Assembly: GCA_028864885.1 (NCBI GenBank)
Contig: JAGWLR010000023.1
Coordinates: forward strand, 1 to 42,298
Length of the DNA stretch: 42,298 bases
From: Burkholderiales bacterium
Lineage (GTDB): Bacteria; Pseudomonadota; Gammaproteobacteria; Burkholderiales; Burkholderiaceae_C
Reading direction: 5' to 3'
Under the pieces are notes generated by a model. The model was not told where the DNA came from, did not search any database, and saw only the letters and a program-made list of their open reading frames with translations. Positions 1 to 42,298 of this stretch are shown piece after piece; position 1 is the stretch's first letter; every line of letters begins with the position of its first letter. Position numbers and translations under genes: made by a program.

Positions 1-929
1 AACCGATCATCATCAAGCGCATCAAAAAGGGCGGCCATGCCGCCCATGGCGGCGCTTGGAAGATCGCTTATGCCGACTTCGTGACCGCCATGATGGCGTT
101 TTTCCTGCTGATGTGGTTGCTAGGCTCGACCACGGATGGCGACCGAAAAGGCATTGCTGATTATTTCAACAGCCCCCTGAAGGTTGCCTTTTTCGGGGGC
201 TCGGGGGCGGGCGACGCCAGCTCAGTCATCAAGGGCGGGGGCAACAACCTCACCGAGAGTGCAGGCCAGGTCAAGAAAGGCGCTTCAGAACAGGCTGAAA
301 CCAAAGCCCGCCGCAAGGCCATCCAAGAGGCACAGGCCGTGGCCGAAAAGGCTCGCCTGCGTGTGTTGAAAGAAAAAGTCGAAGAAGTGATCGCGAATGA
401 TCCGCGGCTGGCTCAATACAAATCTCAAATCAAATTGGACCTGACGGCAGAGGGCTTACGGATTCAAATCGTAGACGACCAGAATCGGCCGATGTTTGCC
501 AGCGGGGACTACGAGGTACAAGGCTACATGCGTGACATCCTGCGCGCAATCGGTGCCGTACTGGAAGCTGTCCCGAATCGTCTGACGATCGAGGGGCATA
601 CCGACTCTAAGCCATTCAACTCAGGGGATCGCGGCTACAGCAATTGGGAGTTGTCCGCTGATCGCGCCAACGCATCCAGAAGGGAGCTGATTGCGGGCGG
701 ACTATCAGGTGACAAGGTTCTGCGCGTTCAAGGGCTGGCCTCCAGCATGCCTTATGAAAAAGATGATCCGGAGAGTCCGCTTAATCGCCGCATCAGCATC
801 ATTGTGATGAATCGGGCAGCCGAAGACCGCATCTATGAGGCGGCAGAAGCCGAGAGCGCAACCGCCCCCAGCCAACAAGATCAGGAAACCCCCACAAAGG
901 GCTCAAGCCCTACCGCAGCCAGCCGATAA
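1..929 (+). CDS. motB: Flagellar motor stator protein MotB (5' end cut by window edge)
   Basis: MotB anchors the MotA/MotB proton-conducting stator to peptidoglycan and drives flagellar rotation from the inner membrane. The reading frame is open from base 3, so the true start lies outside the window; 308 residues are visible. They begin with a basic cytoplasmic stretch, then YADFVTAMMAFFLLMWLLG, a single membrane helix whose Asp (codon at 75-77) matches the proton-carrying Asp32 of E. coli MotB. A charged linker follows, then an OmpA-like peptidoglycan-binding domain with LTIEGHTDS and the closing NRRISIIVMN. The C-terminal tail is low-complexity. cheY follows 68 bases later on the same strand, as in many betaproteobacterial motility operons. 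Confidence 0.95.
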   Translation, partial: PIIIKRIKKGGHAAHGGAWKIAYADFVTAMMAFFLLMWLLGSTTDGDRKGIADYFNSPLKVAFFGGSGAGDASSVIKGGGNNLTESAGQVKKGASEQAETKARRKAIQEAQAVAEKARLRVLKEKVEEVIANDPRLAQYKSQIKLDLTAEGLRIQIVDDQNRPMFASGDYEVQGYMRDILRAIGAVLEAVPNRLTIEGHTDSKPFNSGDRGYSNWELSADRANASRRELIAGGLSGDKVLRVQGLASSMPYEKDDPESPLNRRISIIVMNRAAEDRIYEAAEAESATAPSQQDQETPTKGSSPTAASR

Positions 930-997
930 GCCATTGAGCGACCCCGTCGTCGCCATGAGCCCGTCAACTAGACCGCGGATTGAATCAAGGACAAGCC

Positions 998-1396
998 ATG
1001 AGCAACCCTGCTGATATGAAATTTCTTATCGTGGACGATTTCTCCACTATGCGCCGCATTGTCCGCGGCCTTTTGAAAGAGATCGGCTACAACAACGCGG
1101 AAGAAGCGGAAGACGGCGCCGTCGGGCTGAACATGCTCAAGAACGCCAAGTTCGACTTCGTGGTCAGCGACATCAACATGCCCAACATGAACGGCTTTGA
1201 ACTGCTCAAGGCCATCAAGGCGGACGACACCCTCAAACACTTGCCCGTGCTGATGGTGACCGCCGAAGCGCGCAAGGAAGACATCGTTCTGGCTGCTCAG
1301 TCGGGTGCCGCTGGCTACATCGTCAAACCCTTCACCAAAGCCACTTTGGAAGAGAAAGTGCAAAAGATCATGCAAAAGCTGGCCGCCACCGCTTGA
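998..1396 (+). CDS. cheY: Chemotaxis response regulator CheY
   Basis: CheY carries the phosphoryl signal from CheA to the flagellar switch protein FliM. The 132-residue protein is a single receiver domain. Visible residues are the acidic pair D13-D14, phosphoacceptor D58 in [17 protein letters not shown]88, Y107 and K110 in GYIVKPF. The ATG at 998 is chosen because AAGGACA lies just upstream and because it gives the normal CheY N-terminus; a TTG 18 bases earlier keeps the frame but has no better ribosome site. It sits between motB and cheZ, and the next gene encodes its phosphatase, so the pair sets CheY-P lifetime. Confidence 0.97.
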
Positions 1397-1411
1397 TCAT
1401 GGGAGCAGAGA

Positions 1412-2071
1412 ATGAAAATGGATGAACTGCCCCCATTGACCATCCCGGCGGCATCGCCAGAAATTTTTCACCAACTGGGCTTACTGACACGCCAGTTGCA
1501 TGACACGATGAACATGCTGGGCGTGTTGCCCAAGCTCAAGGACACGGTCGAGAACATCCCCGATGCCCGCTCACGCCTGAGTTACATCGCCACCAAGACG
1601 GCTGAAGCCGCCGACAAGGTGCTGAATCTGGTCGACGAGGCCAAAGCCGATCAAGCGCACATTGCCGCAGAAACTCGCCGATTGGCTGAGTTGATTGTGA
1701 AGGATCCCGTGAAGGCTGTGGCCACAGGCGCCGTGATGAATTTCGTCAATGACGTCGAAAGCACGACCCAACGTGTCGATCAGCACCTGACCGACATCAT
1801 GATGGCCCAGGATTTCCACGACCTGACGGGCCAAGTGGTGGCCAAGGTGGTGAAGCTGGCCAACGACCTGGAAAACCAACTGGTCAAATTGCTGGTTCAA
1901 GCCGCGCCCCCCGAGCAACATCAGCGGGTCGAAGCGGTGCTGACGCAACAGGCTCAGCCGCCGTCTGACGAAGTCAAGCTGGAAGGCCCCGTGGTCTCTG
2001 CAGAAGGACGTACCGACGTGGTTTCCAATCAAAGCGAAGTGGATGATCTGCTGGCCAGTCTGGGCTTCTGA
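1412..2071 (+). CDS. cheZ: CheY-P phosphatase CheZ
   Basis: CheZ speeds dephosphorylation of CheY-P to end the chemotactic signal. The 219-residue protein is mostly helical. It holds the conserved catalytic segment MMAQDFHDLTGQV, where D134 and Q141 match E. coli CheZ D143 and Q147 by motif; Gln is the residue that positions the attacking water. The extreme C-terminus VDDLLASLGF is the classic CheY-binding peptide. The start ATG has GGGAG about 8 bases upstream. It begins 15 bases after cheY ends and closes the operon before a terminator hairpin. flhB, which often follows cheZ, is absent here; argH is next. Confidence 0.95.
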   Translation: MKMDELPPLTIPAASPEIFHQLGLLTRQLHDTMNMLGVLPKLKDTVENIPDARSRLSYIATKTAEAADKVLNLVDEAKADQAHIAAETRRLAELIVKDPVKAVATGAVMNFVNDVESTTQRVDQHLTDIMMAQDFHDLTGQVVAKVVKLANDLENQLVKLLVQAAPPEQHQRVEAVLTQQAQPPSDEVKLEGPVVSAEGRTDVVSNQSEVDDLLASLGF

Positions 2072-2088
2072 TTAGCCCCGCCGATGAA

Positions 2089-2125
2089 TAAATGGTCGCC
2101 CCTCCATAGGCGGCCATTTTTCTTT
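2089..2125 (+). terminator. Rho-independent terminator after cheZ
   Basis: A stem AAATGGTCGCC / GGCGGCCATTT (with one mismatch) around an 8-base loop runs directly into a T-rich tract, 18 bases past the cheZ stop. It fits a factor-independent end for the motB-cheY-cheZ transcript. Confidence 0.75.
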
Positions 2126-2234
2126 TTGCCGCAATTGGCATAACTTGGCCCAAGTGATTCATAGGCTCCCCGCGTGTCTCATTAAAATCCACGGTTTGCA
2201 CATTCTGCGCACAGCGCGCCACCGGACCCCATCC

Positions 2235-3632
<1,398 letters not shown>

Positions 3633-3643
3633 GTAAGCTCAGA

Positions 3644-4060
3644 TCAAGTTGACTGGGAAGGGCGCGTCTTGAGGATCCGACGCGCCGACCAGAAATTGAA
3701 GCCCAGCCCCGCCAAGCTCCCCAGCGCCACCCCGATCGCCGGCTGGTGTTGCACCCATGGCCACAGCGCCAGACTGAGTACATACACCCCGTAGTTGATC
3801 GCACCGCCAACCGCCATCGAGGACAGGTAGGCCAAGTATTCGCGCACCAAGCCGCCTTCGCGCGGCCCCTTAAAAGTCAGCGACCGGTTGAACAACCACG
3901 TGAAGGTGGCAGCACACGCAAACGAAATCGCGCGCGCCCAGTAATAGCCAAGCCAGCCTTTGAGGGCATACAAGACCCCGATGTCGATCAGCAGGGCCAG
4001 CCCGCCTGACACACAAAACAGCAGCAGCGATCGCAAACTCGGCGCCATGAATGTCCTCAT
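3644..4060 (-). CDS. GtrA family membrane protein
   Basis: GtrA-like proteins are small four-helix membrane proteins, some proposed to flip lipid-linked sugars during surface polysaccharide glycosylation. The 138 residues show four hydrophobic segments (about 10-30, 38-58, 73-95 and 105-125). They also carry the family pattern FCVSGGLALLIDIGVLYAL near the N-terminus and the basic FNRSLTF stretch after helix 2. The start could be the ATG at 4060 or the one at 4048. No glycosyltransferase partner is adjacent, so the substrate cannot be inferred. It converges on argH with an 11-base gap. Confidence 0.8.
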   Translation of the reverse strand: MRTFMAPSLRSLLLFCVSGGLALLIDIGVLYALKGWLGYYWARAISFACAATFTWLFNRSLTFKGPREGGLVREYLAYLSSMAVGGAINYGVYVLSLALWPWVQHQPAIGVALGSLAGLGFNFWSARRILKTRPSQST

Positions 4061-4232
4061 CTTCTACGGCCTCGCCGCACAGCCCGGGATTCTATCGAGC
4101 CCCATCCCCACCCCCTCGTTAGGCCCCTTAATGACGCGGCCCTTGAGCCAACTCAAGCCCCAATCGAGCCCGAGAGATTAGGCTGCGAAGCGCTGTTGTC
4201 ATCCACTTCTTTGTTGTTTGTTGAGGTCTGCC

Positions 4233-4712
4233 ATGCCGCTCGTCTGGTCCGAAGCTCTGTCTCTCGAAATGCCCGCGATGGACCGTCTGCACGAAGACAT
4301 GATTGATCAGTTGGCACTGGTGGAAACCGCCAGCGATGAGCAACTGCTCGAAGCGTGGCAGGCGATGATCGAGCACACCGCCATCCACTTTGCGGAAGAG
4401 GATCAGTGGATGCAGGCCACCGGATTTGCACCCGACAACTGCCACAGCAGCCAGCACGCCATCGTGCTCAAGATCATGCGCGAAGGCGCTGAAAAATGCG
4501 CCAAGGGTGATCTCGCCATCGTGCGTCAGATGGCCTATGAGCTGACCGTCTGGCTACCGCACCATGTGTCGGCCATGGATGCAGGCTTGGCCTTGCATCT
4601 CAAAAGCGTTGGATTCGACCCAGAAACCGGACGGATCGACAATCCTGAAGCGCTCCCCACCAGCACGGTCACCAGTTGCCGCGTCGAGCCCTGCGAGGAT
4701 CACGCGGCCTGA
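4233..4712 (+). CDS. Bacteriohemerythrin-type diiron protein
   Basis: Hemerythrin-domain proteins bind O2 or other small molecules at a non-heme diiron centre in a four-helix bundle. In this 159-residue protein the ligand pattern is visible: H20 (DRLHEDM), H48 and H52 with E56 (HTAIHFAEED), H71 and H75 (CHSSQHA), H110/H111 and D116 (LPHHVSAMD). The ATG at 4233 follows GAGGT. No sensor or output domain is fused, so it is a stand-alone hemerythrin; oxygen storage or delivery is an inference. It ends one base before the dxs stop codon on the other strand, at a tandem duplication. Confidence 0.88.
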   Translation: MPLVWSEALSLEMPAMDRLHEDMIDQLALVETASDEQLLEAWQAMIEHTAIHFAEEDQWMQATGFAPDNCHSSQHAIVLKIMREGAEKCAKGDLAIVRQMAYELTVWLPHHVSAMDAGLALHLKSVGFDPETGRIDNPEALPTSTVTSCRVEPCEDHAA

Positions 4713-4725
4713 ATCACGCGGCCTG
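4699..4725. repeat. 13-bp tandem duplication at convergent stop codons
   Basis: ATCACGCGGCCTG occurs at 4699-4711 and again at 4713-4725, one base apart. The left copy encodes the last residues and stop of the hemerythrin gene on the plus strand. The right copy holds the last residues and stop of dxs on the minus strand. Confidence 0.9.
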
Positions 4726-6624
4726 GTTAAGCTGGCCCTTCATCTGGTCCAGTCGCTCACGAATCGAGCGCTCGATGCCGGCTGCATCCAGCCCGCTAAG
4801 AGACAACAACTTGCCGGGATCACCGTGCTCGATGAACTGATCGGGCAGGCCCAGCATGGCCACCGGCACGGTGACGCCAGCTGCCGACAGGGCCTCGCTC
4901 ACGGCAGACCCTGCGCCACCCGCGACGCATCCCTCTTCAACCGTGACCAGCAGGTCATGGTTCCGCGCCAACTCCAGCACCAGATCGGTGTCCAGCGGCT
5001 TGACAAACCGCATGTTGGCAACCGTGGCGTTGAGGCCCTCACCAGCCGTCAGCGCGGGATACAGCAAGGTACCAAAGGCCAGAATGGCAACCTTGGGGCC
5101 GACGCCAGGCTGGCGATGACGGCGCACCTCGCCCTGCCCCCAGGGCAGCGGCGTCAGGTCGGCCTGCACGGCCACCCCTGCCCCAGCGCCACGCGGGTAA
5201 CGAACCGCGACCGGGTGATTTTGCTGATGTGACGCGGTCAGGGCCTGACGCAGTTCGTTCTCATCGGCCGGCGTCACCATGCTCATGTTGGGGACGCAGC
5301 GCACAAATGCGATGTCAAACGCCCCCATGTGCGTGGCGCCATCGGCCCCCACGATGCCCGCGCGGTCCAGTGCGAACACCATAGGCAGGTTCTGCAAGGC
5401 CACGTCATGAATCAGTTGGTCGTAGGCGCGCTGCAAAAAGGTCGAATAAATCGCCACGACCGGCTTCAGCCCTTCACAAGCCAGGCCAGCCGCAAAGGTC
5501 ACCGCGTGTTGTTCGGCGATCCCGACGTCGAAATAACGCCCCGGGAAGCGCTGTTCGAACTCGACCATGCCCGAGCCTTCACGCATGGCTGGCGTGATGC
5601 CCACCAGGCGTGAATCGTGTGCGGCCATATCGCACAACCATTGCCCGAAGACCTGGGTGAACGTGGGTTTGACCGGTTCAGTGGCCGGAACCTTCTTGAG
5701 GCCGACGGCCGGATCAAACTTGCCCGGCCCGTGATAGGCAATCGGGTCGGCTTCGGCCAGCTTGTAACCATAGCCCTTCTTGGTGACGACGTGCAGGAAC
5801 TGCGGACCATGGCGATCGCGCAGGTTCTCCAAAGTCGGGATCAGCGAGTCCAGGTCGTGGCCATCGATCGGGCCGACGTAATTGAATCCGAACTCCTCAA
5901 AGATCGTGGCGGGCACCACCATGCCCTTGGCGTGCTCTTCCAGTTTCTTTGCCAACTCGAACAAAGGCGGAGCATTGCGCAACACTTGCTTGGCGCCTTC
6001 GCGAGCTGCCGCGTAGAAGCGACCTGACATCAACCGGGCCAGGTATCGATTGAGCGCCCCCACAGGTGGCGAAATCGACATGTCGTTGTCGTTGAGGATC
6101 ACCAAGACATCGGCCATGCGTCCGTTGTGCGGCACCCCTGCGTTGTTCAGGGCTTCAAAGGCCATGCCAGCGGTCATGGCACCATCGCCGATGATGGCCA
6201 CGGACTTGCGAGACTCGCCGCGGATCTGGGCGCCAATGGCCATGCCCAGGGCCGCCGAGATCGAGGTCGACGAGTGCGCAGTGCCGAAGGTGTCGTACTC
6301 GGATTCGTCTCGACGCGGAAAGCCACTCATGCCCCCAAACTGGCGCAACGTGGGCATCCGATCGCGACGCCCGGTGAGGATCTTGTGCGGATAGGTTTGG
6401 TGGCCCACGTCCCACACCAGGCGATCATCCGGCGTGTTGAACACGTGGTGCAAAGCGACGGTCAGCTCCACGGTGCCCAGGTTCGATGACAGGTGCCCGC
6501 CCGTGCGCGACACGCTTTGCAGCAGGTACTCACGCAATTCGTCAGCCAGCTGCTTGAGTTCGGCACGCGCAAGGCGACGCACATCGGCAGGCGACTCGAT
6601 CCGGGACAACAAGGGATACGTCAT
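4714..6624 (-). CDS. dxs: 1-deoxy-D-xylulose-5-phosphate synthase
   Basis: Dxs condenses pyruvate and glyceraldehyde 3-phosphate to DXP with thiamine diphosphate, the entry step of the non-mevalonate isoprenoid pathway. The protein (636 residues from ATG 6624) has the normal length. Visible are [18 protein letters not shown], the ThDP-binding [18 protein letters not shown], and the transketolase-type [17 protein letters not shown] with the catalytic glutamate. An ATG 15 bases upstream (6639) is possible, but 6624 gives the usual [18 protein letters not shown] start and has GGA seven bases before it. It is the last gene of the xseB-ispA-dxs operon, 33 bases after ispA, so the enzyme for the first step is co-expressed with farnesyl diphosphate synthase. 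Confidence 0.97.
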
Positions 6625-6657
6625 GTCAGATCCATTCATGCGAGAGATTCGTTCGCT

Positions 6658-7590
6658 TCAGTAGTCACGGTGCACGATACGCTGCGCCAGGGCGGCCAAT
6701 TTGGCTGTGGCGTCCTGACCCAAGTGGCTGCGTGCCAGTGCCTGGAGAGCCCGATCCAGCAATTCGGCCGATTCTGCCCGGGCACCCTCCAGTCCGAGCA
6801 GGCTCACGTAAGTAGGCTTGTTGGCATCAGCGTCTTTACCGGCCGTCTTGCCCAATTTGTCAGACTCCTGGGTGGCATCCAGCACATCGTCCACGATCTG
6901 GAAAGCCAGACCAATGGCATCCCCGAAATCGGTCAAGGCGCTCCAGACCTGGCTGTCGGGCTGCAAACCACCACAGGCAGCCCCCATTTGAACACTGCAG
7001 CGCAGCAGTGCGCCAGTTTTGCGGTGGTGCATGTCGCGCAGGGTGAGTTCGTCCAGCGACGACCCGACGCTGGCCAGATCAATGGCCTGCCCCCCCGCCA
7101 TGCCGGCCTGCCCAGAGGCCCGAGCCAGCAGGCGACACAAAGCGGCCTGCAAACGCCCGTCCACGCCGCCCCGCCCTTGAGGCTTCTCGTCTGGCGTTAG
7201 CACATCAAAGGCCAGAGCCTGCATGGCGTCGCCCGCCAGCATGGCCTGGGCTTCACCAAATTTGACGTGAACGGTGGGCTTGCCGCGACGCAGGATGTCG
7301 TTATCCATGCATGGCATGTCGTCGTGCACCAAGGAATAGGCGTGGATCAACTCTACAGCGCAGGCCGCACGAAGGGCGGCTTCTTCGCCTCCTGGGTGCT
7401 GCTTCGCACCGGCGGCATCGGCCGCAGCCAGCACCAGCAAAGCCCGCAGACGCTTGCCACCATCGAGCACGCTGTAACGCATGGCCTCGCCCAGGCCCGC
7501 GGGGGCATCGGCCGGCACCCAGTTCGCCAAGGCGGCCTCAACACGACCCAAGGCCTGAGAGGACCAGGACAGAAATGCGGCAGAGTTCAT
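6658..7590 (-). CDS. ispA: Farnesyl diphosphate synthase (polyprenyl synthetase)
   Basis: IspA joins dimethylallyl and isopentenyl diphosphates to geranyl and then farnesyl diphosphate, the precursor for quinones and undecaprenyl phosphate. The 310-residue protein shows the first aspartate-rich motif DDMPCMDND at about residues 90-98 followed by LRRGKPTVH, the mid-chain [10 protein letters not shown], and the second aspartate-rich motif [11 protein letters not shown] near residue 238. [10 protein letters not shown] near residue 44 is the isopentenyl diphosphate-binding region. Its ATG overlaps the xseB stop by four bases (ATGA), so the two genes are translationally coupled; dxs follows. Confidence 0.96.
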
Positions 7591-7850
7591 GGCGTATCCA
7601 GCGGCTTGAGTTGCCCGGCATCAAGCAGCTTGACTTGCGCCTCGACGGCCTCTAATCGACCACGGCAAAACTGCAGCAGCTGGGCGCCGCGCTGATAACT
7701 GCTCAACAACTGCTCCAAGGGCAACTGACCTGCCTCCATTTTGGCGACCAGGGTTTCCAGTTCTGCAAGGGCCTGCTCGTAGCTAAGATCGGGCGACAGC
7801 CCGTTCTCGACAGCAGTTTGTTTTCCGACGGAGGCAGACGATTTGGCCAT
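7587..7850 (-). CDS. xseB: Exodeoxyribonuclease VII small subunit
   Basis: XseB is the small subunit of exonuclease VII, which degrades single-stranded DNA together with XseA. The 87-residue length is typical. The family core is seen as [33 protein letters not shown], here spanning about residues 23-55, followed by a helical segment [16 protein letters not shown]. It heads the ispA-dxs operon, the widespread xseB-ispA-dxs order. xseA is not in the window. The 224-base region to the divergent Rieske gene must hold the promoters of both. Confidence 0.95.
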
Positions 7851-8074
7851 GATGGCGCCCGATTTTCGGGTTTCGAGGGCAAACGTGTATTCTATTTCGG
7901 CAGGGCCTCAAAAACCATCTCGACCGCAGCTTCAACGCTCCGAACACGCCCCCGGTCTGGGTGGTCCGTTCAGCAAAGTCAATTGGGCCGGCGCACCACC
8001 GGGTACAATCATGGGTTTCCCCGCGGTATGGGTCTGCGGGGGGTTGACATTGGTTTTTGGAGATCCTGGGGATC

Positions 8075-9196
8075 ATGTCTGACCTGAGTCATGCGCTCAC
8101 TCTTGCCCGCAGCCGCACGCAGCTGCCTGTGTCCGTCTATTTTGACGAACTGCTTTACAAGAAGGAGATAGAGCGCATCTTCCAGTCCGGTCCACGCTAC
8201 CTGGGGCATGCCAATGCGGTGCCCGAGGTTGGCGACTACTACGCGCTTCCACAAGAGGGTGAAGGCCGCGCGCTCGTTCGCACCCCAGATGGGGTCGAAC
8301 TGATCTCGAACGTCTGCCGGCATCGCCAAGCCGTGATGCTCAAAGGCCGTGGCAACAGCCGTCACAACATCGTGTGTCCCCTGCATCGCTGGACCTACAG
8401 CCACAAAGGCGAGTTGATCGGGGCCCCGCACTTCGATCACGACCCCTGCCTGAATCTGAACAACTACAAGATTCAGAACTGGAACGGTCTGCTGTTTGAA
8501 GACAATGGCCGTGACATCTCAGCGGATTTGGCGGGCGTCAACAACCGCTTTGCCCCAGGTGGAGACCTCGATTTCAGCGGCTACGTGCTCGACAAGGTCG
8601 AACTGCACGAGTGCAACTACAACTGGAAGACTTTCATTGAGGTCTACCTTGAGGACTATCACGTCGGCCCCTTCCACCCTGGCTTGGGCAATTTCGTGAC
8701 CTGTGATGACCTGCGCTGGGACATGGCTCAGGAGTACTCGGTGCAAACCGTGGGGGTTGCCGCCACGTTTGATCGCCCCGGCTCGGACATCTACAAGAAG
8801 TGGCGCGAGGTGCTGTTGAAGTACCGCGGCGGCGAAAAACCGGCGCAAGGCGCCGTGTGGCTCACTTACTACCCTACCATGATGGTGGAGTGGTATCCAC
8901 ATGTGCTGGTGGTGTCCAACATGTATCCACAAGGGCCCCAGAAGACCCTCAACGTGGTCGAGTTTTATTACCCCGAAGAAATCGTGGCGTTTGAACGCGA
9001 GTTCGTCGAAGCGCAGCAGGCCGCTTACATGGAGACCTGCATCGAGGACGACGAAATCGCCGAGCGCATGGACGCTGGCCGCAAAGCCTTGATGATGCGC
9101 GGCGACAACGAGGTGGGCCCCTACCAAAGCCCGATGGAAGATGGCATGCAGCACTTCCATGAGTGGTACCGCCGGACCATGGCCTTCAAGGACTGA
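8075..9196 (+). CDS. Rieske non-heme iron oxygenase, alpha-subunit type
   Basis: Rieske oxygenases use a [2Fe-2S] cluster and a mononuclear iron to hydroxylate or demethylate small organic substrates. The 373-residue protein has the Rieske ligands C81, H83, C101 and H104 (CRHRQAV and CPLHRW). The catalytic-domain pattern EVYLEDYHVGPFHPGL places iron ligands at H196 and H201, with D194 likely bridging the centres. The ATG at 8075 is preceded by GGGGAT; a TTG 18 bases upstream is less likely. No reductase, ferredoxin or beta subunit lies nearby, so the electron donor must come from elsewhere. The EamA permease gene starts 10 bases later and probably shares the transcript. The substrate cannot be named. 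Confidence 0.9.
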   Translation: MSDLSHALTLARSRTQLPVSVYFDELLYKKEIERIFQSGPRYLGHANAVPEVGDYYALPQEGEGRALVRTPDGVELISNVCRHRQAVMLKGRGNSRHNIVCPLHRWTYSHKGELIGAPHFDHDPCLNLNNYKIQNWNGLLFEDNGRDISADLAGVNNRFAPGGDLDFSGYVLDKVELHECNYNWKTFIEVYLEDYHVGPFHPGLGNFVTCDDLRWDMAQEYSVQTVGVAATFDRPGSDIYKKWREVLLKYRGGEKPAQGAVWLTYYPTMMVEWYPHVLVVSNMYPQGPQKTLNVVEFYYPEEIVAFEREFVEAQQAAYMETCIEDDEIAERMDAGRKALMMRGDNEVGPYQSPMEDGMQHFHEWYRRTMAFKD

Positions 9197-9206
9197 GGCC
9201 CAGCAG

Positions 9207-10130
9207 GTGCACACAGTCGGTCGGCTGATCAGCAAACTGTCAGCCGCCTGGCTGATGGTCCTGGCCACCCTGCTCTTTGCTGGCATGGGGGTCTGCGTCA
9301 AAAAAGCCTCTGCCGAGGTCACCACGGCAGAGGTTGTTTTTTTTCGGGGCCTGGTGGGCGCGGTCATGATGGGCCTGCTGGCCTGGTGGCAAGGCTTGAA
9401 CCTGCAGACCAAAGTGCCCAGCCTGCACTTTCTGCGTGGCTTGGCTGGCGTCAGCGCCTTGAGCCTTTGGTTCTACACGATCGGCAAGCTGCCGCTATCC
9501 ACCGCGGTGACGCTGAATTACATGTCGTCGGTCTGGATGGCGGTGTTCCTGGTGTTGCGTCAGCTGTGGCGCCGCAGTCAGGGTCGTCCTAGCAAGCGCA
9601 CTCCCCCACCTTTGCTGGCAGCCGTTGCGTTGGGATTCATTGGGGTGGCCTTGGTTCTGCGGCCCACCATCCAGCGCGACCAGTGGCTGGAGGGAGGGAT
9701 CGGCATCCTGTCAGGCATGTTATCGGCCTGGGCCTATCTGCAAGTGGCCAGCCTGGGACGGGCAGGTGAACCCGAGCACCGGGTGGTGTTTTATTTCTCG
9801 CTCTTCGGGACCATTGCCGGGTTGCTGATCAGCCTGGCCGCCCGCCTCAGTGGTCACGTGGCCTGGACCGCCCCAAGCCCCACTGGGTGGCTCTGGCTTC
9901 TGGGCATTGGTGGCTTCGCCACCCTGGCTCAACTGGCCATGACCCGCGCCTACACACAGGGGCAGGCCCTCGTGATGGCCAGCCTACAGTACCTGGGCAT
10001 CGCCCACGCGTTCGTGCTGGGGGTGTTGTTGTTCAACGACCCGATCAATCCGCTGTCCATATTGGGCATGGGCTTGATTGTGGCGGCCGGTATCGGCGCC
10101 ACGCGAACCAGCAACGCCGTCCGAGATTGA
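9207..10130 (+). CDS. EamA/DMT-family permease
   Basis: Drug/metabolite transporter proteins of the EamA type export or import small metabolites through ten membrane helices arranged as two repeats. About ten hydrophobic segments are visible in the 307 residues, with the repeat hallmarks FFRGLVGAVMMGLLAW in the first half and GGFATLAQLAMTRAYTQGQ in the second. The likely start is GTG 9207, preceded by GAGG that overlaps the stop of the Rieske gene; the frame is open further upstream inside that gene. The tight spacing suggests co-transcription with the oxygenase, so it may move the substrate or product of that enzyme, which is an inference. Confidence 0.88.
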   Translation: MHTVGRLISKLSAAWLMVLATLLFAGMGVCVKKASAEVTTAEVVFFRGLVGAVMMGLLAWWQGLNLQTKVPSLHFLRGLAGVSALSLWFYTIGKLPLSTAVTLNYMSSVWMAVFLVLRQLWRRSQGRPSKRTPPPLLAAVALGFIGVALVLRPTIQRDQWLEGGIGILSGMLSAWAYLQVASLGRAGEPEHRVVFYFSLFGTIAGLLISLAARLSGHVAWTAPSPTGWLWLLGIGGFATLAQLAMTRAYTQGQALVMASLQYLGIAHAFVLGVLLFNDPINPLSILGMGLIVAAGIGATRTSNAVRD

Positions 10131-10143
10131 GTTCGGCACTGGG

Positions 10144-10914
10144 TCAGTGCATGCTGTGCACGATGGTGGCAATCATCAACAGGCCTGCGGCCAACCAGAA
10201 CAACTGAAACAGGGTGTCGCGCCAGTTCAAGCGCTTTTGCAATTGCGGGATCAGGTCGGCCACCGCCACATACACGAAGCTGCTGGCTGCCACCACCATC
10301 ATGTAAGGCAAGTACTCCTTCCAAGGGCCAATCAGGAAGTAGCCCAACACGCCCCCCACCACCGCAGCAAAGCCTGAGATCATGTTGTAGACCAATGCAC
10401 GCATGCGCGTGAAGCCTGCGTTGATCAAGACGATGTAGTCCCCCACCTCCTGTGGGATCTCATGCGCGATGATGGCCATGGCAGTGACCAGACCCAGATG
10501 CGGATCGGCCAAGAAGGCTGCGGCAATCAAGATGCCGTCACAAAAGTTGTGGATGCTGTCTCCCACCAGCACGCTCCAGCCCCCGCGCCCCGCTTGTTCC
10601 GCATCAAATCCATGATGATGGTGGTGATGGTCGTGTTCGTGATGGTGACCATGCCGGTACAACTCGGCCTTCTCCAGCAGGAAAAAGAACATCAAACCGC
10701 TCAGCAAGGTCAAGAACAAGGCATGCGGAGGGCGCCCCGATTCAAAGGCTTCAGGCAGCACGTGCAGCAAGGCGGTGCCCAGCAGCACCCCCGTTGACAG
10801 GCTCACCAGGTGCCGAACGATCAAGGTCAACAAAGGCTGCGACAAGGCTGCAGCCAGGGCAACCGACACCACGCCACCGAAGAAGGTGCACGCCACAATG
10901 TAAGTCAAAGTCAT
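10144..10914 (-). CDS. ZIP-family divalent metal transporter
   Basis: ZIP proteins move Zn2+, Fe2+ or related metals toward the cytoplasm through eight membrane helices. In the 256 residues the conserved helix-4 pattern is GDSIHNFCDGILIAAAF and the helix-5 pattern is AIIAHEIPQEVGDY; both carry the metal-site His, Asn, Asp and Glu residues. Between helices 3 and 4 lies a histidine-rich cytoplasmic loop, HGHHHEHDHHHHHHGF, a usual metal-sensing or buffering element. It converges with the EamA gene (13-base gap) and diverges from the Ppx/GppA gene with a 73-base gap. No Zur or Fur box could be recognised by eye. Confidence 0.9.
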   Translation of the reverse strand: MTLTYIVACTFFGGVVSVALAAALSQPLLTLIVRHLVSLSTGVLLGTALLHVLPEAFESGRPPHALFLTLLSGLMFFFLLEKAELYRHGHHHEHDHHHHHHGFDAEQAGRGGWSVLVGDSIHNFCDGILIAAAFLADPHLGLVTAMAIIAHEIPQEVGDYIVLINAGFTRMRALVYNMISGFAAVVGGVLGYFLIGPWKEYLPYMMVVAASSFVYVAVADLIPQLQKRLNWRDTLFQLFWLAAGLLMIATIVHSMH

Positions 10915-10987
10915 GGTGTGATCTTAGCAACGCTGTCAACCATCCATCGGACGCCGAACTGTCGTGAGGAGGGTGGACAATCGGGGC

Positions 10988-12544
10988 ATGGACAAAGTCA
11001 TGCCCCCCACCCCCATCAAGGCATCAACAAGCAATCTGGATGCCACGCCCTTTCCACACCTGCTGGCCTCGATCGACATGGGGTCCAACAGCTTCCGCCT
11101 CGAGATCGCCGAGCTGAACAAAGGGCGTTACAAGCGCGTGGACTATTTGAAAGAGACCGTACGCCTGGGTGCTGGGCTGGACGCCCAAGGCTTGCTGACC
11201 GAAGAGGCCGCACAACGTGGCTTGGCCTGCCTGGCCCGCTTCGCCCAGCGTCTCAAAGGCTTTGCTCCCTGGCAGGTGCGCGCGGTGGCGACCCAAACCC
11301 TGCGAGAGGCCAAGAACCGCGATGCCTTTCTGACCCGAGCCAACCGCGCGCTGGGCTATCCCATCGAAGTGATTGCTGGACGCGAAGAGGCCCGCCTGAT
11401 TTACCAGGGCGTGGCTCGCTTGCAGCCGAGCGAGCTGCCACGTCTGGTGATCGACATCGGAGGCCGGTCCACCGAAATGATCTTGGGACGCGGACGTCTC
11501 CCCCAGCGCGCAGAATCGTTTCACGTGGGCAGCGTCAGCCTCTCGCTGACCCATTTCCCCGGAGGGCGCTTCACCGCGGAAGGGTTCCGAGCGGCTCAGG
11601 TCGCAGCCGGTGCCGAGCTGGAAGAAGCCTTGATGCCGTTTGCACGCGGCCACTGGCGCGAAGCCCTGGGGTCATCGGGCACCGTGGGGGCGGTGTCGCA
11701 ACTGCTGCAAGCCAATGAGATCACCGATGGCACGATCACACCCGAGGGCTTGCGGTGGTGCATTGAACAATGCCTGGCAGCGGGCCACATCGATGAACTG
11801 CATCTGCCCGGATTGAAAGCCGACCGCAAAGCAGTGCTGGGCGGCGGCCTGTCGATTCTCTACACCTTGGCCATGCAATTCGATATCGAGGCCCTGCGGC
11901 CGGCCCGCGGTGCTTTGCGGCAGGGCGTGATATTCGATCTGGAAGAGCGCATCGAGGCGGCCCGCAATCACCGGCTGCCAGACCCCCGGGATGCCGCAGT
12001 GCGCGAATTGCAGCAGCGCTTTCGTGTGGACACAGGCCACGCTGACCGCATCCGTGACCGCGCCCTCGCCCTGTGGCAATCGTTGCAGGGGGCCAGTCGG
12101 GTCGATGGCGATGCAGCCCGTGAATTGGCATGGGCCAGCGCCTTGCACGAAATCGGCATGATGGTGTCGCATCACGATCACCACCGGCATTCGGCCTACC
12201 TGCTCAGCCATGTGGATGCCGCTGGCTTTTCGCAATCGCAACTGCGCCGTCTGGCCACCCTGGTCCTGGGACAACGTGGTGAGCTGATCAAACTGGCCGA
12301 GCACCTGCACGACAAGGTGTTGATGGCCCAGGTGCTGTGCCTGCGGTTAGCGGTAATCCTGCATCACGCCCGAATCGACTTGCCAGCCAAGCTGGCCGTG
12401 CTTCAAAAGGGACGCACACGCAACCGATTGACCTTACCGAGGAGGTGGGCCGAACAACATCCCCGCACAGTGCATCTGTTGCAGGAGGAGGCGCGTCGTT
12501 GGGCCCTGAACGGCCCGACGGAATTGGACCTGAACTGGGCCTGA
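10988..12544 (+). CDS. Ppx/GppA family exopolyphosphatase
   Basis: Ppx/GppA enzymes of the ASKHA fold hydrolyse inorganic polyphosphate or pppGpp. The protein is about 518 residues from ATG 10988. It begins with the phosphate-binding loop ASIDMGSNSFRLEIAEL, has the second loop LVIDIGGRSTEMILG near residue 155, and GSSGTVGAVSQLL further on. The C-terminal third carries the helical HD-like domain seen in long Ppx proteins (ALHEIGMMVSHHDHHRHSAY). The start is uncertain: GAGGAGGG lies 14 bases before ATG 10988, and GTG codons at 10964 and 10973 are in frame. Ppx and GppA cannot be separated by eye; the length favours Ppx. Confidence 0.9.
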   Translation: MDKVMPPTPIKASTSNLDATPFPHLLASIDMGSNSFRLEIAELNKGRYKRVDYLKETVRLGAGLDAQGLLTEEAAQRGLACLARFAQRLKGFAPWQVRAVATQTLREAKNRDAFLTRANRALGYPIEVIAGREEARLIYQGVARLQPSELPRLVIDIGGRSTEMILGRGRLPQRAESFHVGSVSLSLTHFPGGRFTAEGFRAAQVAAGAELEEALMPFARGHWREALGSSGTVGAVSQLLQANEITDGTITPEGLRWCIEQCLAAGHIDELHLPGLKADRKAVLGGGLSILYTLAMQFDIEALRPARGALRQGVIFDLEERIEAARNHRLPDPRDAAVRELQQRFRVDTGHADRIRDRALALWQSLQGASRVDGDAARELAWASALHEIGMMVSHHDHHRHSAYLLSHVDAAGFSQSQLRRLATLVLGQRGELIKLAEHLHDKVLMAQVLCLRLAVILHHARIDLPAKLAVLQKGRTRNRLTLPRRWAEQHPRTVHLLQEEARRWALNGPTELDLNWA

Positions 12545-12559
12545 CCTCGCCTTGACGGG

Positions 12560-13024
12560 TCACTTCTTGCTGTGCTTCAGGCTGCGCCTGTACACCGGCC
12601 CCCACATCGGATGCCCCGCCTCGGCCTTGGTCAAAGCGAACTTGGGATCAGCGGCGCGGGCAGCCTTGAAGGCCGCGAGACACATGGCCTGCCGCTTGCT
12701 GGTGCAGTAGATGAAGGCCAGGTATTTATTGGCCGTCGCCACATCGGCAGGGTGAGACAAGCCCATCTGCAGAGCCGATTTCAGATCCAACTCAGCTTGC
12801 TGGTACTGGGCACTTTGATAGGCCTTCACGCCTTGCTCCAACACGGTCTCAGAGGTGATCACCGGTGCAGGTGGCGGGGCCACTTCAACTGCGGGTGCTG
12901 ACGCCGGCGCGGGTGCCACAGGCGCCTCGGCCGGCTGCGTTTTCGACATGGGGGCGCATCCCGCCAGGGCGACCAGGCACAAGCCCAATGCGCCCAAGGC
13001 GCGCACTCGGTTCACGGATTCCAT
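12560..13024 (-). CDS. TPR-like lipoprotein paired with the Ser/Thr kinase
   Basis: The 154-residue protein has a lipoprotein signal with lipobox LVALAGC (Cys23), then a Pro/Ala-rich linker. A helical domain of about 100 residues (ETVLEQGVKAYQSAQYQQAE and onward) reads like tetratricopeptide repeats and contains two cysteines (IYCTSKRQAMC). The frame is open to 13132, but ATG 13024 follows GGGGATG and gives the proper signal peptide; earlier starts would overlap the kinase gene. It begins 19 bases after the kinase stop, so the two are one operon. Similar TPR lipoproteins linked to type VI secretion (TssQ-like) are known in related bacteria, but no secretion genes are present here, so that function is not claimed. 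Confidence 0.75.
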   Translation of the reverse strand: MESVNRVRALGALGLCLVALAGCAPMSKTQPAEAPVAPAPASAPAVEVAPPPAPVITSETVLEQGVKAYQSAQYQQAELDLKSALQMGLSHPADVATANKYLAFIYCTSKRQAMCLAAFKAARAADPKFALTKAEAGHPMWGPVYRRSLKHSKK

Positions 13025-13043
13025 GTGGTGTTCATCCCCAGGT

Positions 13044-14678
13044 TCAGAATTGATGTTCGACCGCGTAGGTCCGGCCTGACTTGACCGTGACGGTCTTGCG
13101 ATAGGGTGGCGCATCGCCGTTGCTGATGGCAATCACGTGCTTGCCGGGAGGCAGGTTCAATTGCGTCAGAGGAGGAGTGACCCCCGCATGCCGACCATCC
13201 ACGGTGACTTCCCCCCATGGGCTCACAGCCAGGGTCACCTTGCCAGGGGGCGCCTCGACTGCTTCGACTTTCGAGACCTCGGGCGTGACAGCAGCAGGAG
13301 TCGAGGACGCTATGGCCTCGCTGGCGCTCGCTACCTCCGTCGGCGCAGCCGGTGCAGTCGGTGCGCTGGCTGCCGACGGATTCGAAGCCACGGCCGATGC
13401 CGTCTCAGCCACCGCTGGCAGCGATATGGCACTTGCCGGTCGCACAGCAGGCGGGGCGTGGGCCACGGCAGCCAGCCCCACGGTCGATGTTTGCGCCGGC
13501 TTGGACGGCGCTTGGTGCCAAGCCATGCCGATGCCGCCGATCAGGGCCGTGGCCCCCAGAACTGCAGCACCCATGACCCAATGCCGACGCGCGGCATCCC
13601 GCCAGTTCGTCCGCGGCGGCTTGTCGCCCACCTCCATGCTGGTCAGTGCCGCATCGCCGAGCCGACTGGCTTTCGATTCGTCCAGCCAATCCCGCAACTC
13701 CTGCGACAGCACCCGTGCCGATCGGGTGCGCTGCGACAGATCTCGAGCCATGGCCTTGGCCGCGATGTCCGACAGCGCCCGCGGCACCTCTGGATTGATC
13801 TCATGCGCCCTGGGCACCGGCTTGTTCAGCACGGCATCAGCGATCTCTTCCAGGGTGTTGCCATTGAACGCACGCCGCCCCGTCAGCAGCTCGAACAAGA
13901 CCACGCCCAAGGCGTACACATCCACCCGGCGGTCCACCGCTTCCTGACGGACCTGCTCGGGTGCCATGTAGTAAGGCGAGCCCCCAACGATTTCCTGAAA
14001 ACGGCTATGTTCGTCGTCCTTCGCACGCTTTTCAGCCTGCCGAACGCGGGCGATGCCGAAGTCAAGCACGCGGGGCTGTGCACGGCCTGCCATGAAAATG
14101 TTGGCCGGTTTGATGTCTCGGTGGATGACGCCTTTGTGGTGCGCATAGCTAAGGGCATCGGCCACGCGGCGAACAATCAGCGCGGATTGCACCCAAGTTG
14201 GACGCCACCCCACGGCGAGCAACTGCCGCAGATCCTTGCCCTTGAGCAACTCCATCGCGATGTAGGTGCCTTGGGCGCTGGTCCCGGCGTCGTACACCGT
14301 CACGATGTTCGGGTGATTCAGGCTGCCTGCCGCGCGGGCTTCATTGAGGAACAGCGCATTGAACTGCTCCCGATCCTGTTCGGGCAGATCCACATGCAAG
14401 GTCTTGATCGCAATGAGACGCGACAAGAGCGGGTCGTGCGCTGCATAGACGGTGCCCAGTCCGCCCTCGCCGATCACGAACTTGAGCGCATAGCGGCCAA
14501 TATGGCCCACGCTGGGCATCAGCTCGGGGCGCTCGCGCCGCGCATCGGTCACCTCTGGTTCAGGTGGCAGCGGGCGGGTCTGCTCAAGCGTGTCGGCGTC
14601 GTCGGGCGCAACCGGCCGTCCGACCACGTCGACTTCGTGAGGCTCTGTGACTGCAGGCTGTGTTGGCTGGAAAGACAC
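13044..14678 (-). CDS. Membrane Ser/Thr protein kinase with C-terminal PEGA domain
   Basis: This is a Hanks-type kinase of 544 residues. Visible are the glycine loop GEGGLG (70-75), the ATP lysine K92 (AIKTL), the catalytic HRDIKPAN (186-193), DFGIA (206-210) and YYMAPEQV. All key residues are intact, so activity is expected. A single membrane helix lies at about 368-386, then an Ala/Pro/Ser-rich linker, then a PEGA domain at about 476-544 (WGEVTVDGRHAGVTPPLTQL), predicted outside the membrane. The start is GTG 14678 with AGGGG about 12 bases upstream. The partner lipoprotein gene follows directly. The architecture suggests sensing of an envelope signal; targets are unknown. Confidence 0.92.
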   Translation of the reverse strand: MSFQPTQPAVTEPHEVDVVGRPVAPDDADTLEQTRPLPPEPEVTDARRERPELMPSVGHIGRYALKFVIGEGGLGTVYAAHDPLLSRLIAIKTLHVDLPEQDREQFNALFLNEARAAGSLNHPNIVTVYDAGTSAQGTYIAMELLKGKDLRQLLAVGWRPTWVQSALIVRRVADALSYAHHKGVIHRDIKPANIFMAGRAQPRVLDFGIARVRQAEKRAKDDEHSRFQEIVGGSPYYMAPEQVRQEAVDRRVDVYALGVVLFELLTGRRAFNGNTLEEIADAVLNKPVPRAHEINPEVPRALSDIAAKAMARDLSQRTRSARVLSQELRDWLDESKASRLGDAALTSMEVGDKPPRTNWRDAARRHWVMGAAVLGATALIGGIGMAWHQAPSKPAQTSTVGLAAVAHAPPAVRPASAISLPAVAETASAVASNPSAASAPTAPAAPTEVASASEAIASSTPAAVTPEVSKVEAVEAPPGKVTLAVSPWGEVTVDGRHAGVTPPLTQLNLPPGKHVIAISNGDAPPYRKTVTVKSGRTYAVEHQF

Positions 14679-14707
14679 GGAAGAGGAACCCCTAATAGGG
14701 CGCCCCT

Positions 14708-15229
14708 TTACCCTTTTGAGGGACGCGCCGCCTTGACTTCGTCGGGTCTCAGACCCGGCGCCAGATGATCTAGCACACCGTTGACGTACTTGTGCCCATC
14801 GGTGCCGCCGAAACTCTTTGCCAACTCTACGGCTTCATTGATCGCGACTTTATAGGGCACATCGAGACAATGTGCCAATTCGTACGCACCAATCCACAGC
14901 ACAGCGTGTTCGACTGGGGAAAGTTCCTCGATCGGGCGGTCTAAAAACTTGACCAGGTCGGCATCCAGCTTGGCCGCCTGATCGATGCACCCATGCAGCA
15001 AGGCGTCGTAATGAGGCCGGTCGCATTTGGCGAAATCTTCCTGCTCACGGATGTGCGCATCGATCGATGAAGCCTCGCGGCGATTAATCTGCCACTCGTA
15101 CAAGCCCTGCAGGGCAAATTCACGCGCACGGCGACGCGCCGACTTGGCCCGGTCCCGGCCGGTTGCGGGGCCCTTGCGAGCCGTGCGGCCTTCTGCCACG
15201 TTCGGGTTGGAATCAGCAGGCGTGCTCAC
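14708..15229 (-). CDS. nusB: Transcription antitermination factor NusB
   Basis: NusB binds boxA RNA with NusE (S10) to form antitermination complexes on rRNA operons. The 173-residue protein is all helical, with a basic N-terminal extension and then the family core [17 protein letters not shown], the middle [16 protein letters not shown] and the end [20 protein letters not shown]. The start is GTG 15229, whose GTGA overlaps the ribH stop, so translation is coupled to lumazine synthase. It is the last gene of the riboflavin operon, the common ribH-nusB order in proteobacteria. Confidence 0.96.
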
Positions 15230-15690
15230 AGCAGGTCATCCAGCAAATTGGCCATTTCAACGGCGACACGAGCAGCATCACGGCTCTTTTCGACCACACG
15301 GGCCTCGGCCTGGGCATCGTTCTCGACGGTCAGAATGGCGTTGGCGATCGGCAGGTGATAGTCAAGCGTCAGGCGGGTCACCCCTGCGCCGCTTTCGTTG
15401 GCCACCAGCTCAAAGTGGTAGGTTTCACCACGGATGATGCATCCCAGCGCCACGAGGGCGTCGAACTGATCACTTTCTGCCATGGCCTGCAGGGCCACTG
15501 GCACCTCGAGTGCACCCGGCACGGTCACGTGGCGGATGTTGTCTTCCGTCACGCCCAAGGCTTTGAGTTCATCGATACAGACCTGCGCCATCCGGCCGGT
15601 CAGTGCGTCATTGAAGCGAGCCTGGACAATGCCGACGCTCAGATCGCGTCCGTCCAGGTTTACCGCTTGTCCTTTGTCAGCGCCTTGCAT
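15226..15690 (-). CDS. ribH: 6,7-dimethyl-8-ribityllumazine synthase
   Basis: RibH condenses 5-amino-6-ribitylamino-uracil with 3,4-dihydroxy-2-butanone 4-phosphate, the penultimate riboflavin step, usually as a large icosahedral or pentameric assembly. The 154 residues show IVQARFND (substrate-binding loop), [14 protein letters not shown], and [20 protein letters not shown] with the catalytic histidine in TYHFE. Its stop overlaps the nusB start. The 56-base gap to ribBX contains AAAAGAGCGA twice, a short direct repeat of unknown meaning. Confidence 0.97.
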
Positions 15691-15746
15691 GTGTCAATTC
15701 CAAAAGAGCGAGTAGTTGATTCAAAAAAGAGCGAATGTGAAATGCG

Positions 15747-16862
15747 TCACGCCGATTGAGGCAGCACCTGGCCATCGGCGGTCTGGAAGCCAGTGACCTC
15801 CAAGCCATACCCGACCATGCTGGGCAGGCGCTGCTGGTTGCCCAACAAACGCATGCGCTGCACCCCCAGGGTGCGCAAGATCTGGGCGCCCACGCCGTAA
15901 GTGCGCAAATCAACCGGTGTCTTGGGGGCTTGCTGAGGTTCGGCCGGCAACAGGCGATCCAGCAGGCGTTCAGGGTCATCGCCGACGTTCAACAGCACGG
16001 CAACGCCACGGCCCGCGTCCTTGATGGCCGCCAGTGCCTTGGGCAGGGGCCAGGAATGTGAGCGACTGCCGGCATCCAACCAATCCAGCACGGACAGCGG
16101 CTCATGGACGCGCACCAGCACTTCATCAGCCGGGGTCCACTGCCCCAGGCTCAAGGCCAGGTGCAGGCTGCCCGTCCGATCTTTGAAGACGCGCGCCTCG
16201 AAAGCACCCTCGGGGGTTTCCATCGTGCGCGAGCCCAATTGCTGGATCAGCGACTCATTGCGGCTGCGATATTCGATGAGGTCAGCGATGGTGCCGATCT
16301 TGAGGCCGTGTTCTTTGGCAAACACTTGCAGATCAGGCAGACGCGCCATCGTGCCGTCGTCGTTCATGATCTCGCAGATCACCGACGAAGGCGTCAGGCC
16401 GGCCATGCCTGCCAGATCGCAACCCGCTTCGGTGTGCCCGGCGCGCATCAATACGCCGCCATCTTGCGCTTGCAGAGGGAAGATGTGCCCAGGTTGAACC
16501 AGATCGGCTGGCTTGGCGTCGCGCGCCACGGCCACCTGCACGGTGCGAGCACGGTCTGCCGCCGAAATCCCGGTGGTGACGCCCTCACGAGCTTCGATCG
16601 AGACGGTGAATGCGGTGCCGTGCTTCGTGCCGTTGCGGGTCGCCATCGGTGGCAACTGCAAGCGCTCGCAGCGATCGCGCGTGAGCGTGAGGCAAATGAG
16701 CCCACGGCCATACTTGGCCATGAAGTTGATGGCTTCAGGAGTGACATGGTCAGACGCCAGAACAAGATCGCCCTCGTTTTCGCGGTCTTCTTCATCCACC
16801 AGGATGACCATGCGACCGGCGGCCAACTCGGCAATCAGCTCAGGAATGGGTGAAATCGGCAT
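15747..16862 (-). CDS. ribB: RibBX: DHBP synthase fused to a degenerate GTP cyclohydrolase II-like domain
   Basis: The N-terminal half (about 1-205) is 3,4-dihydroxy-2-butanone 4-phosphate synthase, which makes the four-carbon riboflavin precursor from ribulose 5-phosphate. Metal and substrate motifs are intact: [18 protein letters not shown] and [17 protein letters not shown]. The C-terminal half (about 213-371) aligns in order with GTP cyclohydrolase II and ends in the familiar [24 protein letters not shown]. However, where the enzyme carries the zinc site CLTGDVFGSxRCDC this protein reads [14 protein letters not shown], with no cysteine. The second half is therefore probably not a cyclohydrolase, as in described RibBX proteins. 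A separate ribA would be needed elsewhere. Confidence 0.9.
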
Positions 16863-16921
16863 CTCGAGATTGTAGGCGCGCTGGCCTCTTCTTTTGGGGA
16901 AAACACCAAGAATGGGACTCG

Positions 16922-17557
16922 TTATTGGGGCAATTTGCCCTCAAACGACAGCATTCTTTCCACATAGCGGGCGATCAGGTCAACTTCCAGGTTGACCTTC
17001 GAGCCTACCTTCAGGTGGCCCAGCGCCGTGTTGTCGATGGTGTGCGGAATCAGGTTGATGCTGAACTGGGTGGTGCGATCGGTGGCGTCTTCCACCTGAT
17101 TGACCGTGAGGCTGACACCGTTGACCGTGATGGAACCCTTGTAAGCCAGGAATCGGGCCAGAGCTTGGGGAGCCCGAATGCGCAGCAGCCAAGATTCCCC
17201 AATGGGCTCGAACACGGTGACGTCGCCCACGCCGTCCACATGGCCGGTAACCAGGTGGCCACCCAGGCGATCATGGGTGCGCAGCGCTTGCTCCATGTTG
17301 ACTGGCCCCAGGGTGTCCAGGCCGACGGTGCGGGCCAGGCTTTCCGCTGAGACATCGATCGTGAAACGCCCAGTTGCCGCATCAAAGCTCGTGACAGTCA
17401 TGCAAGCACCATTGATGGCAATGCTGTCGCCCAGGTTCACCCCTTCCAGATACCCCGCAGGCGTCTGCAAGGTCAAACGACGCCCATGAGAAGAATCTGC
17501 GCCCAGGGGTTGGGATTCAACGATCTGGCCCACGCCCGTGATGATGCCGGTGAACAT
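16922..17557 (-). CDS. ribE: Riboflavin synthase, alpha chain
   Basis: Riboflavin synthase dismutates two lumazine molecules to riboflavin. The 211 residues form two lumazine-binding repeats. The first starts MFTGIITGVGQIVE and has GDSIAINGACMTVTSF; the second has the matching GHVDGVGDVTVFEPI and YKGSITVNGVSLTVNQV. The helical tail LIARYVERMLSF is the trimerisation segment. It lies between ribD (27-base gap) and ribBX (59-base gap) on the same strand. No FMN riboswitch could be recognised in either gap. Confidence 0.96.
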   Translation of the reverse strand: MFTGIITGVGQIVESQPLGADSSHGRRLTLQTPAGYLEGVNLGDSIAINGACMTVTSFDAATGRFTIDVSAESLARTVGLDTLGPVNMEQALRTHDRLGGHLVTGHVDGVGDVTVFEPIGESWLLRIRAPQALARFLAYKGSITVNGVSLTVNQVEDATDRTTQFSINLIPHTIDNTALGHLKVGSKVNLEVDLIARYVERMLSFEGKLPQ

Positions 17558-17584
17558 GAGAACAATACCTTTACCGAAGTGAGT

Positions 17585-18703
17585 TCAAAACAGCTCGCGC
17601 CCGCTAGCCCGCAGGCGCACCCGCAGATCATCGCCGATCTGCTGGATGTCGACGAATTGAAGGGATTTCGCCTCGGCGACTTTGTTCAAGGCTGACAGCG
17701 CCGCCAGCGGTCGCCCGGGTCCGATGAACTTGGGGGCCAGATACAACAGGAACTCGTCGACGAGATCTTGCTGCATCAGGGACGCATTCAAAGTGGCGCC
17801 AGCTTCGACATGCAGTTCATTGATGCCACGTTGTGCCAGGTCAGCCAACACCCAAGCGAGGTCAAGCCCGGAGCCCACACCCGGAGGGCAAACCACTTCA
17901 AGCGCATGGGGCAAATCGCCGGGCGCCGGTTCGGCGCCATAGACCAGGACCTGTCCCGGGGGCTGCAGCAACTGGGCGTCACGAGGGGTCCGCCACCGGG
18001 TGTCCAGCACCACGCGCCAAGGCTCTCGTGATGCGCCGACCCCCCGCACGTCCAGGCGCGGATTGTCATCCAGTACCGTGCCGCTACCTGTGAGCACAGC
18101 ACCTGCACGGGCACGCCAACGCCGCCCATCCAGCCGCGCGGCCTCGCCGGTGACCCACTGGCTGTCGCCGTTGTCCAGCGCCGTGCGGCCATCCAGGCTG
18201 CCCGCCATCTTCAAGCGCACCCAAGGGCGCCGACGGATCATCCGCGAGAAAAAGCCAATGTTGTCCAACCAGGCTTCTTGGGCCAGAGGGTGTTCACGGG
18301 CCAAGACGTGTACGTCGATCCCCGCTGCACTCAGGCGGCTCACGCCCTGCCCCGCCACCAAAGGATTGGGATCCAGCAAGGCCACCACCACGCGCGAAAT
18401 GCCAGCCTCAATCAGGCCATTGGCGCACGGCGGGGTGCGGCCGAAATGAGAACACGGCTCAAGGGTGACATAGGCTGTCGCCCCGGCCAGCGGCTCACCT
18501 TGCTGCTGCGCGTCCCGCATGGCCATCACTTCAGCGTGCGGCCCGCCGGTCTCCTGCGTGTGTCCGGCACCAATCAAGCGACCCTCGCGCCACAAGGTAC
18601 AACCCACGGCCGGGTTGGGTGGGCACAGCCATTGGGCCTTGCGCCCCCACTCCAGAGCCAAGGCCATCGCCTGCTGATCAAACGCATCCAGTTGCGATTC
18701 CAT
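17585..18703 (-). CDS. ribD: Bifunctional riboflavin deaminase/reductase RibD
   Basis: RibD deaminates the pyrimidine intermediate of riboflavin synthesis and reduces its ribosyl side chain. The protein (372 residues from ATG 18703) has the zinc deaminase motifs HAEVMAMRDA and PCSHFGRTPPC in its first 150 residues. The NADPH-dependent reductase half has RRPWVRLKMAGSLDGRTAL and GINELHVEAGATLNASLM. The frame is open to 18838, overlapping the TonB-C-like gene; ATG 18703 gives the typical start MESQLDAFDQQAMALAL, and ATG 18715 or 18712 are alternatives. It heads the ribD-ribE-ribBX-ribH-nusB cluster. Confidence 0.95.
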   Translation of the reverse strand: MESQLDAFDQQAMALALEWGRKAQWLCPPNPAVGCTLWREGRLIGAGHTQETGGPHAEVMAMRDAQQQGEPLAGATAYVTLEPCSHFGRTPPCANGLIEAGISRVVVALLDPNPLVAGQGVSRLSAAGIDVHVLAREHPLAQEAWLDNIGFFSRMIRRRPWVRLKMAGSLDGRTALDNGDSQWVTGEAARLDGRRWRARAGAVLTGSGTVLDDNPRLDVRGVGASREPWRVVLDTRWRTPRDAQLLQPPGQVLVYGAEPAPGDLPHALEVVCPPGVGSGLDLAWVLADLAQRGINELHVEAGATLNASLMQQDLVDEFLLYLAPKFIGPGRPLAALSALNKVAEAKSLQFVDIQQIGDDLRVRLRASGRELF

Positions 18704-18720
18704 GGGGCGCATCATCTCAC

Positions 18721-19350
18721 TTACTGCAACTGGTCTGGCGCGAGCTGTACCACCATGGTCACAGGCACAGCCTGGCCTGCCAACTGGGCCGGCACCATCG
18801 TCGTTTGCCTCAAGGGGGCCAGATAGGCGTCCATCCAAGGCTCATCAGGTCGGGCCTCCAGTTTTTCGACGTGATCAATCCGGCCCTCAGCCGACACCCA
18901 GATCTGCAAGGTCACACGCCAATTCGAGACTTGGATCGGAATACTGGCAGGATGGAGCACCCAGTCTTGTTGAGGATGCGCATACTGATCCACTTGCTCC
19001 ACGGACAGGTAATGAGCAGGAGAAGGCGGTCCCCAGTGCCGATGGCCCTCACGTTGGCGGTCTAAGGCGGGCTCGGCCGTGGCTTGATCCGCGTCAGCGG
19101 GGTCATCGCCCGCAGACCTGTCGGATCGCACGACAACAGGGGGGCGGGCAGGCGCCTCGGTATGCAAGGTCCGTTGGGGATCCGTATGCAGCACGATCGC
19201 GCGGATCGGCCTGACCGATGAGGGCGACGCCACGCGCCAAGCCTCATCGCCTTGAACGTCTGATGAAGGCACCCCCCAGTTCAGCAAGACCAGATGCAGA
19301 GCCACCACGCCGCCGATCAGCAGCCCCCAGCGCCAGGTGCTCGCCCTCAT
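18721..19350 (-). CDS. TonB C-terminal-like envelope protein
   Basis: The 209-residue protein has an N-terminal membrane anchor (WGLLIGGVVALHLVLLNWG, about 8-26), a polar Pro/Ala/Asp-rich middle, and a C-terminal domain of about 65 residues (WRVTLQIWVSAEGRIDHVEK onward). That last domain has the beta-alpha-beta rhythm of TonB C-termini or related energising proteins. No ExbB or ExbD gene is nearby. It starts 15 bases after pilE ends and may belong to the pilus transcript or form a link to ribD; its role is unknown. The TonB-like reading is by pattern only. Confidence 0.6.
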   Translation of the reverse strand: MRASTWRWGLLIGGVVALHLVLLNWGVPSSDVQGDEAWRVASPSSVRPIRAIVLHTDPQRTLHTEAPARPPVVVRSDRSAGDDPADADQATAEPALDRQREGHRHWGPPSPAHYLSVEQVDQYAHPQQDWVLHPASIPIQVSNWRVTLQIWVSAEGRIDHVEKLEARPDEPWMDAYLAPLRQTTMVPAQLAGQAVPVTMVVQLAPDQLQ

Positions 19351-19365
19351 GAGCGCGTACGCATC

Positions 19366-19842
19366 TCAGTGCCAGCAGGCGGCCACTGCCTCGGCCGCCG
19401 AGGCAAAGCGTCGGGTATCGAAGTTCACCACCGACTTTGTGCCATCCTGTGTCAAGGTGAAATCCCCACAGGCATCATTGGCCATGGCGCTGCCCACCTG
19501 CCGCTGTGCTGTCAGCGTGTAATCGGTTCCCGACACGGCCACACTCAGGGTGTACATCGTGCTGCCCTCGCCCGCTGGCGGAGAGGTAGCAAATGAGGTC
19601 TGCTTGGCGAACTCGGTGTTGGTCGTTGTGCTGCCACTGGACGCATAGCTGTACCGTTCGGTGTAGTAGCGCTCCATCCATTGCTGCGCCGCGGCCAAAC
19701 GGGTCTGCGCATCGGCACGCCGGCCCTTGGCAACGTGCTCGGCATACGAGGGATAGGCGATCGACGCCAGAATGCCCACGATCGCCACCGTGATCATCAA
19801 CTCGATCAGCGTGAAACCACGCACTTGCCGCTTCAACATCAT
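19366..19842 (-). CDS. pilE: Type IV pilin-like protein PilE
   Basis: PilE-type minor pilins prime and join type IV pilus fibres. The 158-residue protein has a class III signal ending in Gly before FTLIELMITVAIVGILASIA, with the Glu at mature position 5 that is needed for assembly, then a helical spine. The globular domain has a C-terminal cysteine pair (DACGDF and AACWH) that could form the pilin disulfide loop. ATG 19842 (MMLKRQVRG) is chosen; the frame runs further upstream into pilY1. It is the last pilin gene of the fimT-pilVWXY1E operon and starts 8 bases past pilY1's stop. Confidence 0.93.
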   Translation of the reverse strand: MMLKRQVRGFTLIELMITVAIVGILASIAYPSYAEHVAKGRRADAQTRLAAAQQWMERYYTERYSYASSGSTTTNTEFAKQTSFATSPPAGEGSTMYTLSVAVSGTDYTLTAQRQVGSAMANDACGDFTLTQDGTKSVVNFDTRRFASAAEAVAACWH

Positions 19843-19850
19843 CAGGGATC

Positions 19851-22800
19851 TCAATACGTCTTCAATCCGGGGATCACACGCCACTGCACACGCCCGCTTC
19901 GGGATGCAGGCGACACCGGCATTTCCCAGTTGCGGCCTTCGATGCGCAAGGCTTCCTTGCCAGCCTCAGGCGTCACCAGTTGGTCGGAGACGACCAGCAC
20001 CTTCGAATCACTGACCGATACCCCCACCGCCGCTGCGGTGGGCAACAAACCATGCAGAGCCAAGCCCTGGGTGGGGCTCAGCGCATAGAGCGTCGACAGC
20101 GGAGCAGACTGACACATGGATGCGGCATCTGGATTCGGCCAGACCGTGGTGAAGAACAGCACCCCCGATCGAACCACCGGGGTGGACAAGACCATTTCAC
20201 CCGTGCCCTCGGTCTGCCCCGGGGCCACCGGGAAGTCGAGGTACCAGCCATCCTGGGTGGTCCAGTTGATCGAGGCCGCTGAATCCGTTTTCGACAAGGA
20301 GACATCGCCCGTTTTGGCGTCACGAACCAATTGGCGCTGAACCAGCGAGGACAAGGTCGGCAAGGCGCGGCTGGCTGCGGCCGCCGTGCCGCTGCCTGCT
20401 GCATCAGCCGAGTAGGTGCCACGATCCCAGATCGTGTAGAAACGTTGCATCAGCCTGGTGTTGGGGAAGTCACCCGACACGATGGATTTGCCGGTCCCAA
20501 ATCCCACCATCACCCCACCCATGCCAGGGAAGGTGGTGACCGGCGCGGTCGTGATGGGCAAGGGGGCACCCGACCCGTCTGAGCCAGACTTAGCCTGGAA
20601 CATCGGCACGGGTGTGCCGCCCAGCTTGTAAGCCGAGCCCCAATCGTTGGGATCGGATGAGCTGATGTCGAACTTCCAGACCTGGCCTTTCAGGTCGGTC
20701 GCATACACCCAGTCGGCGGTGCCGTTGTTGTCGATGTCGACCCAGGTGGCCCCCATCAAACCGTTGCCGGTATCAGCGTTGGTGGGCAATTTGATGGCGC
20801 GATTGCCCTTCCAGGCTCCCACGTCGGGCCCCGACTCCAAACGACCCGAGACATCCAGGAAGTACAGATACGCACGCCCATTGGCCGAGCCATAGCCGTT
20901 GGGCACCATCATGGCAAAGCGGCCATTGTTGAGACGCACCACATTGGCAGGCTGACCCGATGCGCGATGGATGACCGGATCCATCAACACATAGCCCAAA
21001 TCCGGGTCATCATCGGAGCTGAACATCCACTTGAAGATGCTGCCCGCGTTCGTTTCTGTGAGCGCGTTCGGATTGGTGACGTCCAAGGCGAATACCGCAC
21101 GCCCGCCTCGCCCCAGGCTACTGAACAGATAGGTACGCCACGCACCCGCCCCCGAATCAGGAAGATGCACATCGGCAGTAACGGGGCTGCCATCCATGGT
21201 GGCCGTGATGCTTCGCGTCGAATCACGACTGGCTGCCCGCAACCCACCCATCAAAGGGCTAGGTAAGTAAGACAGAATCGGCACCCCGGTGGTCGCATTG
21301 AAAGCGTGAAGCATGGAGTCATCTGAGGCCACCCACAACACAGAGGGATAGCCGGCACTGCTACGAGACATCGCAAAAGACCGATATGACGCCCAGCTGG
21401 CGGGCAGGTCGACATCGGTTGTCCGCAACATCGCCCCACGCTGCAACCATGGCGCAGCATTGACGATCGGCCCCAGCACATTGGTCGGCTGCATTCGCAG
21501 ATCGCCAGTCGCCATGCCCCCACGCGCGTAGGTCACCAGATCCTTCCAACTTCCCGCCCCGGCATCTGCATCCAGAGCGGTTCGCACGGACGCCAGTGTG
21601 CTGGGCGTGGCCGCATCCAGCGTGGCGATCTGGAAGGGCGTGCCCACCAGACCCACATTGGTGATGACCTCGCGTTTGTCATCCGGACGTGAGGCATTCG
21701 TCAGGGCCTCGCCTAACTCAAACTTGGGATCCTTCTTGAATTGCCCGCTGCCATCGAGCTCATAAGCCTTGACCGTGCCGGTATGGGCCTTGGCATCGAA
21801 CTCGGCCACATACTTCAGCGTGGTGCTGATCAACTGGGCCGATGAAACCGCAGGCGTCGAGTTACCCGCTGCCAGCAACTTGTCGAGGGCCTTGCGCAAA
21901 CCGTATTCGAGCTTGGCTGGATCGCGTGCCAGGAAATAGCCTTCGGCATCCGCTGAGGCGTTGGGCAACTTGGCAGTGGAGACGAGCGTGAACTTGTCTT
22001 CACCGGTCGTGAAGCTGCCATACTTGGCCGCATACCAAAGGGGATCGGCCAGAACCGACCCAGCGCGGTCTTTGTTGAACGTGAAGGTGCGAGTCGCTGC
22101 AGTGCCGATCGAATCAAACCCGATCGTGTCCGACCCGAAGGTGGTGGGCCAAGCCCAACCATCGTGGGTGGGAGTGGCGCTGATCGCGTTGGGCATGCCG
22201 GCGTCTTCGTAGCCACAGCGCAGGCCATAGTCGCGTTTGCTCAGCGTGGTGGTGCGCAAATCGCAGTCGCCAAACGAGATCCAGTGGCTGCCATGGGTGA
22301 GATAGCGGCCCGCACCATCTACCGCCCCAGTGATGCTGAACCCGTGGGAGCCCGGCAGGCCGCCATCGACGTTCAGGATATCGGTGGTGACCTTGAGCAC
22401 TCCACCCTCGATCCGATAGGCGATGTAACCGACGATGTCCATGTCGTAATCGCCGCCAAACTGCGCGTCATTCCAGGTGACGACATACGAAGCACCGGTA
22501 GTCTTTCCGGCCGTGGTGATGGAGTTGATCAATTTGATAGTCAGCATCGCACCCGGCATCCAGGTGTCCGTTGGCGGACTCATCTTGCGCCCGATGTTCC
22601 AGATGCTCTCGGGCGTGATGTACACCTTGGCGCCCGTAGCCGGGTCAGTCACCTCGATGCGGGCCACCCCACCGCCCATCGCAGCGGCAAGCGTCTTCAC
22701 ACGCAGAGCGTAGCCAGGCAGATCGGATGGCGATGTCGCGATATCAATCTTCCTCACGGCATGGGTGTTGCCATAGAGCGCCGCACCTGCCGACAGATAG

Positions 22801-24602
22801 CTACCTTTGGTGGCTGGCGCTTCGGGGCAGATCCCAGACACTTCCCACAAGTGGGTCACCACCTTGCCCGTGCACTGCTCACCCCAGCCGCCATCAACTG
22901 CTGCCACCGATCGGGTGGTGCCGGTGATGCCTTCTTGATCCCCCACGCGATCGGTGAAGCTGGCCAAGGTTTCATCGACGCTTCGATTGGGCAACTTGTC
23001 AAACGCGCCCACATCGTCACGGTCATAGCTGAGCGCGCTGCTGGAGATGGCCAGCATGTCCATCGGCCGGCACAGGCTCTTGCCATACACCTGCCCGCGG
23101 GTCAGCCCGCCCGCACCCGGAACCTTGAGTGCGTCGTCCAATGGGTCCTGCCAATAGGGCGAAGGGAGCCCCAATGCGGGATCAATGGTGACCGGCGCTG
23201 GCCCGCTATAGCTGGTTTTGTTACCCTGATTGGCAAAGTAGGCGAGCGCCTCAATCAGCATTTCCCCCATTGGGTTGCCCCAGGATGGAAACTCTTTGTT
23301 GACCAGCGCCGACGGCATCACCCAGCTGTAAGAGGCGTCGGTTGTGTAATAAGGGGCCCCGGCGTTGTAAAGCCGGAAAGAATCAAATGATTTGATGATG
23401 CCGCCGCCGCAAGCGCCGCTGGTGCTGGTGTGACAGAAGGTGCCGTCTGCATTGACCTCGTCATTGAGGTTGGACACGTTCTTGCGCAACACCCCACCCG
23501 ACAGGTTGTTGTCGTAGCTACCTGAGATCAAGCCAAACTCGGCCCGCGCTGACTCAGTGGCCGATGGGGCATAGCCGTAGTCGAGCAAAATGCCAGAGGG
23601 CTTCAGCGACGTGACCATCGCTCCAGAAGCATCCTTGTATTCAAAGCGTTTGCAGTTTTCTTTTCCGACCAGGGCCGTGCTGACGCAGGCTTGAACGCGA
23701 ATCTGCAATCCGTCAGCGCCAATGCCGGCTGGTAAGTCATCTGCATCGGGATACGGGGCAATCAGTCCATGCGCTGGCATGCCATACAGGTCAGACCCCG
23801 GAATGGCCGCATCCCGCTGGAAGTATTTGACCAGCTTGGTTCCAAACCAGTAATCCGAATTGGCTGAGTCAGCAGTGTCCTTCACCGGGCGCCAGCGACA
23901 CACCTTTTTGGCCGTGGTGGACCACAGCAAATAGTTGCCTTTGACCATGCGCAGGATAGGCACCCCGCTGGTGGCGTCGGCCGTGGTCGACATCGCGCAG
24001 GTGGTCAGCCCCACATAAGCGCCATCTTTTTGCAGATCACCAACATCAAACGGCGTGTACTTGGCAATGTCCGTGCCTCGGTAGTACTTGGCAAAGGCAT
24101 GGGCATCGGTGCCCAGTTGAGCCAGTTGCAGCACGGTCGAGGTCGGGGTGTCTTCCTGACGGTAGCCGCCATAAAGCATCTTGCGCACCACGTCGATCCG
24201 CGTCATCGTGGCCCAGTTCAAAAAGTTGCCGCTCCAGCGCGCCATGCTACGCGTCTGGCACCAGGTCGATGCATCGCGAAACGCTTCGGGGATGAATTTG
24301 TTGCCATCGTGTCGATAGCACTTGCTGGGATCGAAGTAGCCGTAGTACTCGAAGTCTGGGCGGTAGGTGGGATCAATCCGACCGCTACCCTTGAGGTCTT
24401 CGTAATCGGTGTACATCGGCCCAAACAGGGTGTGATCGCGCGAGGCGGTCAGCATCATCATGGCGGGGAAATCACGCGCACTGATGTTGGGTGGGATGGC
24501 CTGAATCGGGGTGGCCGAATAAGGCGCCGTTTGTGCCCACACCGAGGTGGCCACCATCAGCAGCACCAGCAGGGGCGCAATCCAACGTTGAAATCGGTTC
24601 AT
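19851..24602 (-). CDS. pilY1: Type IV pilus tip adhesin/biogenesis factor PilY1
   Basis: PilY1 sits at the pilus tip, counters retraction, and acts in adhesion and surface sensing. The protein is 1583 residues with a signal peptide (MNRFQRWIAPLLVLLMVATS, cleavage near VWA-Q). A long N-terminal region rich in Gly, Ser and Thr follows, then a C-terminal beta-propeller of about 500 residues (PSVLWVASDDSMLHAFNATT onward). An EF-hand-like calcium loop DIDNNGTADWVYATD lies near residue 1288, as in Pseudomonas PilY1. ATG 24602 follows GAGTGA; earlier frame extension overlaps pilX. It is longer than the 1163 residues of P. aeruginosa PilY1; the extra length is in the N-terminal part. Confidence 0.93.
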   Translation of the reverse strand: MNRFQRWIAPLLVLLMVATSVWAQTAPYSATPIQAIPPNISARDFPAMMMLTASRDHTLFGPMYTDYEDLKGSGRIDPTYRPDFEYYGYFDPSKCYRHDGNKFIPEAFRDASTWCQTRSMARWSGNFLNWATMTRIDVVRKMLYGGYRQEDTPTSTVLQLAQLGTDAHAFAKYYRGTDIAKYTPFDVGDLQKDGAYVGLTTCAMSTTADATSGVPILRMVKGNYLLWSTTAKKVCRWRPVKDTADSANSDYWFGTKLVKYFQRDAAIPGSDLYGMPAHGLIAPYPDADDLPAGIGADGLQIRVQACVSTALVGKENCKRFEYKDASGAMVTSLKPSGILLDYGYAPSATESARAEFGLISGSYDNNLSGGVLRKNVSNLNDEVNADGTFCHTSTSGACGGGIIKSFDSFRLYNAGAPYYTTDASYSWVMPSALVNKEFPSWGNPMGEMLIEALAYFANQGNKTSYSGPAPVTIDPALGLPSPYWQDPLDDALKVPGAGGLTRGQVYGKSLCRPMDMLAISSSALSYDRDDVGAFDKLPNRSVDETLASFTDRVGDQEGITGTTRSVAAVDGGWGEQCTGKVVTHLWEVSGICPEAPATKGSYLSAGAALYGNTHAVRKIDIATSPSDLPGYALRVKTLAAAMGGGVARIEVTDPATGAKVYITPESIWNIGRKMSPPTDTWMPGAMLTIKLINSITTAGKTTGASYVVTWNDAQFGGDYDMDIVGYIAYRIEGGVLKVTTDILNVDGGLPGSHGFSITGAVDGAGRYLTHGSHWISFGDCDLRTTTLSKRDYGLRCGYEDAGMPNAISATPTHDGWAWPTTFGSDTIGFDSIGTAATRTFTFNKDRAGSVLADPLWYAAKYGSFTTGEDKFTLVSTAKLPNASADAEGYFLARDPAKLEYGLRKALDKLLAAGNSTPAVSSAQLISTTLKYVAEFDAKAHTGTVKAYELDGSGQFKKDPKFELGEALTNASRPDDKREVITNVGLVGTPFQIATLDAATPSTLASVRTALDADAGAGSWKDLVTYARGGMATGDLRMQPTNVLGPIVNAAPWLQRGAMLRTTDVDLPASWASYRSFAMSRSSAGYPSVLWVASDDSMLHAFNATTGVPILSYLPSPLMGGLRAASRDSTRSITATMDGSPVTADVHLPDSGAGAWRTYLFSSLGRGGRAVFALDVTNPNALTETNAGSIFKWMFSSDDDPDLGYVLMDPVIHRASGQPANVVRLNNGRFAMMVPNGYGSANGRAYLYFLDVSGRLESGPDVGAWKGNRAIKLPTNADTGNGLMGATWVDIDNNGTADWVYATDLKGQVWKFDISSSDPNDWGSAYKLGGTPVPMFQAKSGSDGSGAPLPITTAPVTTFPGMGGVMVGFGTGKSIVSGDFPNTRLMQRFYTIWDRGTYSADAAGSGTAAAASRALPTLSSLVQRQLVRDAKTGDVSLSKTDSAASINWTTQDGWYLDFPVAPGQTEGTGEMVLSTPVVRSGVLFFTTVWPNPDAASMCQSAPLSTLYALSPTQGLALHGLLPTAAAVGVSVSDSKVLVVSDQLVTPEAGKEALRIEGRNWEMPVSPASRSGRVQWRVIPGLKTY

Positions 24603-24609
24603 GTTGCGG

Positions 24610-25296
24610 TCACTCAGTTTCAGGCGGAACGTAATAGCCCTGCACCACCGCCTGGGTGGCCATGGCATAGCCAAAGCCACGTGCGGTGATGCGGAATAGC
24701 GGACGTTCGTTGCGGGTGCCCATGTATTCGATGAGGTACTCAGGCTGTTGAGCCACTTCCGCAATCCGGGTTGACCCCGTGTAAGTGCCCAAAGGCACGC
24801 CGCCAGTGAACGTGCTGCATTGGTCGTTCACCGATTGCGGCTTGGTGGTCCAGCTGTTGTTCCAGCGCCCGCCTTTGTCATCAGCCCACCAGGGCTCCCC
24901 CGTAGGTGCCGCGCCGGGCGATGACGCCGCGGTGGCTTTGCTCAAGTCCAAGGCGGCATATTGTGCGTCGGTCATGCGGCAGATGCCACCCAGGCAGGAA
25001 GTGCCGTCCACCAACATGGCGATGTGGGCCGCGATCGGCCGCATCCCCGTTCGCTGACAAAATGCGCCCGCTGGTACTTTGCCTTCGGGCATCGCCAAAT
25101 CCGCCTCAGCATCCCGAAGGGCGGCCTCGGCGGCCTGATGCGCCACTTGCGCATCCAGCACGTTGCGGGCCATGCGCTCGCCAAACACCGCCTGCCGGGC
25201 GCCGTACAAGCTGATGGCAGTCAAGGCCAGGAGGAACACGAGCACCACGATCAAGGCGATGCCGCGTTGGGTTGGGTGATGGGGATGTCGAATCAT
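24610..25296 (-). CDS. pilX: Minor pilin assembly protein PilX
   Basis: PilX is a minor pilin of the priming complex that works with PilV, PilW and PilY1. The 228-residue protein starts with a class III-like signal QRGIALIVVLVFLLALTAIS. Position +5 is not Glu, which is usual for PilX and GspK relatives. The domain after it contains PilX-type LDAQVAHQAAEAALRDAEA. ATG 25296 has GAGGGA just upstream, better than GTG 25308, which overlaps the pilW stop. It ends 7 bases before pilY1 starts, so the genes are tightly coupled. Confidence 0.9.
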   Translation of the reverse strand: MIRHPHHPTQRGIALIVVLVFLLALTAISLYGARQAVFGERMARNVLDAQVAHQAAEAALRDAEADLAMPEGKVPAGAFCQRTGMRPIAAHIAMLVDGTSCLGGICRMTDAQYAALDLSKATAASSPGAAPTGEPWWADDKGGRWNNSWTTKPQSVNDQCSTFTGGVPLGTYTGSTRIAEVAQQPEYLIEYMGTRNERPLFRITARGFGYAMATQAVVQGYYVPPETE

Positions 25297-25304
25297 GTCA
25301 TCCC

Positions 25305-26297
25305 TCACGACAAGCGGTTCTTGACCGCAAAGACCTGGATGAAACGTCGCCGCTGCACGCCGTCATCCCGCATGGTGTTGCCGTCGCAATCCAGCCGCGT
25401 TTCCGCCCCTGCTCCGCGGAAACGGGTGGCAGTCAAGGATCGCGCAACGAGACACACCTGCACCGACACCACACGCTGCCAGCCTTGGTAAGTCTGGTCA
25501 TCGGCCGAGATGGGCCCGGCCGTCCCCGCCGCGGCTGCATCCACATACTGCGTCGCCCTGGCTGCACTGGCATCGCGCAAGCCATATTTGATGCGCAGTT
25601 GCTCGATGCCAGGCACCAGCGATTGGTATTTGGCGCTGCCATTGCCGACACAGCTCAGGCCGAACGTTGAAATCGTTCGACCGCCCTCAATGGCGTAATC
25701 GATCTTGCCGAGCGTATAGCGGTTCGAGACAAACAGAGGGTGAGCCGGAGGCAATTGCGGATTTTTGGCAGCTGCACCGACACGGTCGGCGGTGTTGACA
25801 GAGGCATCGCCATCCACGATGTGCCCCTGGCAATCGGCCCGCGCGCCCGCCGACAAGCTCAGGGCATCTTCGGTGAAGTAGTTCAACACAATCCCGTCGC
25901 CGGTTTTGTTGATGCCGTCTACAGCGGCACAGGCCCCAGACTTCACATTGAAGTAACCATTCGTGCACCCGAACACGCCGGCATCAAAGGCCGACACAGC
26001 CGGGACTGGATTGGTGTATTGCCCACGTGTCACCGACAGCGTGGTCCCCGGCTCCTGCATGTGGGCGGGGTAATAACCGGCATTGCCGATTTCCTTGCCC
26101 AGCAGCTCCAGCGCCAACTGCCCGTTTTCAAACAAGGCGGCTCGCTCTTCCATCGCCTTCTCGGTGCTGCGACCATTGAGGTAGAGGTACGCCGCCACCA
26201 AGACCACCACCAGGTTGAGGGCCACGGCCACCATCAATTCGATCAGGGTCAGGCCTCGCTGCGAGGCCAGATGGCTCACGGATGACCTCGTGCTCAT
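25305..26297 (-). CDS. pilW: Minor pilin assembly protein PilW
   Basis: PilW is a minor pilin of the priming complex. The 330-residue protein has a class III signal with QRGLTLIELMVAVALNLVVV, including Glu5, a conserved helical spine (LFENGQLALELLGKEIGNAG), then a large globular domain. The frame is open far upstream, but ATG 26297 overlaps the pilV stop by four bases (ATGA) and gives the proper prepilin peptide. Translation is coupled to pilV and pilX. Confidence 0.92.
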   Translation of the reverse strand: MSTRSSVSHLASQRGLTLIELMVAVALNLVVVLVAAYLYLNGRSTEKAMEERAALFENGQLALELLGKEIGNAGYYPAHMQEPGTTLSVTRGQYTNPVPAVSAFDAGVFGCTNGYFNVKSGACAAVDGINKTGDGIVLNYFTEDALSLSAGARADCQGHIVDGDASVNTADRVGAAAKNPQLPPAHPLFVSNRYTLGKIDYAIEGGRTISTFGLSCVGNGSAKYQSLVPGIEQLRIKYGLRDASAARATQYVDAAAAGTAGPISADDQTYQGWQRVVSVQVCLVARSLTATRFRGAGAETRLDCDGNTMRDDGVQRRRFIQVFAVKNRLS

Positions 26298-26869
26298 GGC
26301 ACCACCTGAAAGTTGGCGCACCGCACGCCCACGGGCAGATCGGCCGGGCAGCAACGCCGCGCATCCACGGGCGACATGCCGCCTGCACACACGGGCGATT
26401 TGTCGGTGAAATCGTTGTCCTGCCACATGATGGTGAGGTTCAGGCCGTCGTGGATGTCGCCCGTGACCTGCACCGAGCCGCGGGGCAATTCGTCGCGAAC
26501 CCGCTGACGCCACAACGCCATGTCCCAGGCGGCCAGGGTCGCCGCGTCGGTGCAGACCGTCGTGGCGCAATCGGTGCCAGCGGCGGCTGGGGGATCCGAT
26601 TGATCCGCCCATGCATCCGTGATGAGGTAAGGCGACGTTCCACTGATAGCAGAGCCACCCGGTGCGGCTTGCAAATTGGCTCGCACGCGCTCAGCGTAAT
26701 CGCTCACCAGCATCGACAACACGGCGCGATTAGAGCTGCCCAGTTGGTATTTGACCGTGTAGGACTGCAGCCCAGCCAAGCTGATCATGGCCAGACCCAA
26801 AATCAGGATGGACACCAACACTTCGATCAAGGTGACCCCTGACTGGCGCAAACGCCCCTTGTCAGTCAT
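26294..26869 (-). CDS. pilV: Minor pilin PilV
   Basis: PilV is a minor pilin of the type IV pilus. The 191-residue protein has QSGVTLIEVLVSILILGLAM with Glu5 in a prepilin signal and a variable globular domain rich in cysteines (RRCCPADLPVGVRC). ATG 26869 lies five bases after GGAGG, which is inside the end of fimT; a GTG three bases earlier is also possible. It overlaps fimT by eight bases and pilW by four. Confidence 0.9.
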   Translation of the reverse strand: MTDKGRLRQSGVTLIEVLVSILILGLAMISLAGLQSYTVKYQLGSSNRAVLSMLVSDYAERVRANLQAAPGGSAISGTSPYLITDAWADQSDPPAAAGTDCATTVCTDAATLAAWDMALWRQRVRDELPRGSVQVTGDIHDGLNLTIMWQDNDFTDKSPVCAGGMSPVDARRCCPADLPVGVRCANFQVVP

Positions 26870-27443
26870 CACCGCCTCCGGGGTTGGCGGCCACGTTCAT
26901 GACTCGGCCCACGGTGTTGTACGTGATCTTGCGATTCACGGATCCATCCGCGAATCGATCGTCTGTCAAAGCGAGGGATCCCCCGATAGGATCAGTCGTA
27001 ACGCCACGGGAGGTGTAGACGATCACGTCACTGTTATCGTCCGATCCGGTGTTGTTCAGATGAACGTGCGCAGGCAAAGCCTGCTGAGCGCGCAGAATCT
27101 GGCCCGCGGCCGGATCAGTTGAGCTGGCGCTTGAATCGCATCCTGGGTTCAGATACACCAACCAGCCTGCGTCCCACGAACCGGCCTCGCCAGCGCACTG
27201 GGCCGCACCTGAGGCCGCCCGCCGACAAACCGACACGCAAGTGTTGCGAGAAACGGCCTCCATGCGGGCCAACTGCAAGGCGTCGGTCAACTCGTTCGCT
27301 GCTGCACTCATCTGACTGCGCGCCAGAAATCCGGTCAAAACCGGTGCCGCCATCGTGATCAGCACCACCGCGATGGCGAGCGTGACCATCAGCTCCACCA
27401 AAGTGAAGCCGTTCATGCGTGAATTATTTACACCCTTGTTCAT
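26862..27443 (-). CDS. fimT: Minor pilin FimT/FimU (GspH family)
   Basis: FimT/FimU is the first gene of the minor pilin operon; relatives prime pilus assembly, and some FimT proteins bind DNA during natural transformation. The 193-residue protein has MNGFTLVELMVTLAIAVVLI with Glu5, then the GspH spine QMSAAANELTDALQLARMEA and a beta-rich domain. ATG 27443 is used; ATG 27416 directly at MNGFTL is a real alternative because no clear ribosome site precedes 27443. Two AlgR-like boxes lie 59-88 bases upstream, so the operon may be under LytTR-type control. Confidence 0.88.
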   Translation of the reverse strand: MNKGVNNSRMNGFTLVELMVTLAIAVVLITMAAPVLTGFLARSQMSAAANELTDALQLARMEAVSRNTCVSVCRRAASGAAQCAGEAGSWDAGWLVYLNPGCDSSASSTDPAAGQILRAQQALPAHVHLNNTGSDDNSDVIVYTSRGVTTDPIGGSLALTDDRFADGSVNRKITYNTVGRVMNVAANPGGGDD

Positions 27444-27501
27444 GGGTGCTGAATGTAGCGACAAAGGCCGGTTTTGGCATCACCGCCCTTCAGGGGGGCA
27501 G

Positions 27502-27531
27502 ACCGTTTGTCGGCATGCATTGACCGTTCGT
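27502..27531 (+). promoter_or_regulatory. Two AlgR-like boxes upstream of the fimT-pil operon
   Basis: ACCGTTTGTC at 27502-27511 and ACCGTTCGTC at 27522-27531 are spaced 20 bp start to start, that is two helical turns. The second matches the known Pseudomonas AlgR core CCGTTCGTC exactly; the first differs at one base. They lie upstream of fimT, in reverse orientation to transcription. A TACATT (plus-strand bases 27452-27457) about 45 bp downstream may be the -10 element of a promoter with a poor -35. Confidence 0.5.
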
Positions 27532-27570
27532 CAAACGCCCGGCAGGTCTGAGCCCCGGCAAAACCCTAGG

Positions 27571-28038
27571 TCAACCTCGGCCGGTCGACTTTTTCCCGGT
27601 TTCTTTGATCGCCGCAACGAACTCGCTGACGTCGTCAAAACTGCGGTAGACCGAGGCGAAGCGGACGTACGCCACCTTGTCGAGCTTGCGCAACTCTTGC
27701 ATGACCCATTCGCCCAATTGCGTAGATGAGACCTCTTTTTCGCCACACTGGCGCAATCGGGCTTCGATGCTTTCAATCGCCCCTTCCAAGGCCTCGGCCC
27801 CGACGGGCCGTTTGCGCAAGGCAATCAGCAGGGAGCTTTTGAGCTTGGCCCGGTCGTAATCGGTGCGCCGCCCGTCCCGCTTGACGATCACCGGCAGTTC
27901 GATTTCCGCCCGCTCGTAGGTGGTGAATCGCTTGTCGCAGGACTGGCAACGCCGGCGCCGGCGCGTCGAATCGCCTTCGTCGGAATCGCGTGTTTCAACA
28001 ACCTGGGTGTCGTGGTGTCCGCAAAATGGGCAACGCAT
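27571..28038 (-). CDS. nrdR: Transcriptional repressor NrdR
   Basis: NrdR represses ribonucleotide reductase genes according to ATP/dATP level. The 155 residues show the N-terminal zinc ribbon with C3, C6, C31 and C34 (MRCPFC, CQSC), the basic stretch STRRRRRC, and the ATP-cone domain from about residue 49 ([20 protein letters not shown]). It follows glyA on the same strand after a terminator-like hairpin; glyA-nrdR is a common order in proteobacteria. No NrdR boxes were recognised here. Confidence 0.97.
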
Positions 28039-28061
28039 GTGGTCTACGAGCTGGCACAGAA

Positions 28062-28087
28062 CAAAAAACCCGGCACGTGGCCGGGCT
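28062..28087 (-). terminator. Terminator-like hairpin after glyA
   Basis: Read on the minus strand, CCCGG, a seven-base loop CCACGTG and CCGGG are followed by TTTTTT, 14-39 bases after the glyA stop. A further perfect inverted repeat GTCTATC-AAC-GATAGAC (28096-28112) overlaps the stop itself. The hairpin would separate glyA from nrdR or reduce read-through. Confidence 0.75.
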
Positions 28088-28100
28088 TGCTAGGAGTCTA

Positions 28101-29351
28101 TCAACGATAGACAGGGAACTGACGGGTCAGTTCAGCCACTTGCTCGCGCACCCGGGCAATGGTGGCCTCGTCATGGGGATTGTCAAGCACGTCAGCGATG
28201 AGATTGCCGACCTGGATGGCCTGCTCTTCCTTGAAGCCGCGTGTGGTCATGGCAGGAGAACCCAGACGGATGCCCGACGTGATCATGGGCTTTTGCGGAT
28301 CGTTCGGGATACCGTTCTTGTTGCAGGTGATGTGTGCCTGCCCCAGGATGGCTTCGGCTTCCTTGCCGGTCAGGTTCTTGGGACGCAGGTCCACCAGCAT
28401 CACGTGGCTTTCAGTACGACCAGACACGATGCGCAGGCCGCGCTTGGTCAGGGTGTCAGCCAGCGCAGCAGCGTTCTTCACCACCTGCTGTTGGTAAGCC
28501 TTGAACTCGGGCGATGCAGCTTCCTTGAAAGCCACGGCCTTGCCCGCGATCACGTGCATCAGGGGGCCGCCCTGGATGCCGGGGAAGATGGCCGAGTTGA
28601 TTTTCTTGGCGATCTCTTCCGAGCGCATCAGGATGATGCCGCCACGGGGGCCACGCAGGCTCTTGTGAGTGGTCGAGGTGACCACGTCAGCGTGAGGCAC
28701 GGGGTTGGGGTACACGCCCGCAGCGATCAGACCGGCGTAGTGAGCCATGTCGACCATGAAGTACGCGCCCACTTCCTTGGCGATCTTGGCAAAACGCTCG
28801 AAGTCGATGCGCAGGGCAAAAGCCGAGGCACCGGCGATGATCAGCTTGGGCTTGTGCTCGCGAGCCAGGGCTTCCATCTGGTCGTAGTCGATGTCTTCCT
28901 GGGCGTTCAAGCCGTAAGAGACCACCTTGAACCACTTGCCCGACATGTTCAGGGACATGCCGTGGGTCAAGTGACCGCCTTCGGCCAGACTCAAGCCCAT
29001 GATGGTGTCGCCCGGTTGCAGCAGACCGAAGAACACGGCCTGGTTGGCTTGCGAGCCGGAGTTGGCTTGCACGTTAGCGAATTCGGCACCGAACAGGGCC
29101 TTCAGGCGGTCGATGGCCAGTTGCTCGACCACGTCCACGTTTTCGCAACCGCCGTAGTAACGCTTGCCGGGATAGCCTTCGGCGTACTTGTTGGTCAGTT
29201 GGGAACCTTGCGCCTCCATCACGGCGGGCGAGGTGTAGTTTTCAGAAGCGATCAGCTCGATGTGATCTTCCTGGCGCTTGTTTTCAGCTTGAATCGCGGC
29301 CCACAGGTCGGGATCAACATTGGCCAGGGTGTGTGTTGCACGGTCAAACAT
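28101..29351 (-). CDS. glyA: Serine hydroxymethyltransferase
   Basis: GlyA interconverts serine and glycine with tetrahydrofolate, the main source of one-carbon units. The 416-residue protein has the PLP-lysine motif [16 protein letters not shown] (Lys near residue 230) and the N-terminal [22 protein letters not shown] 29351 ([17 protein letters not shown]) follows AGAGGAC; the open frame reaches 29396 but lacks a proper start there. It is separated by about 210 bases from the upstream transglycosylase, a region that must hold its leader. Confidence 0.97.
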
Positions 29352-29479
29352 GACTTGGCAGTCCTCTTCATGGTTGAAGACCCACAGGAGCACCATGCTC
29401 CATGAGGGCTGCCCAGGCGAACGGCTGACACAGCCCTGCGGGCGTCAGACAGATCGCCCTGGGGCTGGCCGCGCTTCCC

Positions 29480-29493
29480 GGTGGTTCACCACC
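29480..29493. promoter_or_regulatory. Hairpin in the glyA leader region
   Basis: GGTGGT-TC-ACCACC is a perfect self-complementary hairpin 129-142 bases before the glyA start. It has no T-run, and no match to the glycine riboswitch core could be recognised by eye. A TACAAT on the minus strand nearby could be a -10 element. Function is unknown. Confidence 0.3.
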
Positions 29494-29560
29494 TCAGGCC
29501 TGGATCAGGCCATGTATCGCCAGTTGCGCGGCAAGTTGGGGATTGTACGGGAGTCCGGGC

Positions 29561-30538
29561 TCAGGGCGCCAGTGCCAATTGCTCGGGGCGGCGCGCAACC
29601 GGCGCCGTCTCGCTGGCTGCCGGCGCTGGAATGGCCGCCGGAGCTGCATGGTCGCTGCTGGCTGGCGAAATCGGCGCCGTGGTCTGCACCACGGTCGCGG
29701 CTGGCAGTGACACGTTCACGGGCACCTTGCGGCCCGCTGCCACTTGACGCAGATTGTCGAACTCGGCCATGACCTTGGTTGCATAGCCGCCGTCATCAGC
29801 CAAATTGGCGGCCCCGACGTAGTACTTGAGGCCACTTTGCAAACTGCCTGCGCGCCGGATGCAATCCTTCAGCACTTGCACGCCCACGCGCAAATTGGTC
29901 ACCGGATCAAAAGCCGCATGCTGGCCTCCAAAGATCTGGTACTTGTCCTGGTGGATCCGCGTCATCACCTGCATCAGGCCTTGCGCGCCCACGTGGCTTT
30001 GCGCAAACGGATTGAAACCCGATTCGATGGCCATCACGGCCAAAACCAGATTGGGATCCAGATTGGCTTTTTGGCCGGCCGCCCAGGCTTCCTGAACCAG
30101 GCGGCTGATGGGCTCCGGTGCCACGTTGTAGCGACGCGAAATCCAAAAAGCCACCAAGGCTTGTTGACGGTTCAACTCAGTCGGGTCGGCCGCCGTGGCC
30201 CGGTTGATGGCTTCCGGTTCGGCCATGGCGAGCAACACATCCCGGTCCGCATCATCTGCAGACAAGGATTGACGTTCATTGACTCGCTCGTTCAACCAAG
30301 TCAAGGCACGAGATTCAAGGTCATGACGCCCATTCGGCGACCCAACCAAAAAGACCGCCCCCAACACAGCCAGCAACCCCACCATGGCCAACGTGTTGTG
30401 GCTCACCAAACGAACACCCGACCAGACATCGGTCAGAAACTGCTGAATACGGCCAGCGACGGTCTTGAAGGCCTGACTCCCCACAAAAGAGGACTCCGGC
30501 AACGACTCGTCGGACCATGCACGATCAAACGCTGTCAT
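29561..30538 (-). CDS. Membrane-bound lytic transglycosylase (SLT domain)
   Basis: SLT-type lytic transglycosylases cleave peptidoglycan glycan strands. The 325-residue protein has an N-terminal cytoplasmic stretch, one membrane helix (about 48-66, TLAMVGLLAVLGAVFLVG) and a periplasmic region. The SLT domain starts at about residue 160; catalytic Glu172 is in VMAIESGFNPFAQS, followed by GAQGLMQVM and the later NLRVGVQVL and YYVGAANL. The Ala/Pro-rich tail from about 275 has no recognised domain. The start has AGGAGAAAC just before it. A promoter and a long leader precede it. Confidence 0.88.
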   Translation of the reverse strand: MTAFDRAWSDESLPESSFVGSQAFKTVAGRIQQFLTDVWSGVRLVSHNTLAMVGLLAVLGAVFLVGSPNGRHDLESRALTWLNERVNERQSLSADDADRDVLLAMAEPEAINRATAADPTELNRQQALVAFWISRRYNVAPEPISRLVQEAWAAGQKANLDPNLVLAVMAIESGFNPFAQSHVGAQGLMQVMTRIHQDKYQIFGGQHAAFDPVTNLRVGVQVLKDCIRRAGSLQSGLKYYVGAANLADDGGYATKVMAEFDNLRQVAAGRKVPVNVSLPAATVVQTTAPISPASSDHAAPAAIPAPAASETAPVARRPEQLALAP

Positions 30539-30776
30539 GTTTCTCCTTTCCTCACCGCCGGATCTGCACGGTCATTGGCCGAGGCCGAACAACCGCACAG
30601 CTCATGGCTGTGATAATGGCCCTGACAGGCTGGTGACACGGGCTGTGCTGGCCGGTGCGTCACCCGGATCAGCCTCACGAAAGTGAGACCGACCTTGCCA
30701 AGGCTGGCAGCGTTGCACCCCAAATGGGGCACAAGGGAAAACCCGAATCAAGTTCCTTCGGGATCGACGGAAGCGG
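30539..30776 (-). promoter_or_regulatory. Long structured 5' leader of the lytic transglycosylase gene
   Basis: Between the promoter at 30777-30806 and the ATG at 30538 lie about 230 untranslated bases. Read on the minus strand they hold CCCGAA/TTCGGG followed by TTTT, a GCCCC-ATTT-GGGG-type hairpin, CTCAC-TTTC-GTGAG, and more GC pairs. No known riboswitch or small RNA was recognised. An attenuator or a small RNA is possible. Confidence 0.4.
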
Positions 30777-30806
30777 ATTCTAGGCACCCGCAAAATAACC
30801 AGTCAA
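30777..30806 (-). promoter_or_regulatory. Sigma-70-type promoter for the lytic transglycosylase gene
   Basis: On the minus strand TTGACT (30801-30806) and TAGAAT (30777-30782) are separated by 18 bases, close to the standard consensus. The start codon lies about 240 bases downstream. Confidence 0.55.
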
Positions 30807-30839
30807 GGATAACGATTGCAGTTTTTACTACTTTTGGAT

Positions 30840-32426
30840 ATGAAATATCGTGATCTGAGGGACTTCATCGCCGGACTGGAAAAGGCTGGCGAGTTGATTC
30901 ACGTACGAGAACCCGTCTCAGTTCGCCTGGAAATGACGGCTTTGAGCGATCGCATCCTCCGTTCGGGGGGGCCCGCCTTGCTGTTTCGAAATCCAAAAGG
31001 GGACACAAGGAATTACACAACCCCGGTTCTGGCCAATCTGTTCGGCACCCCCAAGCGGGTGGCGATGGGCATGGGCGCCTCTGACGTCAGCGAGCTGCGC
31101 GACATCGGGCGCGTGCTGGCCAGCCTGAAAGAACCCGAGCCGCCTAAGGGCATCAAGGATGCGGGCAAGCTGTTGCACATGGCCAAGGCCTTGTGGGACA
31201 TGAAACCTGCCACCTTGCGTCACGGACCTTGTCAGGAGGTTGAACGCGAGGGCACCGAGGTTGATCTCAACGACCTGCCCATTCAGTGGTGCTGGCCCGA
31301 TGATGCTGCGCCCCTGCTCACGTGGGGCCTGGTGGTGACGCGCGGGCCCCAAGGCATCCCCAACCCGAGGCGCCGTCAAAACCTGGGCATCTACCGCCAA
31401 CAGCTCATCGGTCGAAACCTGCTGATCATGCGGTGGCTGGCACACCGTGGCGGGGCGCTCGACTTCCGCGAGTTCACGCTGGCCAACCCTGGCAAGCCCT
31501 TCCCTATTGTGGTTGCCTTGGGTGCCGATCCGGCCACCATCCTGGGCGCGGTCACGCCGGTGCCCGATACCTTGGGCGAATACCAGTTTGCTGGTCTGCT
31601 GCGTGGCAGTCGCACCGAAGTGGTCAACACCCAGGTCGGCGAAAAAACGGCTGACGGCGATCACTGGCTTCAAGTGCCTGCCAGCGCCGAATATGTCTTA
31701 GAGGGGCACATCCCGCCTGCGCCCCCAGGGTTTCAGGGCGTCAGCGAACGCGGCGTGCCACTCATGGAGCGTGGCGGCTATCTGCACGCGCTGGAGGGCC
31801 CTTTTGGCGACCACACGGGTTATTACAACGAGCAAGACTGGTTCCCGGTCTTTCAAGTTCAGCGCATCACCCATCGAAAGAACCCGATTTACCACTCCAC
31901 CTACACCGGCAAGCCGCCGGACGAGCCCGCGGTGCTGGGGGTGGCGCTCAACGAAGTCTTCGTCCCCATTCTGCAAAAGCAGTTTCCCGAAATCGTCGAC
32001 TTCTATTTGCCGCCAGAGGGGTGCAGCTATCGCATGGCCATCGTGTCCATGAAGAAAGCCTACCCCGGCCACGCCAAGCGGCTGATGTTTGGCGTGTGGA
32101 GCTTCCTGCGCCAATTCATGTACACCAAGTTCATCGTAATCGTGGACGACGACGTCGACACCCGCAACTGGCAGGAGGTGATTTGGGCCATCACCACCCG
32201 CATGGACCCGGTTCGGGACACCACTTTGGTGGACAACACCCCGATTGACTACCTGGATTTCGCCTCCCCCATCAGCGGCCTGGGCGGCAAGATGGGGTTG
32301 GATGCGACCAACAAATGGCCGGGCGAAACCAGCCGCGAATGGGGCCGCACCATCACCATGCCAGCAGATGTGACGGAGCGGGTGGAGAGCCTGCTGCAAA
32401 AGATCTTGCCGGATCCTAAAAACTGA
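30840..32426 (+). CDS. ubiD: UbiD family decarboxylase (4-hydroxy-3-polyprenylbenzoate decarboxylase)
   Basis: UbiD removes the carboxyl group from the polyprenylbenzoate intermediate of ubiquinone synthesis, using prenylated FMN made by UbiX. The 528-residue protein has the normal length. It starts [18 protein letters not shown] at ATG 30840; an in-frame TTG at 30816 has a better ribosome site (AAGGA) but would add an unusual hydrophobic leader. Conserved stretches include the N-terminal [20 protein letters not shown], the middle [16 protein letters not shown] and the C-terminal [20 protein letters not shown]. Three successive hairpins follow its stop. ubiX is not in the window. Confidence 0.92.
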
Positions 32427-32437
32427 ATTAATCTTCA

Positions 32438-32483
32438 TGCGCCAACCGTCAGTTGGCGCAAACTGAGGTGCAGTCACTGCACC
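32438..32483 (+). repeat. Two adjacent hairpins after ubiD
   Basis: TGCGCCAAC-CGTCA-GTTGGCGCA (32438-32460) and GGTGCAG-TCA-CTGCACC (32467-32483) are perfect inverted repeats placed 12 bases after the ubiD stop. Neither is followed by a T-run. They may protect the 3' end of the mRNA or mark a transcription end that needs other factors. Confidence 0.6.
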
Positions 32484-32539
32484 TTGGGAAGTGGCAAACC
32501 AACTTTTGCCCTTTCCTCGGACGGCCCGCGCGCCGCTCC

Positions 32540-32570
32540 AACCCCCGGCTTTGTCCGGGGGTTTCTCTTT
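32540..32570 (+). terminator. Terminator upstream of the first GGDEF gene
   Basis: AACCCCCGG-CTTTGT-CCGGGGGTTT followed by TCTCTTTT is a strong GC stem with a T-rich tail, about 115 bases past ubiD and 52 bases before the GGDEF start. It can insulate the two transcription units. Confidence 0.65.
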
Positions 32571-32621
32571 TGGGGACCTGACTCACTCAAGACTTGTGCA
32601 ACGTGCGCCGAAAAAGCACGA

Positions 32622-33764
32622 ATGCCAGAAACCACCACGCCCCCCACAGAAGCGCCCGCCCCTGCGCCCAGCCCCTGGCTGTTTGGCGACTCCAAGGGCC
32701 AGCGATATGCCACCAAACGGCTCATGCTGACCTGGCCGTGCTACGCCTTCGCAGACCTGATCCTGTGTCTGGCGGCCGTTTTGGGTTACCTCGAACCCTG
32801 GAAAGCCGGGATCCAAGTGGCTTACCACATGGTCGGACTGACCGTGTTTTTCATGCTCTTGCGCACGGGCCGATATGAAGATCGCCCCGAGCCTACCTTG
32901 GCTTACCCACAGGTTCTGTTCGGATGCAGCGCCGTGATCCTGAGCTACGCCCTGGACCATGCGGCCAGCGCCTCGGCCCTGCAGATGCTGCCTTTGATCC
33001 TGGTGTTCGACCTGCAACGCCTGACGATGCGGCAACTTGTGACGGCCATGGTCGGCACCCCTGCCGTGCTGTGTGCAATTCTGGGCGTCACTTGGCTGGT
33101 GGCCCCGGAGTCGATCCAAGGGCGTCGTGAACTGCTGGATCTGCTGGCGGCCAGTATCTTGCTGCCTGCCCTGGGCATCATCGCCAAAGATGTCAGGGAT
33201 CTGCGCCAACGACAACTGGACCAACGCATCGAACTGCAACGCACACTCAAGCAGTTGCAGGATCTGTCTATCCACGACAGCCTGACGACGTTGTACAACC
33301 GCCAGCACATGCTGGGCTTGCTGGACAACGAAATCAAACGGCAGAAGCGCAACGGCCGCCCCTTCAGCCTGGCGATCCTCGACATTGACCAATTCAAGCA
33401 GGTGAATGATCGTTTCGGGCACGCGGTGGGAGACAAAGTACTGACCGCCTTCGCCCAATTGGCCAATCAGACCATTGGCGCAGCCGACACCCTGGCACGT
33501 TGGGGCGGCGAGGAATTCCTGTTGCTGATGCCCGAGCACAGCCCTCAGGAGGCCTTGCACACGCTGGAGGCCCTGCGCGACGCTGTCTCGAGGCATGACT
33601 GGGGCCAAATCCGTGAGGGCCTGGCCGTCTCCTTCTCGGCCGGCATCACCCAGCAGCGGGCCAAGGATGAACTGAAGGACGCGCTTGAGCGCGCGGACCG
33701 CGGCTTGCGACTGGCCAATCAACAAGGCAAGGCACAACTGGTCATCGTGGAGGCCGGTCAATGA
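32622..33764 (+). CDS. Membrane diguanylate cyclase (GGDEF) without I-site
   Basis: The 380-residue protein has a disordered Pro/Thr N-terminus, about six hydrophobic segments (50-195), a linker helix, and a GGDEF domain from about residue 218 (HDSLTTLYNRQHM). Active-site GGEEF is at 295-299, so synthesis of c-di-GMP is expected. The product-inhibition RxxD site reads GAAD (286-289), so feedback is probably lost. ATG 32622 is used. It ends with a four-base overlap (ATGA) with the second GGDEF gene, so the two are co-translated. Confidence 0.9.
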   Translation: MPETTTPPTEAPAPAPSPWLFGDSKGQRYATKRLMLTWPCYAFADLILCLAAVLGYLEPWKAGIQVAYHMVGLTVFFMLLRTGRYEDRPEPTLAYPQVLFGCSAVILSYALDHAASASALQMLPLILVFDLQRLTMRQLVTAMVGTPAVLCAILGVTWLVAPESIQGRRELLDLLAASILLPALGIIAKDVRDLRQRQLDQRIELQRTLKQLQDLSIHDSLTTLYNRQHMLGLLDNEIKRQKRNGRPFSLAILDIDQFKQVNDRFGHAVGDKVLTAFAQLANQTIGAADTLARWGGEEFLLLMPEHSPQEALHTLEALRDAVSRHDWGQIREGLAVSFSAGITQQRAKDELKDALERADRGLRLANQQGKAQLVIVEAGQ

Positions 33765-34930
33765 CCGCACGCTTACGCAGCGACAAGCTGGCGGACTGGA
33801 TACTGGGCACTGATCCGCGCATGCGCGGTCGCACTCGGTTGTGCCTGCTCGTCTCGGCGCTGTATTTGGTGTGGATCTGCGTGATTTCGCTGGGCATCCA
33901 GGCCGGCCTGTTCATCTCACTGCATGCCGCACAGTGGGCCATTGCGCTCAACGTCGTGGCGATGCTGGTCGGCTATCCCATCGTCCGCAGCGGCAAGTCC
34001 ATGCACTGGGCCGACCCGGCCTTGGTGTTGCCGCAAATGCTTGGCGCCCAGGCACTGGCCTGCTTTGCCTACGCCACCGCCCCTGACGCCCGCGGCGCCT
34101 TGATGCAATGGATGTGCTTCATCCAAGTCTTTGGCTTGTTCAGCCTGAGTCCACGCGAAGTCCGCATCTCAGGTTCTGGTGCGATCCTGGTCCTGGTCGT
34201 GATGTTGCTGATCGCCGCCACCCTGGGTCTGCCGGATTTCAACCCGGGCGAACAAACACTCAGGGTGATCCTGCAAAGCTTCGTGATGGCCATCTTGTGC
34301 TGGGTGTCGTATCACTACAGCCTGATGCGGGGCCGCGTGCGACTGCAAAAACTGGAGCTGACCGATGCGGTCAAAGCGGTCCAGGACATCATCGAACACG
34401 ATGCCTTGACCGGTTTGTACAACCGGCGCCACATGCAGATCCTGCTGCAAGCGGAAATGGATCGCAGCCAACGCTCGAAACATCGCTTCTGCGTCGCCTT
34501 GGTCGACCTGGATCACTTCAAGTTCATCAACGAGACCTATGGTCCACACGTCGGTGACGAGGTACTACGCAACTTCGCGCGTCACGTGAGACTGATCCTG
34601 CGTGAGACCGACATCATTGCGCGCTGGGGCGGTGAGGAATTTCTGCTCATCATGCCCGACACGAACCCATCCGAACGCGCCAAGGTGGGCCTGGAGCGAC
34701 TGCGCCGCTCCCTGATGCTCCAGACGATGTCGATGAAAGCCCCCGATCTGCGGGCCACTTTCTCGGCTGGCATTGCCATCTACCATGAAGGTGAGACCAT
34801 GGACCAGGTGCTCGACCGAGCTGATTGTGCACTGTACCAGGCCAAGGATCAGGGGCGCAGCCGAACCGTGTTGTCGGCAGACGATGTGGCTCTGCTCCAA
34901 TCCGAGTCAGAGACCAGCGGCCAGGCCTAG
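33761..34930 (+). CDS. Membrane diguanylate cyclase (GGDEF) with intact I-site
   Basis: The 389-residue protein has about six membrane segments (25-195) like its upstream partner, followed by a GGDEF domain (HDALTGLYNRRHMQI) with active-site GGEEF at 290-294 and inhibitory RETD at 281-284. It can therefore make c-di-GMP and be held back by product. The two genes look like a tandem duplication that has diverged in sensor part and feedback control. Its last 24 bases overlap the end of the convergent YdcF-type gene. Confidence 0.9.
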   Translation: MTARLRSDKLADWILGTDPRMRGRTRLCLLVSALYLVWICVISLGIQAGLFISLHAAQWAIALNVVAMLVGYPIVRSGKSMHWADPALVLPQMLGAQALACFAYATAPDARGALMQWMCFIQVFGLFSLSPREVRISGSGAILVLVVMLLIAATLGLPDFNPGEQTLRVILQSFVMAILCWVSYHYSLMRGRVRLQKLELTDAVKAVQDIIEHDALTGLYNRRHMQILLQAEMDRSQRSKHRFCVALVDLDHFKFINETYGPHVGDEVLRNFARHVRLILRETDIIARWGGEEFLLIMPDTNPSERAKVGLERLRRSLMLQTMSMKAPDLRATFSAGIAIYHEGETMDQVLDRADCALYQAKDQGRSRTVLSADDVALLQSESETSGQA

Positions 34931-35740
34931 CACCTCATGGCAGGCTTGGCGCACATGCTCCAGGCCTTCGGTGGACGGCAGCCAATCGAGCCCGCTGCGT
35001 TCACCGGCATTCCAAAAACCCATCGGGGCCGAGATGATGCGAACGGCGGGCCAATCGGCATGCTCAACCGATGCGCGATCACTGGCCCGCACAAAGGCCC
35101 GGCGCGCCCTGGGCATGTGATACGCCTCGGTGACCAAGACGATCTCTGACACGCCTTCCTGCGCCAACATGGCCATGGTCATGGTGGCGTTGCTTCGGGT
35201 GTCTGACGATTGAGACTCAGTCCATCGCAAAGGCCAGCCAAAATGTTGCTGTGCCACCCGCGCCGCCACTTCGGCTTCGCTGGTTTCACCTGCCTCGCGT
35301 TGTTGAGCCCATCCCACGCCGCCGCTGAACGCCACAGGCACTCCGGTCTGTCGGCTCAGCCAGATGCCATAACGCAGGCGCTCGGCAGAAGCAGGGGAAA
35401 GATCAGACACGCCATACTCGCGCGCCAAGGCCTCACGCCCCGCCCCGAGCACCACGATCGCCACCTGCGGAGGCGTAGACCGGCCCGGGCGAAGCGCCTT
35501 CAGGCGTAGCATCTCGGCCCCGTCGAGCGCGACAGGCGGCTTTAAGACCGCGTTTTGCAACCACAGGGCCGTCACGTTGCACCCTGAAAACCAGATCATG
35601 AGCACGCCCAGCATCAGGACGAGATAGCCCCACCCTCGCTTGGGCTGGATCAAACGAGCCCCGACGAGAATCAAAACCAAGCCCGGCACTGGGGGCAAGA
35701 CCAACGCCGAAATCACAGGTTTCCAGGCCCCCCAATCCAT
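34907..35740 (-). CDS. YdcF/ElyC/SanA-family (DUF218) membrane protein
   Basis: DUF218 proteins occur in envelope maintenance (ElyC, SanA) but their chemistry is unclear. The 277-residue protein has two N-terminal membrane helices (about 10-30 and 38-58) and a Rossmann-like domain with VAIVVLGAGREALAREYG at about 90-107, VAFSGGVGWAQQ, TRSNATMTM and IVLVTEAYHMPRA. ATG 35740 has GGAG five bases upstream; a TTG at 35755 overlapping the acyl-CoA dehydrogenase stop is less likely. It follows that gene directly on the same strand. Confidence 0.85.
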   Translation of the reverse strand: MDWGAWKPVISALVLPPVPGLVLILVGARLIQPKRGWGYLVLMLGVLMIWFSGCNVTALWLQNAVLKPPVALDGAEMLRLKALRPGRSTPPQVAIVVLGAGREALAREYGVSDLSPASAERLRYGIWLSRQTGVPVAFSGGVGWAQQREAGETSEAEVAARVAQQHFGWPLRWTESQSSDTRSNATMTMAMLAQEGVSEIVLVTEAYHMPRARRAFVRASDRASVEHADWPAVRIISAPMGFWNAGERSGLDWLPSTEGLEHVRQACHEVLGLAAGL

Positions 35741-35751
35741 GCCGACTCCGA

Positions 35752-36924
35752 TCAAAAGAAGGCCTGCAAGCCGGTCTGTGCGCGCCCCAGGATCAAGGCG
35801 TGCACATCGTGTGTGCCTTCATAGGTGTTGACCGTCTCCAAGTTCACCATGTGGCGCATCACGTGGTATTCGTCATGGATGCCATTGCCACCGTGCATGT
35901 CTCGTGCCATGCGAGCCACGTCAAGCGCCTTGCCGCAGTTGTTGCGTTTGATGAGGCTGATCATCTCGGGAGCCGCTGTGCCTGCGTCGAGCAACCGCCC
36001 CACCTGCAAGGCCGCCTGCAAGCCCAAGGCGATCTCGGTTTGCATATCGGCCAGCTTGCGTTGCACCAGTTGGGTCTGCGCCAAGGGGCGACCAAACTGA
36101 TTGCGCTCCAGGGTATATCGCCGAGCTTGATGCCAGCAAGCCTCTGCGGCACCCATGGCGCCCCAGGCAATACCATAGCGGGCCTTGTTGAGGCAACCAA
36201 ATGGGCCCTTGAGGCCTTTGACGTGCGGCAGCAGGTGATCTTGTGGCACAAACACCTGATCCATCACGATCTCGCCAGTGATCGAGGCCCGCAAACTCAA
36301 CTTGCCTTCGATCTTGGGCGTGCTCAACCCCTTCATGCCCCGCTCGAGGATGAAGCCTCGAATATCACCATCGAGCTTGGCCCAGACCACCATGACGTCA
36401 GCAATCGGTGCATTGGTGATCCACATTTTGCTGCCTTGCAATAAGTAGCCCCCCTCGACGGCCACGGCGCGTGTGGCCATCCCGCCAGGGTCGGATCCGA
36501 AATCCGGTTCAGTCAGCCCAAAGCAACCCACCCACTCGCCCGCAGCCAGCTTGGGCAAATACCGAGCCTTTTGCTCGGCCGAGCCATAGGCATCGATTGG
36601 GTACATCACCAGCGAACTCTGCACACTCATCGCACTGCGATAGCCGGAATCCACCCGTTCCACTTCACGCGCGAGCAAGCCATAACCGACATGGCTCAGC
36701 CCCGGACAACCGTGTCCCTCAATCGTGGCGCCGAGAAAGCCCATCTCGCCCATTTCCATCATGATGTCGCGGTCAAAGCGTTCTTCACGATAGGCTGTCA
36801 AGATGCGTGGCTGAAGTTTGCTCTGGCAGTATTCATGCGCCGCCTCACGGATGGCGCGCTCTTCTGCCGACAACTGGCCGTCGAGCCGCAAGGGGTCTGC
36901 CCAGTCAAACGATTCTTTGTTCAT
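35752..36924 (-). CDS. gcdH: Acyl-CoA dehydrogenase, glutaryl-CoA dehydrogenase type
   Basis: GcdH oxidises and decarboxylates glutaryl-CoA to crotonyl-CoA in lysine, tryptophan and aromatic breakdown. The 390-residue protein shows the FAD-binding acyl-CoA dehydrogenase motifs [20 protein letters not shown] and [17 protein letters not shown]. It also has [16 protein letters not shown] and the C-terminal catalytic Glu369 in [17 protein letters not shown], which is typical of GcdH. ATG 36924 gives [15 protein letters not shown] 36933 is an alternative. Only 28 bases separate it from the start of the broken msrA gene on the other strand. A second possible name is another short-chain acyl-CoA dehydrogenase, but the motif set fits GcdH best. 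Confidence 0.9.
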
Positions 36925-36952
36925 GCCTGCCACTCACTTTCAATTCAACACC

Positions 36953-37078
36953 ATGGAATCCTCAGTTGCCCCACCATCCGCGCCCCTCGAAGAAGCCACG
37001 TTTGGAGCCGGTTGTTTCTGGTGCCACCAATCCTTCTTTTACTTTTTATACTTAAAAATCAACAATTTAAGTTTTTGA
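36953..37078 (+). pseudogene. msrA: 5' fragment of msrA, broken after the catalytic motif
   Basis: MsrA reduces methionine-S-sulfoxide in damaged proteins. From ATG 36953 the frame reads a short leader and then EEATFGAGCFWC, the MsrA active-site start with its nucleophilic cysteine. The sequence then stops looking like MsrA (HQSFFYFLYLKINNLSF) and hits a stop at 37078. An earlier in-frame ATG at 36923 is possible but overlaps the gcdH start. Of a protein normally near 170-210 residues only about 24 remain. Base composition changes at the same place, about 37025-37040, so this is where foreign DNA or another contig is joined. Confidence 0.85.
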
Positions 37079-37176
37079 CAGAAGGCTTTTGCCAAATTTT
37101 TGTCAAATTTTGAACCTGTTCTAGCTCACTCACGATTAGGAAGAGCGGCAACCTCCCGCACCAGACGGCGGACCCC
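37032..37176. other. Gene-free stretch just inside the junction
   Basis: This is AT-rich to 37130, then a short GC-richer patch up to the tetR promoter. No convincing gene is present. On the minus strand one frame ends RRLVREVAALPNRE at a stop near 37130, which might be the tail of a lost gene, but it is too short to support. No insertion-sequence end or target duplication was found by eye. Confidence 0.4.
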
Positions 37177-37222
37177 TTGATCAAAACGAAACGATACCGT
37201 ATAGTCTCGCTATAACGAGACT
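37177..37222 (+). promoter_or_regulatory. tetR promoter with overlapping operator
   Basis: TTGATC (37177-37182) and TATAGT (37200-37205) are 17 bases apart, a good sigma-70 promoter. The inverted repeat AGTCTCG-CTATAA-CGAGACT (37203-37222) overlaps the -10 and start region. This is a typical place for autorepression by the TetR protein encoded 38 bases downstream. Confidence 0.65.
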
Positions 37223-37260
37223 TTGGGGTTTCGCTTTGTTTAACTTGGAGGGTGTTGGCA

Positions 37261-37941
37261 ATGGTCAGAGTGAAGACCGCTGCACGTCGTGAAGCTATCT
37301 TGGCAGCAACCAAGCAAGTCTTTCAGGACATGGGGTATGACAGGGCTTCTATGGACGAGGTAGCCGCTCGCTTTGGTGGCTCTAAGGCGACTGTTTACCG
37401 CTATTTCGGCAGCAAGGAAGCACTGTTCAAAGAGCTAATCAGCCGAACCGCTAATGAAATGGGCGGCGGTATGGATTTGCTTCTCAAGAGCATGGGCATA
37501 AAGGCTCAGGAAGGGCAGCTTCCCGACCATGCCATGCAAATTCTTTCACTGCTTGACCCTAACCGCGACGTTGAAAGCACACTGCGAATCTTGGGCCGTG
37601 AAGCCTTGAAGAAGGGGCACACACCGGAGCAATTCGCAGGAGCACGAATGTTGGTTGCAGCAGCAACCGATCCAGAGGTGGGCCGAATCTTCTATGAGCA
37701 AGGTATTGGCCGAGCGGTCAAGTTCCTTGAGCATTATTTTGAGAAAGTCATAGAAGCTGGACAAATTCGCCCAGCCGATCCGGTCATTGTTGCTCGCCAC
37801 TTCCATGCATTGCTTGACTCCGAGGTGTTTTACCTTGGGTTATTCAATATCAAGACCACTCTTTCAGACTCCTACATTGAAGAAGTTGTAGATAGAGCGG
37901 TGGATATTTTTCTCAGAGCATATAAAAACCCTTCTTCCTAA
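37261..37941 (+). CDS. TetR/AcrR-family regulator (AefR-like C-terminus)
   Basis: The 226-residue protein has a TetR helix-turn-helix (MDEVAARFGGSKATVYRYFG at about 32-51) and a helical ligand domain resembling AefR-type regulators (GARMLVAAATDPEVGRIFYE). ATG 37261 is preceded by GGAGGG at proper distance; an in-frame GTG at 37252 lies inside that site. It has its own promoter with an inverted repeat. mipA follows 51 bases later without its own clear promoter, so the regulator most likely controls both. The ligand is unknown. Codon use is intermediate between the GC-rich left part and the AT-rich rep/mob genes. Confidence 0.88.
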   Translation: MVRVKTAARREAILAATKQVFQDMGYDRASMDEVAARFGGSKATVYRYFGSKEALFKELISRTANEMGGGMDLLLKSMGIKAQEGQLPDHAMQILSLLDPNRDVESTLRILGREALKKGHTPEQFAGARMLVAAATDPEVGRIFYEQGIGRAVKFLEHYFEKVIEAGQIRPADPVIVARHFHALLDSEVFYLGLFNIKTTLSDSYIEEVVDRAVDIFLRAYKNPSS

Positions 37942-37992
37942 TCCACTCAATAGACCGTGGCCTGTTCTCCCATCATCTGAAAGAAAGCAATT

Positions 37993-38754
37993 ATGAAAAT
38001 TTCATTCTCCAAAACTGCGGGCATGGCAATTGGCATGAGCATTATTTGCTCTTCCGTATTCGCTCAAAGCAATTCTAGTGAATCGCAATGGTCGCTAGGT
38101 GGTGGATTAATAACCAAACAGAAAGTCTATCGCGGGATTGACCGTGATAATTTCGTCTTGCCTCTTTTGAGTTATGAAAATAAATGGGTCAGTATCGGAG
38201 TCCCAAAGGCTGACTTGAAGCTTTATGAGCCCAACGATTCATTGTCCTTCCGTCTCCGTGCTCGTTATGATGGTGACGGCTACGACCCGGAGGATTCGGC
38301 CTTTCTGTCTGGTATGGAAAAACGCAAGAGCAGTGTTTGGGTAGGCGGTGCTTTCATTTGGAAAAACGATTTTGCTAATGTCTCGGCTGAATTGCTCCAC
38401 GACGCACTAGGTAACAGCAAGGGAACAAGGGCCAGCCTTCAGGTTGATCGCCGTTTTGGTTTTGGCAAACTCGGACTTACACCCCGTATTGGTGTTGAAT
38501 GGTATGACCGCAAGTTTGTGGACTACTACTATGGTGTCCGCACTTCGGAGGCGACTGCTGGCCGAAGTGCCTATCAAGGTGATTCCACGACAGCACTGGA
38601 TATTGGCTTGCGGTTAGATTACAGCCCTGCCCGACAGCACACCCTATTTCTGGATGTTGGAGCCAAGAGGTTCGGTAGTGCTATCAAGGATAGTCCGATT
38701 GTGGAGAAAGCTACTCAAACCACAGTGGGGATCGGCTATCTGTATCGGTTTTGA
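37993..38754 (+). CDS. MipA/OmpV-family outer-membrane protein
   Basis: The MipA/OmpV family comprises outer-membrane beta-barrels; MipA itself links peptidoglycan enzymes, others change envelope permeability. The 253-residue protein has a signal peptide cleaved after VFA (residue 24). It then shows alternating beta strands, family patterns such as WSLGGGLITKQKVYRGID and LRARYDGDGY, and a C-terminal Tyr-Arg-Phe (YLYRF) typical of outer-membrane insertion. It is followed by a terminator, which closes the tetR-mipA unit. As cargo on a mobile region it may affect antibiotic or stress tolerance, but this is an inference. Confidence 0.85.
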   Translation: MKISFSKTAGMAIGMSIICSSVFAQSNSSESQWSLGGGLITKQKVYRGIDRDNFVLPLLSYENKWVSIGVPKADLKLYEPNDSLSFRLRARYDGDGYDPEDSAFLSGMEKRKSSVWVGGAFIWKNDFANVSAELLHDALGNSKGTRASLQVDRRFGFGKLGLTPRIGVEWYDRKFVDYYYGVRTSEATAGRSAYQGDSTTALDIGLRLDYSPARQHTLFLDVGAKRFGSAIKDSPIVEKATQTTVGIGYLYRF

Positions 38755-38776
38755 GCGACACCCATGCAAAAAAGAG

Positions 38777-38804
38777 AAAGCCAGTCATGTGACTGGCTTT
38801 TTTC
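38777..38804 (+). terminator. Terminator after mipA
   Basis: AAAGCCAGTCA-TG-TGACTGGCTTT is a perfect 11-base stem followed by TTTC, 23 bases past the mipA stop. It ends the tetR-mipA transcript. Confidence 0.85.
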
Positions 38805-38898
38805 TTCCCAAAAGATAAGCACCGACTAAGGGGCTTTACTTTTTCGGTTTTTCTGCTTGAATATGAATTGACAAAATTAATTACAAGGAGAAGAACCT

Positions 38899-39561
38899 AT
38901 GTCATATAAGATAGAAAAAAATCACCCCCCTGTCAATAGCACAGACAAAGAACTTGATTATTTCTCACTCAATAAACGAGTATTCAAAGAGCTACGAAGC
39001 AAAGGCACTCTGCTAAACATTATGTTGGAGTTTGCCTGCAAATGCACCTATAAAAATGGTCTTGTAGGTATCCATAGCGAAATCACGAAATACAGTCTTG
39101 CAAAAGATTTAGGTATTGATAAAAACAATCTGAACAAATACCTTAAGCAGCTTGAAGAAATGGGTTTCATTAAGGTGTTCAATGTGAACCCCTTTATTCT
39201 GCAAGTTTTGGAGGTGCCACAGGCTCCACACTTCAGCGACATTAAATCAGTTCTATTGTCTGCACTCGTGGAACCACAGCTTTATAACTTCCATAGAAAT
39301 CTCAAGCGAAAGGCTGCATTCTTCCAAGCCTTCAAGAAATACGACGACCAAATCAAGCAGGAAAGAATGAAAAGGGCAGAGGTAAAAATCAAGACAGAGG
39401 AACCAGATAAGGACAATCCATTCAATGACTCTTTTTATAGCCAAAATGAGCAATCCAACGACACCCAAGGCAAAGAGCCATTGAATGAACAACCCATTCA
39501 AAAACCACCACTAGAGCACACATTAGACGAACTCAATCAAGAACTTGGCTACTCACAATGA
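38899..39561 (+). CDS. Probable plasmid replication initiator (winged-helix Rep, pBBR1-like)
   Basis: The 220-residue protein has a winged-helix core at about residues 30-110 (SEITKYSLAKDLGIDKNNLN, then YLKQLEEMGFIKV). A segment after it, SDIKSVLLSALV, resembles the matching place in the 220-residue Rep of pBBR1. The C-terminal third is polar and low-complexity. AAGGAG precedes the ATG at proper spacing. Six iteron-like repeats follow within about 220 bases of its stop, which fits an initiator with its origin. Identity to pBBR1 Rep is low and judged from memory, so an alternative is a plasmid regulator of another kind. Confidence 0.6.
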   Translation: MSYKIEKNHPPVNSTDKELDYFSLNKRVFKELRSKGTLLNIMLEFACKCTYKNGLVGIHSEITKYSLAKDLGIDKNNLNKYLKQLEEMGFIKVFNVNPFILQVLEVPQAPHFSDIKSVLLSALVEPQLYNFHRNLKRKAAFFQAFKKYDDQIKQERMKRAEVKIKTEEPDKDNPFNDSFYSQNEQSNDTQGKEPLNEQPIQKPPLEHTLDELNQELGYSQ

Positions 39562-39960
39562 AGAACCGCGAAAGGGGTTTTTTAATACCCTAATAGAAAG
39601 AATCATTCACAAGTCAAGAGATAAAAATTCCTTACCCCCATTCTCTACCCCCATAGAAGCATTGATTTACAAGGCTTCAGGTCACTGCCTTACCCCTATG
39701 CCTTACCCCCATTGAAAAAAGCCTTACCCCCATAGGAACATTGAAAAATCAATAGTTCACAATATGAGCTTACCCCTATTTTTGGTATGTTTGATAAAGA
39801 ATGTCTGACATTCCGCGGGATATATAAAGCATTGCTACATACATAGAATATTAATCATTGATTATCAGAGAATGGATAAACACCACTAAAAAGAAGAATA
39901 GAAATAATTTCCCCGCACGGAAAATTTCACCAAAACGAGCTTACCTCTGCACTACCGTGA
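39562..39960. other. Gene-free AT-rich region, candidate oriV
   Basis: About 400 bases without a supported gene, between the Rep-like gene and the RHH gene. They contain the six CTTACCCCYAT repeats, a possible DnaA box, and AT-rich DNA (for example around 39785-39870) that could melt. A 65-codon frame at 39858-40055 overlaps the RHH gene and has no convincing features. Confidence 0.5.
39631..39779 (+). repeat. Six direct repeats CTTACCCCYAT (candidate replication iterons)
   Basis: Copies of the 11-mer start at 39631, 39644 (TCTACCCCCAT), 39689, 39702, 39723 and 39769. All are in the same orientation, with starts 13, 45, 13, 21 and 46 bp apart. They lie between the Rep-like gene and the RHH gene in AT-rich DNA. 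A DnaA-box-like TTATCCATT (39871-39879, minus strand) follows. The arrangement is that of an iteron-type origin. A seventh, poor copy may lie at 39940. Confidence 0.65.
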
Positions 39961-40221
39961 TCAGATTTTGTCCCAAGGCATTTCTTCCCTTGGTGCTTGC
40001 CTTTGGAATTCTTCCATCATTTTGGCTAAATCCTGATCGGCTACCGCTGCATTGACTTCCTGAGCTGTGGCGGTAGGCAACTGCTTATTGTCTAAATTCT
40101 TCAAGAACCCGCCGACGATTTTTCTAAGCAACCAGGCAAGACTTTGTTCGTTTTGGCTGGCAATGCCTTTTAATCTCTCCAAATCTTGATCGTCAAAAAA
40201 CACATTTGTTCTATTCTTCAT
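39961..40221 (-). CDS. Ribbon-helix-helix DNA-binding protein
   Basis: The 86-residue protein has a ribbon-helix-helix pattern at its N-terminus: TNVFFDDQDLERLKGIASQN, then SLAWLLRKIVGGFLK (residues 5-42), followed by an acidic tail. The start has GGAGAAAG just upstream. RHH proteins are plasmid repressors, antitoxins or partition proteins (CopG, ParG). No toxin gene is beside it. Its promoter region is the nine-dyad array that it shares with the divergent mob genes, so it probably binds there; this is an inference. Confidence 0.75.
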   Translation of the reverse strand: MKNRTNVFFDDQDLERLKGIASQNEQSLAWLLRKIVGGFLKNLDNKQLPTATAQEVNAAVADQDLAKMMEEFQRQAPREEMPWDKI

Positions 40222-40236
40222 TCTTTCTCCTGTCTA

Positions 40237-40478
40237 TGAACACTTGTATTCACGATACAAAGCGAAGAACAAAAAACAAGCAGCCTTTGCTATCGAACTC
40301 GACACAGATATTCAAAAATAACACCTGTATTCATGACACCACAAGTATTCAATCAGAACACAAGTATTCACATTGAACACCTGCATTCAAAACACCTTGA
40401 ACATCTGTATTCAATCGCCTGTTTTTGACCTTGAACACAAGTATTCAAAACCATTTCTTGAGTGAATACATATATTCA
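40237..40478. repeat. Array of nine 16-bp dyads, consensus TGAACACNNGTATTCA
   Basis: Near-palindromic units start at 40237, 40299 (degenerate), 40319, 40336, 40355, 40374, 40398, 40432 and 40463. GTATTC of the right half is the best kept part; the last copy TGAATACATATATTCA has near-perfect symmetry. Spacings in the middle are 17, 19, 19 and 24 bp. The array fills the divergent gap between the RHH gene and mobC, next to the oriT-like repeats. Confidence 0.85.
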
Positions 40479-40543
40479 TTGCTTAAAACCGTGGACTTTC
40501 TCTTTTCTTTTGCTAGGATAAATTGGTAGAAAGCAAGGCCCTT

Positions 40544-40605
40544 CTTTCAGCAATCTAAATCGAAATTTAGATTGTGAAAGAACCCTTGTTAGGGCTTTGC
40601 CCTAA
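40544..40605 (+). other. Candidate oriT with two inverted repeats
   Basis: The first repeat is CTTTCA-G-CAATCTAAAT, loop CGAA, then ATTTAGATTG-TGAAAG (40544-40580). The second is TTAGGGC-TTT-GCCCTAA (40589-40605). They lie 42 bases before mobC. Stem-loops just upstream of mobC and relaxase genes are the usual site of oriT in small mobilizable plasmids. The nick position cannot be given. Confidence 0.55.
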
Positions 40606-40646
40606 GACCCTAAAAAAGAATAACAAGAAAATAGGAGAAAAGAGCC

Positions 40647-41030
40647 ATGCAAAAAGAGCTTAAACAAAAAACAGGTCGCACCAATGACGACCACCAGTTC
40701 AAAAGAACAATCAACTTCAACCTAAGACTTTCACCCGTTGAGTATGAAAGCATTGTTCAGCAATGGGAAAAATCCGCCTACAACTCAATGTCTCGTTATG
40801 CTCGTGCTTGTGTCTTTGGCGAAGAAGACAAGATAGAGATTCACCTAGAGCAGAAGCAAAAAGAGAAATTAAACCGCCTGAAAATTTTTGTTGAGATTAA
40901 CCGCATAGGTCACAACCTTAATCAGCTTACCAAGCAGATCAATTTTCAATATGCTTTCAAAGCTAAGGACTTGATCGAGGAACTGGCCCATATCAAAGCA
41001 GAGCTAGAAAAAATTGTAGGAGTTATCTAA
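40647..41030 (+). CDS. mobC: Mobilization accessory protein MobC
   Basis: MobC-type proteins bind oriT and help the relaxase open the DNA. The 127-residue protein has an N-terminal RHH-like part (TINFNLRLSPVEYESIVQQW, then SMSRYARACVFG) and the family-typical VEINRIGHNLNQLTKQIN at about residues 90-107. AGGAG stands nine bases before the ATG. The stop codon is immediately followed by the ATG of the relaxase, so both are translated from one mRNA. Confidence 0.8.
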   Translation: MQKELKQKTGRTNDDHQFKRTINFNLRLSPVEYESIVQQWEKSAYNSMSRYARACVFGEEDKIEIHLEQKQKEKLNRLKIFVEINRIGHNLNQLTKQINFQYAFKAKDLIEELAHIKAELEKIVGVI

Positions 41031-42298
41031 ATGATTAACCTACAAATGCCACAAGGCAAAAACAATGCGAAGAAAGCCGCCGCCTATCTGCTATCCGATA
41101 CCGACCACACAGGAAAGACAAGAGCCGTAAAGCCTGAAATCCTGGACGGCGACCCTCACCTAGTCGCAGAGATTTCCAACAACACCACAAGAGCAAAAAA
41201 GTATGTTTGTGGCTGTTTGTCTTTTCGTGATAACGAACACCCAACACCAGCACAGCAGAAAGCCGTAATGGACGAGTTTGAACAAACCTTTCTGCCTGGA
41301 CTTGAGAGGAACAAGAACTATGCAATTGCTTGGGTTGCCCATAAAGACAAAGGTAATCTTGAGTTGAACTACTTTCTTGCCATGACTGAATTAACCACAG
41401 GAAAGCAGCTCAATGCCTTTCCCCCTGACAGTATTTATTATGACTTGAATGATGCATGGGTTCAGAACATGAACGACAAGCTAGGCTATCAGCAAGTCAC
41501 AAAAGACCCCTTGACGATTTATCGCTCAAAGTTTGAAACCAAGATACTGCCATTGAAAGAGCTAGGCTCTGAAATCTGCAAGCAGGCAACAACTCATAAG
41601 CAAATCAGGGACGACCTAGAGGCAGTTTTCAAAGAAGCTATCGTTAATGGTCAAATCACAAACAAAGAACAAATCATTGACGAATTGAAGAAGTTAGGTT
41701 CAATCACAAGAACCGGTCAAAATTATGTTTCGTTCATTCCAACCGGTGAAGCTAAGGCTATCCGTTTAAAAGGCTCAATGTTCAAACAGGATAGCGATTA
41801 CAAGCAGCTTGTTAATGAATTCAAAAGCATAGGCACAAAGAAGCAGCTATCGCCTGATCAAGCCAAGAAGAACGAAGCCACCATAGAAAGGTTGAAGAAA
41901 GTTCGTGGCGATTTTTTCAAATCACTGTATGAACCAAAGCAAAAACAGGTTCGCCGTTTTGGTCCAAAAAAAGCACAGCCAAAAATCAAGATCAATGTTG
42001 AGCAGCCAAGGCAAGAGCCATTGAAAGAGCCAGCCATTAAAGGCACCGGTCAGCAGAGCAAACCTAAGCAGCAGAACGAAGAACAACCTAAGCAGCTTGA
42101 GCAGCAGGTTTTAAGCAAAGCACCAGCAGCACAAGACAAAAAGGCAGACAGTGGTAAAAACTCCAATCCTGTTATCTCTGCATTTTCTAAAATCGCCACA
42201 GGGGTTAAGGCGGATTTCTTCATAATCAAAATCAACCACTTGTTAAGTGCTCAAAATGCTTTACTGTTAAAAATAGGCTCATTGAATATGTTTAAGGA
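41031..42298 (+). CDS. mobA: ColE1/HEN-type relaxase MobA (3' end cut by window edge)
   Basis: The relaxase nicks oriT and pilots the strand during conjugative mobilization. The frame is open through the right edge for 422 codons, so the end is missing. The catalytic Tyr19 lies in KKAAAYLLS. Motif III is HKDKGNLELNYF, where H104, E111 and N113 replace the usual three histidines; this H-E-N set marks the ColE1 MbeA group (MOBP5). TELTTGKQLNAF follows as in that group. The region from about 290 is Gln/Lys/Pro-rich, a linker to a lost C-terminal part. AGGAG lies eight bases before the ATG. Confidence 0.85.
   Translation, partial: MINLQMPQGKNNAKKAAAYLLSDTDHTGKTRAVKPEILDGDPHLVAEISNNTTRAKKYVCGCLSFRDNEHPTPAQQKAVMDEFEQTFLPGLERNKNYAIAWVAHKDKGNLELNYFLAMTELTTGKQLNAFPPDSIYYDLNDAWVQNMNDKLGYQQVTKDPLTIYRSKFETKILPLKELGSEICKQATTHKQIRDDLEAVFKEAIVNGQITNKEQIIDELKKLGSITRTGQNYVSFIPTGEAKAIRLKGSMFKQDSDYKQLVNEFKSIGTKKQLSPDQAKKNEATIERLKKVRGDFFKSLYEPKQKQVRRFGPKKAQPKIKINVEQPRQEPLKEPAIKGTGQQSKPKQQNEEQPKQLEQQVLSKAPAAQDKKADSGKNSNPVISAFSKIATGVKADFFIIKINHLLSAQNALLLKIGSLNMFK

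Follow-up and report, generated by a model that had tools for sequence, protein, structure and literature searches.

A candidate RHH regulator gene and its nine-dyad array beside the probable oriT of an integrative mobilizable element in msrA

Beside the probable oriT of an integrative mobilizable element in a Burkholderiales bacterium, we identified an array of nine 16-bp imperfect dyads which, together with an adjacent small gene (39961-40221, minus strand), probably forms a cognate RHH/operator cassette with two roles, self-repression and control of the mob promoter. Dimers of the RHH-like protein would bind the 16-bp sites, probably cooperatively on five near-contiguous ones. Because the two proposed promoters lie near dyads 1 and 9, we propose that the protein both represses its own gene and sets the mob operon: site 1 overlaps the start of the proposed rhh promoter, which suggests self-repression, and site 9 abuts the proposed mobC promoter, so that the complex would set, and most likely lower, mobC-mobA expression and hence transfer. 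Activation of mobC is a further possibility, since sites whose centres lie about 20 bp ahead of a -35 element can activate as well. Gene and sites would be exchanged as a unit between related elements. Judged from sequence, a regulatory role for this gene and array is likely.

The window, i.e., the whole stretch of 42,298 nucleotides that was analyzed, is one entire contig (C193) of a 3.54-Mb genome in 194 contigs. Its G+C content, taken in 2-kb steps, was 0.57-0.645 up to 36 kb and fell to 0.405 in the final step. The msrA frame MESSVAPP...ATFGAGCFWC (36952-37023) reaches about 37023 and is followed by foreign sequence. When this msrA stretch was searched in 30 genus relatives, five matched; the junction was reached in three of them (G326, G301 and G323), and msrA was intact there. 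The other end was found on contig C98 (L056, about 4890-6433), which carries a full msrA whose first part differs (MENQQDIKLETITLGGGCFWC...); divergent to it is the gene for a 453-aa tyrosine integrase (PF00589, E 2.7e-14). Past the integrase, the end of C98 contains sequence matching residues 463-502 of the relaxase of a Snodgrassella locus (L015). The L015 integrase is 94.9% identical to that of C98 and is accompanied by a similar msrA start, whose frame is not continued as msrA. A third locus, in Andreprevotia chitinilytica (L016), has an integrase that matched neither the C98 nor the L015 integrase at E 1e-3; with its different recombinase-like gene and its position next to tRNA genes (7662-9179 and 9273-9348), L016 indicates that the integration module has been exchanged too.

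These features identify the AT-rich block, by its gene content and junctions, as an integrative mobilizable element with about 5.3 kb in the window (left part, 37023-42298, plus strand) and about 2.2 kb on C98; the unseen gap between the two contigs is estimated at some 15 codons of mobA. From both junctions, the element seems to insert at the GCFWC codons of msrA, near 37023, and to supply a new 5' end, such that a full-length msrA frame persists. It has an integrase, msrA junctions, an MbeA-like relaxase and an oriT, and its excision and transfer are predicted. In agreement with the preliminary description, which had noted the absence of a ParA-like gene from the window, neither the window part nor the C98 right end showed one, and Pfam scans of the eight named ORFs on either side of the unseen gap gave no ParA and no T4SS match. 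We rejected a plasmid reading, as the block meets chromosomal DNA within msrA and has its second end on C98. A chimeric contig is unlikely, because both junctions lie on the same GCFWC codons and L015 has a similar msrA start beside its closely related integrase.

The gene order of the element is TetR-family gene, MipA-family gene, P0004, iteron-like repeats, P0001 (minus strand), array, mob promoter/oriT, mobC and mobA. The TetR-family (TetR_N in Pfam, E 7.6e-17) and MipA genes (37252-38754) are probable cargo, and a dyad before the TetR gene, AGTCTCG-N6-CGAGACT (37203-37222), is a candidate TetR site. DNA of the TetR/MipA region is 73% identical to Sphingomonas plasmid NC_007353.2. P0004 (38899-39561, plus strand) is a winged-helix protein, 58% identical to an L015 relative over 168 aa. 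It is followed by iteron-like repeats, TTACCCCYAT (39632-39780, plus strand), some units of which are 13, 58 and 21 bp apart, among other steps. After the P0004 relative, L015 has units of another sequence (CAACCCGACA; 4185-4290) in the same 13-, 58- and 21-bp steps. Since P0004 and its relative are each followed by repeats with shared steps, P0004 is likely a replication initiator, and since these repeats are tied to P0004, its iteron-like sites would be distinct from the nine dyads. The putative rep gene and its repeats may let the element replicate when excised.

The array occupies exactly 40237-40478 (242 bp), between an RHH-like gene and mobC, both of which diverge from it, as described previously. 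Counting both strands, the window contains 16 matches to pattern TGAACACNNGTATTCA with up to three mismatches (expected, 1.84), a number reached by none of 100 shuffles. Fifteen of these fall on the nine places of the array, six of which match on both strands, and the sixteenth is outside it at 39185. The nine sites reported earlier were thus recovered, but they are not uniform copies of the 16-bp consensus: two are exact, three have one mismatch, two have two and two have three. Eight of the nine fit better in plus orientation, and the copy at 40463 fits equally both ways. In this orientation, ATTCA at positions 12-16 is invariant in all nine dyads; the left half is variable, and 3-6 of 7 base pairs are palindromic. 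The 9-mer TGTATTCAA occurs eight times in the 425-bp intergenic region (one mismatch allowed, both strands; shuffle mean 3.35, with 0 of 100 shuffles reaching eight). In the organism's own genome, the dyad was found in 19 places at up to two mismatches, and all five with at most one mismatch are in this array.

Centre spacings along the array are 62, 19, 18, 19, 19, 24, 34 and 31 bp. Dyad 1 (TGAACACTTGTATTCA; 40237-40252) is 16 bp from the RHH start codon and overlaps the last base of the proposed rhh -10 element. Dyads 2-6 (starts 40299, 40318, 40336, 40355 and 40374; 40299-40389) are near-contiguous, with centres 18-19 bp apart. They are followed by dyad 7 (40398-40413), dyad 8 (40432-40447; exact consensus) and dyad 9 (40463-40478), all written on the plus strand. 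The array begins at the proposed rhh start and stops 12 bp short of the proposed mobC -35 element. Against the proposed cassette is the fact that nine sites exceed the need of two promoters.

The gene at 39961-40221 encodes P0001, an 86-aa protein that we propose as an array-binding autoregulator. Its assignment as RHH is tentative and derives from sub-threshold matches and a poor model. Residues 4-36 matched RHH_5 in Pfam weakly (E 0.0012; 19 bits, with a cut-off of 26), and the P0001 profile aligned with the RHH parts of ParG (1p94, E 0.69) and PutA (2ay0, E 1.1), with unrelated chains scoring better. The predicted structure is poor (pLDDT 50), with helices at residues 11-23 and 25-44. By sequence, the nearest named RHH is the N-terminal autoregulator domain of PutA (NCBIfam, E 0.002), which differs from P0001 in being part of a large enzyme. 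The proposed rhh promoter (40252-40279, minus strand) was found by eye and consists of a -35 element TTGTTT (40274-40279), a 16-bp spacer and a -10 element TATCGT (40252-40257); a similar stretch was seen, also by eye, in L016. A consensus promoter scan of 39500-41100 gave no promoter-like sites, fewer than in shuffles of the same region, and both the rhh and the mobC promoter are proposed from conservation and position. A role of P0001 as antitoxin of a toxin-antitoxin pair found no support: there is no minus-strand ORF of at least 60 aa between 39501 and 39961, where the iteron-like repeats lie.

On the other side of the array, a proposed mobC promoter, GTGGAC-17-TAGGAT (40491-40519, plus strand), is conserved in L015, L016 and a further locus, L048. 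It is followed by a probable oriT (40533-40604, plus strand) with a long inverted repeat and a second hairpin, TAGGGC/GCCCTA, the hairpins beginning 55 bp past the last dyad. The position of the array beside a probable oriT agrees with the first description. Folding of this segment had a z score of -3.84, and none of 200 shuffles folded as well. In an alignment of four sequences, 5 of 18 predicted pairs were changed on both sides and 7 were broken in at least one sequence; the covariation term was only -0.38. No nic site was located in the probable oriT. Two plus-strand mob genes follow. The first, mobC (P0002, 40647-41030), encodes a NikA-like relaxosome protein (E 1.8e-11), and the second, mobA (P0003, 41031-42296), is cut by the contig end and encodes a relaxase similar to MbeA of ColE1 (Relaxase in Pfam, E 9.5e-6; MbeA model NF047848 in NCBIfam, E 1.6e-29, under its cut-off). 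In ColE1/MOB_HEN relaxases, an H-x6-E-x-N motif replaces the histidine triad and is combined with an N-terminal catalytic Tyr; H104, E111, N113 and Y19 of P0003 fit this type.

One further motif, GCTATCGA, occurs once in the window's array (40289-40296, plus strand). It was found at 4992 and 5231 in L015 and at 5213 and 5423 in L016, flanking the array on both sides, and at 6113 in L048, upstream of the mob promoter. As it stands beside arrays whatever their repeat sequence, it could be a cassette boundary or the site of another protein.

In the collections searched, P0001 had one strong relative, the 74-aa product of the L016 gene (65% identity over 63 aa). The N-terminal RTNVFF, which is expected to be the DNA-reading strand, is identical in the two proteins. 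The L016 gene is in the same place, divergent from mobC, and its intergenic region contains dyads of 22.7 and 18.0 bits and two weak ones of 10.5 and 5.8 bits; the best score was reached by none of 200 shuffles. In a matrix-free count, the L016 repeats were not above shuffles (15 of 100 and 35 of 100 had as many). We dropped the idea that a 62-bp spacing of the first two sites is conserved between the window and L016, since the alignment pairs window site 2 with the L016 site at 5223. A matrix scan of seven other regions left five without a site over 7 bits. L022 had one site of 9.9 bits, reached by 2.5% of shuffles, and L015 had one of 14.5 bits (5511-5526), reached by none of 200, though the P0001 gene is absent there. 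This L015 site sits in a separate small ORF between the L015 oriT and mobC; as an unexplained match, it counts to some degree against gene and array being strictly paired.

L015 and L016 are closely related in their mob regions, with 95.4% identity in MobC, 83% in MobA and 90.7% over 182 bp of promoter and oriT DNA. Across the RHH gene and array, blastn of L015 against L016 gave no match at E 1e-3. In this position, L015 carries another putative RHH gene, together with repeats resembling AATCAGATT in eight places (0 of 100 shuffles had as many). MobA of the window is only 50% identical to that of L016, yet the RHH gene and dyad are common to both. The MobA tree groups L015 with L016 (96/84) and places the window outside this pair, and the supported branches force at least two changes of P0001 type; on the same tree, the two-row label was indistinguishable from shuffled labels (500/500). 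Because the window and L016 share gene and dyad, and both are different in L015 despite near-same mob genes and oriT, the pairing of array and RHH gene assumed in the preliminary description is supported indirectly. In this sample of one shared pair and one contrast, the array appears to go with the RHH gene and not with MobC or MobA. The swap could be a replacement of a larger segment.

The same comparison bears on which protein binds the array. MobC, the putative Rep, the TetR regulator or a host factor could do so, but we consider such a binder very improbable. MobC is itself NikA-like, 16-bp dyads suit many HTH dimers, and L015 has its 14.5-bit site without the P0001 gene. However, MobC is 95% identical in L015 and L016 while the arrays differ, P0004 and its L015 relative are each accompanied by separate repeats, a different dyad precedes the TetR gene and the 12 loci searched contained no TetR relative, and outside the array the genome has the dyad only in versions with two mismatches. 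That TetR and P0004 have other candidate sites (the dyad before the TetR gene and the iteron-like repeats) in turn favors the cassette of P0001 and its operators.

In logic, the nearest known system appears to be SmpO of staphylococcal plasmids of the pWBG749 family. SmpO is reported to be an RHH protein encoded beside oriT, and its cognate sites have been exchanged with it against transfer-gene phylogeny (PMC8136818). Exchange of this kind was also found here, for one shared pair and one contrast and with a putative RHH: the type of RHH gene does not follow the MobA tree, a small RHH-like protein is encoded beside oriT, and protein and sites appear to move together. The array might thus be an oriT specificity site, and the RHH protein might be an additional accessory factor of the relaxosome, labelling the cognate oriT for the relaxase, in which case a swap would switch mobilization specificity. 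With the array 55 bp from the oriT hairpins this reading has some appeal, but we regard it as rather unlikely: a NikA/MobC-like accessory protein is already encoded beside a conserved oriT, promoter and oriT are 91% identical in L015 and L016 while the arrays differ, and the sites are upstream of the proposed mob promoter and outside the hairpins. In the SmpO system, there are two short sites per oriT, inside it, and smpO is between oriT and the relaxase gene (PMC8136818), whereas here nine 16-bp sites lie upstream of the proposed mob promoter, the gene is divergent and a separate MobC is present.

The preliminary description also proposed segregation and transfer control by a single protein, similar to StbA of R388. 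In this scheme, an RHH-array complex would distribute excised replicating copies and hold transfer down. StbA is reported to act on repeats beside oriT (two sets of five 9-bp repeats), to lower transfer and to stabilize the plasmid without need of the ParA-like StbB (PMC3098194). The element resembles it in having a repeat array around a promoter beside oriT, one small protein (here the predicted binder) and transfer control (here likewise predicted); in addition, no ParA match was found among its ORFs, and a putative rep gene with iteron-like repeats is present. The omega protein of pSM19035, an RHH ParB acting on parS heptads, offers a further likeness in combining an RHH protein with a repeat array, and activation of ParA by such a ParB is reported to require four or more sites in a contiguous row (PMC9499535); five are near-contiguous here.

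Several observations make the segregation scheme quite improbable. Because the element is integrated in the chromosome, segregation is less pressing. In L016, the gene is retained although only two sites are strong and two more are weak, and the RHH-like gene of L048 is not accompanied by a significant repeat; the supposition that nine copies are needed was not supported. Pfam and NCBIfam scans gave no StbA-like match for P0001, and no partner ATPase is known. The systems also differ in organization. StbA belongs to a stbABC operon with ParA-like StbB, and it uses 9-bp direct repeats on a plasmid (PMC3098194), in contrast to the integrated element. Similarly, omega has a ParA partner and contiguous 7-bp heptads (PMC9499535), and no ParA was found here; for a ParABS system with RHH ParB, a ParA ATPase gene would be in the same operon, and the Pfam scans of the eight ORFs gave none. 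The proposal of a segregation system was unsupported.

One strong relative of P0001, that of L016, emerged from the datasets searched. Plasmids, whose search had been suggested, gave no match in tblastn. Scans of genome_contigs and viral_contigs with P0001 were also negative, the former being insensitive as it missed L016, which is in that collection; a double-dyad pattern scan of viral_contigs found none either. In genome draws, which overlap, P0001 was detected in 2 of 299 genomes of the family (its own and a weak, partial match, E 2e-4), 1 of 369 of the class and, at a stricter E 1e-4, 1 of 398 of the phylum, the single genome being its own in both cases. In the order, 8 of 399 genomes matched: its own, G794 (the L016 contig by coordinates) and six weak ones. 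Among these six matches, two fall within long open frames (1332 and 1373 aa), lengths that fit PutA, and the two that were read are small RHH-like genes without a recognizable mob gene within 1.5 kb.

With the MobA pair, a pattern-based scan of genome_contigs yielded 11 loci. When 399 genomes of the order were searched by profile, 10 contained matches, 11 in all (9 in 8 without the genomes of the window and L016). Loci of a second MobA clade (L017, L018, L020, L021, L022, L024 and L025) have other RHH-like genes, one or two each, opposite mobC. Counting repeats de novo in 10 RHH-mobC regions (L021 was left out, and the distant MobA matches L051-L055 were unscored for arrays), we found 4 of 10 above all 100 shuffles with 9-mers (window, L015, L018 and L020) and 5 of 10 with 12-mers (L024 added); repeats of L016, L017, L022, L025 and L048 did not exceed all 100 shuffles in this test. 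No RHH-like gene facing mobC was seen in L047, L049, L050 and L063 within about 1-1.2 kb, considering minus-strand ORFs down to 45 aa, and L019 and L023 are cut too short to judge. In L018 (Janthinobacterium), three 32-nt TCATGTCGCATAGACACATGTATGTCGCATGA-like units, exactly 67 bp apart, were observed by the RHH-like gene and mobC (4857-5022). In L021 (3053-5989), several tandem genes of repeated HREDGPA-type units are present between mobC and mobA; such a gene is single in L020 and L024.

For L015, L017-L025 and L048, the term RHH-like is our reading of a sequence pattern: Pfam gave no RHH match for eight proteins of the divergent genes. A predicted structure for the RHH-like genes of the other clade had a pLDDT of 68, and its four PDB matches included none at E 0.001. 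Profile comparison of the P0001 group with the RHH-like group of the other clade found nothing.

Integrative mobilizable elements are described as widespread and poorly studied (PMC5704250, PMC7563843). Among the papers listed for RHH proteins in connection with oriT, partition or mobile elements of the mobilizable kind, and for msrA insertion, StbA and MOB_HEN, no title or abstract opening described this family. The ColE1 MbeCA module is similar in that an MbeA-like relaxase gene follows a NikA/MobC-like gene; an RHH gene with an array opposite mobC is not known from ColE1-type systems.

A bolder idea, which we put forward as a long shot, is that RHH gene and array form an exchangeable identity cassette of MbeA-type elements. 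The cassette alone would set incompatibility, copy distribution and transfer of the excised form without ParA, and it would be swapped while oriT and mob genes are kept, so that elements escape each other. The sister elements L015 and L016, which have near-same oriT and mob genes and different regulator/array cassettes, provide a natural experiment on whether such cassettes serve regulation, oriT specificity or segregation. If it were true that the cassette sets element identity, this might account for the coexistence of closely related elements within a single cell.
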